From an uncultured Candidatus Poseidoniales archaeon (GTDB taxonomy: Archaea; Thermoplasmatota; Poseidoniia; Poseidoniales; Thalassarchaeaceae), in the NCBI GenBank assembly GCA_902560445.1, contig CACELO010000006.1:1-55770 (forward strand): 55,770 nt of DNA, given 5' to 3'. Numbering within the stretch: the stretch's first letter is position 1; each line of letters begins with the position of its first letter. The notes under the pieces are model-generated. The model saw only the letters and a program-made list of their open reading frames with translations, searched no databases and was not told where the DNA came from. Positions 1-55,770 of the stretch are shown here, piece after piece. A program made the translations under genes and the position numbers.

Positions 1-112
1 TAGGATCAATTGTTGTAAATGGATAATTTGCAATATCAACAGGTGTTTGGGTTAGAGCCGAGAATGTCGTTGATTTTCCAACGTTCGGTTTACCAACTAG
101 GCCTATTCTCAT
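1..112 (-). CDS. ychF: YchF/Obg-type GTPase, N-terminal fragment
   Basis: The first 37 codons of a gene that continues past the left edge. The reading begins at an ATG whose complement lies at 110-112 and contains the G1 loop GKPNVGKST directly after the first strand, then [10 protein letters not shown], the switch I stretch typical of the YchF/OLA1 subfamily of Obg GTPases. Family members bind ATP or GTP and associate with ribosomes. The very early P-loop (within about 15 residues) and the exact YPFTTI signature make the family call firm despite the truncation. No other domain can be seen here. Confidence 0.85.
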
Positions 113-180
113 GTCTTTCCCTTCCACTCAACAGAGGTGTTTGGCCCTCAACTTGACGGTGGTGGCTTGTAGTGATTTTC

Positions 181-1836
181 TTACAAATCAGTTGCTGAGC
201 CCTTCTCGTCTGATTCGCCCACTGGCACTACCATTGTGTCCATTCCTGCACCAGAAGCAAGAATTCTAGAGACACTTGTTGCAGATGCTAGGTTGTATAT
301 ATCTGATTCAATAGATGAGGAAACTTCAGTCTCTTCTCCGACAATCCTACCTCGGAATAGACCACTTACCATGTTTAGACTATGTAGAATCATTGCAACT
401 ACTGCGAAGTAAAAGATTACAGAAGCTGCCACTGAAAGCTCGTGAGATAGGGTAGATGGGTCTTCCACACTAGCATCCAACAGAGCCATATCAATAGCGC
501 TGGAAGTTAAATTGAGCATTAACCCGAGCAAAACTGCAGCGCCCATCAACCAAAACGCGGTTCGAGCACGGTCAGTAGACGCCAATTGCCGTCCGGTAAT
601 TGAAGGATAGAGAGTAATTACTGAACCAAGTGATAGCGGTACCAATACTGCCCATCGACTCATCTCTTCGATTGTCCAAGAGAGTCCAGAGATTGCATTA
701 GTTCCCGATACTGCATCGGTTTGAACAAATAGGGAGCCAACGAATACCGGAATCATGGCTAGCAATCCAAGATTAATCTCAGCCAAACCGAGAGCTCCAG
801 GAGAGGAGCTGTCCCGAATGGTTAGCATAGCATTTGCAACGAATGCAATTACCGGCACTGATGCAAGCGCCATTAGGAAGGTAACGATTACCGTTTCATT
901 GGTGGACATTGCCAACTCTCCAGCATCAAGACCGAATAAATCTGCAACTAGAGTTCCGTGGTTTGCCCCAAATGGATTCAGTGTGAATAAGCCACCTAGA
1001 AGTGTTGCACCAACAAGCGTTCTGGACCAAAGCGCATTTCCAGAACCAACACTAGATGCGTACAATACAACACCGGATAGTGAAAGGAAGAAGAAGCCGC
1101 TTCCCTGTAATCTGTACATCAACCACTGACCGTTTCCATCCTCGATTGCACCGGTTGAAATAACAGCGACAACATTGAATGATTCAGCCATCAACCCTAG
1201 CAGAATAAGCCATGCTGGCATCGGAATTGAGTCGGTACGACTAGCTACAGTGAGTAATTGATTGATGACGATGGCTGTCACTGCCAAAATGTGTATTCCT
1301 GTTCCAATAACCAAAACTTTGGCTCCGAGAATAACTGGATCGTGGGAGCCAATCAAAATAACGAATACCCCGCCGGAGTAAAGGAATGAGACCAAGGTTC
1401 CATTTCTTTCACTCGCAAGTCCTGTGCCCAATAGCTTGGGAAGAATGTGTAGGCCACAACCGATTAGTGCCATGCTTATTCCACCAAATGAGGTAACAGC
1501 CTTACCTGTGGCAGCTAATGTCTTTGCAGTTGGGTCGTATCCCCATGCACCAAGTGAATGAAGTGCGGTCGGGTCATGTGAGAGCCACATTCCCTCAAAG
1601 GTGAATAGAGCGCCGACCATCATCCATAGAACCGATTGCATAATCCATGCTCTTGCAGCAGAACCTGAACGACCTTCAACTAAGTCGATCCCCGGGCCTA
1701 GGGCTTTCTCAAGCATGAACATCCCCATAGTTCGTGCTACCTCGGAGAATATCCACAACCCTCTGTGGACTAGAATATAGAAGATTAGCGCAGAGAGCCA
1801 AAAGATGGCAAGAGTAGTTATAATCTCAGACATCAT
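181..1836 (-). CDS. Heme-copper oxidase subunit I-like membrane protein lacking canonical His ligands
   Basis: A protein of about 551 residues with roughly 12-14 hydrophobic segments. Several stretches read like heme-copper oxidase subunit I: GLHILPKLLG after helix 2 (compare GNYLLPLLIG), ALASVPVIAF in the helix 8 position, and TLYPSITGRQLAS after helix 10 (compare YWFPKxTGR). Yet the histidines that bind low-spin heme, high-spin heme and CuB are not visible where expected: the helix 2 site reads TSFGGISM, and the helix 10 site before LYPSITGR contains no histidine. The tail after the last helix (about 55 residues) is Ser/Glu rich. A GTG at 1842 is possible, but ATG at 1836 or 1833 sits better behind the GAGGTGA motif that overlaps the end of the preceding small gene. 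It is probably co-transcribed with that gene. It could be a degenerate oxidase subunit or a different quinone- or heme-linked membrane protein. Confidence 0.55.
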   Translation of the reverse strand: MMSEIITTLAIFWLSALIFYILVHRGLWIFSEVARTMGMFMLEKALGPGIDLVEGRSGSAARAWIMQSVLWMMVGALFTFEGMWLSHDPTALHSLGAWGYDPTAKTLAATGKAVTSFGGISMALIGCGLHILPKLLGTGLASERNGTLVSFLYSGGVFVILIGSHDPVILGAKVLVIGTGIHILAVTAIVINQLLTVASRTDSIPMPAWLILLGLMAESFNVVAVISTGAIEDGNGQWLMYRLQGSGFFFLSLSGVVLYASSVGSGNALWSRTLVGATLLGGLFTLNPFGANHGTLVADLFGLDAGELAMSTNETVIVTFLMALASVPVIAFVANAMLTIRDSSSPGALGLAEINLGLLAMIPVFVGSLFVQTDAVSGTNAISGLSWTIEEMSRWAVLVPLSLGSVITLYPSITGRQLASTDRARTAFWLMGAAVLLGLMLNLTSSAIDMALLDASVEDPSTLSHELSVAASVIFYFAVVAMILHSLNMVSGLFRGRIVGEETEVSSSIESDIYNLASATSVSRILASGAGMDTMVVPVGESDEKGSATDL

Positions 1837-1843
1837 AATCACC

Positions 1844-2101
1844 TCACTCGCGAGTTGCCTCCGTAATCATCGTCGCAACTATCGAGAACATTCCGAATAT
1901 TGCTCCGAGGATGAAGAACCAGATTCCTCCGGTCAGAGAACCGAAGGTCTCGAAATCAGAAAGAACAGGATAATCTTGTCCTGGATACAGAATACTGTAT
2001 ATCACCATGAAGATTAGAGAGGAGACCAACGCTCCAACAATTACCACCTTAGAAGCCGCAGGTTCGTTCTCGCCTTGTAGAAATCCGTCATCATTCTTCA
2101 T
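1844..2101 (-). CDS. Small two-helix membrane protein upstream of the oxidase-like gene
   Basis: An 85-residue protein with a polar N-terminus, a membrane segment at about residues 18-40 and a second at about 60-80. It ends a few bases before the start of the oxidase-like gene, and that gene's ribosome-binding motif GAGGTGA overlaps its last codons, so the two are almost certainly one operon. I do not recognise a family. Small two-helix accessory subunits are common next to oxidase subunit I genes, so a role as a small subunit of the same complex is a reasonable inference from context only. Confidence 0.6.
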   Translation of the reverse strand: MKNDDGFLQGENEPAASKVVIVGALVSSLIFMVIYSILYPGQDYPVLSDFETFGSLTGGIWFFILGAIFGMFSIVATMITEATRE

Positions 2102-2171
2102 TTAGACACCACTAGTCCACAACACTTCGTGGACAGGTGGACCACTGAAGATTCGCCCTTAAGCATTGGGC

Positions 2172-2188
2172 GAGGGACGTAGTCCCTC
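2172..2188. terminator. Perfect 7-bp hairpin with GTA triloop
   Basis: GAGGGAC-GTA-GTCCCTC forms a perfect 7-bp stem with a three-base loop. It lies just 3' of the stop of the RaSEA gene (minus strand) and upstream of the two-gene membrane operon. No T-run follows on the minus strand, so a role in transcript 3'-end formation or stability is an inference. Confidence 0.4.
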
Positions 2189-2191
2189 ACC

Positions 2192-3325
2192 TCAAGGAGC
2201 GCGCATTAGATCGACACGGTTGCCTCGCCTATCTCGACTATTACCGAGAGGGATGGGGAGACAGAGGTCAGAGGCTATCTCTGCTCTCCAAATCGCCTTG
2301 CATTCGCATTCTAATCCTTTGAATTCAGCTAGGTTTCGAGAAACCGAGTATCGTTCAATAGCAGCGACTACATGTTTGTCGCAAGAACCACAGTTATGGG
2401 CTCCGCGAATCTTTCCTCCTGCAGTTGGATGAACGATAATACGAGAGTCGTGTTCTGCCGTCTCTTCGTGAGTACGTTGAATCATTTCGATTAGAGACCA
2501 TAGCCATGGAGGACGATATTCTCGATTCCTGAACAACCGGTCGACAATTGTTCGATTCTGTATATTCATTGGATTTATCGAAACTTCATCTGAAAGTGGC
2601 GCGACATCAACAAGCCACTTCGATGTGTGATTCAATGCATCACCTTCACTCATGAATGGAGGCTTGAAAATCAGATAGGTTTTGACGCGAAGGTTGTTTC
2701 TTCGAAGATCTTCTACTGCCTTCCTCCATGTTTTTGTGGAGAACCCTTTGTTGACATGAAAACGAAGTACTGCGTCATCGTAGGCCTCAAGCCCAATGGC
2801 TACAGTACATCCAGGATGATGCTTAGCAAGGAACTCTAATTTCTCTGGCTTACACATGTGGGCTTGGGCTTCGACTACAAGGTGCAGCCCCATATCATGC
2901 GTCTCTTTCAGAACGTGCTGTTGCCATTCTACTGGATTCTCTTGGTCCTCAAAGAAGGTACCTGATGTGTATACCTTGACCATAGAGCATCCTTCGAAAT
3001 CATTAGTCTGATTTTTTGCATCCTCCCACTGAGCAAACAGGTCATCTGTAGTTATGTCATCGCGAACATCGTTGAAGTAGCCACAGAAAGTACAACCCGA
3101 TTTCCACCACCAAGCACAGCCACGAGTACGCAAGATTACCGTTGCTGCTTGACAGGGTGTTCCGTCTGGCATTCGCTCAGGCGTTACATAGACCGTCGCC
3201 GGCTTCTTTGCGTCCCAAGATTCGCGACGTGCAATAGACTCGGCGGTATTTTCTGGTGCTTTGACTAGATAGTGGATTTTCACCGCAGGTGAACCATCGC
3301 CTAGCATGCCGCAAGCCTGAGCCAT
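2192..3325 (-). CDS. raSEA: Archaeosine biosynthesis radical SAM protein RaSEA
   Basis: A radical SAM enzyme of about 377 residues. The 4Fe-4S cysteines sit in RGCAWWWKSGCTFCGYFND (CX7CX2C), the signature of RaSEA and its Elp3-like relatives. With ArcS (not seen here) RaSEA converts the preQ0-lysine intermediate at G15 of tRNA to archaeosine. Also consistent are GLEAYDD, a strongly conserved central barrel, and a cysteine-rich end (HNCGSCDKH, ECECKA) that may bind metal. An upstream in-frame ATG at 3436 would give 414 residues, but the extra stretch does not look conserved and would overlap the divergent acyltransferase; I prefer the ATG at 3325. The gene stands alone, divergent from the acyltransferase. 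Confidence 0.85.
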   Translation of the reverse strand: MAQACGMLGDGSPAVKIHYLVKAPENTAESIARRESWDAKKPATVYVTPERMPDGTPCQAATVILRTRGCAWWWKSGCTFCGYFNDVRDDITTDDLFAQWEDAKNQTNDFEGCSMVKVYTSGTFFEDQENPVEWQQHVLKETHDMGLHLVVEAQAHMCKPEKLEFLAKHHPGCTVAIGLEAYDDAVLRFHVNKGFSTKTWRKAVEDLRRNNLRVKTYLIFKPPFMSEGDALNHTSKWLVDVAPLSDEVSINPMNIQNRTIVDRLFRNREYRPPWLWSLIEMIQRTHEETAEHDSRIIVHPTAGGKIRGAHNCGSCDKHVVAAIERYSVSRNLAEFKGLECECKAIWRAEIASDLCLPIPLGNSRDRRGNRVDLMRAP

Positions 3326-3439
3326 GTTGTGTCGGCATTCAGTAATGTCTTGATTCTGCCGACAGGCCAAAATTGATGACTGACTCACCGAGAGCAAAGG
3401 CGGGGTGTGCACCTGAAGTCGTTTGAGGTTGTTCAAAAT

Positions 3440-4132
3440 GTGTTGACTTTTCTGATCATTCCATTCCTTGGAATTATTGTTGGAATTGCCTCTATCCCTG
3501 GTGTTTGGATGTTTCTTGAAACTAGGGCATACCTAGTTGACCAAGAAAATTGGTTGGAATTAGTCGGTACTGGTATTTCTCTAGGATTAGCTTGTGTGGT
3601 TTGGGGAATTACCCTAGTATTAATGTCGGGACTGCTAGGTGGATTATTCCGACCTCGGCTAGAGCCTGGCAGATACCCTCTTCGTTCATTTGTTACAATT
3701 CAATGGGCTTGGTCAATGGTATTCCACAGAGTTGCGATACTATTCTTGCCAATCTTAGTTCCTTCTTTTATCGGTACGATTTACTATCGCATGGCAGGTG
3801 CGAAGATTGGTGCCAGTTGTCAGATTAATTCCCCCCATCTAAATGATGCTGGATCAGTTGTCTTAGGGAATGGTGTAGTAATCGGAGGAAATGCAATCAT
3901 TAATGCCCATTTGGTAGAGAAAGGTGAGTTAGTTATGGCCCCCGTAAAAATAGGAAATGGTGCCCTAATTGGTGGAAACTCGACTGTTCAACCTGGATGT
4001 ACAGTCGGTGAAGGAGCTGTCGTTGCCAATAGGGCAGTTTTACCAAAATGGACTGATATCCCAGCCGGAGAAGTATGGGGTGGAGTACCAGCAAAATGCA
4101 TACGCCTAGCTGACGGAACTAAACCCGAATGA
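3440..4132 (+). CDS. Membrane-anchored left-handed beta-helix (hexapeptide) acyltransferase-like protein
   Basis: About 230 residues. The first 130 hold three or four hydrophobic segments. The rest is a run of hexapeptide repeats such as VVLGNGVVIGGNAII, VKIGNGALIGGNSTV and CTVGEGAVVANRAV, followed by the usual closing GEVWGGVPAKCI. This layout resembles the C-terminal acyltransferase-like part of Pls/PosA-type non-ribosomal peptide synthetases and other membrane-tethered beta-helix transferases. Substrate cannot be read from sequence; a cell-envelope or lipid role is inferred from the membrane anchor. A GTG at 3407 is also in frame, but GTG at 3440 is preceded by TTGAGGTTG at a good distance. 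The stop lies 4 bases from the end of the convergent coiled-coil gene. Confidence 0.7.
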   Translation: MLTFLIIPFLGIIVGIASIPGVWMFLETRAYLVDQENWLELVGTGISLGLACVVWGITLVLMSGLLGGLFRPRLEPGRYPLRSFVTIQWAWSMVFHRVAILFLPILVPSFIGTIYYRMAGAKIGASCQINSPHLNDAGSVVLGNGVVIGGNAIINAHLVEKGELVMAPVKIGNGALIGGNSTVQPGCTVGEGAVVANRAVLPKWTDIPAGEVWGGVPAKCIRLADGTKPE

Positions 4133-4136
4133 GAAA

Positions 4137-4772
4137 TCATTCGTCGTCAACTTCTTCCTGAGTTTCTTCGGCTGCTTCTTTGGCCATTTCTTCAGCCGCA
4201 TCTGCAGCCGCCTCGAGAGTTTCATCCATTCTCTCGCGGAATGTTGCCTGCTTGAGTTCCTGCTCGCGGATTGCTTCAATCGCTGTATCAATCATATCAT
4301 ATCGCGTCTGAATCGCTTGACTTAGGTCTTCGAATAGTCTCATATGCTGAGCATACCAATCATCTCTAGCAGTCAATTGTGCCTTGGCCACTCGTAGAGC
4401 CTCGTCAAGGTCTTCAGCGACCTCGAATACTCTACCTAAACGAGCTGATTCACGGCTGTACATCTCTTCCATTTTCTGCAGTTCGGGCTCGAGATGCTTT
4501 ACTCGTTGTGAATTCTTTGCGCCATCTAATTCGAGATCTCTGATGCGATTATCCTTGTCTGAAAGAAGTTCTTGAAGACCCTCCATCTCAATCTCTTTAT
4601 CGATCATCTGGCGCTCTAGAACGTCGATGGTTGCATCCTTTTCATCGGAGGTGTCTTTGAGGGCTGTATAACCAGCGTATAGTTTCTCGAGTCGGTCTTT
4701 CTCCTTAGTCAAATCTTCCTCCAATTGGCGGATTCGAAGATCGGGAGAATCATTGATTTCTTCATCGCTCAT
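4137..4772 (-). CDS. Acidic coiled-coil protein, function unknown
   Basis: A 211-residue, highly charged protein with no membrane segment. From about residue 10 to 130 it is an almost continuous heptad-like coiled coil, for example EEDLTKEKDRLEKLYAGY and MEEMYSRESARLG. A less regular helical stretch follows, and the Ala/Glu-rich tail ends in EEAEEMAKEAAEETQEEV-type sequence and DDE. No enzymatic motif is visible. Such proteins can be structural or scaffold elements; I do not recognise a named family. The gene lies between the acyltransferase (convergent) and the large helicase gene (same strand, 164 bases away), with no evident operon partner. Confidence 0.7.
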   Translation of the reverse strand: MSDEEINDSPDLRIRQLEEDLTKEKDRLEKLYAGYTALKDTSDEKDATIDVLERQMIDKEIEMEGLQELLSDKDNRIRDLELDGAKNSQRVKHLEPELQKMEEMYSRESARLGRVFEVAEDLDEALRVAKAQLTARDDWYAQHMRLFEDLSQAIQTRYDMIDTAIEAIREQELKQATFRERMDETLEAAADAAEEMAKEAAEETQEEVDDE

Positions 4773-4936
4773 CAGCGCACCTCATATCCCTCGAAACTCC
4801 GCCCTCCTTTAACTTCGGCGGATTGAATATCATCCTAGACCGCACTTAGAATATCCAAATTTGGGTTTGAAATATTAGGAAAATCATTCACAAAGCGCCG
4901 CAAATGGATACTTCCCTTCGCTCGCTTCGTACTCGG

Positions 4937-7900
4937 TCAAGCTTCTATGTTCACCTCCGCCTCGTCGACGGGTCCGCAGATTGGAATATCACCCATGCTG
5001 AACGGGCAGATAGCACAGATATGGGCTTGATTTAGTGAAAGAGGCTGGAAATCGGCCAATGGTAATTCTGTTGCGAGTTCCATTCGCGCCGCCTGAGCGA
5101 GGATATCGTCTATCTCGGCAAGGGCTTGCGCGAACATCTCGGCCGGATAAATTACTAAGCGGCCGGTTAGACCTATGAGAACCCCCGGTCGTTCGACCCT
5201 TCGACGCTGTCCCTCAGGGCGTGTCCCTTCCATCCGTTCCAAGGCTCGGTGGTAGAGCGCTAATTGCAAGCGATGGTGGCGTAACATCTCGGTTTCTGCT
5301 TGGTTCACAGGTTCGGTATTGTGGTTTCCGAGAGCATCGAGCAGCTGACATGAGCCCTCGAGGATACTCGCCGCCTGTTCGGTCTTCAGGTCGATTGGTC
5401 GAATCGAAGATGTTCCATCTTCGTGAGATGAACAGAGGACGAGGTCGATTGAACCGTCCATGTCTATGAGAGCGCTTTCAATCGTTGCTAGTCGCTCAAG
5501 TCCGTCTGGGGTCCAGCGGGTTCGAGCGATTTGTTCGAAGGCTACTTGGTTTGATATCGTGAATGGGTATTCGGTTCGCAGGCCTTCTACTCGCTCGCCG
5601 GCGATTTCTTCGGCGCGAGTGAGTCGGCCGACTATACCCTCTTCGATACGCTGCAGCATAGTTCTTACAACTTCGGTTGTCTGAGCTTCATCGACACCAC
5701 GCGGCAGAAGTTCATCGAAGACTTCGGTCATCAACTCCTGATCGAGAAGTCGGCTCGACATCGGATTCGACCAGGTTTCCGGTAGCGGCATGGATGGTTC
5801 GGCGCCCTTCGGGCCAGGATTCCCTATACCGACCTCGAGCATTCTGTGGACTAGCAATCCCAATTGAGGCGGCGAGGGAAGGCCACTCACAGCTGATTCT
5901 ACATGGGGCTCGTCCATGAGTCTGGCCGCCCGTGGGTCATTCTCATCCTCCTCGTCGATTTGACTCGAGGATGAAATCGCGTTGGGTTTGAGGCCACCTC
6001 GCGTCTCGAACCAATGCCTACGTGGACAGGTGTCAATCTTCGAGAGCTTGTGCGGCGCGAGACGAATTCGTGCGCCGGTCTCTGTCCGCATCATCAATTC
6101 GATCGGCGAAATTCTTGAGTCGTTTGCAGCTTTATCGAGTATGCTCTGTCGGAAGAGGGGTGAGTGGAGTACATTCTCGTTACCATCCTCACTGAGAAAA
6201 CAATCCGGATGATGATAAATCGCAATTCCATTCTTCTCGTGACTGGCTTCCTTCGCGCGCAGCCAACCATCCTCAACCAACTCGGCTGGGTTGAATATCC
6301 GGTCATCTCCTTCTCCCGAATCTAGAGGGTGTGGTAGGTCCGATTCGCCAGCGGCAAGCCATGGTGAATCCTCATGACTCTCGCCGCGGCGATGAGAGGC
6401 TTGTCGGAGCGATTCAAGCCACATTTGACCGAGCGTGGTTTCGGTCCCAGAGTACTTCCATTCGACTCGTAGTCCACCGTTTTCAAGCCATTCTGTATTC
6501 TCGGGCGACCCCACGATGATGAGGCGTTCTTCCACCCGAGTCGCAGCTACATAGAGGAGACGTCGTGCCTCGGCATTCTTGCGCTTTTGGGCGATGCGTC
6601 GTGAGTGCTTCCACATGGCGGACTGAGGGTATTCCTTACCGGGCCATGGTGCTGGGTGACCGGCGAAGAATTCTGGGTTGACGATAAGTCTATCTTGGTC
6701 CTCATTGGTCAGCGTCACCTGCTTCTTGCTGAACAAATCCGCTACGAAAACTACCTTCGCCTCCAGACCCTTCGCATTGTGAATTGACATCAGTTGGACT
6801 GCGTCACGCTCAGGGGTATTCTTGCCTTCGAGTGCGCGCCCGACCTGCTCGCGTAGGTCGCGGAGTCGGTCAGCGATGACGATTGGATCGCCACCAACCG
6901 AGTTGGATATCGAGCGGACCTCCTCTATGAACCGCTCAACATCTTGGATTGCTCCCTCGGTGCAGTGAGCGGTCAAAAGGTCGGATTGATCTATGGTCTC
7001 CTCGAGTAGGTCGAGAAGACGTCCGGCGGCGGATAAGTCGATCCAACGCTGGACGAGAGCCTGCTGCCGTGGGTTCGCCGCGTGGTCGAGTAGGCGCTCA
7101 AGCAGATTTTCGTTTCTGGACGCGGCGAGGAAAGACTCCAGGCTGGCGTCGCTCATTCCGATAAGTGATGTACGCGCGACCCAAGCCGCTGCGAAGCGGC
7201 TTGTCGGGCGCGCGATGAATTGGACTAAACCATCCAATTCTGCAACAACTGGCCGACGCATCAAGCCGCCCTCACGGTCGGCTTGAGCTGGAATATCATG
7301 GTCGCGCAGATGGCGGAGCAGTGCATCTCGAATTTTCGATCTGCTCGCCATCAGCACCATGATGTCGCTATATCTGACCGGTTCCTTTGCAGCGGGAATC
7401 ACCTCCCATTCTCCATCCTCGCGCATGACGCGAGTCGGGCGATGCTGCGTCAGAGCTTGTATTCGCTTTGCAATCATCATAGCCTGACGCTCGGATGAGT
7501 CCGGCTTACCCGGTCCAAATGGATCAATGTATGTGGTCAGTTCCGTAGGTGGATCCTCTCCTCCATCGTCTCGGACTGGACATATCCATTCGAGAGCGCC
7601 GCTGCGAGGTATCTTGTCTGGACTGGCTTGTAATCGCTGCGGCGTCGCATAGTAATCTGCATCTGGGAAGAAACGGTGACGTTCCGCGAACAGGTCTTCC
7701 CACCACTCATTCATCACCTTCAACAAATCGCCATCGGTGCGGTAATTCGTTGTCAGAGAAATCTCTCCTTCGCTTCGAGCCTGTACCTCTGCTGGACTCA
7801 GCGACGAGATCCCATCCGCAGTCTCGAAATGCACCCAATCGGTAAGATTACGTGAGTTAGCCGCCATTAATTTCGACGCGCGCACTATCTGTCTATTGTG

Positions 7901-9979
7901 TGAAAATCGTGGGTCTCGGCTCTGCATCTCCGAGCGTAGAATCGGCTCTCTCGTAAGTTCGCTGAGATGTTGGAATTCGTGTCGATTAATCGCTCGTAGG
8001 CGGTTTGCAAATTGGCGGAATCCGGCCACTTCGGCTTGGCGGAATGCGTAGATTGATTGCTTCATGTCGCCGACATAGCAGACTGTTGGTTGCCAATCTG
8101 TATCTGGTTCTTCAGGGTCCCCCTCACGTACTTCCCTAGGTCCCCAGAGCCTCGATAGCATTCTCCACTGAAGGGGTGAATTGTCTTGGGCCTCATCGAT
8201 GATGAAGGCCCGGTAGCGCCGCCTAATCTGACGTAGCAACGTATAGCGGTACTCGAGATCCGTATGGATCTCACCAAGTCGGTTAGCAGCATCTCCAGCT
8301 TGACTCGGGTTGGCTTCCAGAGCTTCGAGAGCGGCGAAGGCACGATGGATGTGGTCATCGCGCCAGGATTGCTCACCCATCGAGTCGAGGGCATCGATGA
8401 CCGTTTGTGGATAGAATGAACGGCATATCTGTGGGCAATTTGCGAGTAGTAAATCACCGGTTTGGAGGGCGATATCTCGATGCTCGTGAACCTCATCTCG
8501 TTCCTTTAGTACATCGACGATTCCGGCCAATCCTACGAGTACCGTCCGGATATCGTCGAGATTTCGAGCTTCGGCCCCAATATTGAATGCGTAATTGGAG
8601 GGCTTGCGGCCAGAGGGCAAGCGCTCGGGGAGTAATTCTGGCAGATGTTCAAGCGCATTAGGCGCATCGGCTGGAATCCCCGTGCAGCTGTATGGATCCA
8701 GTACCAAGGCCAAGAGTGTGTGGTGACGGACACGTTTTCCGATTTCAGAATTGAGGAGGGCTCTGGCTCGATTCTCACAATCTTTCCATGTGTCCCGCAA
8801 GTTCTCTTTGTACGGACTGTCGAGCTTCGTGTACGAGTCGATTCCCGCCCGCCACGCATCTGAATTTGGTAATTTTCCAGATGAGAATGCCTTCCAATCG
8901 TCCTTCAACAAGCCACTTCCAGCGATGCAATTGAAGACTCGGCTAAGCCATACCAAGCGCTCCCAATCCTCTTCTGGGGGGCCCTCATCGGATAGCCTTG
9001 CAAGCAAGTCGATTCGGGTGCCTGGGGCCCATACCCCTCCGTTGACGAGACCGCCCAGGTTGGCTCTTGTGGCATCGACGAAATCCTCCATTATCGGATG
9101 AATTTCTGCAACGATTTCCTCGATGTCTTCGCTTCTAATCGAAGCCATGATGCGTTGATGAAGCAAAGCCGAATCGATTCGGTTATTCTGGTCCAGAAGG
9201 CCGCGCTGTCCTTCAGCGATGAAGATAGAGTTGGATATCAGAGGGCTGAGAATCTTCGTTGCACGAAATCGCCCGGCATAATGCTGGGATATTCTATCGC
9301 GAGCTGCGAGAACTGATGCGACCTCTTCGGAAGGAATTCCGGCATCGACGGCATCGCCGAATAGATTGCTTGAATTCGGTAGGCGCCAGAGTGTATTTAC
9401 CGCTTGTTCGACGATTCGCAATATCTCGGATTCGGTCACCACATCATCGCCTAAGTCATTCCCCAGCAAGCTTCGGTATGGGGCGACGAGTTGATTGAAG
9501 AAGGAGTCGATAGTGCCGATAGGAGCATCTTCCAGTAACATCAGGAGTTGCTCCGAAAAACCCTCACTGGTGATTCGGGGGTCAGCATCATATTCGCTTG
9601 TACTGCCAAATGAACCAGGTCGCAGTCGCGCGATTTTTTGTCGTAATTTATCGCGCATCTGGTCTGCGGCTGCGACCGTAAATGTCAGTAGAACGACCTC
9701 TGCTGGCAGCAGTCCATCCCAATCCTGTAGATCCTCTCGCTCTGCAGCCGGCGTGGTGATAGTACCGCCGGGCAACTTCCTAGGTCGCTCGGGTTTGGGC
9801 AGGATTCGCGTCGCACGTTGGTCTTGGGCGAGGTAATGTTGGATGACACGCTGTACGATGGTCATCGTCTTTCCAGTTCCCGCTCCTGCGTCAATGACGA
9901 TATGAGCGTCGAGATTGAGAGCCAGACGCTGGCCGGTGTTCAGGATTATCTCCTGCTCAGAACTTCGTTCTTCACTCAT
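4937..9979 (-). CDS. AddA/RecB-like UvrD-family helicase with C-terminal Fe-S PD-(D/E)XK nuclease
   Basis: A giant superfamily 1A helicase-nuclease of 1680 residues. Helicase motifs appear in order: Walker A AGAGTGKT (about residue 35), IDEAQDNSPLQW (motif II, near 595), YVGDMKQSIYAFRQAE (motif III), TNYRTD (motif IV), MSIHNAKGLEAKVVFVADLF (motif V), and LLYVAATRVEERLIIVG (motif VI, near 1145). The C-terminal nuclease shows GLLVHRMLE, SIDLVL, PIDLKTEQ and LQLALYHRAL, the RecB-type active site. Cysteines in DTCPRRHW (near 1319) and ICAICPFSMGDIPIC (near 1656) match the AddA/AddB-type 4Fe-4S arrangement. This is the composition of AddA, the motor-nuclease of end resection in double-strand break repair. 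The ATG at 9979 overlaps the upstream stop as ATGA, so it is preferred over a farther in-frame start. DNA here is G+C rich relative to its neighbours. Confidence 0.85.
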   Translation of the reverse strand: MSEERSSEQEIILNTGQRLALNLDAHIVIDAGAGTGKTMTIVQRVIQHYLAQDQRATRILPKPERPRKLPGGTITTPAAEREDLQDWDGLLPAEVVLLTFTVAAADQMRDKLRQKIARLRPGSFGSTSEYDADPRITSEGFSEQLLMLLEDAPIGTIDSFFNQLVAPYRSLLGNDLGDDVVTESEILRIVEQAVNTLWRLPNSSNLFGDAVDAGIPSEEVASVLAARDRISQHYAGRFRATKILSPLISNSIFIAEGQRGLLDQNNRIDSALLHQRIMASIRSEDIEEIVAEIHPIMEDFVDATRANLGGLVNGGVWAPGTRIDLLARLSDEGPPEEDWERLVWLSRVFNCIAGSGLLKDDWKAFSSGKLPNSDAWRAGIDSYTKLDSPYKENLRDTWKDCENRARALLNSEIGKRVRHHTLLALVLDPYSCTGIPADAPNALEHLPELLPERLPSGRKPSNYAFNIGAEARNLDDIRTVLVGLAGIVDVLKERDEVHEHRDIALQTGDLLLANCPQICRSFYPQTVIDALDSMGEQSWRDDHIHRAFAALEALEANPSQAGDAANRLGEIHTDLEYRYTLLRQIRRRYRAFIIDEAQDNSPLQWRMLSRLWGPREVREGDPEEPDTDWQPTVCYVGDMKQSIYAFRQAEVAGFRQFANRLRAINRHEFQHLSELTREPILRSEMQSRDPRFSHNRQIVRASKLMAANSRNLTDWVHFETADGISSLSPAEVQARSEGEISLTTNYRTDGDLLKVMNEWWEDLFAERHRFFPDADYYATPQRLQASPDKIPRSGALEWICPVRDDGGEDPPTELTTYIDPFGPGKPDSSERQAMMIAKRIQALTQHRPTRVMREDGEWEVIPAAKEPVRYSDIMVLMASRSKIRDALLRHLRDHDIPAQADREGGLMRRPVVAELDGLVQFIARPTSRFAAAWVARTSLIGMSDASLESFLAASRNENLLERLLDHAANPRQQALVQRWIDLSAAGRLLDLLEETIDQSDLLTAHCTEGAIQDVERFIEEVRSISNSVGGDPIVIADRLRDLREQVGRALEGKNTPERDAVQLMSIHNAKGLEAKVVFVADLFSKKQVTLTNEDQDRLIVNPEFFAGHPAPWPGKEYPQSAMWKHSRRIAQKRKNAEARRLLYVAATRVEERLIIVGSPENTEWLENGGLRVEWKYSGTETTLGQMWLESLRQASHRRGESHEDSPWLAAGESDLPHPLDSGEGDDRIFNPAELVEDGWLRAKEASHEKNGIAIYHHPDCFLSEDGNENVLHSPLFRQSILDKAANDSRISPIELMMRTETGARIRLAPHKLSKIDTCPRRHWFETRGGLKPNAISSSSQIDEEDENDPRAARLMDEPHVESAVSGLPSPPQLGLLVHRMLEVGIGNPGPKGAEPSMPLPETWSNPMSSRLLDQELMTEVFDELLPRGVDEAQTTEVVRTMLQRIEEGIVGRLTRAEEIAGERVEGLRTEYPFTISNQVAFEQIARTRWTPDGLERLATIESALIDMDGSIDLVLCSSHEDGTSSIRPIDLKTEQAASILEGSCQLLDALGNHNTEPVNQAETEMLRHHRLQLALYHRALERMEGTRPEGQRRRVERPGVLIGLTGRLVIYPAEMFAQALAEIDDILAQAARMELATELPLADFQPLSLNQAHICAICPFSMGDIPICGPVDEAEVNIEA

Positions 9980-12900
9980 CGATCGTCCCCCTTGTAACGA
10001 ACATTGCAGACCGATTGCACTGGACAGAATTGACACGCCCCCTTACTTGGAGTCGGGTGGACTCTTCCAGCTGCAGCACCGGCTGCAGCTGAGAGGGCTG
10101 TTGAGAGTCGTTGGGCAAGCCATGCGCGGAATGGGTCACTAGTCGGTTCCTGATCTTCGTCGGGGAATCTGTAGCGAGAGGGGGTTTGTGGTTTTCGAGT
10201 ATCTCCCATCGCCAGATTCGTCGAGTCGTCAGCGATATTCTGTGAGACCTCGAGGAAGTGATCTGTATCATGGCCGATGACGCTGATACCAGCCGCCACG
10301 ACGAGGTCTCCTGGGTGGGCAACCTCCCAAGCTCTGGCGTAGAGTGCTAATTGCAACTCTTCAAGCAGACCGATTCTGTGCCGTTTATGCGGCTCTCCCT
10401 CGCTGGTTTTGATGTCACGGATGATAATTTGCCGGCGAGGCTTCCAATCGCTTCCTTCGAGCCGCAGTGGCGCGATTTCAAACGAGCCGCTGTCATCTAC
10501 CAGGGTCATTTTCTCATCAAATGGTAATAGGTCGACGCGGTCGATCTGACCGCGCATTCTGAGGGTGGGCAACTCTACCTGCTCGGGACTCGTCAATTCT
10601 ACCGGCAGGGTGATTTCAAGGCCGTTCGTATCGTAGCTCAAGGCCTCCCATTCTGTGGCGATTGGAATGGTTCCATCGATACTTTGCTCGGCATGTATCA
10701 TTCGACCAATCCGTCCCGCGGGTTGAATCGAAATTGATTCTCGTAGCCAATCCAGCCACTCTTCACGACTGAATCCCGTGAGTGATCGCAAGCGTGAGGA
10801 TGATACCGCATCGGTGCGTTCCAGCCACGGCGCCAGCCTCGCCAATTCCTCAAGTGCGATGGCTTGCAACTGCTCGGAACTCATTCCACTGGAAGCGATA
10901 TTCACAGGTAAACCTGAGTTCTCTATCTCCTCGATACTGCGCTCGATTCCCTGCTCTATCCCAAGGATTATCTCCAACAATTGATGGTGCACCTCGTGCA
11001 TTAGATTTCCTTGCACGCGCGAATCCAAATCTTCGCGCTGACGCTCCTCCTCTTCCACTGAAAGACCGCGCGAAAGCCATCCTCGTCGTGGGCAGATAAC
11101 CCATTCTTTGAGTCGGCTTGCAGACCAGATATCAACCGACTGACCCGCACCATCGAGATGGCCATGGCGGGAGTCGAATGGGTCGGAGTCTGTCGATTCT
11201 GGAGTAAGAGGACGAGGGTCGATACTGACTCGACCATCGCCTCCGATGACTGGCCAATGTGCTGCGTTGCGTGCTGTAATGGCATTTCTGCCTCGGTGTT
11301 GACGGAGGAGGAGTTTCTTGTCTACTGCCCAAATATGAGGGCTGGCTTCGGCTGGTAAGTACCCCTCATCATCGGTGATTCTCGGTTGCCTTCGCTCTCG
11401 ATCGTCTTGGATTTCGACATCGAGCGGGATAGTTATCGCTGATGGGTTCAGTGGTGAACGCGAAGGAGGTTGCAACCTTTGCAATTCGTTTCCGTCGTAC
11501 CAACGCTGGCTTCGTGCATCGTTCTCTCTTCCCGGTGATTCCTCAAGAAGAGGAGCTTGGGAATCTGGACTATTTTGCTTGGCCCACTCTCTTATGGGTG
11601 CGGCTACCGGAGTGGATTTGTCCTTGCTCGGGTCGAGGATGATAATCTCACCGCGGGCCGCACTCAGCAGGTGATGGAGATGATGTCGTGCTTCTCGGAT
11701 AGGCCCATCTGGTCTAAGAATTCCCAATTCATGCCTCTGTTCCTCGCCAATGAATGGCACTTTCGGCACTCGCAGATCCCAAGATGTGCTCGATACGTTG
11801 GCTAGGATGATTAGGTCTGCTGTGCAGCCTAATGCTCCGGCAGGGGTCGTTAAGCGGATGTTGCCTCGGCTATTTCCACCGCCGGAGCGAATTGGCGTCG
11901 AGGAGAGCAAAGTGGAGAATTCCTCAACCCAATCCAATCCATTTTGCGGACTGAGTTGGCCGGTCATCGACTGCATCCTGCGTAGCCTTGAATGTGCATC
12001 AACTAGGTTTTGGACGACTGCTGCGGAGAGTGCTGATGAGCCATCCGCTGCTTCGATTCCTACGGTTAGATCCACTCTTGATAGTGTCGCTGTGAGCCAT
12101 TCATCAGCAGTCGTGGTGATATTGGCGACTGGAAGATACTGACCGCTATGGCAACCTCGCCATAATTCGTGGTCAGCCAATGCGCTCCGGTCGTATTCGG
12201 CCAACAGCGCCTGATTTGAATGCGCCAGCGAGAGCAGCCACCATTGCGCTGCTTCCTTTCTTCGACCCTTAATTGGATCTGCCTCCTCGCGTGCCAATGT
12301 GACCAACCATCTCTCAAGCGCGCCTGCACCACCTAGGAGGTGGTCACCACGCGCCGATTCCGTTAGAAGGTCTACATCAGCCTCGGGCACTAAATCGGAT
12401 ATGCTCGGGTGTGCTACCGCTTCATCGAATAGCCTGAGCGAACGCTGCAGAGCCAGCACTCGTAGGTTCTCCAGCGACCAAGCATTCGGTCCATGGCAGA
12501 TTCCTGCTAGCGCCGATAACCAATGTCCCAACGGCTTACTAGAAGCCATGGATTCACCCCCGGCTAGAGTCGTTCCGATGTCAGCCAAGGCACGACTCCA
12601 TTCGTAGGTGTCCTCACCAGAGGTTGGGTCGATGATGAGGATATTGCTCTGCGGGTCGACCCGCAATTGCTCAGCAATCAGTCTGGTTGCCAGGGGAATG
12701 GAGTGAGATTCTCTCTGTAATCGATAACGGCGATGTGCTGATTGAGTACTCTCATTTGAGATATCGACAATCTCATGGTCGGGAATCCACGAAATATCTG
12801 ACAGATCTTTCACCGCATAATCATCTTGCAACAACAAGCCGTACTCTCCAAGTCTATGAGAACCAGGATATACCAATTGGTGGATTGGTCGGTGGTGTGA

Positions 12901-13593
12901 AATGGCCAAAAGTAATTCGTGGTGACACGTCGGCATCACCGGTGCGTGATCAAGCATGATTATTCCCTCGACCTCAGCTAGGCTGAATGGTGTCGAACCG
13001 ACTTCCAGTGCCTCGTTCAGTCCATCGATAACACGGCCCGTCACAAAGTCAGGATGCGTTCCGCCAAGCGACTCCTCAAGTCTGCGCAACACGCGCGAAA
13101 ATCCATCGATTCCAGCTCCATTCCACTCGTCCAATTTACCCTCTTGCGTAAGTACTGAATGTAGCGTAGCCAGCGCGCGAGTCTTATTCCGATTCCATGC
13201 CAAATCAGGAATCGGGTGTATAATCGGAAACTCCAGCTGTGCGGCAGCATCCGCACAGGCTGCATCCAACACTAGGCTCCAGCCACCAGACAAAGACAGC
13301 ACGCGCGGCATCCGCAAATCCGCCAAGAGAGATTTCTCAAGGGATTCTAGGGTGTGATGCAGATTCCTGTCGATCACTAAACCCTCGTCGGCGAGTCGCT
13401 CGAGATTCTCCCGCCTCGCCGCCTCTCCCGCATACAATATGAGCACGCGAGAAGGACCTCCCTTGGAACGCATTCGAGGGTCGCAGCTCTGTGTGCGTAT
13501 GTGGTCAAGCAACCATGCTGGGAGGGGGCCGGGAGGTACCTGCTCATGCGTTAATGACAAGTCCACTTCCAAAATCACAACCCCACAGAGCAT
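9976..13593 (-). CDS. AddB/RecC-like protein with Fe-S PD-(D/E)XK nuclease domain
   Basis: A 1205-residue protein directly upstream of the AddA-like gene and coupled to it by an ATGA overlap. The last third is a RecB-family nuclease: a first cysteine in WVICPRRGWL (near residue 832), NLMHEVHHQLLE, RGQIDRVDLL, IIIRDIKTSEG (near 1059), QLALYARAWE, and a terminal cysteine group GACQFCPVQSVC (near 1186). Four cysteines bracketing the nuclease are the AddB-type 4Fe-4S staple. The first 800 residues are weakly conserved and look like a degenerate helicase fold. Unlike Bacillus AddB there is no Walker A at the start: the first strand is followed by YAGEAARREN. By context it is the partner subunit of a two-nuclease AddAB-like complex; the non-motor role is inference. 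Confidence 0.8.
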   Translation of the reverse strand: MLCGVVILEVDLSLTHEQVPPGPLPAWLLDHIRTQSCDPRMRSKGGPSRVLILYAGEAARRENLERLADEGLVIDRNLHHTLESLEKSLLADLRMPRVLSLSGGWSLVLDAACADAAAQLEFPIIHPIPDLAWNRNKTRALATLHSVLTQEGKLDEWNGAGIDGFSRVLRRLEESLGGTHPDFVTGRVIDGLNEALEVGSTPFSLAEVEGIIMLDHAPVMPTCHHELLLAISHHRPIHQLVYPGSHRLGEYGLLLQDDYAVKDLSDISWIPDHEIVDISNESTQSAHRRYRLQRESHSIPLATRLIAEQLRVDPQSNILIIDPTSGEDTYEWSRALADIGTTLAGGESMASSKPLGHWLSALAGICHGPNAWSLENLRVLALQRSLRLFDEAVAHPSISDLVPEADVDLLTESARGDHLLGGAGALERWLVTLAREEADPIKGRRKEAAQWWLLSLAHSNQALLAEYDRSALADHELWRGCHSGQYLPVANITTTADEWLTATLSRVDLTVGIEAADGSSALSAAVVQNLVDAHSRLRRMQSMTGQLSPQNGLDWVEEFSTLLSSTPIRSGGGNSRGNIRLTTPAGALGCTADLIILANVSSTSWDLRVPKVPFIGEEQRHELGILRPDGPIREARHHLHHLLSAARGEIIILDPSKDKSTPVAAPIREWAKQNSPDSQAPLLEESPGRENDARSQRWYDGNELQRLQPPSRSPLNPSAITIPLDVEIQDDRERRQPRITDDEGYLPAEASPHIWAVDKKLLLRQHRGRNAITARNAAHWPVIGGDGRVSIDPRPLTPESTDSDPFDSRHGHLDGAGQSVDIWSASRLKEWVICPRRGWLSRGLSVEEEERQREDLDSRVQGNLMHEVHHQLLEIILGIEQGIERSIEEIENSGLPVNIASSGMSSEQLQAIALEELARLAPWLERTDAVSSSRLRSLTGFSREEWLDWLRESISIQPAGRIGRMIHAEQSIDGTIPIATEWEALSYDTNGLEITLPVELTSPEQVELPTLRMRGQIDRVDLLPFDEKMTLVDDSGSFEIAPLRLEGSDWKPRRQIIIRDIKTSEGEPHKRHRIGLLEELQLALYARAWEVAHPGDLVVAAGISVIGHDTDHFLEVSQNIADDSTNLAMGDTRKPQTPSRYRFPDEDQEPTSDPFRAWLAQRLSTALSAAAGAAAGRVHPTPSKGACQFCPVQSVCNVRYKGDDR

Positions 13594-13609
13594 CTACGAT
13601 GTTTTGAGG

Positions 13610-13623
13610 GGGTTCTTGAACCC
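13610..13623. other. Short palindrome upstream of the AddB-like gene
   Basis: GGGTTC-TT-GAACCC is a 14-base palindrome 17 bases upstream of the AddB-like start codon and 3' of the thioredoxin-like gene. A second GGGTTC follows at 13632. It could be a short terminator hairpin or an operator for the helicase-nuclease operon; sequence alone does not decide. Confidence 0.35.
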
Positions 13624-13638
13624 GCCGATGGGTTCGGC

Positions 13639-14580
13639 TCAGAATTGACCTGATTGGTATCGACTTCTTACTAGGGGCGCGGCGGCGAGTAGCGACAATA
13701 GGGTAGCTATGCCTACTCCAGGTAGACTATCGTGGAAACTATTTCTGCCTTCTTTTTCGATTTCCCAATCGATTAGTAATACGGCTTTCATATCTTCGCC
13801 ATCCCACGTTTCTGGGACGTCGAGAATTACTGTTCCATTGGTCCCAGAAAGCTGATTTGCTGCATGATTTACGTGTAGATAATCTTCCAGATTATTACTC
13901 CCATCTTCGAAATTTGCTGTTTCCTCAACAAAAAGAATCCATGGAGTTGTGGTCTGTGTTGGACAATCGTCAGCACAAGAAAAATCTAGATTATCGAAGT
14001 TCCAAGAAAAACTCGCTCCATTTTCAGTGAAAGATACTGAGAAATCGATTGTTCCTCCAGTGAACCAAGCACGATTTCCCACCTGCAATGATTGTGAATA
14101 ATCGTCAACTAATGAAACGCCTTTAGCTCTTGAACCAGTATGTAAACGCTGACCATCTACTACCAAACTAGGGGCTATTCTCTCCTCTCCAGCTACTGAT
14201 TTCGAAGACTCTCCATAGTGTTCTACCCACCTCTCTTCGGTACTATCAGAACCGAATGGGTCTTCAGGTTCTATCCAAACTCGGTGATAGTGGATAAGTA
14301 CTGCGTCTAAATCCTCAACTACCTCACTCATGGCTTCCTCTGATGTTACGCAGTTTACGCACCAAGTTGCTGTGTATACCTCAACTATATTGGGCAGATC
14401 AAGATAATCCTCGCTGGTGGTTGAATCGACTGTGCCATTACCCATTGGTAAGGTGAGTCCGCCAAACGTTCCAGCGTCCTGATGTTCTCTAGCATCGAGC
14501 CAAATGGTTCCAGTCTCCGCCAGAGTACCCATCGGCGCTAGTAATAGTGCGGAGAGTAAGACCGCCAGAATGCTCCGCAT
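13639..14580 (-). CDS. Exported membrane-anchored thioredoxin-fold protein
   Basis: A 313-residue protein with an N-terminal signal peptide (hydrophobic residues 4-20, ending GTLAE) and a C-terminal hydrophobic anchor before the final RSRYQSGQF. The thioredoxin-like motif is EVYTATWCVNC near residue 75, followed by a helix with EEAMSEVV. A later Cys pair, FSCADDC, could form a structural disulfide. The middle part contains IAPSLVVDGQ, in the place of the cis-proline strand of thioredoxin folds. Likely role: thiol-disulfide exchange or sensing outside the membrane; substrate unknown. It follows the threonine aldolase gene on the same strand, 39 bases away. Confidence 0.7.
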   Translation of the reverse strand: MRSILAVLLSALLLAPMGTLAETGTIWLDAREHQDAGTFGGLTLPMGNGTVDSTTSEDYLDLPNIVEVYTATWCVNCVTSEEAMSEVVEDLDAVLIHYHRVWIEPEDPFGSDSTEERWVEHYGESSKSVAGEERIAPSLVVDGQRLHTGSRAKGVSLVDDYSQSLQVGNRAWFTGGTIDFSVSFTENGASFSWNFDNLDFSCADDCPTQTTTPWILFVEETANFEDGSNNLEDYLHVNHAANQLSGTNGTVILDVPETWDGEDMKAVLLIDWEIEKEGRNSFHDSLPGVGIATLLSLLAAAPLVRSRYQSGQF

Positions 14581-14619
14581 TGAATCGGCGAAATCATTCC
14601 GATGATGAAGGGTTCGCTT

Positions 14620-15666
14620 TTATTGCGTCGAAGAAAAGGCCTTAATCGCCCTTTCAATATCCTCATCGGTGATGTGTAGATGAGTAACTGCTCTAACTTG
14701 TGAATCATGAATATCGATGATATCAACCCCTTGTTCAGCGAGTGATGATACTACTGATTTAGCGGCACCTTCGGGTGTTGAAATTAGAACTATGTTTGAA
14801 TGAACTGCATCTAATTCTACGGAGTAATTTGGCATTTCATTGATCGCTACTGCTAGTCGCTTTGCTCGAATGTGATCTTCAGCGAGACGCTCCAAATTAT
14901 TCTCTAAGGCATACAGTCCGCCTGCGGCGATGATTCCTGCTTGTCTCATACCTCCACCCAGCATCTTACGGAACCTATGAGCTCGGTCAATGAATTCCTT
15001 TCTGCCAACAAGAACCGACCCTACCGGAGCGCCTAGGCCCTTAGATAGACAAATAGTCACGGTATCGAAATCTCTCACCATTCTCGCGGGGTCAGTTCCT
15101 GAGACCGCTACGGCATTGAATAGTCGAGCCCCGTCCATGTGTACATTGCAATCATTTTCATGAGCTACTTGACAAATCTCATCGAGTATTTCTTGTGGAT
15201 AAACTGAACCTCCGCCTAAGTTTGATGTGTTCTCGACGCAAACCAGACTACAATCTGGATAATGCGATTCGCTACCCTCCGCTTTGCGAATCGCTTGCTT
15301 AACGTCCTCCGGTTTCATTATTCCATATGGAGCAGGTACTAGTGACATTGAGCAACCTGCAAGTGAGGCATAACCACCTCCTTCGTATCGGAAAATATGT
15401 GATTTGGTATATGCGACTATCTCGTCACCAGGGCGAGTATGAGCAAGTATAGCTACCGCGTTACCCATAGTCCCTGAAGATACATACAGTCCCGCTTCTT
15501 TCCCCAGCATCTTAGCCACTTTTTCTTGAAGATAATTTACCGTAGGGTCGTCACCCATGACATCATCTCCTACCTCTGCAGAAGTCATCACCTCCCGCAT
15601 GGATTCAGTGGGTTGGGTGACCGTATCCGACCGAAGGTCAACCCTGTCGGAGGCATACTCGCGCAT
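14620..15666 (-). CDS. ltaE: Low-specificity threonine aldolase
   Basis: A 348-residue PLP enzyme of the beta-eliminating lyase / threonine aldolase family; it cleaves threonine or allo-threonine to glycine and acetaldehyde in the cytoplasm. The N-terminus [19 protein letters not shown] is the family signature, as are [21 protein letters not shown] and [12 protein letters not shown]. The PLP lysine lies in [18 protein letters not shown], and the following [18 protein letters not shown] is typical. The length is normal. The start is ATG at 15666. It may share a transcript with the thioredoxin-like gene downstream, but no functional link is evident. Confidence 0.92.
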
Positions 15667-15742
15667 GATTCTGCCGAATCGAACTCACATTTCAAGAAAA
15701 CCTAGTGTCTGATTCAACGTCCCAACTATCGAATTTAGCTAA

Positions 15743-18700
15743 TCAGTCTTCTTCAATTTTCTTTGGAGCACCCTTTTTTGCATTTGACTTGCGAGCTCCT
15801 TCAGGTCGCTTTCTTCGTCTCTTAGCACCCTCTGGTGGCCTTCTTGCTCTCTTGACTTTTGGAGCAGTTTTACTCTTACCTTGAGTCATCAGGAACCCTC
15901 CAATTGCAAGGACTACTAAAGCAACTCCAGCAATTGCAACTATTGGTATTTCGCTATCATCGTCGACGATACAGGAAGATTGACCTTCTTCTGGTTGAGA
16001 TTCTCCTGAAGGGCAAAGTATTTGCTGAGAAGAACCAGATGATTCCACGAAATATCCTCTACTAGCAAGAATACAACTTTCCTTGCCAAATAATGGCTGG
16101 TATGTCCCTGCTGAACAAGGAGTTTGCTCACTAGAACCGACTGAAGATACTATGTGTCCTGGATCGGATTGTTGACAGCTTGATTGACCTGTAATACTTT
16201 GGAAACTTCCAACCTCACATGGTACTTGTTCAGTCGCCCCAAATCCATCTACAAAATGTCCCTCATCGGCTTCTAGACACGATGATTGACCTGTATCTGG
16301 TTGGTATGTACCTGGGTCACAATTCTCAACTGTCAAGGAACCAGACTCTGCAGAATATTGTCCAGCAGGTGAATCCAAACAATCCGTTTGGCCTGTGTCC
16401 CATTGGTATGTACCAGGGAGGCATTCTGTTTGTCCTATTGCAGCATTCTCAGAAACAAAGTTACCTGGCGATGCTGAAATACAATCTGTACTTCCTGAGT
16501 TTGGTTGATAACTTCCAGGCATACATTCCTCCTGTTGTGAGGAGCCATCGAATCTGACGATATGACCAGGATCGGCATCTGTACAGGATGAAGCACCTTC
16601 TTCTGAAGTGTATGTTCCTGCAAGACATTCTAGTTGTACTGTTGATCCCATCTCTGGAACATAGTAACCTAGTGATGCATCAGTACAGGTAACTATTGCA
16701 TTTTCAGTTGAATAGGTGCCAACTGGACACTCCGTTTGACTTGATGAACCCGTGCTGGGAACATGGTATCCCGGTTCCGATGGATTACAAGATGTGCTTC
16801 CCATTTGATCTTCGAAATATCCTTGCTCACAAGGAATCATATTCGAAGATCCTGAGTCTGGATTGTAATGACCAATATCGGTCATCAAACAACTATCTTG
16901 TCCAGAGAGTGGTTGATATTCACCTGGAAGACATGCCGATTGGGTTGCGGAAAGATTCGTTGCTACGATATACCCTGGGTCTGCTTCCTTACACTCAACC
17001 AAACCCCGTACATCTGCATAGGTACCCGGTTGACAGTCTGTTTGTTGAGTAGCTCCTTCCTGACTGACGTAATTTCCTAAATTTGCTCTCCAACAAAGAG
17101 TCTTTTCTGAAGCTGGTTGGAATGTACCTGCCTCACAAATAGTCTGGGTGGACTGTCCTTCACTTGGTACGTAGTAGCCCGGTTGACTAGAAATACAATT
17201 CGCCTGACCCTCCAAAGATTGGTAAGTTCCAGGATTACAAGGGGTTGGAGATGTTGAAGCTTGATCACCATTGTAATGTCCGATTGGAGTGATATGGCAG
17301 GATGATTGGCCAGATGCATTTTGATATGCCCCTAAACCACAAGGAGTCTGGTCCAATGATGACGAATTAGGAACATAGAATCCAGGATCTGCTTGATCGC
17401 AGGATGATTGGCCAGCATTTGGTTGGTAAGTTCCCAAAGAGCAAGGGATTTCGTAGGTCATATTCGAATTCGGCACGTAATGACCTGGGGAGGCATCGTT
17501 GCAGGTCTCATCTGCGACTATCAAATATTGACCTGGTGGACAAACTGGAGTACCAAGTGGTGTGCGGTCAAATATGGATAAAGTTCCATCATTATCAAGG
17601 TCTCTATCAGAAAGTAGAACATAAGCTGAAGCAGAACCTTGTCCTGAGAGATTCACCCAAGCTGGTATGTCACTGTCTACGGGCTCCCAACCAAATGACA
17701 CATCAGGATTCATGACTTGTCCTAAACCTAACTGGCCACGAGCATGACCGCCCCAGCACCATAACGAACCGTTTGTTGCAACAGCACAAGTATGGTCTTG
17801 ACCAGCAGATATCGCGGCAAACTCAATCCCGGCGGGGACACTTACCGCTACTGGACTGCTGGGGTGATTGTGCTCCCAATTCGCCTCTCCTGTATTTGGA
17901 ACGGATGTTCCATCACCAATCTGGCCCTCTGTATTATTCCCCCAGCACCAAGTGCTGTGATCGTCTAGGATTGTGCATGTATGCCTCACACCAGATGATA
18001 TTGATATGGCAGTTCGTCCTGCTGGTAATGGAACGTAATTACCTGTCGTCGAAGTATTCGAATGAGTACCGTCGCCTAATTGTCCGTTTCTACCTCCTCC
18101 CCAACAAAACACACTTCCGTTATCTAGAATGGAGCAAGCATGACCTCCTCCTAGTGAGATTGCGGAAAGAGTCCTATTCGGAGGAATTATTGTAATTGGT
18201 GCAGGAGTTGGATGCGAGAATTGGCCATAATCATAATTTCCATTACCAAGTTGTCCGTTGGCGTTTTTACCCCAACACATTCCAGTTCGGTCTTCTAATA
18301 TGACACATGCGAAATTCCATCCCATAGATAGCGCAATGGCCGATTGATTGTTAGGAATCAAAACTTTTGTTGGTGATATAACAGGGTTCGGGGATGTAGT
18401 GGTGTTCGTCCCTGTCTGTCCAAATGGATCGTTTCTTCCCCAGCACCAAACTGATTGGTCATCTGCAATCATACAGCTGGTATCTGCTCCTGCTTCAACA
18501 TGTAGAGCTGTTCTGTTTGGAGGCATGTAGCCAATATTCCCTCTAACTGTGTCTGTACTGATAATCCCCTGTCCTAATTCTCCATATTCATTGGTCCCCC
18601 ACGAATTTATTGCACCATTGGTCTGTACTGACACTGTATGGAATCCAAAAGAGCCAAGGGATTTTGTCAAACCAGTTCCAGAATCATATTGTACAAAATA

Positions 18701-19033
18701 CGGCTCGTAGGTTTCAGTCCAGTTACCTATTCCAGTGTAGCCGTTATTCCAGGAACTTGCACCCCAGCATTTTGTTCTGCTGTTAACCCAAGAAGGAATT
18801 TTCATGTTCACACACGTATATTCGATGGAGGATACTAGAACTGTTTCGGTATATATCGAGCCAGCTTGGAATCCTGTCAAATTTTGATTAGAGGAATGTG
18901 TGCTTTCTACGACTTTCTCATCTGCTAGTTTCTGTTCTGTGTTGGTATCTATCCCAAAGGATGCAGATAGTCCAAGCAGTAATGCTGTAAGTGCTAAACA
19001 GAGGTAGATTCGTCGACTAAAGGGCCTGTTCAT
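15743..19033 (-). CDS. Large exported surface protein: RCC1-type propeller plus about 15 cysteine repeats and C-terminal anchor
   Basis: A 1096-residue secreted protein. It has a signal peptide at residues 5-27. About 40 to 460 carry roughly seven RCC1-type propeller units, for example CWGKNANGQLGNG, CWGGGRNGQLGDG and CWGNNTEGQIGDG. From about 495 to 1020 run some fifteen copies of a 33-34 residue unit with the pattern CxxGTYQPxxGQSSC followed by PGHYVxxxGS, as in eukaryotic GCC2/GCC3 (ephrin-receptor-like) cysteine-rich repeats. A single membrane helix (IVAIAGVALVVLAIGGFLM) and a tail dense in Lys/Arg end the protein. The topology is outside-in: propeller and stalk exposed, basic tail in the cytoplasm. 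Two Cys per unit suggest extensive disulfides. Ligand and function unknown; an adhesion or surface-recognition role is inference. Base composition is A+T rich compared with the helicase genes. Confidence 0.85.
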   Translation of the reverse strand: MNRPFSRRIYLCLALTALLLGLSASFGIDTNTEQKLADEKVVESTHSSNQNLTGFQAGSIYTETVLVSSIEYTCVNMKIPSWVNSRTKCWGASSWNNGYTGIGNWTETYEPYFVQYDSGTGLTKSLGSFGFHTVSVQTNGAINSWGTNEYGELGQGIISTDTVRGNIGYMPPNRTALHVEAGADTSCMIADDQSVWCWGRNDPFGQTGTNTTTSPNPVISPTKVLIPNNQSAIALSMGWNFACVILEDRTGMCWGKNANGQLGNGNYDYGQFSHPTPAPITIIPPNRTLSAISLGGGHACSILDNGSVFCWGGGRNGQLGDGTHSNTSTTGNYVPLPAGRTAISISSGVRHTCTILDDHSTWCWGNNTEGQIGDGTSVPNTGEANWEHNHPSSPVAVSVPAGIEFAAISAGQDHTCAVATNGSLWCWGGHARGQLGLGQVMNPDVSFGWEPVDSDIPAWVNLSGQGSASAYVLLSDRDLDNDGTLSIFDRTPLGTPVCPPGQYLIVADETCNDASPGHYVPNSNMTYEIPCSLGTYQPNAGQSSCDQADPGFYVPNSSSLDQTPCGLGAYQNASGQSSCHITPIGHYNGDQASTSPTPCNPGTYQSLEGQANCISSQPGYYVPSEGQSTQTICEAGTFQPASEKTLCWRANLGNYVSQEGATQQTDCQPGTYADVRGLVECKEADPGYIVATNLSATQSACLPGEYQPLSGQDSCLMTDIGHYNPDSGSSNMIPCEQGYFEDQMGSTSCNPSEPGYHVPSTGSSSQTECPVGTYSTENAIVTCTDASLGYYVPEMGSTVQLECLAGTYTSEEGASSCTDADPGHIVRFDGSSQQEECMPGSYQPNSGSTDCISASPGNFVSENAAIGQTECLPGTYQWDTGQTDCLDSPAGQYSAESGSLTVENCDPGTYQPDTGQSSCLEADEGHFVDGFGATEQVPCEVGSFQSITGQSSCQQSDPGHIVSSVGSSEQTPCSAGTYQPLFGKESCILASRGYFVESSGSSQQILCPSGESQPEEGQSSCIVDDDSEIPIVAIAGVALVVLAIGGFLMTQGKSKTAPKVKRARRPPEGAKRRRKRPEGARKSNAKKGAPKKIEED
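15971..17542 (-). repeat. Tandem cysteine-repeat array (coding)
   Basis: About fifteen imperfect tandem units of about 100 bases each, plus one divergent first unit, inside the large surface-protein gene. Each encodes a C...C pair separated by 13 residues with the core GTYQPxxGQSSC and a spacer PGHYVxxxGSSxQ. Copies have diverged clearly at the DNA level, so the array is old rather than a recent expansion; the best-kept words are those coding for GTYQP and GQSSC. Confidence 0.85.
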
Positions 19034-19158
19034 ACTGAGGCGACAGTGGCAGAATCCCTTAACGCTTTGTTAGGCATGTACTCGGGATTAGAAAGTAGGA
19101 CGGTCAAACTCATTTGTGTGCAGCTTCACGGAGGTGCGTTACAGGGGGAACCGGCATA

Positions 19159-20433
19159 GTGAAGAGTTCAGATCAAACTAATGATTTACAGGTTGAATCT
19201 TTCCTTTCAGACAACTGTCCACCTATGGGGATTTACGAAACTCTCTATGCATTCAAAGATACTTTTGGTAGTTTCATGGGGACAAAAGGAACTCATCCCT
19301 GGTCGCAAGGTTTTCCGCTTACAACTCCGCTAGAGAAATTCGGTGGACCGGCACTTCCTGATAGTGTCGAAGTTACATGGGAAGACCGATTCTATCCCAA
19401 GGCTTGGGGGCATCCGGAATTACGAGAAGCAATCGTTGACTATTACAATTCGAGATACAAATCGTCTATTACTCCAGATAACGTCATGGTCTTCGCTGGA
19501 GGAAGACCTGGAATATACACGGTAATGGCCTTCCTAAAAGAACACGTCAAGGTTAGAATTGGTAACATAGAATGGCCGGCATATCTCGATATTCTAACAC
19601 AAACAAATACCGAATACGACATTGTACCTTTCACCAAAGAGAATGATTTCCATCCGAGTAATTCAGAATACTTCGATCGAGAAGGAGTTAGTGAAGGAAC
19701 GGGACTATTGCCAGTAATTTCTAACCCTCAGAATCCATCAGGTCAAACCCGTTCTGGAGAAGAGTTGCGTGAACTAATCGAAATAGCAGAAAAATCTGGT
19801 AATGGAATTCTTCTGGATGAAGCCTACGAGATGTTCCACACACCATCTGTTAGTGGAATCGAGTTTGTGCAAGACCTCGATAACAGCAACGTATTCCTTG
19901 CTGGCGCTTGTACCAAAGGCTTGCAATCACCAGGAATCCGGATTGGATGGATTATCGCTAGCAAGACCAACATAGAGACTATGGCAAATTACTCTAGCTT
20001 TGGAATGGGTGGCGTAAGCCATCCCTCACAACACTATGCTGTTATGCTATTAGAGTCAAGTCGAGTCAAAAAGGCTAGGGCTGCCGTAGAACAACATTAC
20101 AACTGGCAGAGAGAAAGATACGGTAAGGCATTCGAAGAAATGGGGCTTGGAGTTTACACTGGTAATGGAGGATTCTATCATTGGCTCGAATTACCAGAGG
20201 GAATGAATAGTGAGGAATTGAACAAACGCTTATTCAAACACGGAGCAGCAATTCTATGCGCTAAAGATTGTGATATGGCAAGACCTCATTCAAAGGATCC
20301 GAGTTATCAAACGCCGTATTCTCGATTCTTCAGATTTTCATTCGGCCCCTTACTACCAGAGACCTTTGAATCGGACATCAAACTGTTTCGGGAAGTGTAT
20401 GAAGAATACAAGCGAGACGCTGGAGTCGAGTGA
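19159..20433 (+). CDS. Class I/II PLP-dependent aminotransferase
   Basis: A fold-type I aminotransferase of 424 residues. Motifs: the substrate-side ISNPQNPSGQTRSGEEL (usual NPxNPTG), ILLDEAYEMFH with the PLP-binding Asp and Tyr, the Schiff-base lysine in GACTKGLQSPGIRIGW, and the phosphate or carboxylate arginine near FRFSFGP at the end. The donor and acceptor cannot be told from sequence. The GTG at 19159 is preferred because AGGGGGAA lies 8 bases before it; a TTG at 19114 is also in frame. The gene converges on the cysteine-dioxygenase-like gene, the stops being 23 bases apart. A role in handling cysteine sulfinate is possible from context but unproven. Confidence 0.85.
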   Translation: MKSSDQTNDLQVESFLSDNCPPMGIYETLYAFKDTFGSFMGTKGTHPWSQGFPLTTPLEKFGGPALPDSVEVTWEDRFYPKAWGHPELREAIVDYYNSRYKSSITPDNVMVFAGGRPGIYTVMAFLKEHVKVRIGNIEWPAYLDILTQTNTEYDIVPFTKENDFHPSNSEYFDREGVSEGTGLLPVISNPQNPSGQTRSGEELRELIEIAEKSGNGILLDEAYEMFHTPSVSGIEFVQDLDNSNVFLAGACTKGLQSPGIRIGWIIASKTNIETMANYSSFGMGGVSHPSQHYAVMLLESSRVKKARAAVEQHYNWQRERYGKAFEEMGLGVYTGNGGFYHWLELPEGMNSEELNKRLFKHGAAILCAKDCDMARPHSKDPSYQTPYSRFFRFSFGPLLPETFESDIKLFREVYEEYKRDAGVE

Positions 20434-20451
20434 AATCTGGCTAACCCTCTT

Positions 20452-20466
20452 GACCGCTACGCGGTC
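20452..20466. terminator. Hairpin between convergent genes, TAC triloop
   Basis: GACCGC-TAC-GCGGTC, a perfect 6-bp stem, lies between and partly within the ends of the convergent aminotransferase and dioxygenase genes. Its symmetry would serve as a bidirectional 3'-end element. No long T-run is attached, so termination activity is inferred. Confidence 0.45.
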
Positions 20467-21077
20467 GGCTCGGGAGCTGGTTCGTATAGGCTGTAAGCGT
20501 GAAGAGGGGGGCTGTAGACATGGACATTTATCAGCTGTGAATTTGAGTCATTAGAAACACGGTGTATGTCGGGTTCTTCAGCTGCACAAACTTCCCCGGG
20601 TTTGTAAGTGCGGACTTCGACTGGGTAGGCAAGACCTTCGTCATTTAATTGATAAATCGTCTCTGTAGAGACGCCGTCGGCGATTAGGAATGCACAGTCA
20701 GAGCCGACGTGATCGTGAATTGGAGTATCTTGACCGGGTGTCCAACAGATTGCAACGAGTTCGTAGAACTCGGTTTTCTTGATTACGTTACGCTGATATC
20801 CATCATCGGCGTAGCCGATGCATTCTCGAAGTGCATCAAGGTTGATGTTCATTCCCTTGAGGTGAGTATCGAGTTCTGGTAGTCCAGGACGTCGATTTAT
20901 AGTATCCAACCAATCAACCAGGCCTGTAAGGCCTGAACATTCAGAAAGCAGGTTTTTTCGTGCCTCTGAACCGAGTTCTACCTGCACCACCATAGGTGGT
21001 GAGATAAGGTTCGGATTATTGACGGTTGCCGAATCGGTGCATAGCACCGACTGATTTTCTGATATACTTGATATCAT
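20457..21077 (-). CDS. Cysteine dioxygenase-like cupin
   Basis: A 206-residue cupin resembling type I cysteine dioxygenase. The metal motif is CWTPGQDTPIHDHVGSDCAF (two His of the 3-His iron site), with the third His in EPDIHRVSN, and a late HVYSPPLHAYSLYEP supplies the Tyr-containing end typical of the family. The reaction is O2-dependent oxidation of cysteine to cysteine sulfinate, or of a related thiol for other thiol dioxygenases. Bacterial-type enzymes of about 200 residues have this length. The first 28 residues are poorly conserved in appearance, so a second ATG at 20993 remains possible. Upstream lies an inverted repeat and a TTTTAATACA element (complement of 21121-21130) that may be the promoter. 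It is an aerobic enzyme, consistent with life in oxic surface water. Confidence 0.75.
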   Translation of the reverse strand: MISSISENQSVLCTDSATVNNPNLISPPMVVQVELGSEARKNLLSECSGLTGLVDWLDTINRRPGLPELDTHLKGMNINLDALRECIGYADDGYQRNVIKKTEFYELVAICWTPGQDTPIHDHVGSDCAFLIADGVSTETIYQLNDEGLAYPVEVRTYKPGEVCAAEEPDIHRVSNDSNSQLINVHVYSPPLHAYSLYEPAPEPTA

Positions 21078-21088
21078 CTGTGTTATCA

Positions 21089-21106
21089 GGTGTTACCAGC
21101 AACACC
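21089..21106. promoter_or_regulatory. Inverted repeat GGTGTT-N6-AACACC in a divergent promoter region
   Basis: A perfect 6-bp inverted repeat with a 6-base spacer lies 12 bases upstream of the dioxygenase start, between divergently transcribed genes. An A+T-rich TATA-like element for the minus strand follows at about 21118-21130, so the repeat would sit near or just after the transcription start. An operator or 5'-leader hairpin are both possible. Confidence 0.35.
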
Positions 21107-21217
21107 GGTATTCGGAAAAATGTATTAAAATCGAGTTTTTTTTCCGGTTTCTATCAGTTCCGATTAAATAGTCGCCGAATAGCGCGAGAACGCTCGCTAA
21201 GGCGAGGAGGAAATAAT

Positions 21218-21805
21218 ATGGAAATGGATTGGAAAACGAACATGGCAGAACTTGGCGGCGCCTTCATGGTGTCGTGGCTGGTTCTCGGTGAAATGGGCGA
21301 CGATGGGAACATGCTGATGGCTGGATTGCTGTTGGCTGTTGCCATGGCAGCCATGGCAGGAGCACACGTTCTGCCTATGTTCACCTGGATCAGTGCAATG
21401 ACTGGTGATCTGCAAGACACAGATGCGTGGATGGGTAATGTCATGCGCTTGATAATGCAGATGGTAGGTGCTGGAGCAGCACTTGCTCTAATGGGAGACG
21501 GTACCGTTGAAGCGGCTACTGAAGCCCCAGAAATGTGGGCCTTTGACCTATGGCCAATGCTGACGATGCTTGCTGGTGGTGCAATAATTGCAACAGTAGC
21601 TAGTAGGTGTGATGGCTGGATGACTGCATTCGCTGTAGTCGCTCTAGCAGCATACCTAGGTGCTGGATTCGATGGTGCTAACGGTATGGCTGCTGAGGTA
21701 ATGGGTGGCGGTGCTATTCCTGAGATGGCAAGCCACTGGATTATTGACGGTGTCGTAATCGGCCTTGGTGCAATGCTCGGCGGAATGCTCGAAGAACAAC
21801 TTTGA
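21218..21805 (+). CDS. Divergent aquaporin/MIP-fold membrane protein with altered NPA boxes
   Basis: 195 residues with six hydrophobic segments in two halves. Half one: LGGAFMVSWLVLGE (helix 1), then AGAHVLPMFTWISAMTGD where aquaporins have SGAHxNPAVTxGxxxxG, then RLIMQMVGAGAALAL (usual YxxAQxxGA). Half two: GFDGANGMAAEVMGGG where aquaporins have SxNPARSxGP, and SHWIIDGVVIGLGAMLGGMLE (usual HWxYWVGPxxGAxxxxxxY). The overall register fits the MIP family, but both NPA triads are replaced (LPM and NGM). Selectivity cannot be inferred; loss of the canonical asparagines would change the pore centre. The start ATG is fixed by GAGGAGG 7 bases upstream; a GATTAAATAG element at about 21162-21171 may be the promoter. 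The protein is Met rich. The MIP assignment is by eye. Confidence 0.6.
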   Translation: MEMDWKTNMAELGGAFMVSWLVLGEMGDDGNMLMAGLLLAVAMAAMAGAHVLPMFTWISAMTGDLQDTDAWMGNVMRLIMQMVGAGAALALMGDGTVEAATEAPEMWAFDLWPMLTMLAGGAIIATVASRCDGWMTAFAVVALAAYLGAGFDGANGMAAEVMGGGAIPEMASHWIIDGVVIGLGAMLGGMLEEQL

Positions 21806-21935
21806 ACACTGAATCAATAATTTAGATTCTGGAATACGTAAGGCAGGTTGGGGGACTCCGGTCCCTCAATCTCGCCGATTATTCTCAATTAGCCCATAGG
21901 GCGCTCGCTCTGTGGTGCTTCTTTTGTTTCGGATT

Positions 21936-22280
21936 TCATCCAACCAGTTGTAGGTCTCCGGTTATCTTGTCTATCTCAGACCTAGATCCTGGGCCTATCC
22001 CGACTACAGTAACGGTTCCTGGAGGAATCTCTGTATGTCCTGCATCTTTGACCAAATAGCAGACTAACCCCGCTTTCTTTGCATGAGCCAGTATCTTTCG
22101 GAGTGATTCTTCATCTGGTGCTTTGCAGACTATCTTCCTTGCACCCTCTCTGCGGTAGCGATCAAGAGAACGTGGTGATTCTTTCTTTGCTCGAAGTGCA
22201 CACTCCATCACTGCATGACCACACTGTGCTGCCAATTTGCCCTTGGATAACTTGAGGTCTGCTCGGGTCACTAGGACCAT
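21936..22280 (-). CDS. pth2: Peptidyl-tRNA hydrolase, Pth2 type
   Basis: A 114-residue enzyme of the archaeal/eukaryotic Pth2 family, which releases peptides from stalled peptidyl-tRNA. It shows VLVTRADLKLSKGKLAAQCGHA (read as LKLSKGKLAAQCGHA, the catalytic N-terminal signature with Lys and His), then KIVCKAPDE, AGLVCYLVKDAGHTEIPPGT and VVGIGPG at the end. The ATG at 22280 gives the standard family length and begins exactly at the first strand; an in-frame GTG at 22310 would overlap the preceding ECF gene. It lies 10 bases after that gene's stop on the same strand. Confidence 0.93.
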   Translation of the reverse strand: MVLVTRADLKLSKGKLAAQCGHAVMECALRAKKESPRSLDRYRREGARKIVCKAPDEESLRKILAHAKKAGLVCYLVKDAGHTEIPPGTVTVVGIGPGSRSEIDKITGDLQLVG

Positions 22281-22290
22281 GGTGATTTCA

Positions 22291-22944
22291 TCAGTTGGTG
22301 ACAACTTCACTCACCGCACGACCTCTATTGGTAGTTCTATGACGTGACATGATGTCACCAAGAGGATTGGCAAGTAAAATCACAAATGCGGCATTTCCGA
22401 GAGCGTGGAACATATCAAACAGAAGCCCGTTCACCAGATATGGGTAAAAAGTAGAGATATCGTGGTTTAATAGTATACTTGCAGATACTATCCAATCAAA
22501 GGCAAATGCCGAGACTACTGAAAAAACCATTAGCCTATTCAGTGCTATTTTACCATCAATCAATAATTTGTCAGCAAAAACCGAACCCCCTATACCTACA
22601 ACACTCCAACCTACGACTTGGAAAACAGTCCAAGGACCATGTCCAAGCGATATCATATTCGTACTTAGGGCGACCACTCCAGATACTGCAATTGCCCATG
22701 GATAGCGGTAGTATATCCCAACCAGAATTATCGTGACAGTCACTGGTTGGATATTAGGCAATGGTTGGAGTAGTATTCTTCCTGCGATACAAAAGACCGT
22801 TACTAATGCTAGAACCAGTAAAGGATTAGAGTGCTGTATTTTCTTTTCACCTTTCAGAATAGCAAATACTAGTGAAGACAATATTGCTATGTTCACAACC
22901 AAATCCTGTTCAGGGGTAAGGGCGAAGTTGTGAAAATCGTACAT
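22291..22944 (-). CDS. ECF-type transporter substrate-binding (S) component, probable vitamin uptake
   Basis: A 217-residue integral membrane protein with about six hydrophobic segments. The stretch RILLQPLPNIQPVTVTIILVG is split here as GRILLQPLPNIQPVT and TIILVGIYY; the PNIQP word and the following glycine-rich helices resemble S components of energy-coupling-factor importers. The ATG has AGGAGGGGG about 5 bases upstream. The DUF4430 lipoprotein gene lies just upstream on the same strand, 72 bases away. In other prokaryotes DUF4430 proteins accompany ECF systems, so the pair may import cobalamin or another vitamin; substrate is inference. No EcfA or EcfT gene is in the window, so a shared module elsewhere would be needed. 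Confidence 0.65.
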   Translation of the reverse strand: MYDFHNFALTPEQDLVVNIAILSSLVFAILKGEKKIQHSNPLLVLALVTVFCIAGRILLQPLPNIQPVTVTIILVGIYYRYPWAIAVSGVVALSTNMISLGHGPWTVFQVVGWSVVGIGGSVFADKLLIDGKIALNRLMVFSVVSAFAFDWIVSASILLNHDISTFYPYLVNGLLFDMFHALGNAAFVILLANPLGDIMSRHRTTNRGRAVSEVVTN

Positions 22945-23015
22945 AAAGCCCCCTCCTGATGGTCACTTCATAGTACTTCTTGGAGAAATAACTTAGAAAT
23001 TATTCCTCATTAATA

Positions 23016-23480
23016 CTAAGCGGACGGGGTTAATACCCAACTCAGGTGAGTATCATTGGTAATTAGGTAGCTTGATGCCCCAACTTGGGCCATCTCTCCA
23101 TCATGATAAAAGCCCCAATATGTCGACCAATCATCGGCTCCAGAAACGCCATCGATTGTATGAATAAAAGCGCCCATTCCAACGTAATAAGTTACGTCAA
23201 TAGTGAAGTTTTCTCTAAGTTGCAGAGCTTCCATTACCCTGTATGCAGAGACATTAGGTGCGACTAATATTGGATCAAATGTAATACTGCCATTAATCAG
23301 TCTGTCTTCTAAATTCGTTGTCTGGTTACCCTGGTCAACAAAATCTAAAGTCATCACAACACTGAGTTCTCCGATTTCGTCCTCCCCTAGTGGTTCAGTC
23401 TCCGATGTACAACCAGCAAGGGTTGAAGATAGGAAAATTAGTAGTGAAATCGAAATTACGGCTTTAAACTGTTTAGGCAT
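23016..23480 (-). CDS. DUF4430 (transcobalamin C-terminal-like) lipoprotein
   Basis: A 154-residue exported lipoprotein: signal helix at residues 7-20, lipobox TLAGC with Cys at about 23, an acidic linker, then a DUF4430-type domain. Family-like words are VSAYRVMEALQLR, YYVGMGAFIHTIDGV and the terminal WSTYWGFYHDGEMAQVGASS, followed by a hydrophobic strand. DUF4430 is related to the C-terminal beta domain of transcobalamin/intrinsic factor, which covers bound cobalamin. Placed directly before an ECF S component gene, it may be a surface ligand-capture protein for it. Vitamin identity is not shown by sequence. Confidence 0.75.
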   Translation of the reverse strand: MPKQFKAVISISLLIFLSSTLAGCTSETEPLGEDEIGELSVVMTLDFVDQGNQTTNLEDRLINGSITFDPILVAPNVSAYRVMEALQLRENFTIDVTYYVGMGAFIHTIDGVSGADDWSTYWGFYHDGEMAQVGASSYLITNDTHLSWVLTPSA

Positions 23481-23542
23481 GGAAATTCTCTGAGATAAAT
23501 TGAGTCTAATAAGTTAGTTGATAATGCACTTCCGATGAAATA

Positions 23543-25657
23543 TTATTCATCGATGATTTTTCTGATTTTTTGTTTCAAAATCTCACTAACAACTTTCCCA
23601 TCAGCAGCCCCGCCTAACTTACCCATTACTGGTCCCATCAGCGGCCCTATTGCACCTAATCCACGCTCTGCAATGAATTCGGCACGGTCTGCTAGAATCT
23701 CATCGACCGCGTCTTCCACTGCCGAAGAGTCTGCGGGAGTATAGCCATCTGAATCGGCCTTTTCACTGAACCATTTAAGCCGCTCAGAAAATTCCGCTTC
23801 GGTGTGTTTTGGCCCTTCAATCAACAGTCTGCGAGCCATTGGTACCAATCCTTCACGAGTGATGATGCCTTCCTCACAGGCGTGAAGGGAAAGGGCAACG
23901 ACTGACATTGGGAGAGTATCTGCTGTGTATTTCGTACCCTCAGCGATATCCTCACGTGTATTGTCTAGAAGAGTTGATGCCATGGATTTAGCAGGTATTC
24001 CAGGAGTTCCTGTTGGTTCTCCTTCGACAGCGATGACCAGAATATCATCTAGCTCAGCACCAATAAGTGCCTCGACTTGATTGCCTGAAATATTGTATGA
24101 GGTGAGGCGCTCGATTCTTTGTGCTCGATTTAGTGGAAGGTCGTCCCTAATCGAAGACCATCGTTCTTCATCGAGAGCCACTACTGGGATATCGGTCTCT
24201 GGATACATGCGAGCACCGCCTGGAAGCGGGCGCATTGCAGTTGTTGTACCATCCTCTGGCGCTCCTTTACGAATTACGACGTTTCGAACTTCCTGCGAAA
24301 TTCGATGATAGGATTGACGGGCTCTTTTGATGACCGATTCGAGTGCTAAATCTACTTGCCATTCTGGAGCAACGCATAGTACGAAAGCATCGTTTTCTGC
24401 CAAATCTAGTTGAGATTGTATCGAATCCACCTGATTCTGATCTATTCCATAAGCGGGAAGTTCGTCGGAGTGGAAAATCCCCGCAACTCCAGCTAACTTT
24501 GCGGCACTTGCTAATTCTCTTCCGAGCCTTGGTAGTTGGGAATCTTCCTCATCCATCTCCTTCGCACCTATCTTTCCGGCAAATCCGGGCAGAATTATCG
24601 CCTTTACGAGTGAGCCGTGGGCAAGAGATTGTTCTACCATTGTCGATGTACAATCATCAAAGGAAGAAGTAACATCGTGGAGCCGCATCGGAATTCTATT
24701 CTCAATCGCCCTGGCAACTCGATTCTCTACTGGAATTTGATCGTCTCTCCGGTCCGGTGGAAGTAGAGGTAGGTCGGCCTCATCTCTCAATTGATTTGCG
24801 AGACGGTACATATGCAACTGGCGAGCCATCTCTAACCGGATGATTCGTGGTATCCAATCCAAATCCTGACAACCTTTGATTTCAACCCGGTCGCCACAGG
24901 CGATACTGACGTTCAAATCTTGACGGATTGAACCTAGTCCACGGCGCACCATTCGTGTATCCCGAAGTAAGGTGCCGAGAGCGAGTGCAGTTTCCTTGGC
25001 ATGTTCAGGGGTTTGCACATGAGGAGCCGTTGCAATCTCAACTAGTGGAACTCCAAGCCGGTCGAGGGTGTAAATCACTATCTCACCAGAATCTGTAGAT
25101 TGTGTGTCGAGTTTTCTCGCAGAATCTTCCTCTAGGCAAATAACATCGATGCCCACATCTCCAGAAGGGGTTACAATCGTTCCATCGGTAGCGATTAATG
25201 TGGTGCGCTGAAAGCCACTTGTATTCGATCCATCGACTACTGTTTTTCTCATCGCTTGAAGGAATGGAACAGGCTTTGCATCCATCATTGCGCTGATAGT
25301 TAAGGCGGCTTTAACCGCCGAATCATCATGAGATAGAGGGGGTGCTTCATCCAACTCAATTAAGCCGGAATTTGGGGATTGAACGTAAACGAAAGAGCGG
25401 TTTCTACGAGCTTCGAAGCGGGCGGCGACATCGACTTTACCGCCCTCACCTTGAGCCGCTCTAAGTCTCCTACCCTCTCGCTTCCATTCGTACGGAATAT
25501 CCTCAATCCCCATTTCGTAAAGAGTACTTGGCATCCGAGAATGTAACTTGCCAGTGTTCAATTGTTGATGAATTTCCAGGCCGCACATGAAGCCGAGAGC
25601 GGACGAATCTAACTCTGAGGCTTTGGCAACCTCTCCGTACGGCTCGCTTGTGCTCAC
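23543..25657 (-). CDS. gatE: Glutamyl-tRNA(Gln) amidotransferase subunit E
   Basis: A 704-residue GatE, the archaea-specific tRNA-binding and kinase subunit of GatDE, which converts Glu-tRNA(Gln) to Gln-tRNA(Gln). It starts with the GatB/E cradle: GFMCGLEIHQQLNTGKLHSR, then FVYVQSPNSGLIELDEAPP, VDGSNTSGFQRTTLIATDG and the late GARMYPETDIP. An AspRS-like insertion (GAD-type) lies at about 280-410, and the C-terminal YqeY-like tail ends in the GPLMGPVMGKLGGAADG motif. GatD is not in the window. The start is GTG at 25657. The gene follows mcm on the same strand after 31 bases. Confidence 0.95.
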   Translation of the reverse strand: MSTSEPYGEVAKASELDSSALGFMCGLEIHQQLNTGKLHSRMPSTLYEMGIEDIPYEWKREGRRLRAAQGEGGKVDVAARFEARRNRSFVYVQSPNSGLIELDEAPPLSHDDSAVKAALTISAMMDAKPVPFLQAMRKTVVDGSNTSGFQRTTLIATDGTIVTPSGDVGIDVICLEEDSARKLDTQSTDSGEIVIYTLDRLGVPLVEIATAPHVQTPEHAKETALALGTLLRDTRMVRRGLGSIRQDLNVSIACGDRVEIKGCQDLDWIPRIIRLEMARQLHMYRLANQLRDEADLPLLPPDRRDDQIPVENRVARAIENRIPMRLHDVTSSFDDCTSTMVEQSLAHGSLVKAIILPGFAGKIGAKEMDEEDSQLPRLGRELASAAKLAGVAGIFHSDELPAYGIDQNQVDSIQSQLDLAENDAFVLCVAPEWQVDLALESVIKRARQSYHRISQEVRNVVIRKGAPEDGTTTAMRPLPGGARMYPETDIPVVALDEERWSSIRDDLPLNRAQRIERLTSYNISGNQVEALIGAELDDILVIAVEGEPTGTPGIPAKSMASTLLDNTREDIAEGTKYTADTLPMSVVALSLHACEEGIITREGLVPMARRLLIEGPKHTEAEFSERLKWFSEKADSDGYTPADSSAVEDAVDEILADRAEFIAERGLGAIGPLMGPVMGKLGGAADGKVVSEILKQKIRKIIDE

Positions 25658-25688
25658 AATCTAAAGCGGAGAGTCATCGCTCATAGGC

Positions 25689-27857
25689 TCAACGGGCGAA
25701 AGAATAGCGCTCGTGTGATATCTCGAATATTTCTCCGCCTTGCAACATTCTCGAAATTACCTCCTCCACTTGGTATTCGTTTACACCACGTGTTTCACTA
25801 CGATTGAGAATCTCAGTTAATTCTGCAACACCCTTGTCTTTGCACAAATCACTGATTATCGACCTTACAGTATTACCTGCATTTCTTTGACTAACCGATA
25901 CCCCCGATGCTAATTCTGACTCATCTTCAATTCCGGCCTCCTCGCGCCAGTGTCTGAAAATTGCGAGCGCCATTTTTGCATCATCGGCTGTGGCGACTTC
26001 TCGAAGATGCATTCTGGCATGGGCCTCTGTCAAGCGGATTAGGGCCTCCAAAGCTCGAGGGGTAATCGGAATTACTTCTGTCTCTGTGTATTGTTGTTGA
26101 TCACGACCGAAGGATTGTCGCTCATTTGTATAGTACTCTAGAATCAATGCCTTTGCATCGTCACTCAAGTCAGGATTGATATTTCTCTTCGCGTAAGCGA
26201 TGTATTTCCTCAGGAATTCAATAGTGAGGTGTTGGGACCCATCGACCCCTTCATCAAAAATCTCTCCTTCATCTCCTTCTCTAAGGTCAAATTCAATGGC
26301 TTCGTCTAATTTTGTCTCACTTACTCCCTGGGTCCTGACTTCCAAAATATGTCTAGCAATTCTCTCATCATCATCGACTCTGACTTCATCTCGCATCATC
26401 CAAATAATATCAAATCTTGATGCGAGTGGGGGTGGGAGTCCGGTTTCATTGAACGAATGCATGACGCTTTCATTTGCTCCACGCTTAGTGAATCGGCCCT
26501 CTTTCGGATTAGCGGCTGCGAGAACAGCACAACGTGTGTTTAGAGTTGCTTTTACACCACCTTTTGAGACATCCAAGCGCTGTTGTTCCATGGCTGGGTG
26601 CATAGTTCTCCTATCTTCCTCACTGATTTTGTCAAATTCGTCAATCGCCGCCATCCCTCGATCGGATAATGGAAGAATTCCTGCTTCCAATGCGAATCTA
26701 CCACCACCACCGAAATCATCTCTAACTGCAGCCGCAGTAAGTCCCGCACCAGAAACACCACCACCAGTAGCGAACATACCTCGTGGGGATAGTTTTGACA
26801 TGTAACTGAGAAGCTGTGACTTTGCAACACCGGGATCCCCCATCAAAAGAATGTGAATGTCTCCCCTAGAACGGGTTCCGTCCTTGTTTACTCTAGAAAC
26901 CCCCCCGAATAGTTGTAAGGCAAGACTTCTCTTAACAAAATGAACAACGCCAGTTGCGTAAACCGAGGGCGCTATTGAGCGTTGCATCAATTGTAACAAA
27001 TCATGACGAGCAGCGATATCGATTATTGCTTGACGGTCTTCATCGGAAATTTTGATTTCAGTAAATGGGGTACTCTCGTGCTCCGAGCTGATTAGGTGGT
27101 AGATGATATCAAACATCGGGGTCTTCTTGTTTCTCTTTATCTCAGAATGAACGACGGGGATGGCGTTGATTACCACTCTTTGGCCTGGAAGATGTTTGTT
27201 CACCAAGTCGCCTTCGACTAAGACTTGACCTCGGGAAGGTTGAGCGCCGCTAGGGACGTTTTCAGGAACCTCTTGAACCTCTATCCATTGGTTATTGACC
27301 ATTCTAGAGACATTCATTACGAGAGCGAAGCGAGTTCCACCGGAGCGCCCTGCTGACTCTCCACATCCCGTTTCATCCGGGCACTTGAGTGGTTCCTTCA
27401 ATTCTCTTTCATTATCTTGAATCATCTCAATCGAATTACCACAATTCTCACATTGGAATACTGCTCGATGAATTCTGGGCTTTATTTCGCTGATTTTAGT
27501 ACAAATTACTTCTGCACTTCGTAACGATTCGATGTCGTTGCTACCCATATCTCTTAGATCGCGGCGGCTATCCTTAGGCAACTCACCAACTCGAATTATG
27601 CAATCAAGGTCTTCTCCACGCTCACGACAAATTTCTGTTAGAGTGGCTCTGCCATTGCTGATTATTTTACGAGGATCCTTCAGGACATCTTCCGCAAACT
27701 CGGGATCGAAGGCTTGAAGCTCGTGGAATGTAATATCAAGCACAGCATTTTCAGACTGCTTTGACAGTAGTAGAACTATCTCCGCCTCTTTTGCTTCAGT
27801 GAAGAAAGTCCTCCACCTAGCGGATGAGTCATGTGCTGCCATCGTCATTGATTTCAC
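25689..27857 (-). CDS. mcm: Minichromosome maintenance (MCM) replicative helicase
   Basis: A 722-residue MCM, the hexameric 3'-5' helicase of archaeal chromosome replication. Features in order: N-terminal domain with zinc-binding cysteines (CENCGNS and a later CPDETGCG, about residues 142-170), OB-fold region, Walker A GDPGVAKSQLLSYM near 339, Walker B MAAIDEFDKI near 404, sensor 1 AAANP, arginine finger SRFDIIW near 480, and a C-terminal winged-helix domain ending HERYSFAR. The 5' end is uncertain: GTG at 27857 and ATGs at 27848 and 27842 are all in frame without a clear ribosome-binding site, suggesting a leaderless transcript. Divergent from the PPC gene across about 210 bases. Confidence 0.96.
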   Translation of the reverse strand: MKSMTMAAHDSSARWRTFFTEAKEAEIVLLLSKQSENAVLDITFHELQAFDPEFAEDVLKDPRKIISNGRATLTEICRERGEDLDCIIRVGELPKDSRRDLRDMGSNDIESLRSAEVICTKISEIKPRIHRAVFQCENCGNSIEMIQDNERELKEPLKCPDETGCGESAGRSGGTRFALVMNVSRMVNNQWIEVQEVPENVPSGAQPSRGQVLVEGDLVNKHLPGQRVVINAIPVVHSEIKRNKKTPMFDIIYHLISSEHESTPFTEIKISDEDRQAIIDIAARHDLLQLMQRSIAPSVYATGVVHFVKRSLALQLFGGVSRVNKDGTRSRGDIHILLMGDPGVAKSQLLSYMSKLSPRGMFATGGGVSGAGLTAAAVRDDFGGGGRFALEAGILPLSDRGMAAIDEFDKISEEDRRTMHPAMEQQRLDVSKGGVKATLNTRCAVLAAANPKEGRFTKRGANESVMHSFNETGLPPPLASRFDIIWMMRDEVRVDDDERIARHILEVRTQGVSETKLDEAIEFDLREGDEGEIFDEGVDGSQHLTIEFLRKYIAYAKRNINPDLSDDAKALILEYYTNERQSFGRDQQQYTETEVIPITPRALEALIRLTEAHARMHLREVATADDAKMALAIFRHWREEAGIEDESELASGVSVSQRNAGNTVRSIISDLCKDKGVAELTEILNRSETRGVNEYQVEEVISRMLQGGEIFEISHERYSFAR

Positions 27858-28055
27858 CGTCGGGCAAGGGAGATGAGAATCCGTAGTCTATGAACAAAGC
27901 GGATGGTTTACTCGACCCCTTTGCTTCCACTGGAAGTTTTCACCGCAAGACGTCGCGTAAATGCAGGCTTGAGTGCTTCCACTGCAAGAATTTCTTCAGT
28001 TTGCCGACCCCCATAGGAAACCATCCTTGGGATTTGTTCAAGCACCGCTCCACAA

Positions 28056-28064
28056 CCCCCCCCC
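28056..28064 (+). repeat. C9 homopolymer tract just before a start codon
   Basis: Nine consecutive C residues end 3 bases before the ATG of the PPC-domain gene, where a ribosome-binding site would normally lie. Runs of this length are otherwise absent from the surrounding intergenic DNA. Slippage here would alter leader length but not the reading frame. Confidence 0.8.
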
Positions 28065-28067
28065 TTC

Positions 28068-28496
28068 ATGCAACATACGCGCTCTGGAAGTGATATCTTA
28101 GTTCGTATTGACCCTGGTGAAGAAATCCATACAGCATTGAAGAAATTGGCTGATGACCTTGGATTTGATGCAGCGGCTATTACCAGCGGAATTGGCCGTA
28201 CGCGTGAAAATCAATATGGTTACATGAACGAAGAAGGAATTTACAAGAGAAGATTATTGGATTCTCCATCAGAACTGGTCAGTTTATCTGGCAATATTGC
28301 ACGAACAGAAAATGGAGAGGCTTTCACTCATATCCACTGTTGTTGGTCAGATGATGAAAATAATGTACACGCTGGACATATGTTTGAGTCCACAGTTCAT
28401 GTTGTTGCCGAAGTACACGTTAGAATAATGCAGCACGCAGCTATGACTCGTTGCCCTCTTGCTGATGCAGAATTACTGGGTCTAGAATTTGACTGA
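28068..28496 (+). CDS. PPC/DUF296-domain protein
   Basis: A 142-residue single-domain protein of the PPC (plants and prokaryotes conserved, DUF296) family. Typical parts are ILVRIDPGEEIHTALKKLAD at the start, AAAITSGIGRT, LSGNIAR, and the metal-site-like HIHCCWSDD / HAGHMFESTVHVVAEV near residues 90-120. Prokaryotic members are trimers with a bound metal and unknown, often regulatory, function; the AT-hook of plant relatives is absent. The start ATG has a C-rich leader without a Shine-Dalgarno motif. The alpha/beta hydrolase gene follows after 21 bases, probably as an operon. Confidence 0.8.
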   Translation: MQHTRSGSDILVRIDPGEEIHTALKKLADDLGFDAAAITSGIGRTRENQYGYMNEEGIYKRRLLDSPSELVSLSGNIARTENGEAFTHIHCCWSDDENNVHAGHMFESTVHVVAEVHVRIMQHAAMTRCPLADAELLGLEFD

Positions 28497-28517
28497 AATT
28501 TCCAAGGGCTGGTCGTC

Positions 28518-29129
28518 ATGAAAATTCTCTTTGCTCATGGTTTAGAAGGCAGCCCAAATGGATCTAAACCGACATGGATGAAAGAGAGTCTTAACTGGGA
28601 AATAATATGCCCAGAGATGAGTAACAAGGGTTGGGCTATAGCAGACCAAACAGAAGTCATCGCTAAGGCTATCGCTGAGAATGAAGATATTGACATCATA
28701 ATGGGCTCATCGTACGGAGGGCTCGCTATTGCCAATGCTTCGGAAAGATTTACCGAGCGCGATCTGAGGTTGGTTTTGCTAGCACCTGCATTTGGGCTTG
28801 CTGAAAATTTTCGTTCGATTGCTGGTGAACAAGGATTAACCGAGTGGGAAAATATTGGTTCTCGCCAGTATTTCCATCATGGATTCGGACATGAGGTGGA
28901 ATTCGGTTGGGATTTCATTACATCAGCTGATGAGATGTCCTGGCCTAACCTCCACCATTCAACAATAATTCTTCATGGAAACCAAGACGATATCGTTCCA
29001 ATAGAATCCTCACGAAGGGTATCAGAATCGAATGAATTAGTAGAACTGATAGAAGTAGAAGATGGACACAGATTAGCAGACTCTCTGCATTTCATCCCTC
29101 TAGCAGTACAGAGAGTTCTTTCTCGTTAA
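28518..29129 (+). CDS. Small alpha/beta-hydrolase (YqiA-like esterase)
   Basis: A 203-residue alpha/beta-hydrolase. The N-terminus ILFAHGLEGSPNGSKPTWM gives the oxyanion-region HGxxGS motif; the nucleophile elbow is GSSYGG near residue 64, the acid is in GNQDDIVP near 157 and the catalytic His in EDGHRLAD near 181. The compact size and opening motif match YqiA/UPF0227-like esterases. Substrate unknown. It is probably co-transcribed with the PPC-domain gene. It converges on livF, with 4 bases between stops. Confidence 0.8.
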   Translation: MKILFAHGLEGSPNGSKPTWMKESLNWEIICPEMSNKGWAIADQTEVIAKAIAENEDIDIIMGSSYGGLAIANASERFTERDLRLVLLAPAFGLAENFRSIAGEQGLTEWENIGSRQYFHHGFGHEVEFGWDFITSADEMSWPNLHHSTIILHGNQDDIVPIESSRRVSESNELVELIEVEDGHRLADSLHFIPLAVQRVLSR

Positions 29130-29133
29130 CTGA

Positions 29134-29850
29134 TTAATGAGAACCAAGGAAGTACTCGCCTATTTCTGGATCTGTTAGAATATGCTGTGCGTCACCAGTA
29201 TGGACTACTTTACCGTTGGCAAAAATATACCCTCGGTCGGAACGAGCAAGACTCAATCTAGCGTTCTGCTCGACAATAAGCACAGTGATTCCTTCTTCTC
29301 TCAGAGCATCTATTCTCTCAATTATTTGTTGCTGATAGAGGGGAGAAAGTGCGGCTGTCGGCTCGTCGAGCAAAAGGAAAGTTGGATTGGAAATTAGAGC
29401 ACGTGAAATCGCCAGCATCTGCCTCTCACCACCTGAAAGAGAAGCTGCAAGGTCATGAGTTCGCTGTTGTAAATCAGGGAACATATTCAGTGCACGTTCA
29501 ATTCTCTCGGTGAGTATAGTGGAAGGCAGTTTGTTTCCACCCATCTGTAAATTCTCATGAACTGTCAAAGAGGGGAATACATTGTTCACCTGTGGAACGT
29601 ATGCAATACCTCGATTGACTAACTGGTCAGTTCTCCATCCAGACACTTCTTCACCCTCATGTTGAACTGTTCCGGAATAATGAGTGGCTATTCCAAAAAT
29701 TGTCTTGATTAGAGTTGACTTGCCGCAACCATTCGGACCAATGATGGTGACGAATTCTCCCTTATCGACGTACAAGTCAATATCATATAGAATCTGGACT
29801 GAACCATAACCACTGTTCATTCCATTGATTTCGAGTACTCTCTCGCTCAT
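29134..29850 (-). CDS. livF: Branched-chain amino acid-type ABC transporter ATPase LivF
   Basis: A 238-residue ABC ATPase of the LivF type. Walker A GPNGCGKSTLIK, Q-loop YVPQVNNVFPSLTV, signature LSGGERQMLAISRAL, Walker B FLLLDEPTAAL and the H-region VEQNARLSLARSDRGYIFA, whose EQNA is typical of LivF. It powers import by the permease fusion upstream. The ATG overlaps the livG stop as ATGA and has GGAGGTGA 7 bases upstream, so translation is coupled. Confidence 0.93.
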   Translation of the reverse strand: MSERVLEINGMNSGYGSVQILYDIDLYVDKGEFVTIIGPNGCGKSTLIKTIFGIATHYSGTVQHEGEEVSGWRTDQLVNRGIAYVPQVNNVFPSLTVHENLQMGGNKLPSTILTERIERALNMFPDLQQRTHDLAASLSGGERQMLAISRALISNPTFLLLDEPTAALSPLYQQQIIERIDALREEGITVLIVEQNARLSLARSDRGYIFANGKVVHTGDAQHILTDPEIGEYFLGSH

Positions 29851-30638
29851 TCTTCTTCACCTCCTGATTCATCACCTATAGCACCTAGGTATGCCTCGAT
29901 AACCGCCCGGTTACTACGGACTTCGTCTGGTGTTCCAACCATCAGAATCTCTCCTTCATTCATCACGACGATTTTGTCTACTCCTTGTCTGAGTATGAAA
30001 TCCATATTGTGCTCGATAATTAAAACTGATATTCCTGTTTCATCTACGATTTGCCTAAGACTATTGAATATCTTCATCGCCAGTGGTCCCGCTACTCCAG
30101 CCACTGGTTCATCGAGTAGCAGTAACTTTGGATCACCCATCATTGAGCGTCCTATGTCTACTAGTTTTGATTGGCCACCTGAAAGCTCGCTGGCCAAGTT
30201 ATGTGCCATATGTGGAACTTCTAATTGCTCCAACACATCATATGCGCGAACAAGACGTTCTTCCTCTGCAGACGAAGATAATTTCAAGATTGACGCTAAT
30301 GGATTAGGCTTGAATTGTTCCCGAGGAGGAACTAGTAGATTCTCTATTACTGTCATTTGTCGCCACAAGCGAGTATGCTGGAAAGTTCGGGTGAATCCAA
30401 GGTTTTGAATTTGGTCTGGCCGCATATTCGATGCGTCCTTACCGAAAATCTCGATACTTCCTGCTGTCTGATCTAACAATCCACTAATACAATTGAATGT
30501 AGTAGATTTTCCACAACCATTCGGGCCAATCAATCCGATGAATTCTCCAGGGCCGACTTCGAAAGAGACATCCTTTACGGCAATCAGACCTCCAAACTCC
30601 TTTCGGAGATTTTTGACCCTCAGTACTGGTTCACTCAA
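29847..30638 (-). CDS. livG: Branched-chain amino acid-type ABC transporter ATPase LivG
   Basis: An ABC ATPase of about 263 residues. Walker A GPNGCGKSTTFNCISG, LivG-type FTRTFQHTRLWRQMTVIENL after the first strand set, signature ELSGGQSKLVDIGRSM, Walker B LLLLDEPVAGV, and switch LIIEHNMDFIL. It pairs with LivF under the LivH-LivM permease. The likely start is TTG at 30638, 9 bases after GGAGG and overlapping the permease stop; a GTG at 30647 is also in frame but lies within the ribosome-binding motif. The end overlaps livF as ATGA. Confidence 0.92.
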   Translation of the reverse strand: MSEPVLRVKNLRKEFGGLIAVKDVSFEVGPGEFIGLIGPNGCGKSTTFNCISGLLDQTAGSIEIFGKDASNMRPDQIQNLGFTRTFQHTRLWRQMTVIENLLVPPREQFKPNPLASILKLSSSAEEERLVRAYDVLEQLEVPHMAHNLASELSGGQSKLVDIGRSMMGDPKLLLLDEPVAGVAGPLAMKIFNSLRQIVDETGISVLIIEHNMDFILRQGVDKIVVMNEGEILMVGTPDEVRSNRAVIEAYLGAIGDESGGEEE

Positions 30639-33600
30639 CAGCCTCACCTCCTTTCGGGCGCTCGGGTCTAACCGGTACTTCTGGAAGTAGACCCTTAGTG
30701 TTGAACTTCAATGAAAATAGCATCAGACAGCCGATCAAGAAGAGTTTGAAGTAAAGCATGTCAGCAGATACCACGCCGCCAAAGAACGATTCATCGATTG
30801 AACGCTGCCCAAGAGCAATTGCAGTGAATGAAAAGACTGCCACGCCGGCTAAGCCAATTTCAAGAATTTTTTCTGAACGTATTGCGAATCCGATAAATAC
30901 TGCAACTAGGAATGCGCTTACTACTTCCCATGGACTTAGGATTAGCCACTCAAACAACGAATCAATACGAGCAGCTGTGGTGTGTAATGGAAGATCTGCA
31001 GAGCCTTGTCCTGCGACAAGTACGTTGAATACGAATTCCATTAAGACGATGATGAATGCTCCAACGACCATTCCTCGATTGTTCGATGCACCACCAATTA
31101 TGAAGGCAGCCCAAACTAGGAAAGTTGAGCGGGCCGGAGACATGAAGCTCGGCTCAAATCCGGTTAGTTTCCAAGCCCAGAATGCTCCAGCTAAAGCTGC
31201 GATTGAGGCGCCTAGAGCTAGGCTTGCTGCCTTGTGAGTTAGAACATTGTGACCATGGTGTTGTGCAACCTCTTCATCCTCTCGGATTGCCTTTAGGATT
31301 CTACCCCATGGTGAGGAAAGGATTCTGTTCAATAGAATCCAAACAAGGATTACTGCGATAACGGACATAATCATCAGCAAGAACATGTATGGTGCTGGCT
31401 CGCCTAAATTCAACCATTCACCAATCAGATACGCTGGAGTATCGGTTAGATTTCCATCATCGCGGCAGGCATCAGGGCTAACCCAATTTGTGTCGGGTCC
31501 AGAAGTTTCTGAGCCGCAGAACCACATGTCTTCGAATGGTAATGGATAGGAAGAAATTCCTATTGCATTACCGACTGCTCCAACTCTTAGTAATGGCTCA
31601 CCTGCGAGTAATACTCTAACGATCTCACCAAGTGATATGGTTACAATTGCAAAATAATCCGTTCTCAGGCGAGCGGTTGGATATGCTAGCGCCCACCCAA
31701 AGGCTGCGGCTAGCAGTAGGGCAATCAATACTGCCGGTAAAATCGCCCAATCATATCCGTGAAGATTCTCAGGAGCGGTGAGTATTCCAACAGTTATTGT
31801 TCCAATAGCGACGAAGAAGATGACGCCAAAGTTGACCATTCCAGTATATCCGGTGTGTAGATTGAGGGAGAAAGACATCAGAATGAAAATTGAGAGAGTT
31901 AGTAGAACATTGGATACCTGTAGTACCTTCTTGAATCGGAAATCATCAGACTCAGCAATTGGTAACCAGGCTAAGAACAATATCAGAATGAACAGCAACA
32001 AACCGAAAAGAAGCCAAGACCCAATTGGACTCTCCCTTCCATAACTTCGCAGATTCTGCTTATCGTCGGCTGAGCCTATTGGCAGTTTGTCGAGGATGTT
32101 AGAGTATAGCTTGCCAGATTCTGTACTTACCTTTGAGGTAAAATCGCTAGATGATTGAGATATTTTTTCTCTGATTTGCTTGACAATTTGGTCATGTTTC
32201 CTATCAAATTCTGACCAATGTAGTAAAATTTGGGTTTGTAATTTAGTAAATTTAATCGAAATTGAGGAGATTATCTCGTTTATTTTGGCTATGACATTTT
32301 GTGAGCTCTGAGTTTCATATTTTCCCTGTAATATGGAAATTCCTTCATAGATTGAATAGACCCAAAGGAGGACGAATGCCCATGGCCAAAGGATATCGCC
32401 AAAGTCAACTATGAAATTGACCAAATCGATTTCAAAGTTCATTTGATTTAACCAGGATTCATTCATATGCGCAACTTCGTTTGTGGTCCATATCTCTGTC
32501 TCTGCAGGTGTCAATCCTTCAGGAGGTGACTTTTGACTCAATAAATCTGATTCGTCCAAGGGTGAGTCTTCCAATAGCAACGCCCGATCGTTTCTACCGG
32601 TCAAAACTGCTAGATTAGAATCTACAAATTCATCATCTTGGCAAACATCCCCGCAACCATTTGCGAATGAATTTCTCCTCACGAAGTTACTGAATCTGTG
32701 GAAGGCGTATGCTCCTATTGCAACCGCGGAGAAATTCTGCATCCTGTCAGTTCTATTTCGCCACCAGTGATGAAGGCCAAATATTCCAGTAGGTAAAATG
32801 GCTAGAGCGGCTGTGATCTTGTCAGATTTATCGGGGTCATATTCTTTGCGTTTTCTCAGACGATCGATTTTCCATTTCTCATATGCATCGCCAATACCTT
32901 CCGGCATAATCATCAAAATCGCAACCAAGAATATGTACGGCATTACGCCATCTAGTGCAGAATAATTTGAACGACCAAGTGGTAAGCCGATTCCAATCAA
33001 TACAGGAGAGGATAGTGCACGTACAAATCCAACAACCAAAGATCCAATTATCGCTCCAGGAATGGAACCGATTGTTCCAAGAACAATTATTGCAAAGGAT
33101 GGTAGAAGAAGAGTGAATGCCGTTTCTGGATTGAATCTTAGAGTCAAAGCAAAAATCGCGCCGCCCATTCCGGATATTCCTGCTGAGAGGAAAGCACTCG
33201 TCATGTGTACTCTCTCGACATTGATTCCACTGCTTGCAGCCAATTCTGGGTTATCTGCAACTGCCCTCATTCTCCTTCCAAGGCGAGTTTTATTCAGGAT
33301 TAACATCAACAACAATACTGCTGAGAACATCACCACGGGTACAGCGCCTTTGTAGTAGGCATAATTGGTTGTAGCTTGGGTTACACAATCAGCAGTAGTA
33401 TCATAGAGTTCTATAGCGGGTTTTGAGGTGTCACTGACTATTCTAGTTAGTACGGGTTCGCCGGTAGTTTCGTCAATGGTTTCTTCACAGGTCCATTGTG
33501 TGTAGGTTCTACCCTCTTCGAGATTTCTTTCTCCTAGGTTGAAACGCATCTTTGTTGTTGGGAGTTCCCAGCGAAGATTGGGCATTCGCCAATCTCCTTC

Positions 33601-34380
33601 TGGTTCAAACATGTTCCTTCCCGCGCCGAATCGCATGTAAGTCAAGGCTCGAAGAATTAAGGCAACACCAAGAGATGCAATCATCATAACTTGTGGGCTT
33701 GCTTGGGTTTTGCGAAACCCTTTGTAGACCAGCCGATCAATGATGATTCCAGCAAAGCCGGTTAGGATAAAGGCGGCAATCAAAGTGAATATCAATACCG
33801 ACCAAGTCAATACTCCTTCTTTGGTTGTAGAAAGACTGGTCATAGGGAAGAAATAGTCACTCCAAATCATAATCATCGAGAGATACATTCCAATCATGAA
33901 TAATTCAGATTGAGCAAAATTACCGTATCTCTGAACCTTGTAGGTCAAGGTCAAACCAATGGCAATCGCCAAGTAAGTAGAAGACCAAGTGAGTGTACCT
34001 GTAGTAATCGATACCAAATCAAGTGTGAATCCAGCACTTGCACCAAGTCCCTGGAGTAGTATATCAAGAGAATAGAAGGTGACTGCTACCATGAAAAATG
34101 GTGATAAAAGCAGAGAAAGTGTCCGGAGGGGGCTACTTGGAACATCGTCAAAAAGCACCTTAATTACAACAAAACCTGCTGTAATTGATTCAATTAACTG
34201 AATCAACCATACCATATCATTTGGCAGTGCGTCCCCCAACAACATGTCTAGGATATTCAAAGATCCGTAGCCATTCAGAGTACCAAGGAAATTCGCATCA
34301 ACAAAAAGTAAAACTGCGAATATGATTCTTCTAACTCCTCTAGGGAGTTCAGAAAATTTGTCTCGAGCATCGTGCAGCAT
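30631..34380 (-). CDS. LivH-LivM permease fusion with long linker
   Basis: A 1249-residue protein uniting both permeases of a branched-chain-amino-acid-type importer. Residues about 100-500 are LivH-like (SIPGAIIGSLVVGFVRAL, GIDRLVYKGFR-like loop, TRLGRRMRAVADNPELA). Inside this part is an approximately 100-residue polar insertion (about 250-345) with two cysteines, placed between helices. Residues about 500-785 are a linker with extra hydrophobic segments and a Lys/Gln/Ser-rich, coiled-coil-like stretch (about 685-755). Residues about 790-1240 are LivM-like (SLNLHTGYTGMVNFG, SPWGRILKAIREDEEVAQ). Normally livH and livM are separate genes of about 300-450 codons. The downstream livG/livF genes are coupled to it. 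The long linker may set subunit geometry or bind a partner; that is inference. Confidence 0.88.
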   Translation of the reverse strand: MLHDARDKFSELPRGVRRIIFAVLLFVDANFLGTLNGYGSLNILDMLLGDALPNDMVWLIQLIESITAGFVVIKVLFDDVPSSPLRTLSLLLSPFFMVAVTFYSLDILLQGLGASAGFTLDLVSITTGTLTWSSTYLAIAIGLTLTYKVQRYGNFAQSELFMIGMYLSMIMIWSDYFFPMTSLSTTKEGVLTWSVLIFTLIAAFILTGFAGIIIDRLVYKGFRKTQASPQVMMIASLGVALILRALTYMRFGAGRNMFEPEGDWRMPNLRWELPTTKMRFNLGERNLEEGRTYTQWTCEETIDETTGEPVLTRIVSDTSKPAIELYDTTADCVTQATTNYAYYKGAVPVVMFSAVLLLMLILNKTRLGRRMRAVADNPELAASSGINVERVHMTSAFLSAGISGMGGAIFALTLRFNPETAFTLLLPSFAIIVLGTIGSIPGAIIGSLVVGFVRALSSPVLIGIGLPLGRSNYSALDGVMPYIFLVAILMIMPEGIGDAYEKWKIDRLRKRKEYDPDKSDKITAALAILPTGIFGLHHWWRNRTDRMQNFSAVAIGAYAFHRFSNFVRRNSFANGCGDVCQDDEFVDSNLAVLTGRNDRALLLEDSPLDESDLLSQKSPPEGLTPAETEIWTTNEVAHMNESWLNQMNFEIDLVNFIVDFGDILWPWAFVLLWVYSIYEGISILQGKYETQSSQNVIAKINEIISSISIKFTKLQTQILLHWSEFDRKHDQIVKQIREKISQSSSDFTSKVSTESGKLYSNILDKLPIGSADDKQNLRSYGRESPIGSWLLFGLLLFILILFLAWLPIAESDDFRFKKVLQVSNVLLTLSIFILMSFSLNLHTGYTGMVNFGVIFFVAIGTITVGILTAPENLHGYDWAILPAVLIALLLAAAFGWALAYPTARLRTDYFAIVTISLGEIVRVLLAGEPLLRVGAVGNAIGISSYPLPFEDMWFCGSETSGPDTNWVSPDACRDDGNLTDTPAYLIGEWLNLGEPAPYMFLLMIMSVIAVILVWILLNRILSSPWGRILKAIREDEEVAQHHGHNVLTHKAASLALGASIAALAGAFWAWKLTGFEPSFMSPARSTFLVWAAFIIGGASNNRGMVVGAFIIVLMEFVFNVLVAGQGSADLPLHTTAARIDSLFEWLILSPWEVVSAFLVAVFIGFAIRSEKILEIGLAGVAVFSFTAIALGQRSIDESFFGGVVSADMLYFKLFLIGCLMLFSLKFNTKGLLPEVPVRPERPKGGEAVE

Positions 34381-34422
34381 ACTACTACACGTACCCTAAG
34401 TTTACAGGAATAAAAAGTTGGG

Positions 34423-34455
34423 GCAGTGCGGCGGGAGAGAATCCCGCCACACTGC
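34423..34455 (-). terminator. Strong terminator-like hairpin between binding protein and permease genes
   Basis: GCAGTG-x-GGCGGGA, loop GAGAA, TCCCGCC-x-CACTGC: a 13-bp stem with a single C/A mismatch. On the transcribed (minus) strand it is followed by CCCCAACTTTTTATTCC, a T5 run. It starts 14 bases after the stop of the solute-binding protein gene and lies 43 bases before the permease start. It looks like a partial terminator that would yield more binding protein than permease mRNA. Confidence 0.7.
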
Positions 34456-34468
34456 TTTACGTCCCTAA

Positions 34469-37400
34469 TCAAGCGGAAGTGATACCGTTGACTGGGTCCC
34501 AGTTTCTTGTACAATCGTACGAGACTGAGTCGTCGCTTGCGTCGTGAGAGAACTCCCCGACACAGAAGCCAGCTGCAGGAACGTCTCCGTTCGCTTCGAA
34601 GCTGAGCGTTCCGCTAGCGCCGTCCCAGCCTTGACCTACTGCCATTACTGCCATTCCAGCGTCTAGTCCAGGTGTGGACAGAGCTGTGAAAGCAGCGAAT
34701 GCCATGATGGTCACTGCATCGAATGCCTCAGCGGTGTAGATACCGCCAGCACAGTCTGGGTTCGCTGCACATAGGGCAGCAAAGACCTGTCCGACTTCTG
34801 ATAAAGCTCCAGCCGCGGCAGGCTTGGTAGCGATTACTCCGTGGACAAGTGACTTGTCAGACATGTCTGCTGCAAGTCCTTCCTCTGCAATTCCATCAGC
34901 ACCGTAGATAGCACCAGTGTATCCCTGAGTTGCCATCTCTTCGATTAGAGCTGCTCCGTCAGTAGCGTAGGAGACCATCATAACTGATGTGCATCCGTCG
35001 TTCATGACTGAAGCAACTGCTGCCGAGAAGTCAGTTGTTGTCTCCTCGTAACCAATCTGTGTACAGATAGATGCTGAATCCATGTTAGCAACGAATGCAT
35101 CAGCAAGACCTGATCCGTATGCGTTAGTCATGTGAACTACTGCAACATTGTCCATACCGTCTGCGGTCATTACGTCAGCAACTACTGAGCCCTGGAACGC
35201 ATCGCTTGGTACGACACGGAAGAATCCAGGGTAAGCGGTTCCATCGGATAGAGCAGGGCTTGTGCTCGCGTACGAAATCTGAGGGATTCCGGCAGCGGCC
35301 AAGATTGCGTTTGCACCCATGGATGCACCGGAACAAGCTGCTCCTACTGCACCCCATACACCTGCGTCAACTAGGGCTTGACCTGCGTCTCCACCCATGT
35401 CACCGTCACAGCCGGAGTCAGCGTATACAAGTTCGAACTGAACATCACTGCTGTATCCGATAGTGTTGGCTAGGCCAATAGCTATCTGAGATGCTGCAAC
35501 GAATCCAGGCCCGTATACTGCGATAGGTCCAGTTGCATCATTCAAGAATCCAATCTTGACTGTTACACCTGCGTATGGTGCCGCAGTTACTCCTGCATCA
35601 CTACCAGCTTCCCACATTCGGTCACAGTTGAAGTACTGGCCGTATGTTGGTACGTGGTGGAAAGTACAGACATCATAACCTGAGCCACCGACATCACCGT
35701 TGTCTAGGAAAGTGTGTGTTCCACTCTCTCCAGCATAGCCGTCACCGACCATACCGATGTGTGTAGCCATATTAGCACCATCTTCATGCATTGCAGCGTG
35801 ACCAATCATCATGACTGCGTCGTATGCCTCTGCGGTGAAGATACCAGTTGAACAGACATCGTCTGCTGCACAAGCGTCAGTGAAAGCGGTTGAACCGCCA
35901 GCTGGGGCTGCTCGAGGTCGTGTGACCTGAATGCCGTTTGCTGCTGCAGGCTGTGTGTAGTCGTTCAGTGCTGCTTCTCCAGCCATACCGTCTGCGCTGA
36001 AGATTGGGATTGTTGCACCCATTACAGCCATTGTCTCTACGATCATAGCACCATCAGAGGAGTACGCTCCTAGGAATACTGAGTCACATCCAGCATCCAC
36101 AACTGCCTGAACAGCAGCTTGGAAGTCAGTTGCGGTCTCTTCGTATCCGGACTGTAGACAGACATTGTCTGCCCCTAGATTTGCTGCGACTGCATCTGCG
36201 AGACCTGCACCATATGCGTTAGTCATGTGAACAATAGCGGTGTTGGATACTCCGCTTGCTCCAATCATATCAGCTGCGGCTTGGCCCTGCAGTCCGTCAC
36301 TTGGTACGATTCTGTAGAAGTGAGGGTATGCAGTGGCGTCGCTTAGTGCTGGGGATGTGCTAGCGTAGGATACCATTGGGATTCCTGCAGCCGAAAGGAC
36401 TGCGTTTGCACCCATTGATGCCCCTGAGCAAGCAGCACCAGCTACTGCAACAACTCCCGCGTCCACGAGGGACTGAGCTGCTGTACCAGCCGCTGTACCG
36501 TCGCATCCGGAATCCGCCTCAATAACTTCGAAGACGTAATCGTCTCCCATTGCATTGAGGTCAGCCATTGCTGCTCCCCACGCGAAGGTGAATGGAGCTG
36601 CGAACTGGGAAATTGGACCAGATGCATCGTTTAGGAATCCTAGCTTGATAGTTACAGCTGGGTCTTCTGGGGCGACGAACATTGGGTTGTCGGTTCCCAT
36701 GTAGAAAGCTGCGATTTCATCAACTAGAGCGTTTGCAATATCGACATCGAATCCTACAGCGTTACCGTTCTCATCCAAGTTCTCGAATGGAGGGTATGCT
36801 GTATCTGAGCAGAATTTTAGAGATCCTGACTCAAGCACTGAAGATAGTGTTGAGCCCTCGCTAGGTGAAGCTGGGTAAGCTACTGCGGTGTTCTCGTCAC
36901 GGTCATCTGTTAGGACAACAGATCCCTCGAACCAGGCACCAAAGATAGCGTCGTACTCACCGGAGTCAACAATTGCAGTGATAGCAACGTTGAGTGCGTC
37001 GAGTAGCTCGCCTGAATCTTCACGTACTGCGATTCCGAAGGTCTCGTCAGAGAATGTGGTCATCAGGTCACCTGAAAGTGCCAATACTGGGGAATCTCCC
37101 ATAGCATAGTCAGCTTCGCCGTTGGATACTGCTGCAGTTACTGATGGGAAATCATCGTAAGCAACAATTGTAGCCATAGCCAAATTATCCTGAGCATAAA
37201 GATCGGATGTAGTTCCAGACTGAACTGCGATGGTTGTACCAGCAGCATTCAGTTCTGAGACGTCCGAGATTGACGCTGATCCAGCAGCACCGATTACACC
37301 TTGGCTACTTGTGTAGTAACCGCGAGTGAAATCGACTACTTGGTCGCGCTCATCCGTCTTTGTCATGGCAGAGATAATGGCATCACACATCTCACCGTCA

Positions 37401-37579
37401 TTCAAGTTTGGAATGATAGGGTCCCAAGCGGAAGTGACTATGTCAGCCGTAATATCGGCGGCTGGCATTAATTCCCACTCCTCTACTGGGTCCTCATCGT
37501 CCCCACCCAGACAACCTGCGAGTGATGCCGCAAGCATACTGAGTGTCATCAGCATTGCAATCATTTTCTTATCTAACAT
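34469..37579 (-). CDS. Composite solute-binding lipoprotein: permuted type-2 domain plus two LivK-type domains
   Basis: A 1036-residue lipoprotein; signal with lipobox SLAGC (Cys about 22). Residues about 40-290 are a SBP_bac_3-like type-2 binding domain in changed order. It opens with the second half-motif SAWDPIIPNLNDGEMCDAII, runs through VDFTRGYYTS, IAVQSGTTSDLY and EADYAMGDSPVL, and ends with the piece that normally comes first, LKFCSDTAYPPFENLDENG and GFDVDIANALV. Two LivK-like type-1 domains follow at about 311-660 and 671-1036, both starting VT(I/V)K(L/I)GFLNDA(S/T)GPI and sharing GAACSGASMGANA and SYASTSPALSD. They should bind amino acids or similar compounds. The gene leads the transporter operon and is separated from the permease by a hairpin. 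Confidence 0.88.
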   Translation of the reverse strand: MLDKKMIAMLMTLSMLAASLAGCLGGDDEDPVEEWELMPAADITADIVTSAWDPIIPNLNDGEMCDAIISAMTKTDERDQVVDFTRGYYTSSQGVIGAAGSASISDVSELNAAGTTIAVQSGTTSDLYAQDNLAMATIVAYDDFPSVTAAVSNGEADYAMGDSPVLALSGDLMTTFSDETFGIAVREDSGELLDALNVAITAIVDSGEYDAIFGAWFEGSVVLTDDRDENTAVAYPASPSEGSTLSSVLESGSLKFCSDTAYPPFENLDENGNAVGFDVDIANALVDEIAAFYMGTDNPMFVAPEDPAVTIKLGFLNDASGPISQFAAPFTFAWGAAMADLNAMGDDYVFEVIEADSGCDGTAAGTAAQSLVDAGVVAVAGAACSGASMGANAVLSAAGIPMVSYASTSPALSDATAYPHFYRIVPSDGLQGQAAADMIGASGVSNTAIVHMTNAYGAGLADAVAANLGADNVCLQSGYEETATDFQAAVQAVVDAGCDSVFLGAYSSDGAMIVETMAVMGATIPIFSADGMAGEAALNDYTQPAAANGIQVTRPRAAPAGGSTAFTDACAADDVCSTGIFTAEAYDAVMMIGHAAMHEDGANMATHIGMVGDGYAGESGTHTFLDNGDVGGSGYDVCTFHHVPTYGQYFNCDRMWEAGSDAGVTAAPYAGVTVKIGFLNDATGPIAVYGPGFVAASQIAIGLANTIGYSSDVQFELVYADSGCDGDMGGDAGQALVDAGVWGAVGAACSGASMGANAILAAAGIPQISYASTSPALSDGTAYPGFFRVVPSDAFQGSVVADVMTADGMDNVAVVHMTNAYGSGLADAFVANMDSASICTQIGYEETTTDFSAAVASVMNDGCTSVMMVSYATDGAALIEEMATQGYTGAIYGADGIAEEGLAADMSDKSLVHGVIATKPAAAGALSEVGQVFAALCAANPDCAGGIYTAEAFDAVTIMAFAAFTALSTPGLDAGMAVMAVGQGWDGASGTLSFEANGDVPAAGFCVGEFSHDASDDSVSYDCTRNWDPVNGITSA

Positions 37580-37596
37580 AGCGTGTCTACGCTCCT
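37580..37596 (-). promoter_or_regulatory. Ribosome-binding site with hairpin between Shine-Dalgarno and ATG
   Basis: On the minus strand the leader reads AAGGAG, then a 5-bp inverted repeat AGCGT-AGAC-ACGCT, then directly the ATG of the binding-protein gene. The last two bases of the AGGAG motif form part of the stem. The linear spacing is 12 bases, longer than usual; folding would bring motif and start codon together or partly hide the motif. Confidence 0.45.
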
Positions 37597-37855
37597 TAGC
37601 CCTCTTTCGTGGTAATGTGGCCGTTATAGTAGTTCTCTTATTGGATTCGAAAGATTATGTTTCCGATAGTTTTTCTAAAATGGGTCACTAATCCCCTTTT
37701 TCGTAATTTTACTGCAAATATTGTACAAATTTAAGAAAAATAACAAAATTCACCTCATACATAGTATGGTATATATTTTATGTAATTAATTGAGATTAGA
37801 GTATTTGTAATTTTGATACCGATTTAATCATCTACCTTGAACTACTGGTTACACT
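37597..37855. promoter_or_regulatory. A+T-rich divergent promoter region
   Basis: About 260 bases between the transporter operon (minus) and purM (plus). The stretch 37700-37830 is strongly A+T rich, with TATATATTTTATGTAATTAA at 37771-37790 and GATTTAATC at 37821-37829, about 27-35 bases before the purM start, as for a leaderless archaeal transcript. For the minus strand, CTTAAATTTG (about 37725-37734) is a candidate TATA element, implying a leader of over 100 bases. No small gene or RNA is recognisable. Confidence 0.4.
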
Positions 37856-38974
37856 GTGGATGACATTCCGATGGACTACGCAACCAGCGGAGTAGATATC
37901 GATGCTGAAGGGGTCGCGATTGCTAGCCTAATCGGTTCTCTAAGTGGTTCTGTCAGAAAGCCGGGGACTAGAGGCGCTCCTGTGCCTTTACCAGGTGGAT
38001 TTGGAGGTATAATCGAGTTTGAGAACTCTCGATTGGCCTTAGCGACGGATGGAGTCGGTTCTAAACTACAATTAGCGAATAAGCTTGGTCGATATCAAGG
38101 AGTTGGGATTGATTGTGTGGCTATGAATGTGAATGATTTGCTTTGTGTGGGAGCTGAGCCTTTAGCATTTGTAGATTATATCGCAGTGCCAGAAACCGAC
38201 CCAGGAACTCATTCCGTTATCGGTGGCTCCCTTGCAGAAGCATGCCGTCGAGCGCGGATTACTCTTGCAGGAGGAGAGACGGCAACTCTTCCAGGCATAG
38301 TAACTGAATTGGACCTCTCAGGTACTGCTCTTGGATGGTTCCCAGCTGGTGAAGCAATAACCGGTGAAAACCTAGAGGCGGGTGATGTCATAATCGGTCT
38401 ACCAAGCAGTGGAGTTCATTCCAATGGCTACACATTGCTGAGAGCAATTATCGAGAAGTCTGGTTTGTCACTAGGTGATACTGCGCCGTTCGATACAAAT
38501 CATCAGGGAAGAGAAATCGAAGGCGCGAGTGAATCCGGTGCAACCTTGGGAGAAGTTCTGTTGAATCCCACTAGAATCTACGTTGACCCAATCATCGATT
38601 TGATTGATTCATGTCGGAAAGGGGCTGGCCCTTGTGCCTCTGGAGATCTCAAGGCAATTGCACACATTACTGGTGGTGGCCTATCGAATTTATTGCGATT
38701 ACACGATAGTTTGGGGTGGCATATTTCGAACCCATTACCTATTCCACCTGAATTCAATTGGATGGCTGAAACTGGACCTGTTGAAAAATTGGAAATGCAT
38801 AGAGTATTCAACATGGGAATGGGTATGTGTATCGCTGTATCTGCAGAGGTTGCTGAAACCGTGGAAAATTGGCTTACTGAGAGGCTGTCCGGCACTAGAA
38901 TAGTAGGGGTTGTATGCGATGATGGTCATCGAGTAACTCACGCTGATTCTGAGATTGTTTTCGAGCACTACTGA
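37856..38974 (+). CDS. purM: Phosphoribosylformylglycinamidine cyclo-ligase
   Basis: A 372-residue PurM (AIR synthetase), which closes the imidazole ring of 5-aminoimidazole ribotide in de novo purine synthesis using ATP. Signature parts: YATSGVDIDAEG at the start, LALATDGVGSKLQLA, GIDCVAMNVNDLLCVGAEPL, ITLAGGETATLPG, VIIGLPSSGVHSNGYTLLR and the late HITGGGLSNLLR. The length is slightly above the bacterial 345. The start may be GTG at 37856 or ATG at 37871; neither has a Shine-Dalgarno motif. The trm1 gene follows after 33 bases. Confidence 0.95.
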   Translation: MDDIPMDYATSGVDIDAEGVAIASLIGSLSGSVRKPGTRGAPVPLPGGFGGIIEFENSRLALATDGVGSKLQLANKLGRYQGVGIDCVAMNVNDLLCVGAEPLAFVDYIAVPETDPGTHSVIGGSLAEACRRARITLAGGETATLPGIVTELDLSGTALGWFPAGEAITGENLEAGDVIIGLPSSGVHSNGYTLLRAIIEKSGLSLGDTAPFDTNHQGREIEGASESGATLGEVLLNPTRIYVDPIIDLIDSCRKGAGPCASGDLKAIAHITGGGLSNLLRLHDSLGWHISNPLPIPPEFNWMAETGPVEKLEMHRVFNMGMGMCIAVSAEVAETVENWLTERLSGTRIVGVVCDDGHRVTHADSEIVFEHY

Positions 38975-39007
38975 TTCACATGCGAGAGTAGTCAAGCCAA
39001 TGTGTGA

Positions 39008-40354
39008 GTGTTGACTCGCGATGTCGTGGAAAACAATCTACCACTCGATTTGCCGGGCCTTGTACACAGGGAAGGAAGGACTCTGACAAGGGTCACTGAT
39101 TTACCCGATTCGAACAAAAAAGGGCCAAGTTCGAAAAATGCTGGCTTCGTATTTCATAATCCTGCGATGGCGGGGTCGAGAACTCGTAGCGTACTCTTGA
39201 TGGCGCATGCGATTGAATCTGGAATTCTAGGGGATTCTAAAGTTCGAGCTCTTGACGGATTGAGTGCTTCTGGTTTGAGAGCCAGAAGATGGTTGAACGA
39301 ACTGCCAGAAGAGGCAGCATCCCGTCTTATCGCAACCGTCGGTGATATGGACCAAAATGCATTGGATTGGGCTATGGCCACCGAGTCAGAATTTTCATCT
39401 GAAAATGGAGAATTGGTTCCTCTCCTAGGAGACCTACGAACCAGTGTTTTATCTCAAGGATGGCACTGGATTGATATCGATCCTTTTGGCTCACCGGTTC
39501 CTTTCTTAGATACCGCGATTCAGGCTCTTGCTCGACGTGGGGTATTGGAAGTTAGTGCAACTGATACCGCTGCATTGAGCGGCTCTTCTAAGAATCCACT
39601 AATGCGCAGATATGGTGCTAGGGTGCGTCTTGACAAACTCAAGCACGATTCTGGTCTACGGGTTCTGATGGCAACAGTCGCGCGCGCTGCTGCGCGGCAC
39701 GACCGTAGTATCGAACCTCTTCTTTCAATCTGGGATTCGCACCACCTTCGGGTCTCGGTTCGTGTGAGGAAAGTTATGCAGGGAGCGAATAATGTGGAGA
39801 CATCTTTGGGTTGGCGAATTTTCTCTCCTACCAAAGATGAAGTTGAGGCGTCTATTTCAGCTGGATTCTTGCCGCCAGAAGATTCCGGTGAGTTGCCGAT
39901 TCGTTGTTTCCTTCCACTTTCGCATCCAGTCGGTCGAGAAGATACCAGGGTCTCGGGTCCGATGTGGATTGGCCAAATGGGTGATGCTGAAACTATGGCT
40001 TCCATGACTGAAGAAAGCGTATTGCAAATGTGCGCACCAACTTTTGAGGAGGCCGATATTGCTGGTTGGTCGCAAACGGATTTTGAGGCTGAAACCCGGA
40101 GGCTGATAAGAGCAATCCGTCATATCTCGGAAGAAGCAACTGTGATTTCTGGGCATCATCTAATAGCTGTCGATGAGTTGGCGAGTTGGCAAGAAAAGGG
40201 ATCCCCACCCAGCCCTAGGAGAATGGTAGAATTACTAAAACAAAAGGGGCACAGTGCGGCGATTTCTCATTATGCAGAGCCCTCATTGAGGACAGACGCT
40301 CCTTGGGCTGATATCGTAGCCGCATTGAGGGAAGTTTCAGCCACCAATGTATGA
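39008..40354 (+). CDS. trm1: tRNA (guanine26-N2)-dimethyltransferase
   Basis: A 448-residue Trm1, the SAM-dependent enzyme that makes N2,N2-dimethylguanosine at position 26 of tRNA. Motifs: VFHNPAMAGSRTRSV (usual FYNPxMxxNRD), VRALDGLSASGLRARRW for SAM, GDMDQNALDWA, and the diagnostic DIDPFGSPVPFLDTAIQAL with VLEVSATDTAALSGS. The C-terminal domain follows after about residue 270. The start is GTG at 39008, next to TTG. The 3' end overlaps the convergent moaA gene by 18 bases. Confidence 0.93.
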   Translation: MLTRDVVENNLPLDLPGLVHREGRTLTRVTDLPDSNKKGPSSKNAGFVFHNPAMAGSRTRSVLLMAHAIESGILGDSKVRALDGLSASGLRARRWLNELPEEAASRLIATVGDMDQNALDWAMATESEFSSENGELVPLLGDLRTSVLSQGWHWIDIDPFGSPVPFLDTAIQALARRGVLEVSATDTAALSGSSKNPLMRRYGARVRLDKLKHDSGLRVLMATVARAAARHDRSIEPLLSIWDSHHLRVSVRVRKVMQGANNVETSLGWRIFSPTKDEVEASISAGFLPPEDSGELPIRCFLPLSHPVGREDTRVSGPMWIGQMGDAETMASMTEESVLQMCAPTFEEADIAGWSQTDFEAETRRLIRAIRHISEEATVISGHHLIAVDELASWQEKGSPPSPRRMVELLKQKGHSAAISHYAEPSLRTDAPWADIVAALREVSATNV

Positions 40355-41344
40355 CATCTCAATCCTTGGCAAGGCCGACGTTTCCTCTGAGCGTAACTCG
40401 GAATATCTATCAGCGCGACGTTTCCATATCGCAGCAATAGCCGCCGTAAGATCACCTCCATCTACGTCGTGTATTAGTGCCCGTAGGTCATGCCCTCCCG
40501 AAGCGAAGAGGCAAGTGAAGAGACGCCCGTCAGCAGAAATCCTAGCGCGAACGCAATCTCCACAAAATGGTTCACTTACTGATGAAATTAAACCGATTTC
40601 TCCTGAACCATCTGAGTGACTCCAACGTACTGCTACGTCGGAAGGCCTTTCAGATTCCATCGGGACTAAATCAAACTCTTTTTGCAGATGATTCAGAAGA
40701 TCTCTGCTAGGGATTACTTCTCCTAATGTCCAACCATTGGTACGACCAACATCCATGAATTCAATGAAGCGAACGATTACTCCTGTATCCCTGAAATGAT
40801 GTACCAATTTACTCGCTTGTTCTTCATTTACCCCTCTCCTGATTACACAATTTACCTTGATTGGAGACAAGCCCGCCTCTCTTGCCGCTTCTATTCCATC
40901 TAGAATATGAGCAACAGTTACTGAAGAGTCGCTCATCTGCTGATGAACGTCTTCGTCAATAGCGTCTAAGCTGATTGTAACTCGTTTCAAACCTGCCTTT
41001 GAGAGGTCCTGAGCATGGCGTCGTAGAAGTGAACCATTCGTAGTTAGAGCAATATCGACTCCTGCGTCAGACAGTCGATTCACCAAATCAGAAAGGTCAG
41101 GTCTTAGCAATGGTTCTCCGCCAGTTAACCTGACTTTATCCAAACCAAGAGGTACACAAGCCCTCACAACCTTTTCTATTTCATCGAATGAAAGAAATGC
41201 TCGTCGAGGAAGGAAAGTATGTTGATCGCCGAATCTCTCTCGAGGCATACAATATGGACAACGAAAGTTGCACCTGTCGGTCACCGAAATACGCAGATCA
41301 CGGAGTTGTCTTCCTAGTCGGTCGGTGACCTCCTCCTGCGCCAT
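40337..41344 (-). CDS. moaA: GTP 3',8-cyclase MoaA
   Basis: A 335-residue radical SAM enzyme, first step of molybdopterin cofactor synthesis. N-terminal cluster motif DRCNFRCPYCMPRE (CX3CX2C) near residue 25, KVRLTGGEPLLR, VTISLDAID, and the second C-terminal cluster FCGDCVRARISADGRLFTCLF. It ends in the conserved GG dipeptide (MSYIGG) needed for activity. No other moa gene is in the window. It overlaps trm1 tail to tail and is divergent from the Nfu gene. Confidence 0.95.
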   Translation of the reverse strand: MAQEEVTDRLGRQLRDLRISVTDRCNFRCPYCMPRERFGDQHTFLPRRAFLSFDEIEKVVRACVPLGLDKVRLTGGEPLLRPDLSDLVNRLSDAGVDIALTTNGSLLRRHAQDLSKAGLKRVTISLDAIDEDVHQQMSDSSVTVAHILDGIEAAREAGLSPIKVNCVIRRGVNEEQASKLVHHFRDTGVIVRFIEFMDVGRTNGWTLGEVIPSRDLLNHLQKEFDLVPMESERPSDVAVRWSHSDGSGEIGLISSVSEPFCGDCVRARISADGRLFTCLFASGGHDLRALIHDVDGGDLTAAIAAIWKRRADRYSELRSEETSALPRIEMSYIGG

Positions 41345-41489
41345 GACTTATGCTCACACCTAATGTCTCAAAGGCTTGCTGATGGAGTTAGGAGACTTAG
41401 CGAGTTGATTTCTGCTTTAGTTTCAGTTTGTTTACCATCTTCTCGCCCGCAGGTTGAAGACGGGTGGGCGTCTGAAAGGGTCGAAGGAC

Positions 41490-42050
41490 ATGCTGGCCAT
41501 TACGCCAAAAGCTCGTGAAATGCTTGACTCGTTCGCCGAGCAGGCCGACCAAGCAGATTTGTCTTTACGTGTTGAAATCGTTGGCAGGGGACCGAAAGGT
41601 TTCCAGTATGATTTACAGTTTGTTGGTGCTGAAGGGGGCTCTGAAGATGATTACATCAACGAGGTTGATGGAATAACAGTTCGAATCGCAGCTAGGAGTG
41701 TTCAGTATCTCGACGGTGCGACTCTTGACTTCAAGGAGACCTTGATGGGTGGTGGATTCGCGTTTGATAATCCCAACCCCATGTGGGTTGATGAACTGTC
41801 TAAGAAAGTCGCTGAAATAATCAACAGTGAGGTCAATCCAGCGGTCGCCAGTCACGGTGGCATTGTCGAACTCGTAGGTGTTGATGAAAATAAAGCAATA
41901 ATCGCATTTGGAGGTGGGTGTCAAGGTTGTGGCATGGCCGATGTTACACTAAAGCAAGGTGTTGAGGTGATGATTAAGGAAAAGGCCCCTGAAATTGTTG
42001 AGGTTATCGATTCAACAGATCATGCAGCAGGGACCAATCCGTTCTACTGA
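41490..42050 (+). CDS. Nfu-type Fe-S cluster carrier with degenerate A-type N-terminal domain
   Basis: A 186-residue two-domain protein. Residues 1-95 resemble an A-type (HesB/IscA) scaffold, starting ITPKAREML and ending LMGGGFAFDNPN, but carry none of the three ligand cysteines. Residues 100-186 are an Nfu domain with VNPAVASHGGIVELVGV and the cluster motif GGGCQGCGMADVTLKQGVE (CxxC). This is the layout of NfuA, which passes 4Fe-4S clusters to target enzymes. The ATG at 41490 follows GAAGGA closely; an in-frame TTG at 41454 would add 12 unconserved residues. Several Fe-S enzymes in the window (MoaA, RaSEA, AddAB-like nucleases) are potential clients. Confidence 0.87.
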   Translation: MLAITPKAREMLDSFAEQADQADLSLRVEIVGRGPKGFQYDLQFVGAEGGSEDDYINEVDGITVRIAARSVQYLDGATLDFKETLMGGGFAFDNPNPMWVDELSKKVAEIINSEVNPAVASHGGIVELVGVDENKAIIAFGGGCQGCGMADVTLKQGVEVMIKEKAPEIVEVIDSTDHAAGTNPFY

Positions 42051-42056
42051 ATTGAA

Positions 42057-42827
42057 TCAGTAGACCATCCTGACTTCATCGTCATCGTCTTCGTCTTCGG
42101 GTGCAGGTAGAGCGTTTGCTTGTGCCCGCTCAAATGCCTCGCGTACTCTTTCCTCTATAGCCCGAGCATCTTCGAGGAGCCCTTTGACTGGTATCTCCAA
42201 ATCTATCAAATCACAAATACCCTCGATTGCTAGTAATGCGGCTCGCGCATCGGGGTACATTGGGTTACATTCTGCTAAAAGTGCAGTGACATCTAAGCCT
42301 CTGCGCTCGCCTTCAGCAATTAGGTAGCCGGAGATTCCGGAGACGATTCCTTGTTGGATTCGCTGAATGTTGGAGTTGTCAAGTGCATCTCGGCCTATTG
42401 TGGTTGAGGAAACGCCCCACAAATCGCTTTCTTCCTTGATCCCCAAGTCGTTACTTACAACCCCGTCGATTACGATTAACCTGTCAAAGCCTCCCTTGGT
42501 GAACCATTCTAGGACAGTCTCTCCAAAGTGAACATCGTTCTGAGGAGGGAATTGAATTTCCGCAATAAATATCCCGAGTCCATCTCCTTGATAGACTCGT
42601 ACTGGATGTTTTGGTACTGATTCATGAATAAGAGCAATTGCAGGAAACTCTGGATGGAGGACGGTCCCCATAGGATCGAGGTCAAGTGTCTGAATGATGT
42701 GAGACATTGCAATTACTCCCACCGAACCCACTGTAGAAAAGCCACAAATTGCTGTACCGCCAAGGGTTGTTGGGTCTGCAGAGGAGTGCAGAACTAATGG
42801 ATAACCCGGGTTGTCGTGTGTAGCCAT
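42057..42827 (-). CDS. PAC2 / proteasome assembly chaperone-family protein (paralogue 1)
   Basis: A 256-residue member of the archaeal PAC2-like (COG1938) family, related to proteasome assembly chaperone 2. Family-like parts are AICGFSTVGSVGVIAMSHII near the start, HPEFPAIALIHE, LIVIDGVVSND and QQGIVSGISGYLIAEGERRG. The C-terminus is a helical acidic tail (EDEDDDDEVRMVY). A second member lies at 49339-50181. The exact role in archaea is not settled; assistance in proteasome assembly is the family-based suggestion. Its stop is 6 bases from that of the Nfu gene (convergent). Confidence 0.8.
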   Translation of the reverse strand: MATHDNPGYPLVLHSSADPTTLGGTAICGFSTVGSVGVIAMSHIIQTLDLDPMGTVLHPEFPAIALIHESVPKHPVRVYQGDGLGIFIAEIQFPPQNDVHFGETVLEWFTKGGFDRLIVIDGVVSNDLGIKEESDLWGVSSTTIGRDALDNSNIQRIQQGIVSGISGYLIAEGERRGLDVTALLAECNPMYPDARAALLAIEGICDLIDLEIPVKGLLEDARAIEERVREAFERAQANALPAPEDEDDDDEVRMVY

Positions 42828-42966
42828 CGAACATCGGCTGATGTCGAAGAGTCTTGAACCAAACGGTCACGAGAGGTTGAGATACGGAGATGTATAACGG
42901 CTGATTAGAATGATATTATTTTGTGGTTTATTTTATCAATTAGTGATTAATCGGCGACTTGATAGT

Positions 42967-43512
42967 ATGTCAGAGGAAGATAATGGCGACATTGGGAGAA
43001 TTATAATCAGAGTCGGCTCAACTGAAGTGGATTTGACTGGATCATCTCGCGAAGTCAATGATTCATGGCTGAAACTCAAGGAGCAGGATACCTGGGCCTC
43101 TGCACTATCAAAAATTCGAACCGCTAGACAAGACGCCATTGAAGCCGCGCGTAAATCCCTCAGCGAAACTGGAGTACCAGAGCGAGGTTCTGCATTTAGA
43201 AGACTCCTTGATAATTGTAACATCTACAGAACTGGTGATGTGATTTTGGCTGCAATTCACTATCTTCGCTCAGTTGAAAAAGAGGATAATACCCCTCCTC
43301 GAGAAGTGAAGAAATTGATTGAGGATTCTGGTCGTTGGACAGATGAGGAATTGGAGAAGTGGAACGTTTCACTATACATCAATAGAATGTTGGATGATTC
43401 CTCATCCAGAGGGCGTCCGGCTTTGTTGAGCTTGCCACAAGGCACCGATAAGAATCGATTTGTGATACTTACAGACGCTGGTAGAGATCATCTGGAGAGG
43501 CTGTCTACTTGA
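42967..43512 (+). CDS. Conserved-looking helical protein, possible winged-helix end
   Basis: 181 residues from the ATG at 42967 (an earlier in-frame ATG at 42910 would add a hydrophobic stretch unlike the rest). The start RIIIRVGSTEVDLTG is a beta-hairpin; the middle is helical and charged (ASALSKIRTARQDAIEAAR). The end, GRWTDEELEKWNVSLYINRM followed by RGRPALLSL and FVILTDAGRDHLERL, resembles a winged-helix layout with a predicted wing and recognition helix. I do not recognise a family. It is joined to the pentapeptide gene by a TTGA overlap, so both are translated together. Confidence 0.65.
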   Translation: MSEEDNGDIGRIIIRVGSTEVDLTGSSREVNDSWLKLKEQDTWASALSKIRTARQDAIEAARKSLSETGVPERGSAFRRLLDNCNIYRTGDVILAAIHYLRSVEKEDNTPPREVKKLIEDSGRWTDEELEKWNVSLYINRMLDDSSSRGRPALLSLPQGTDKNRFVILTDAGRDHLERLST

Positions 43513-43919
43513 GCGATGAAAATTTAGAATTAGGGCCAAAAGATTGGTCTTTCACCTCCCATGTTGGAGCAGACCTTCGGGGGATTGACCTGTCGGGAGC
43601 TAATCTTCGTCGAGCCGTTTTTGATGGGGCTGATTTGGAAGGTGCTGATTTGTCGGGTGCCGATCTTCGCAGGGCCTCTTTCAAGCGCGCTAATCTGATG
43701 AAGGCCGCGTTTGATGATGCAGATATGCGTGATGCGAGTTTTGTCAAGGCTCGAATGAATTTGTCAAATTTCCAAAGATGTCGCCTCGATGGTGCTGACC
43801 TACGTGGGATACGGGGGCGCTATGCCATCTGGAGAGAAGCAAATTGGTGGGAGGCGACTATGGATGATGGTCTACGCAATGCGCTGGAAAAGAAGTGGCC
43901 AAAACCAGAAAAGGATTAA
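43509..43919 (+). CDS. Pentapeptide-repeat protein
   Basis: A 136-residue protein made largely of A(D/N)LxX pentapeptide units (about residues 20-110): ADLRGIDLSGANLRRAVFDG, ADLEGADLSGADLRRASFKR and so on, giving a right-handed quadrilateral beta-helix of about four turns. A short Trp-rich end follows (AIWREANWWEATMDD). Small pentapeptide proteins can mimic DNA or act as structural units; no specific role is evident. The TTG start at 43509 is supported by GGAGAGG 8 bases upstream and by overlap with the preceding stop. The stop overlaps that of the convergent thioesterase gene. Confidence 0.8.
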   Translation: MSDENLELGPKDWSFTSHVGADLRGIDLSGANLRRAVFDGADLEGADLSGADLRRASFKRANLMKAAFDDADMRDASFVKARMNLSNFQRCRLDGADLRGIRGRYAIWREANWWEATMDDGLRNALEKKWPKPEKD

Positions 43920-44332
43920 TTGAGAGTCAATTTGGAAAGGCCTTCTCGCATCCAGTCAGGTACTGTTATCTTCTTCTTCACATCATTCATATCTACACAT
44001 ACAGTAACTTGATCTGCAGACCAACAAAGTGTTCCGTTTTGATTTCTAAATTCAATTCTCCAAGTGATTGAAGTTTGTCCGATTTTTGGAACTGTAATTC
44101 TACAATCTACTATGTCGCCATATGCTAATGGGTGGCGGAAATTTGCTTCTGAGTGAACAAGTGGAAATCCAATTTTGTACTCTCTCAAAATTTCGTTGTA
44201 ATGTATACCGCAGGAGTACTCCCATGATTCTTCGTAAAATCTGTGAGCTAGGTCCCAATATTGAGGATAGTAGACTATCTTGGCCATATCGACCATCGGG
44301 AAGTCGATTCGCCTACTCGAGGTAAAGGCCAT
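43916..44332 (-). CDS. YbgC-like acyl-CoA thioesterase (hotdog fold)
   Basis: A 138-residue hotdog-fold protein of the 4HBT/YbgC group. The catalytic-loop region is RIDFPMVDMAKIVYYPQYWD, in which the usual acid position (DxxGHVNN or DxxGIVYY) is seen as VDMAKIVYY, followed by the long central helix. GFPLVHSEANFRHPLAYGD and the strand ITWRIEFRN are also family-like. It should hydrolyse acyl-CoA thioesters; substrate unknown. Single gene, convergent with the pentapeptide protein. Confidence 0.8.
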   Translation of the reverse strand: MAFTSSRRIDFPMVDMAKIVYYPQYWDLAHRFYEESWEYSCGIHYNEILREYKIGFPLVHSEANFRHPLAYGDIVDCRITVPKIGQTSITWRIEFRNQNGTLCWSADQVTVCVDMNDVKKKITVPDWMREGLSKLTLN

Positions 44333-44383
44333 GTTCTGCCATAGATGGAAGAGAGATGAATATGTCGACTAAAGAATAGTCAA

Positions 44384-45418
44384 TCATTCTCCCCTAGTAT
44401 GAGAAAGCATCCATTGCATTATTTCTGGATCGGAATAGATTGTAAACCAGCCGCCATGTTCTCCGCCGACTACTGTTTGGAATTCAATCTCTGCACCAAG
44501 ACTACTCAAATTTTCAGCCATATGGGCGGCCATACTGTATTCTGAGGTGCTGTCATTTGTGCCGTGACTCATCCAAATTGGAATATGTGCAATACTCTCG
44601 GCAAGTGGAACATAAGAATATGGCTCATGATGAGGAGTTAGTGGCATAATTGCTGCAAAATAATCTGGAAGTGCAGCAGCTACGATGAATGTGCCTCTTC
44701 CTCCCATACTCAAACCAGTAAGGTATATTCTACTATCATCGACATTCAGATTTGCTTTAACGTCTTCAAGAACATCTAATGCCTTCTTTGGGTCCCAATC
44801 AATTTCCAATTTCGAGGGTCTGACAATGATGTATCTGTCATCATCCGGGATGTGGAAATTATTTGTCATCATATTATTGAAGAATACTGAATCTAGTAGT
44901 TGACCATGGAGATAAAGGAATACTGGATACTCAATTGAAGCATTATATCCAGCTGGAATTTTTACCGAATAAGTGTAGCCGCACTCGTAATCAAGGCGTT
45001 CATCTACAACCACTTCAGAATCGTTATTTAATTCGATAGAGGTGTATGAAACATCTGTCAAACCGTCGACGGCAAGCCATTGTCCGGCTTTAATCTCGGG
45101 CCAAGACGAGGGGTTGGTTGTTGGGTTAAGGCCCTCTGTAGCGGTCACATTACATGGAGGGACAGAGATTGGTCCAGTCTCTTCTTCTGACCTATCTGAA
45201 TCAAAGGAACACTCTTCTCTTTCCTCGATCCATATTCCTCCTCTCTCTTCACAATCCTGTGATGTGATTGACGTTGGTTCGTTGGTCTCTTCTCGTATAT
45301 CTTCCCTATCAATATCTGAAATTGGGTCTACGAATCCTTCTGATTCGTCTTCTGAAGCACAGCCAACAAAACTACAGGATATTAGTAGAATAGTCAGAGC
45401 AAACGCTGTACTTCGCAT
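44384..45418 (-). CDS. Exported lipoprotein esterase (PHB depolymerase / dienelactone hydrolase-like)
   Basis: A 344-residue lipoprotein: signal helix at residues 4-17, lipobox FVGC, then a Glu/Asp/Ser-rich spacer of about 90 residues with CEERGGIWIEEREEC. The C-terminal 220 residues are an alpha/beta-hydrolase: PVFLYLHGQLLDS, nucleophile GLSMGGRGTF, acid region HIPIWMSHGTNDSTS and catalytic His in GGEHGGWFTIY. The order resembles extracellular polyhydroxybutyrate depolymerase / feruloyl-type esterases. It probably degrades a polymer or ester outside the cell. The ATG at 45418 begins the signal peptide; an upstream ATG at 45529 would run into tRNA sequence and is rejected. Confidence 0.85.
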   Translation of the reverse strand: MRSTAFALTILLISCSFVGCASEDESEGFVDPISDIDREDIREETNEPTSITSQDCEERGGIWIEEREECSFDSDRSEEETGPISVPPCNVTATEGLNPTTNPSSWPEIKAGQWLAVDGLTDVSYTSIELNNDSEVVVDERLDYECGYTYSVKIPAGYNASIEYPVFLYLHGQLLDSVFFNNMMTNNFHIPDDDRYIIVRPSKLEIDWDPKKALDVLEDVKANLNVDDSRIYLTGLSMGGRGTFIVAAALPDYFAAIMPLTPHHEPYSYVPLAESIAHIPIWMSHGTNDSTSEYSMAAHMAENLSSLGAEIEFQTVVGGEHGGWFTIYSDPEIMQWMLSHTRGE

Positions 45419-45485
45419 GTATATTCGTGAATAATTTCCGTTATGTAGTATTGTATAGTGAAAAGTTCCCATATTTCGGTGAAAA

Positions 45486-45562
45486 TGGCGGACCCACCGC
45501 GATTCGAACACGGGTTTGAGGCTCCGCAAGCCCCAGTGATATCCAGGCTACACTATGGGTCC
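45486..45562 (-). tRNA. tRNA-Arg (anticodon GCG)
   Basis: A complete cloverleaf can be drawn: acceptor GGACCCA/TGGGTCC, anticodon arm GGGGC-TTGCGGA-GCCTC giving anticodon GCG (reads CGC/CGU, Arg), T arm CCGTG-TTCGAAT-CGCGG, discriminator G, and an encoded CCA (45486-45488). There is no intron. The D stem is three pairs plus a U-U. Confidence 0.92.
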
Positions 45563-45611
45563 AGCGTGTTTTCGACCGATGACTTCTGTATAACTCCGAC
45601 GGTGGGTAAAA

Positions 45612-45965
45612 TCACATTGAAAGGGGCAGAACAGTCTTCCAACGAGGCTCTGCAAGTTTCTTTGCATTAGGAGCAATCCTGGTATTCTTGGTTTTGTTAG
45701 TAAGAATTCCATGCATCCCTCCGACCGAAAATTTTACTCTCAACTCGACCATTCTATCTCGCTCGGCCGCATTCATCTGGTCTTCATCTAAGTCTATGCT
45801 AGAGCCAGCTTCATCTCCAGCATTTGTAATACTCAAACTGTTACCTTCCATACTCGCTCGAGGAGAGAAGTCGAAGTCGTCTGGATGATTCATCAAAACA
45901 TCGACGTCGACAATCAGTCGATTCCTTACCGAGGCCTTCTTGACTTCGATAGAACGTACCATCAA
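45612..45965 (-). CDS. Small conserved-looking protein, function unknown
   Basis: A 117-residue protein without signal or membrane segment. The first part is strand-like and basic (SIEVKKASVRNRLIVDVDV), the middle is acidic (SSIDLDEDQMNAAERDRM), and the last third is basic (KTKNTRIAPNAKKLAEPRW). No known domain is visible. It lies between the tRNA-Arg gene and the PKD lipoprotein gene on the same strand. Its reality is supported by the absence of any better frame in this stretch. Confidence 0.55.
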   Translation of the reverse strand: MMVRSIEVKKASVRNRLIVDVDVLMNHPDDFDFSPRASMEGNSLSITNAGDEAGSSIDLDEDQMNAAERDRMVELRVKFSVGGMHGILTNKTKNTRIAPNAKKLAEPRWKTVLPLSM

Positions 45966-46016
45966 AGCCTTCCAATGGCTTTGGGTTGAAAGGCCTTCTC
46001 CATCGAAAATGAGAGA

Positions 46017-47201
46017 TTATACGGTGACTTCACTGACCCTTGGAATCAAAATCATGTAATCTATAGTTAGTGTCCAGTCATTTCCTGGGTCTGGATCTAC
46101 TTCGTCGATTAGAATATCTGGATCGCAATCATCGGCCGTAATTACCCAAATCCATTCACCTTGCCCGAACCTCGCTCCAGCCTGGTTGAGAAGTGACTGT
46201 TCTAGGCTATCGGAACTATCGGCACTTACTGTATATCCACTATCAGGCCAAGGATTCAAGTCGCCTCTCTCTATACTCGCTGTTGCATTTATTGTGACAT
46301 TGTCGTGAGAAGTCTGAGCACTTGTAGTCCAGCCAGTCATTGGAATATTTAGACGGAGTGTGAAATTATCTTCTGGCCATTGAATTGGTAGTAAATCTCG
46401 ATCGAGAACCAAGGTTGCATTGATTTGCATGATTCTAGCGCCATTAGTACGAGACCCTATTTGTCCGGGTATATGTTGGTGTGTTGTACTTTCACCTTGT
46501 TCTGTATACCCCGACCATTCGTAAGTTACATGTTGTTCTTCCCAAACCACATTGAACATTCGACTTACAACCATCAGGCTCCATATTTCTGTGCTTGTGG
46601 CGCCGTTATCGTCTACTACGGTTAGCGAACCTGTTTGGTTTCCAGAATCTGCATACATCACTTGAACAGAAGAAGACGTGGAATCTGCATCATTTGTTGG
46701 ATCGCCATCGCCATTTCTGTCGAATCCAAGATCTAGGTCCCAGATGAATTCAACACCCCCTCCTTCTGAATCAAAGGATGCTGAGGCATCGATAGTCGCA
46801 GTCTGATTGGTTCGAACATAGCCAGGTTTGTCGATTACGATGGTTGGAGGCGAATTAACGAATATCGTTATCGATGCCCTATCGCTTTCCCCACGATCGT
46901 TGAAAACAACAACTTCAACGTCGTGGTTTCCGGCTTGAGTAAAAGTGTGGAAGGCGATGCCGGTGGTGGTCGTTCTCGTTTCTCCATCTCCAAAGTCCCA
47001 AACATATTCGTCGATAATTGTCGGCGATGGTGTGCTTGAAGACCTGGCGTCAAAATTAACTGATTCACCTAGATTAATCGAGTTTTGATCTGCGGAAATT
47101 TCGGCAATAGGAGTCGTTGAAGCCAAGCCAGTGCATCCTGCTAAAGAGGTAAGTAAGAGCAGGATGGATAGTGATACGGCTCGTCCGGCTTCTAACCCCA
47201 T
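46017..47201 (-). CDS. PKD-domain surface lipoprotein
   Basis: A 394-residue exported lipoprotein with signal helix and lipobox SLAGC (Cys about 24). Two PKD-type beta-sandwich domains follow: the first with VNFDARSSSTPSP, DEYVWDFGDGETRTTTTG and HTFTQAGNHDVEVVVFN; the second with IDASASFDSEGGGVEFIWDL and a Ca-binding-like DRNGDGDPTNDAD. The remaining 200 residues are beta-rich and unrecognised. PKD domains generally mediate protein or glycan contacts outside the cell. The ATG at 47201 starts the signal peptide; an earlier ATG at 47255 adds an unlikely hydrophobic extension. Confidence 0.8.
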   Translation of the reverse strand: MGLEAGRAVSLSILLLLTSLAGCTGLASTTPIAEISADQNSINLGESVNFDARSSSTPSPTIIDEYVWDFGDGETRTTTTGIAFHTFTQAGNHDVEVVVFNDRGESDRASITIFVNSPPTIVIDKPGYVRTNQTATIDASASFDSEGGGVEFIWDLDLGFDRNGDGDPTNDADSTSSSVQVMYADSGNQTGSLTVVDDNGATSTEIWSLMVVSRMFNVVWEEQHVTYEWSGYTEQGESTTHQHIPGQIGSRTNGARIMQINATLVLDRDLLPIQWPEDNFTLRLNIPMTGWTTSAQTSHDNVTINATASIERGDLNPWPDSGYTVSADSSDSLEQSLLNQAGARFGQGEWIWVITADDCDPDILIDEVDPDPGNDWTLTIDYMILIPRVSEVTV

Positions 47202-47292
47202 TATACAAATGGGGTAGAGAGAGACAAATAGGTATGACGGATTTATTCCTGTCACCGATGAAGTTCAAGGAGGGTCTCCCATCCGTGAAGTC

Positions 47293-48108
47293 ATGGTCGG
47301 AGGTATGCTAACCGGATACAGGGTTCTCGGCTTCGACCTAGAGACTACAGGATTGAACCCTCGAAGCGACCGAATTGTGCAATATGCATTGATTGGTAGT
47401 GACGTTGATGGTTCACATATTAACCAAACAGCTCTGGTAAATCCTCGTCGCTCAATACCTCCTGAATCTTCTCGAGTGCACGGCATTACTGACGAGGATG
47501 TGAAGGGAGAAAGTGAGTTTTCTGAACATCTTCCTGAATTAATCAAATTGATTTCTGATGCCGTTATAGTTGGGCATAATGTTTCAAGATTTGATTGGAG
47601 ATTTCTTGAGTTGGAGTGTATGAGGGCGGGGTTCGAAGTCCCTGTGCCAAGAGCAATTATTGACACCCTGACCTTGGCTAGGAAACTGAAAATTCCTGGT
47701 CGTCATGCATTGGGATCTCTTTGCGCGCGTTACGATATCAACATCGCCCGCGCGCACAGTGCCGATGCGGACGCGGGTGCAACCCTGCTGTTACTTTGGT
47801 CGATGATGCAAAGTCATCCGAAGGAATTCAGAGGCGAACTGGATGAATTACAAGATATGCTATCTGGAAATCGAGGTAATAATGACAGGTTAGGCCCTAG
47901 TTTGGTTGATTTGGAGCCGGTCCAAGGTACAAATGGAAGATTACGCCATTCAGATCAAGGAATTGTCATCGCCTTCGGAAAGCACAAGGGCAGGACCTTA
48001 CAAGAACTGAAGAAGGTCGACAAACGCTACTTGGACTGGTTATCTTCGCCGTCTTCGCCAATTTCTTCAAAAACCGTATCAGAATTACTTCGTAACCAAC
48101 GTGAGTAA
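47293..48108 (+). CDS. DEDDh exonuclease with C-terminal DUF3820-like domain
   Basis: A 271-residue DnaQ-like 3'-5' exonuclease: FDLETTGLNPRSDRIVQYAL (Exo I, DxE), GHNVSRFDWRFLE (Exo II) and AHSADADAGATLLL (Exo III, HxxxxD). The C-terminal 50 residues, IVIAFGKHKGRTLQELKKVD then RYLDWL, resemble the FGKxKGxxLxDLPxxYLxWL motif of DUF3820. It may act in proofreading or DNA/RNA turnover. The ATG at 47293 is used; another at 47305 lies next to GGAGGT. The last 82 bases overlap the 3' end of the convergent RecB-family nuclease gene. Confidence 0.8.
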   Translation: MVGGMLTGYRVLGFDLETTGLNPRSDRIVQYALIGSDVDGSHINQTALVNPRRSIPPESSRVHGITDEDVKGESEFSEHLPELIKLISDAVIVGHNVSRFDWRFLELECMRAGFEVPVPRAIIDTLTLARKLKIPGRHALGSLCARYDINIARAHSADADAGATLLLLWSMMQSHPKEFRGELDELQDMLSGNRGNNDRLGPSLVDLEPVQGTNGRLRHSDQGIVIAFGKHKGRTLQELKKVDKRYLDWLSSPSSPISSKTVSELLRNQRE

Positions 48109-49319
48109 TCGCGGGCGTGCCCTTCGTTCATTGGATTCCACGGTAATACCTCGCACCAATCACCAAGATGTGCAATTCGTCCATCCATTCTAGCGCTGCC
48201 AAGAAAAATAGCTCCTTCATGCCCAGAGTCAAGGAGTTCGGACAGATGTGCTAGGGCTTGATCACGAAGAACTGCGCCGAATTTATGATCTGAAGGGGCT
48301 AATTCCCCTTCATTGCCGATAGGTGGCATTCGTTGGAATAGAGCCGCTCCAGCCTCACGGTCAAATCGAATGACTTGGACCACCTCATCACGAAACATAT
48401 GACCTGGTGAGAGTGTACCGTCACGACGAGCGGCCCACCAAATTGGGCACCACGCTTTCCACTCACACCAGCCACACTGCTGGTCGCCAGGTGTGGCGGG
48501 AAGAGGTGTCTTGGAAGGGCGCATTCCTTCCCATGCCTCTAATGCCGATTCCAATACATCTGGGCCATCGGCTTGGTGAACTGTTTGGTTTGCAGAGTAC
48601 CAGCCTTCTGCGACTACGGTTGGGTGATTGGGATTATTCTGTTTCAATAAATCTCGATAGAACCTTAGTTGTCGACTAACTTTTTCATTTAGTGTGGGAG
48701 ATGGTGGTTTACCGGTTTTCAAATCGGCTACAACCCAACCTCGCGAGTCCCCATTTTCATCGATATCGGCTACCAATAAATCGAGTCGCCCCATTAACCG
48801 TCCACATTCTGAAACTAAAGTTCCTTCATTCGCCAAAACGATTGACTGTACCTCTTTCCAAGTTGCTACGCTAACTTCTGATAGGTTTTGAACTTCAACG
48901 TTGGATTTGCTAAATAGGATATTCAAGGCTCCGATAAGTCCGTCGTGGGCCTTGGTTATTTGTTCCTCCTTCCAACGAGGATGTCGAGGAGTTTCTAGAA
49001 AATTATCTTTTTCGATTTGCCAATGTCTATCCAATACTGCTTTGGCGGTGGCAGGAAGCCAGTCTGCTTCATCATCTTCACGATCGGCTAAATCGAGATT
49101 ACAGAGGTCTTCTACCGAATTGTGGACAGCATTACCCAAGGCCGCGGGCATGCTCGCCTTTCGAGGAAGGCCTTGACGAGAAAGCCAGTATTTTCTTGGA
49201 CATTCTTCGTACCTATTCCAGGATGATGGAGACAATTGGTGAGCGATAAAACCCTCATCCGGTTCAGGACTTGATTTGCTTACTTCACCCGATGATTGCA
49301 CCTCCTCTGCCTCCGACAT
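48027..49319 (-). CDS. RecB-family Fe-S PD-(D/E)XK nuclease
   Basis: A 430-residue stand-alone nuclease with the Fe-S staple. Motifs: first cysteine in SSWNRYEECPRKYWLSRQG (near residue 38), GNAVHNSVEDL (His), LMGRLDLLVADID (Asp), WVVADLKTGKP (DxK), VSRQLRFYRDLL (QxxxY), and the cysteine cluster QCGWCEWKAWCPIWW near 285. This is the PDDEXK_1/Cas4-AddB nuclease class. After about residue 300 follow 130 residues that may form an extra OB-like or winged domain. No CRISPR array or cas gene is present, so a repair or processing role is more likely than adaptation. It is divergent from the second PAC2 gene and overlaps the exonuclease gene tail to tail. Confidence 0.82.
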   Translation of the reverse strand: MSEAEEVQSSGEVSKSSPEPDEGFIAHQLSPSSWNRYEECPRKYWLSRQGLPRKASMPAALGNAVHNSVEDLCNLDLADREDDEADWLPATAKAVLDRHWQIEKDNFLETPRHPRWKEEQITKAHDGLIGALNILFSKSNVEVQNLSEVSVATWKEVQSIVLANEGTLVSECGRLMGRLDLLVADIDENGDSRGWVVADLKTGKPPSPTLNEKVSRQLRFYRDLLKQNNPNHPTVVAEGWYSANQTVHQADGPDVLESALEAWEGMRPSKTPLPATPGDQQCGWCEWKAWCPIWWAARRDGTLSPGHMFRDEVVQVIRFDREAGAALFQRMPPIGNEGELAPSDHKFGAVLRDQALAHLSELLDSGHEGAIFLGSARMDGRIAHLGDWCEVLPWNPMNEGHARDYSRWLRSNSDTVFEEIGEDGEDNQSK

Positions 49320-49338
49320 GCTATATCGAGAGAGGCCA

Positions 49339-50181
49339 ATGATTAACAGTATCTCGGTAGGTTACGGCTCAATGAGTGGAGCACCCGTGGTCGCGGTAGA
49401 TGATGAGTTGAATGCTGAGGGTGCTTTGGTAGTAACATGTTTTCCTTCTGCTGGATTCGTCAGTAGTATCGTTGCCCACTACCTAGTCGACCGTTTAGGA
49501 CTGACCTTTGTAGGAGGGGCAAGAGGCGCCGGACTTCCTCCGGTTTGCCTAGTTCAGGAAGGGAAACCCCTGCCGCCACTGCGATTCTATGCAGGTGAGC
49601 CAATCTGTCATATGGATAGGTGTGACAAAGTGGTATTAATCGCCTCTGAAATTCAAGTGAATGCGGATTTGACACTTTCACTTGCGGATTCAATACTCGA
49701 TTGGGTCGAGGCTAGCGGAGCGAGTCAGGTGATGATGATTGATTCATTTTCACATGGCCCAGACCAAGCACATTCTATCTTTGATGATGATGAATCTGAC
49801 GAGTCGATGCTGGGGATTGGTTCTACAGATTCAGCACAAGAAACACTTGAGCAACTCGGTGTTTCAAAACTCAAACATGGCGTCGTTGGAGGTATGAGTG
49901 GAGTAATGTTAGGTGAATGCAGAAGGAGAAGAATCGATGCTATGGCCATCCTAGCAGAGTCCGGCGGTGATTTAGCAAATGGTGCAATACCAGATGCTCG
50001 AGCCGCAGCTAGAATTATCGAGAGGCTTGATGGTCTACTTCCTGCAATCAAGTTAGATACAGAACCTCTACTAGAAGAAGCCCAAAGAATAGAAGAACAA
50101 ATCCGGGAAATGATGGCGACTCAACTCAACCAAATGAAGATAGATAAACCAGGTGTTGAAAGCTCTGGAATGTACGGTTAA
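49339..50181 (+). CDS. PAC2 / proteasome assembly chaperone-family protein (paralogue 2)
   Basis: A 280-residue COG1938-like protein. Shared features with paralogue 1: VVTCFPSAGFVSSIVAHYLV near the start, VVLIASEIQV, QVMMIDSF, and KHGVVGGMSGVMLGECRRR followed by IDAMAILAES, then a helical C-terminal tail. An insertion after residue 150 is Asp/Ser rich (HSIFDDDESDES). The ATG at 49339 is preferred because the 21 codons before it (from 49276) overlap the divergent nuclease gene and are not family-like. Confidence 0.8.
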   Translation: MINSISVGYGSMSGAPVVAVDDELNAEGALVVTCFPSAGFVSSIVAHYLVDRLGLTFVGGARGAGLPPVCLVQEGKPLPPLRFYAGEPICHMDRCDKVVLIASEIQVNADLTLSLADSILDWVEASGASQVMMIDSFSHGPDQAHSIFDDDESDESMLGIGSTDSAQETLEQLGVSKLKHGVVGGMSGVMLGECRRRRIDAMAILAESGGDLANGAIPDARAAARIIERLDGLLPAIKLDTEPLLEEAQRIEEQIREMMATQLNQMKIDKPGVESSGMYG

Positions 50182-50186
50182 ATGCC

Positions 50187-52325
50187 TCAATAGTCGCCTA
50201 AAGACATCTGCTGCGGCCCAGCATATCCGAGTATCTCCCCAGAGTTTCCTTCGGCCGAATCTGCTCCTGCACCGGAGATTTTCGACTCTAGTTCCGACTC
50301 GCTCAAAACGGTCACTGAAAGTCTGGTTGCTTTGTCTAACTTAGATCCTGAGGATTCTCCAGCAACTAAGAAATCTAACTTTCCTGAGACGGATGAAACA
50401 ACTTTACCACCGGCGGCCTTAATCATCAATGCGATTTCCTTCCTTGGCCTACTCAAACTTCCAGTAATACAGAATGTTTGTCCGTGAAGTGGTCCTTCTA
50501 ATTCTTGTTTTTCTTCTTCAGTGGTTATTTCAATCACTGCGGCTAATCCTTCCACCATCTCCCTACGTTCTGACAGCCCTTCTAGGAAGGAGCGAGCAAC
50601 AGTCTCACCAACTCCTTCCAATGTGACTAATCTAGAGATTGCAATTTCATGGTCATTTAGGAGATTAAACATAGTCTCAGAATTCCCTAATTCTTCTGCA
50701 AATCCGATCGCTAACTCGGGCCCAATGCCCGGTAGACCTAGGGCTGAGAGGAAGGCTGAGAGGCTGATCGACCTTGTTGAATCCAATTGAGAAATTATGT
50801 TATTTGCAGATTTCTCGCCCATTCGTTCCAAACTGATAATGTCAGAGTGAGTCAACGAGTAAAGGTCTGGTAGAGTGTTGACTAACCCCTCATCGCACAA
50901 TTGTTCGGCTAATTTCTCGCCTATCCCATCCATCTCTAGGGCTCGGCACCAATACAGAATTGCTCTTTCTAGTCGAGAGGGACAATTTAGATTGAAGCAA
51001 CGAATAAACGCACCATCTTGTTGTAGATTAGTTTCACAACTAGGGCATTGCTCTGGAATCAGGACTTCTGCGCGCAGAGGTAGTAGGTCGTTAAACGGGG
51101 TTCCGTCGGCGTGAAGTCGGTTCTCTAAATCCGAACTCTTAGCTTCACCCAAAACTTCGATAATCTTCGGGATTACATCTCCCCGGCGAACTATCCTGAC
51201 TCTATCTCCGACACGTATTCCTAACCTTTCAATCTCGCCGGCATTGTGTAGAGTAGTGTTCTCAACTGTTACTCCTGATACCGTTACTGGTGCTACCCTT
51301 GCAACGGGAGTCACTGTGCCGGTCCTTCCAACCTGCCAATCTACGCCCATGACAACCGTAGAGGCTTCTTCTGGAGGGAATTTCCAGGCCAAAGCCCAAC
51401 GGGGATGATGGGCAGTCTCACCAAGAAGTTCTCTCTTTGCTAAATCGTCCAATTTGACGACTACCCCGTCTATCTCCCATTGTACATTGTCGCGATTCTG
51501 TGTCCACCGCTTAGTCACTTCAATAATTGCCTTGGTTACTGCCTCGTCACACTCTCCTTCGACTACTTCATTTCCAGCTGCAGCGATCTGGTTTGATTCG
51601 AGCCAGTCGATTGCCTCTGAGTCATTTGTGAAGGCCGGAGGTGTCGGGCTGTCAGGATGTCGGTTTTCGGTACTTGGGAACATTACACCATAGGCATGAA
51701 ATGCTAAATCGGCTGCATCCCCCTTGCCTGCATCAGTAGTTTTCTGACGTAAACTTCCAGCGGCGAGGTTCCGGGGATTGGGGGCGATGGAGGCATATTT
51801 TTTCCGAAATATATCCAATGGCATTACCACTTCACCTCGAACATGAGCATCTCCGTCCCAATCTATTGACTCGGGAATATTTGGTATCCTACGAGCATTT
51901 GCAGTAACATCCTCGCCTCGTTCACCATTTCCACGAGTGGCTGCACGAATCAAACGTCCTCGGCGATATTCTAGAGATAATGCAGAGCCGTCCAATTTTG
52001 GTTGACACACGAAACGACGCCCGTGAGCTGTTGTTTCTGCGACAAAGTGTGCAACTTCTTGTTTCTCGGTAGCCTTGTCTAGACTTCTCATTGGGAATAG
52101 GTGGTCCACTTTCTCTGAGCCAGGGACTGGATCCGAACCGACTTTGGAAAGTTGTGGGTGTTCAGGTGAAAGTTGTTGTAATTCATCAAAGAAAGCGTCA
52201 TACTCAGCATCGGTTATCTCGGGAGAAGCCTCATTGTAATAGAGGTTCGAATGATGTGCAAGTAGCCTTGCAAGCTCCTCGATACGGGCGCTGTTCGCCC
52301 ACTCATCCATGGCCTCCGGAACCAT
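50187..52325 (-). CDS. ligA: NAD+-dependent DNA ligase
   Basis: A 712-residue LigA. Domain Ia (YYNEASPEITDAEYDAFFDEL, NAD-binding), adenylation lysine in CQPKLDGSALSLEYRRG near residue 107, RGNGERGEDVTANARRI, VRGEVVMPLDIF and WALAWKFPPEEASTVV, OB fold (QVGRTGTVTPVARVAPV), zinc finger CPSCETNLQQDG with CFNLNCPSR near 427, helix-hairpin-helix repeats to about 590, and a C-terminal BRCT domain (CITGSLSRPRKEIALMI). It seals nicks in replication and repair using NAD+. Most archaea rely on ATP-dependent Lig1, so this bacterial-type enzyme is of note. It converges on the PAC2 gene, with 6 bases between stops. Confidence 0.96.
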   Translation of the reverse strand: MVPEAMDEWANSARIEELARLLAHHSNLYYNEASPEITDAEYDAFFDELQQLSPEHPQLSKVGSDPVPGSEKVDHLFPMRSLDKATEKQEVAHFVAETTAHGRRFVCQPKLDGSALSLEYRRGRLIRAATRGNGERGEDVTANARRIPNIPESIDWDGDAHVRGEVVMPLDIFRKKYASIAPNPRNLAAGSLRQKTTDAGKGDAADLAFHAYGVMFPSTENRHPDSPTPPAFTNDSEAIDWLESNQIAAAGNEVVEGECDEAVTKAIIEVTKRWTQNRDNVQWEIDGVVVKLDDLAKRELLGETAHHPRWALAWKFPPEEASTVVMGVDWQVGRTGTVTPVARVAPVTVSGVTVENTTLHNAGEIERLGIRVGDRVRIVRRGDVIPKIIEVLGEAKSSDLENRLHADGTPFNDLLPLRAEVLIPEQCPSCETNLQQDGAFIRCFNLNCPSRLERAILYWCRALEMDGIGEKLAEQLCDEGLVNTLPDLYSLTHSDIISLERMGEKSANNIISQLDSTRSISLSAFLSALGLPGIGPELAIGFAEELGNSETMFNLLNDHEIAISRLVTLEGVGETVARSFLEGLSERREMVEGLAAVIEITTEEEKQELEGPLHGQTFCITGSLSRPRKEIALMIKAAGGKVVSSVSGKLDFLVAGESSGSKLDKATRLSVTVLSESELESKISGAGADSAEGNSGEILGYAGPQQMSLGDY

Positions 52326-52409
52326 GCTGTACGAGGGGAGGCTGTCCCCTAAAAGGTGCTCTTTTTTCGGGATAAAACTCGTAAATTATAGCTTTCGCAT
52401 GTAAGAATA

Positions 52410-52487
52410 TGGTGGGCCAGCCAGGATTTGAACCTGGGTCGCGCGGCCCCCAGCCGCGAAGTATAGGCCAAGCTAACCTACAGGCCC
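52410..52487 (-). tRNA. tRNA-Pro (anticodon GGG)
   Basis: Cloverleaf: acceptor GGGCCTG/CTGGCCC with one U-U opposition at pair 6-67, anticodon arm CGCGG-CTGGGGG-CCGCG giving GGG (reads CCC/CCU, Pro), T arm CCAGG-TTCAAAT-CCTGG, discriminator A and encoded CCA (52410-52412). There is no intron. It lies between rpoN and ligA on the same strand. Confidence 0.93.
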
Positions 52488-52539
52488 CTTGTGTAGTGCT
52501 CTCGTGAGGAGTATCTCCCAAAGCCTTGACGGATGAAAA

Positions 52540-52746
52540 TCAATCCTGTCGAGCGATGCTGAAAGGTGCTACCTCATCGATTAATTCGATATGGCCGACA
52601 TACATTCTTCGGCAACAATATTTGTCTAATCCGAGATCGTCAAGTACCGCACCTGCATCTTCTCCATCTTGGGTTCTTTGTTTGAACTGCTCATACACAT
52701 GAGCTACGACTTTTCCGCAGCTCCAACAACGTACTGGAATCAACAT
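52540..52746 (-). CDS. rpoN: DNA-directed RNA polymerase subunit N (Rpb10)
   Basis: A 68-residue RpoN, the archaeal counterpart of Rpb10. The zinc bundle is formed by IPVRCWSCGK at the start and KYCCRRMYVGHIELID in the middle, both diagnostic. The family length is 60-70. It is the last gene of the eL18-uL13-uS9-rpoN operon, the conserved archaeal order; GGTGATG lies 4-6 bases before its ATG, and only 6 bases separate it from rps9. Confidence 0.97.
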   Translation of the reverse strand: MLIPVRCWSCGKVVAHVYEQFKQRTQDGEDAGAVLDDLGLDKYCCRRMYVGHIELIDEVAPFSIARQD

Positions 52747-52752
52747 ATTTCA

Positions 52753-53193
52753 TCACCTATACGACTTCTGCCACTTCTTGCGAGCACCTCGCCCCATTTG
52801 GTGCTTCGGCTCCTTGCGTCTCGGATCGTTAACAAGTAGGCTACGGTCGAATCTTAGGTACTCATCGCGGAGTTCCTCATCAATTCCCTCAGCCCCACCA
52901 TTGTAGTGAACTAGTCCGCGAGCAATTGCGGTTCGGATAGCGTCAACTTGGCCCATCTGTCCACCGCCTTCTACGTTGACGGAGATGTCAACATCCTGGA
53001 GACGTTTCATTGCCTCGGCAATCTGAACAGGCTCTAGCGCTTTGCGGCGTGCAAGAGCAGGTTCCATGATATGGATTGGCTTGTGATTTACGCGTACTCG
53101 TCCCGCGCCTTTACGGACTGTTGCTCGTGCTATTGCAGTCTTTCTCTTTCCACTAGTTTCGACCGTTTCCTTCTTCTTTTTCTTAGCCATCAC
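52753..53193 (-). CDS. rps9: 30S ribosomal protein S9 (uS9)
   Basis: A 146-residue uS9. A lysine-rich start leads into [40 protein letters not shown] is characteristic, and the C-terminal tail [13 protein letters not shown] reaches towards the ribosomal P-site in known structures. The ATG overlaps the uL13 stop as ATGA and is preceded by GGAGGTGA, showing translational coupling. Confidence 0.97.
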
Positions 53194-53678
53194 TGCTCAC
53201 CTCCCCAACGTGTACTATCGATACCTAGGTGTTCGCTAATTTGGCCGAGACGAACGAACTTTTGTGGTAAATCTCGGTCAAACGAGCTGGAATCGCCCCA
53301 GGCGTGACCGTCTGGTAAATCATCACCAGATAGATTTGCCGGGGTGCCAATCATGACTCGTAGATCGCGCACGGCATTGCGGCCAGTGCTATTCTTCTGG
53401 TATGGTAACATTCCTCGGACAGTTCTCTTGAGTATCTGGTCGGGCATACGTGGGAAGAATGGCCCCTTTCTAGGGTGATTCAACTTGTACTTGTGATCAT
53501 ATTTGGCAAAGACAGCAGTCTTTGGCCCAGTTACGATGGCTTTCTCGGCATTCACGATAATGACGCGCTTCTGATTGCCCGCTTTGCGAGCTGTCAGTAA
53601 TTCGCTAGCCACATGGCTAGCAAGGCGTCCGAGAACCTTGTTGGATGCGTCGAAGACGAGGGTGCTTGCTTCAGCCAA
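53190..53678 (-). CDS. rpl13: 50S ribosomal protein L13 (uL13)
   Basis: A 162-residue uL13. Typical stretches are [50 protein letters not shown] and [19 protein letters not shown]. It begins with TTG at 53678, preceded by GGGGGTGAGG, and overlaps the end of the eL18 gene by 8 bases. Second gene of the operon. Confidence 0.96.
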
Positions 53679-54036
53679 GTATCCTCACCCCCTTTCCATC
53701 TGGGTTCTCGTTCATCAATTCACGGATCGTGAGGACACGTCCGCCTGCTGCTTCAATCTTCGAGCGGGCACCGATACTAACACTGTAGGCGGCGACGCTG
53801 GGCTTACCGGTCACGTCGCCGCTACCGAGAAGCTTGCCCGGAACGAGGACTACATCCTCTTCGGCAGCATATCGGCTCAGGCGGCTAAGGTTCGGTTCAG
53901 CCCAATTGTTTCGGCTCTTTTCGAGCCTCAGAGCAACGTCTCGCCACAGTGCAGAACCGGTTGACCTGCTCTGGTCCTTGAGGTCGCCGATTAGGGCGAT
54001 TAAGGCCTGGTTGGTCTTTCTCATGTTCTTACTCAT
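53671..54036 (-). CDS. rpl18e: 50S ribosomal protein L18e (eL18)
   Basis: A 121-residue eL18, found only in archaea and eukaryotes. It starts MSKNMRKTNQALIALIGDL at the ATG at 54036; an ATG farther upstream (54081) would add 15 unlikely residues. Also characteristic are EEDVVLVPGKLLGSGDVTGK and a C-terminal GRVLTIRELMNENPDGKGV-type end. First gene of the ribosomal/RpoN operon. Confidence 0.95.
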   Translation of the reverse strand: MSKNMRKTNQALIALIGDLKDQSRSTGSALWRDVALRLEKSRNNWAEPNLSRLSRYAAEEDVVLVPGKLLGSGDVTGKPSVAAYSVSIGARSKIEAAGGRVLTIRELMNENPDGKGVRILG

Positions 54037-54093
54037 ATGACTCCCTCGACATATACTTGGGTAGCGCGCCCACCTGACCACCTGTTATGAATG

Positions 54094-54127
54094 CTGCGGG
54101 TTGCCCCTACGGGGCATTGACTCGCAG
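54094..54127. terminator. Extended hairpin with TAC triloop before the ribosomal operon
   Basis: TGCCCC-TAC-GGGGCA forms a perfect 6-bp stem, extended by an outer CTGCG/CGCAG arm with small internal loops. On the minus strand it lies after the large surface-protein gene and before the eL18 start, so it may end the former transcript or belong to the ribosomal leader. It resembles the triloop hairpins at 2172 and 20452. Confidence 0.45.
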
Positions 54128-54184
54128 TACAAGAGAAGAGGATAGGGCGAGCTTTACTCACCCCTTTTCCTCAACTCTGCGTAA

Positions 54185-55770
54185 TCATATTCGGAATCCG
54201 CTATCTTCCTCTGAACCATCATCTATTCCTGCGATTCTCTCTTGGCCTTCTGAGTCTACGAATGTTCCCGCTTTCACAACCGAGCCATATAGGCCGGATT
54301 CATTGACTGCGGTTCGGTTAAGCATTCCCTCACCAAGAGAAGCACTGATGTGGTTGATAATCGACTGTAATGCATTGATTGCCCTGTCTCGCTGATCCGC
54401 GCCTATCTCATGGTCGGAATATCTGGCTTCTTCAAAGAGCGAGAAGAATACGTCCAAATCCTCAGGAGGTGCGATACCTGCTAACATACCTGTTACTGCA
54501 TCCTCGAATTCTCGGGTTGTCTCGTAGACCTTCTTCATCGCTCCTCTACTGCGGAAGAATCTGACCAACTCTTTGTAACAATTGAATATCGTATCAATGT
54601 ACTCATTGGATGCCTTGAGAGACATCAGGGAGTCTGTTAGTATACCACGCAAAATTTCGATTCTGCGACGCTCTACGTAGTTTCGATACATGATTGCCCC
54701 TACTAAGACTGCGAAGGATAATGCGATACCAATTATCGTAAGCACTTGTATTGTGAAGAAGCTCGCTTCTGCCTTAGTTACTGGATCTCCTAGGTAAATC
54801 GCCGGAGTATTATTGAGAAATTCTTCTTCAAACTCATGAGAACCTTTGAAATGAATTGTGACTTGCCATTCTCCTTCAGATATACAATATCCTCCTTGAT
54901 CACAGTCCAATTCTCCAGGAACGTTGACACCTGAGTAAGGGAAGCTAAACGAAGCAACTCCCAACTCGTTAGTAGTCGCGAAAACTACGTTGTGAGGTAT
55001 CCACTCGCCTTCTTCTGCATTCCAAAATTGATAGGTGAAAATCACTGTTTGAGATTCTACAGATAGGTCTAATCGGTCTCGTAGAATCGCCACTGAACCA
55101 TTGATGAAATCTCCCTCTTGGTAACCATCTGGGTTTGACCAGTGGTCCTTCAGCAAGATGTCTACACGACTTCGAACAAGCACTTCTATATCGATGAATG
55201 AACCATTCACTACCGGTGTTGTCTCTGCCCTACAACCGCCTGGTAATTCCTTATTTGGCTCATAGGCTATTCTTACGATTCTGAAACCTTCCATCTTGTC
55301 TGAAGTAGGCTCAACACCACGTCGACTCGGATTATCATCTGGGTCGCCGCTAAACCACTCAATTTCACCAGTTCCATCCTGTGTTACGGATGTAGCAATT
55401 GGTCGAGTATTTACCTCTGGATCTAAGTAAATATTCAGACACTTGCCTCCAATCGGGTTGCCATTTGTTTGAGTCAACCTTGCATCCAAGTGGAAGGATT
55501 CCTTTAGGTAAAGAACAGGGAAGATAGAACCATTCTGGAAGGTGTATGAATCAACGTCATTTCGGAATGGCCCGATCTCTTGTACAGCGAGCGTCGAATT
55601 AGAGAAGACTGGGAACAAGCGTGTTGTACTAGCGTTGTGGTATCGATAGCGATCGTTATTCTCGTAAGAATTGAAATCGACTTTGACACGAGCTTGTCCT
55701 GCCTGTACGTCAGTAAGTGGGCAGGTTATCTCGTAGAATCCATTAGCATCGCTTGTGCCAGGTAGACAGC
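54185..55770 (-). CDS. Large exported membrane protein with DUF4129-like cytoplasmic tail (5' end outside window)
   Basis: The reading frame is open without a stop from 54187 to the right edge, so the gene continues beyond the window; about 528 residues are visible. A TTG at 55618 is not the start, because upstream codons read naturally (for example ANGFYEITCPLTDVQAGQA). The outer part, about 360 residues, is beta-rich with paired cysteines (GGYCISEGEW, PGGCRAE), like Ig-type or carboxypeptidase-regulatory domains. A membrane helix at about 54685-54765 (VLTIIGIALSFAVLVGAIM) is followed by a cytoplasmic DUF4129-like domain: CYKELVRFFRSRGAMKKVYE, TREFEDAVT and FFSLFEEARYSDHEIG. DUF4129 often ends membrane transglutaminase-like proteins; no transglutaminase domain is visible here. 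Confidence 0.78.
   Translation of the reverse strand, partial: CLPGTSDANGFYEITCPLTDVQAGQARVKVDFNSYENNDRYRYHNASTTRLFPVFSNSTLAVQEIGPFRNDVDSYTFQNGSIFPVLYLKESFHLDARLTQTNGNPIGGKCLNIYLDPEVNTRPIATSVTQDGTGEIEWFSGDPDDNPSRRGVEPTSDKMEGFRIVRIAYEPNKELPGGCRAETTPVVNGSFIDIEVLVRSRVDILLKDHWSNPDGYQEGDFINGSVAILRDRLDLSVESQTVIFTYQFWNAEEGEWIPHNVVFATTNELGVASFSFPYSGVNVPGELDCDQGGYCISEGEWQVTIHFKGSHEFEEEFLNNTPAIYLGDPVTKAEASFFTIQVLTIIGIALSFAVLVGAIMYRNYVERRRIEILRGILTDSLMSLKASNEYIDTIFNCYKELVRFFRSRGAMKKVYETTREFEDAVTGMLAGIAPPEDLDVFFSLFEEARYSDHEIGADQRDRAINALQSIINHISASLGEGMLNRTAVNESGLYGSVVKAGTFVDSEGQERIAGIDDGSEEDSGFRI

Follow-up and report, generated by a model that had tools for sequence, protein, structure and literature searches.

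Gene and operon organization

The window, a 55,770-nucleotide stretch of DNA from an uncultured Candidatus Poseidoniales archaeon, contains on its minus strand an open reading frame for 1036 residues that starts with ATG and has no internal stops (Table 1). The predicted product begins with a signal peptide that ends in a lipobox, LAGC, at residues 20-23, and G22 and C23 are unchanged in all 43 aligned full-length proteins, including that of the window. A type-2 solute-binding domain (SBP_3) comes next. Pfam found both of the LivK-type domains that the first-pass annotation had placed behind it: two copies of PF13458 score above the curated cut-off, and the second is 49% identical to the first.

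Table 1. Features of the permuted lipoprotein gene and the adjoining Liv genes
Feature	Position in the window	Strand	Basis
Permuted SBP_3 + LivK + LivK lipoprotein gene, 1036 aa	34469..37579	-	ORF, Pfam
Signal peptide and lipobox, residues 1-23, LAGC	37511..37579	-	sequence
L1B, residues 44-97: lobe 1, beta2 to first hinge crossing	37289..37450	-	Pfam, phmmer, segment profiles
L2, residues 98-218: lobe 2 and C-terminal helices	36926..37288	-	Pfam, segment profiles
Linker, residues 219-242: native C-end to native N-end	36854..36925	-	linker profile
HEAD, residues 243-294: native N-terminal beta1-alpha1	36698..36853	-	Pfam, phmmer, segment profiles
LivK domain 1, residues 305-665	35585..36667	-	Pfam
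LivK domain 2, residues 670-1035	34475..35572	-	Pfam
LivH-LivM permease, one fused polypeptide, 1249 aa	30631..34380	-	Pfam
LivG-type ATPase	29847..30647	-	ABC_tran + BCA_ABC_TP_C
LivF-type ATPase	29134..29850	-	ABC_tran

The permease next to this gene belongs to PF02653, not PF00528. Across 73 named loci, the order SBP-LivHM-LivG-LivF is found on one strand in 50, is partial in 3 (among them L099) and is absent from 20; judged by length, these 23 loci are cut by a contig end, and the order holds in all 50 that are long enough. The gene thus sits in a Liv-type permease operon, as had been proposed. In the window genome, which is 74% complete, we found one LivK-type gene and one Liv permease and no others. 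SBP_3 proteins usually partner PF00528 permeases. Such permeases do occur in this genome, on another contig, where they lie 2-4 kb away from a native SBP_3, so delivery from an SBP_3 domain to LivHM would be unusual. The earlier proposal, in which three binding sites would serve one Liv permease, fits the finding of a sole LivK-type protein and a sole Liv permease.

Segment order of the SBP_3 domain

Native SBP_3 domains run HEAD-L1B-L2. In the window protein, Pfam, phmmer and segment profiles all give L1B-L2-HEAD: the second segment of the native order comes first, and HEAD, which opens the native domain, comes last. The SBP_bac_3 profile (PF00497) scores 92.3 bits against a curated cut-off of 26.4, but it matches in two stretches. 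The best of these pairs residues 43-218 with profile positions 38-131 of 132, and the start of the profile (1-35) matches downstream in the gene, at 36716-36820. Because of this order, we class the domain as a permuted SBP_bac_3 variant rather than a plain member.

Rebuilding the domain in native order (residues 243-300 followed by 41-236) produced a single SBP_bac_3 stretch in Pfam, 12-236 to profile 1-131, and a single phmmer stretch, 1-236 to 3-235 of 5tuj (AncCDT-1). The natural order needs two stretches in both programs, and those against 5t0w come swapped. Scores hardly moved, with a Pfam total of 97.4 bits in natural and 100.7 bits in rebuilt order, and with E-values going from 3.2e-28 to 2.9e-28 for 5tuj and from 2.6e-28 to 3.1e-28 for 5t0w. 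What the native-order rebuild regains is contiguity; the gain in score is almost nil. The first-pass annotation had called the domain circularly permuted and had suggested profile searches in both orders, and the outcome, one stretch against two, agrees with that call.

Conservation across archaeal loci

A survey of related archaeal genomes, also suggested at that stage, showed 69 of the 74 named archaeal loci to be rotated; one locus (L117) has the native order and four show one part only. Over 68 rotated domains, mean column identity is 68%, and identity to the domain of the window is 56-99%. The window domain carries the set Asp, Tyr, Ser/Thr, Arg, Thr, Asp of a putative amino-acid site, a set which, matched by motif, we take to be that of LAO. 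S70, T73, R78, T124, D162, D259 and Y262 are each unchanged in 68 of 68 domains, and two of these seven residues of ligand-site type, D259 and Y262, sit in the transposed HEAD.

Some relatives have GCTDxxAxNYN-type repeats, spacer-like in appearance, at the borders of the SBP_3 domain, and in some these repeats fill the interval between lipobox and L1B. Among the rows listed, inspection by eye revealed no relic HEAD in that interval. LivK-LivK proteins that lack the SBP_3 part also occur, namely L047 and L049 (family f2) and L048 (genus of f1).

Structure models

AlphaFold2 modeled residues 30-308 with a pLDDT of 91.5 and a pTM of 0.87, and ten-residue blocks over HEAD score pLDDT 89-98. The full-length model has a low pTM of 0.63, so it predicts no fixed arrangement among the three domains, and residues 57-62 of the permuted domain fall below pLDDT 50 in it. 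The L1B-L2 part superposes on 5t0w_A with a Z of 15.8 over 176 residues (rmsd 2.3), with HEAD outside the alignment. Foldseek and VIA-align 2, which align sequentially, cover about model residues 8-198. The structural check proposed earlier was run in part: the model of residues 30-308 is confident, and the sequential superposition covers about residues 8-198.

Other cyclic orders and the shared linker

Segment profiles detect all three cyclic orders of HEAD, L1B and L2 in archaea (L138 was examined by these profiles only). The third order, L2-HEAD-L1B, here termed hinge-cut, is found in related archaea and once as a tandem (L121), on a contig binned as Heimdallarchaeota; the search for relatives of this tandem covered 389 genomes of the phylum of the window. 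Since relatives carry other cyclic orders, evolution appears to have re-cut the domain several times.

A profile of the linker (residues 219-246) matches all four hinge-cut proteins of group f3 (L172-L175), with iE from 7e-12 to 3e-7. At E up to 5, it matched no SBP_3 frame of 18 single-copy natives (L195-L212) or of the tandem natives L167-L171, and the linker of L121 and the purC-type proteins L033, L034 and L037 were absent from the matches; other purC-type proteins gave weak matches, 0.018 to 3.8. At the level of sequence, the L2-to-HEAD linker is recognizably common to the rotated group and one hinge-cut group, f3. In three of the four f3 loci (L172-L174), the hinge-cut gene is divergent from adjoining permease- and ATPase-like frames, and in L172, the sole f3 locus whose neighbors were tested with Pfam, it adjoins a PF00528 permease.

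By a fewest-change count, the order changed at least 3 times on the tree. In the fuller tree and the L2-only tree alike, the split between native and permuted rows leaves the hinge-cut proteins on the rotated side. The native-order pair L031/L117 is sister to the rotated rows (80/93 in the fuller tree, 96/87 in the L2-only tree) and stands apart from them (96/78 and 81/71, respectively), while the first tree nests the pair inside the rotated rows with low support (82/44). Neither a single clade of rotated rows (p 0.482) nor one of L031/L117 with five hinge rows (p 0.16) was rejected in the first tree. The L2-only tree rejects a clade of all permuted rows without L031/L117 at p 0.022, a weak value because this group was named after the tree was seen.

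The trees include 19 of the 68 rotated domains and three of the four f3 proteins, L175 being left out as partial. Three purC-type rows entered the first tree and two the later ones, from which L036 was dropped because of its very long branch; 17 genomes had a strong purC-type match. Units of L169 and L171 represent five f17 loci. The bacterial rows are L126 and L127 of L126-L129, and L126, again for a very long branch, was dropped before the fuller tree. L131 was scanned for the fuller tree and gave no row, and L210 is missing from the L2-only tree.

Comparison with known systems

AncCDT-1, ArgBP, LAO and the SBD1-SBD2 pair of GlnPQ resemble the window domain in profile, L1B-L2 fold and site residues. 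Unlike it, they have their segments in native order, no LivK fusion and a PF00528 partner. LivJ and LivK (Peripla_BP_6, PF13458) correspond to the two C-terminal domains and to the operon, whereas in the window protein these domains form a tandem pair behind a type-2 domain, and LivH and LivM are fused. Ionotropic glutamate receptors also combine a LivK-type and an SBP_3-type domain in one chain, but in another domain order, with an ion channel and no permutation.

Permuted binding proteins, including TpMglB-2 and betaine-binding proteins, are already known. TpMglB-2 (Tp0684) is described as a natural N-lobe circular permutation in a membrane-tethered ABC-importer binding protein that keeps glucose binding and closure, and a "Type Ic / Cluster Bc" was proposed for it (PMC4990184). 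There it has a type I sugar-binding fold, a single domain and one permuted order; the window domain is type II SBP_bac_3 by sequence and hence lies outside that class. The CPSARST paper counts glycine-betaine-binding proteins, molybdate-binding proteins and CysB among circular permutants, likewise with two-lobed binding folds (PMC2395249). Those were detected by structure between groups of low identity, whereas here several orders occur in one close clade. Among the matches listed from titles and abstract starts of the open-licence literature, none describes a permuted SBP_3 protein, and a word search of PMC2861598 gave no mention of permutation, swap, dislocation, reversed order or an N-terminal half. 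What is new here is the third cyclic order, together with a linker common to the rotated and the f3 hinge-cut groups.

Proposed function and origin

We favor, at roughly two chances in three, a reading in which the permuted SBP_3 domain is a working trap that, with the two LivK domains, probably serves one LivHM, and in which the rotation came from a tandem array. The gene product would serve an amino acid ABC importer of the branched-chain type, SBP-LivHM-LivG-LivF, as a membrane-anchored receptor, and the circularly permuted SBP_3 domain would be an amino-acid trap. HEAD, bearing the Asp and Tyr of the putative ligand site, would fold back onto lobe 1 and come to adjoin the segment that supplies Ser/Thr and Arg. 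All three traps would probably feed the single LivHM channel, and they may widen the range of amino acids or raise the local catch. In an ancestral tandem SBP_3 array, the linker would have joined L2 of one copy to HEAD of the next, and trimming at different places could have left the three archaeal cyclic orders. The docking of HEAD, the ligand, delivery to LivHM and the tandem route are steps that we infer.

The permuted domain could instead be folded but act as a sensor or regulator, leaving delivery to the LivK domains alone. The LivK-LivK proteins without SBP_3 (L047-L049) and the low full-length pTM fit this idea, which we nevertheless consider unlikely: the gene precedes LivHM in every long-enough locus, none of the genes that directly follow it in the window was recognized as a signaling gene, and the hinge-cut SBP_3 of L172 adjoins a PF00528 permease. 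The spacer-like repeats at domain borders could suggest that the domain is a non-binding relic with a spacer role, but the invariant site residues and the high column identity make this quite improbable. As for an assembly or frameshift artefact, the gene is split over more than one frame in L054, L065, L071, L075, L078, L083 and L099, and such splits are usual in draft genomes; a rotated order that recurs across so many loci and assemblies, at such varied identity, excludes chance or a bad join, and we rejected this explanation as having next to no probability.

The origin of the rotation is more evenly contested. The first-pass annotation had proposed tandem duplication with loss of both ends; the linker common with f3 and the existence of a tandem, L121, speak for such an origin, but a route through a hinge-cut (L2-HEAD-L1B) tandem like L121, in place of a native one, is equally parsimonious, as both ancestors need 3 changes by hand count. 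The run L1B-L2-HEAD can be read within that tandem, and the hinge-cut proteins group on the rotated side in both trees, whereas the sister position of native-order L031/L117 counts against a hinge-cut ancestor, which we rate as a serious contender at somewhat less than even odds. A bolder version of our reading makes cyclic order fluid, with cuts at three seams of one tandem array, a return of L031/L117 to native order from a permuted ancestor and a rotated form that became a three-trap Liv receptor, probably the reported livK; this we put forward only tentatively. Arguments for circular permutation through tandem duplication and loss of ends usually start from two end states. A single clade that offers every rotation, along with a tandem and a common linker, makes the route testable stepwise.

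For Ca. Thalassarchaeaceae, livK is reported to rank with the most transcribed genes, and its substrate is called hard to guess (PMC9723583). Its product is probably the permuted three-domain protein and so probably has an extra type-2 site, in which case its range may extend beyond branched-chain amino acids and the reading of this major marine gene may change. Marine archaea that are abundant in the ocean carry a nutrient-catching surface protein with a rotated binding domain, of a kind that profile-based annotation picks up in pieces. When run on the GlnPQ tandem 6h30, the SBP_bac_3 profile aligns with L1B-L2 of SBD1 before picking up HEAD of SBD2, the HEAD match being weak (13.9 bits, i-E 0.22).

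Domain order and predicted fold

The gene under study encodes a lipoprotein in which Pfam finds SBP_bac_3 in two stretches, two ANF_receptor matches and two Peripla_BP_6 matches, bearing out the two LivK-type domains that the first-pass annotation had placed after the SBP_bac_3 (SBP_3) domain. Along the gene, the start of the SBP_bac_3 profile matches further downstream than its end, so the segment order is rotated. We divided the domain into HEAD (beta1-alpha1), L1B (the remainder of lobe 1, ending where the chain first crosses the hinge) and L2 (the second lobe plus the C-terminal helices); the gene reads L1B-L2-HEAD, compared with HEAD-L1B-L2 in native proteins. When residues 243-300 were placed before residues 41-236, Pfam covered profile positions 1-131 in one stretch, and residues 1-236 of the re-ordered query aligned with residues 3-235 of AncCDT-1 (5tuj; phmmer, E 2.9e-28). 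The natural-order query instead split over the near-identical 5t0w, with HEAD (203-251) on chain residues 13-61 and the L1B-L2 body (5-179) on 63-246. Summed scores were almost equal for the natural and re-ordered queries (Pfam, 97.4 versus 100.7 bits; 5t0w, 2.6e-28 versus 3.1e-28), so the case for permutation rests on contiguity, and on this footing the permuted order claimed in the first-pass annotation held up.

An AlphaFold2 model of residues 30-308 reached a pLDDT of 91.5 (89-98 in blocks over HEAD) and a pTM of 0.87, a value that would be hard to reach with HEAD undocked; we infer that HEAD is docked in the model. In Foldseek and VIA-align 2, the superposition on AncCDT-1 extended over L1B-L2 (Z 15.8, 176 residues, rmsd 2.3) and did not reach HEAD. 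The GlnPQ SBD1-SBD2 tandem (6h30_A) was matched over 272 columns at rmsd 18.4, as would be expected of an alignment running along L1B-L2 of SBD1 and on into HEAD of SBD2; the A1 profile matches 6h30 in this order, with a weak HEAD piece (i-E 0.22). The full-length run was weaker (pLDDT 86.7, pTM 0.63, residues 57-62 below 50). Five residues of the body (S70, T73, R78, T124, D162) and two of the transposed HEAD (D259, Y262) are invariant in 68/68 rotated domains, that of the window and those of 67 relatives. By motif, we take these residues to be equivalent to those that bind the ligand's carboxylate and ammonium groups in LAO/HisJ-type proteins; entries titled as LAO mutants D11A, Y14A, S69A, S72A, R77A and D161A were among those returned by the structure search. 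From sequence and model, the permuted domain looks functional.

Coordinates of the features discussed
Feature	Position	Strand	Remark
Lipoprotein gene	34469-37579	-	single open frame, 1036 aa, lipobox
SBP_bac_3 profile 38-131	36926-37453		genome search
SBP_bac_3 profile 1-35	36716-36820		genome search
LivH-LivM fusion	30631-34380	-	1249 aa; one open frame in 49/51 relatives tested (exceptions L079, L083)
Heimdallarchaeota protein, L121 (JACZSS010000092.1)	4590-6563	+	658 aa; two L2-HEAD-L1B units (segment profiles)
purC-type SBP_3 example, L033	2721-3755	+	adjoins SAICAR synthetase (purC) and class IV aminotransferase (Pfam)
Hinge-cut gene and neighbours, L172	154-3763		PF00528 permease with PSII_BNR (YCF48-like) part; ABC_tran (Pfam)
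Large native-order protein, L117	4483-8139	+	contains Ldl_recept_a (Pfam)
ABC ATPase, L117	1651-2346		27-30% like LivG/LivF
LivK-type/SBP_bac_5 fusion, L042	2002-5163	+	peptide-binding domain in one frame with LivK-type domain (Pfam); genome of the window's family

Conservation of the rotated gene and its Liv operon

The gene occurs once in its own genome (1.10 Mb, 38 contigs, 74% complete), and the protein was matched in 63 of 96 related genomes at E <= 0.001, in some through the LivK or signal part only. Scanning named loci with two short peptide patterns returned 79: one from Heimdallarchaeota, four from bacteria and 74 archaeal loci titled Poseidoniales, Thalassarchaeaceae, Thalassarchaeum, Marine Group II or plain Euryarchaeota. 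The body precedes HEAD in 69 of these 74; one (L117) has native order and four (L115, L119, L120, L125) show one part only. The closest named relatives are L051 (99%) and L118 (98%). Five loci (L061, L074, L093, L094, L106) carry AG-/AH- isolate names and are presumably single-cell genomes. The rotated order, for which the first-pass annotation had proposed such a survey, is real and conserved.

Downstream of the gene lie the fused LivH-LivM (LivHM), LivG and LivF. Surveying 73 named loci (the 74 minus L117) for these in order on one strand, we found the complete operon in 50, part of it in three (L061, L071 and L099, the last scored partial because its LivF match (35%) coincides with LivG, where the contig ends) and none in 20; judged by length, the 23 loci lacking a complete operon end before or within this stretch. 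LivK1 and LivK2 are 49% identical, and LivK1's best solved relative is the Leu/Ile/Val-binding protein 1z15 (E 4e-23). Within the genome, PF13458 matches the two LivK domains only and PF02653 the LivHM permease only. A native SBP_3 gene (L131), which we take to be AapJ-like, lies 2-4 kb from PF00528 matches on contig C3 of this genome. The accessible parts of two studies report a branched-chain amino acid binding protein in MGIIb genomes, two subclades excepted (PMC6336850), and livK and aapJ, collocated with full transporters, among the most transcribed Thalassarchaeaceae genes (PMC9723583); neither part mentions a permuted domain. Since a single LivK-type gene was found in the genome, the livK of that study is probably the gene examined here.

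Other cyclic orders among relatives

A third order, L2-HEAD-L1B (hinge-cut), is found in the Heimdallarchaeota protein, whose two units are separated by a Ser/Thr-rich linker, and in four genomes of f3, another group of the same class that may be Marine Group III (L172-L175; L2 partial in L175). In L172-L174 the gene is divergent from permease-like and ATPase-like frames. Within the window's family, purC-type proteins of ~335-345 aa (L032-L038), whose genes adjoin purC and a class IV aminotransferase gene, show this order at low segment-profile scores: all three segments in L032, L035, L036 and L038, and L2 then HEAD only in L033, L034 and L037. They were strongly matched (E below 1e-60) in 17 of 148 family genomes, the window's not among them. 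A C-terminal stretch of 17 residues with mean hydropathy of 1.66-2.76 is present in each of the 12 hinge-cut proteins tested.

L031 and L117 carry the domain in native order, within frames of 894 and 1219 aa. Among the matches listed, L117's domain was found full-length in only two of the 148 family genomes, both of which also carry the rotated gene; LivHM was not matched in the L117 locus. Native SBP_3 tandem arrays are present in f17, another family of the phylum (L167-L171), with up to four units per frame (L167). By eye, the L171 array looks permease-fused.

A shared junction and a possible route to permutation

We built a profile of the linker joining the native C- and N-ends (residues 219-246) from 68 rotated domains and searched it against 469 frames. 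It matches the f3 hinge-cut proteins L172-L175 (iE 7e-12 to 3e-7), so both the rotated form and the f3 hinge-cut form carry the L2-linker-HEAD junction, which is what excision of the two from a single tandem array would produce. Among purC-type proteins, values were ~0.02 for L032, L035 and L036, 0.14 for L038 and 0.5-3.8 for some of L142-L146. Only the profile's second half matches L031 (0.035) and L117 (0.043), directly before HEAD. In the same 469 frames, L033, L034 and L037 were not matched, nor was L121, though its linker looks similar by eye, nor any SBP_3 frame from the single-copy natives L195-L212 or the tandem natives L167-L171; in L169, L167 and L207 the profile picked up other, unrelated frames at 1.8, 1.8 and -0.2 bits.

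A 51-row tree, built after restoring the native order of the segments, separates the permuted forms plus L031/L117 from 23 natives (95/69), groups the rotated rows (96/78) and places L031/L117 as their sister (80/93). A tree of L2 alone, free of chosen seams (50 rows), gives 99/95 for the split, 96/87 for rotated plus L031/L117 and 81/71 for rotated alone; purC-type rows are long branches. The minimum number of order changes is three, and by hand count native and hinge-cut backbones both cost three, so either may be ancestral, and L031/L117 may have returned to native order. The first-pass proposal of a tandem origin gains from the common junction. We put the chance that the domain is a working permuted trap of the Liv importer, reached by a tandem route, at roughly two in three, slightly lowered because rotation brought no gain in score and the linker was not found in L121.

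Naturally permuted binding proteins are already known. TpMglB-2, like the window's domain, is one, but it has the type I fold; it is described as permuted in the N lobe, proposed as 'Type Ic / Cluster Bc' and still able to bind glucose, with tethering as a suggested reason (PMC4990184). Betaine-binding proteins, molybdate-binding proteins and CysB are reported as circular permutants by CPSARST (PMC2395249). Among the papers listed in our literature searches, none was on a permuted SBP_3 protein. What the present case adds is that all three cyclic orders coexist among related SBP_3 domains; with two sharing a junction, the tandem route to permutation becomes testable.

LivK-LivK proteins lacking SBP_3 occur in L047 and L049 (family f2) and L048 (family f1, genus g4). 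By segment search, L043 resembles the LivK-type/SBP_bac_5 fusion of L042. Repeats of the GCTDxxAxNYNxxAxxDDGSC type mark domain borders, behind the lipobox in L016, L023, L040, L041 and L044 and before LivK1 in L018, L022 and L028.
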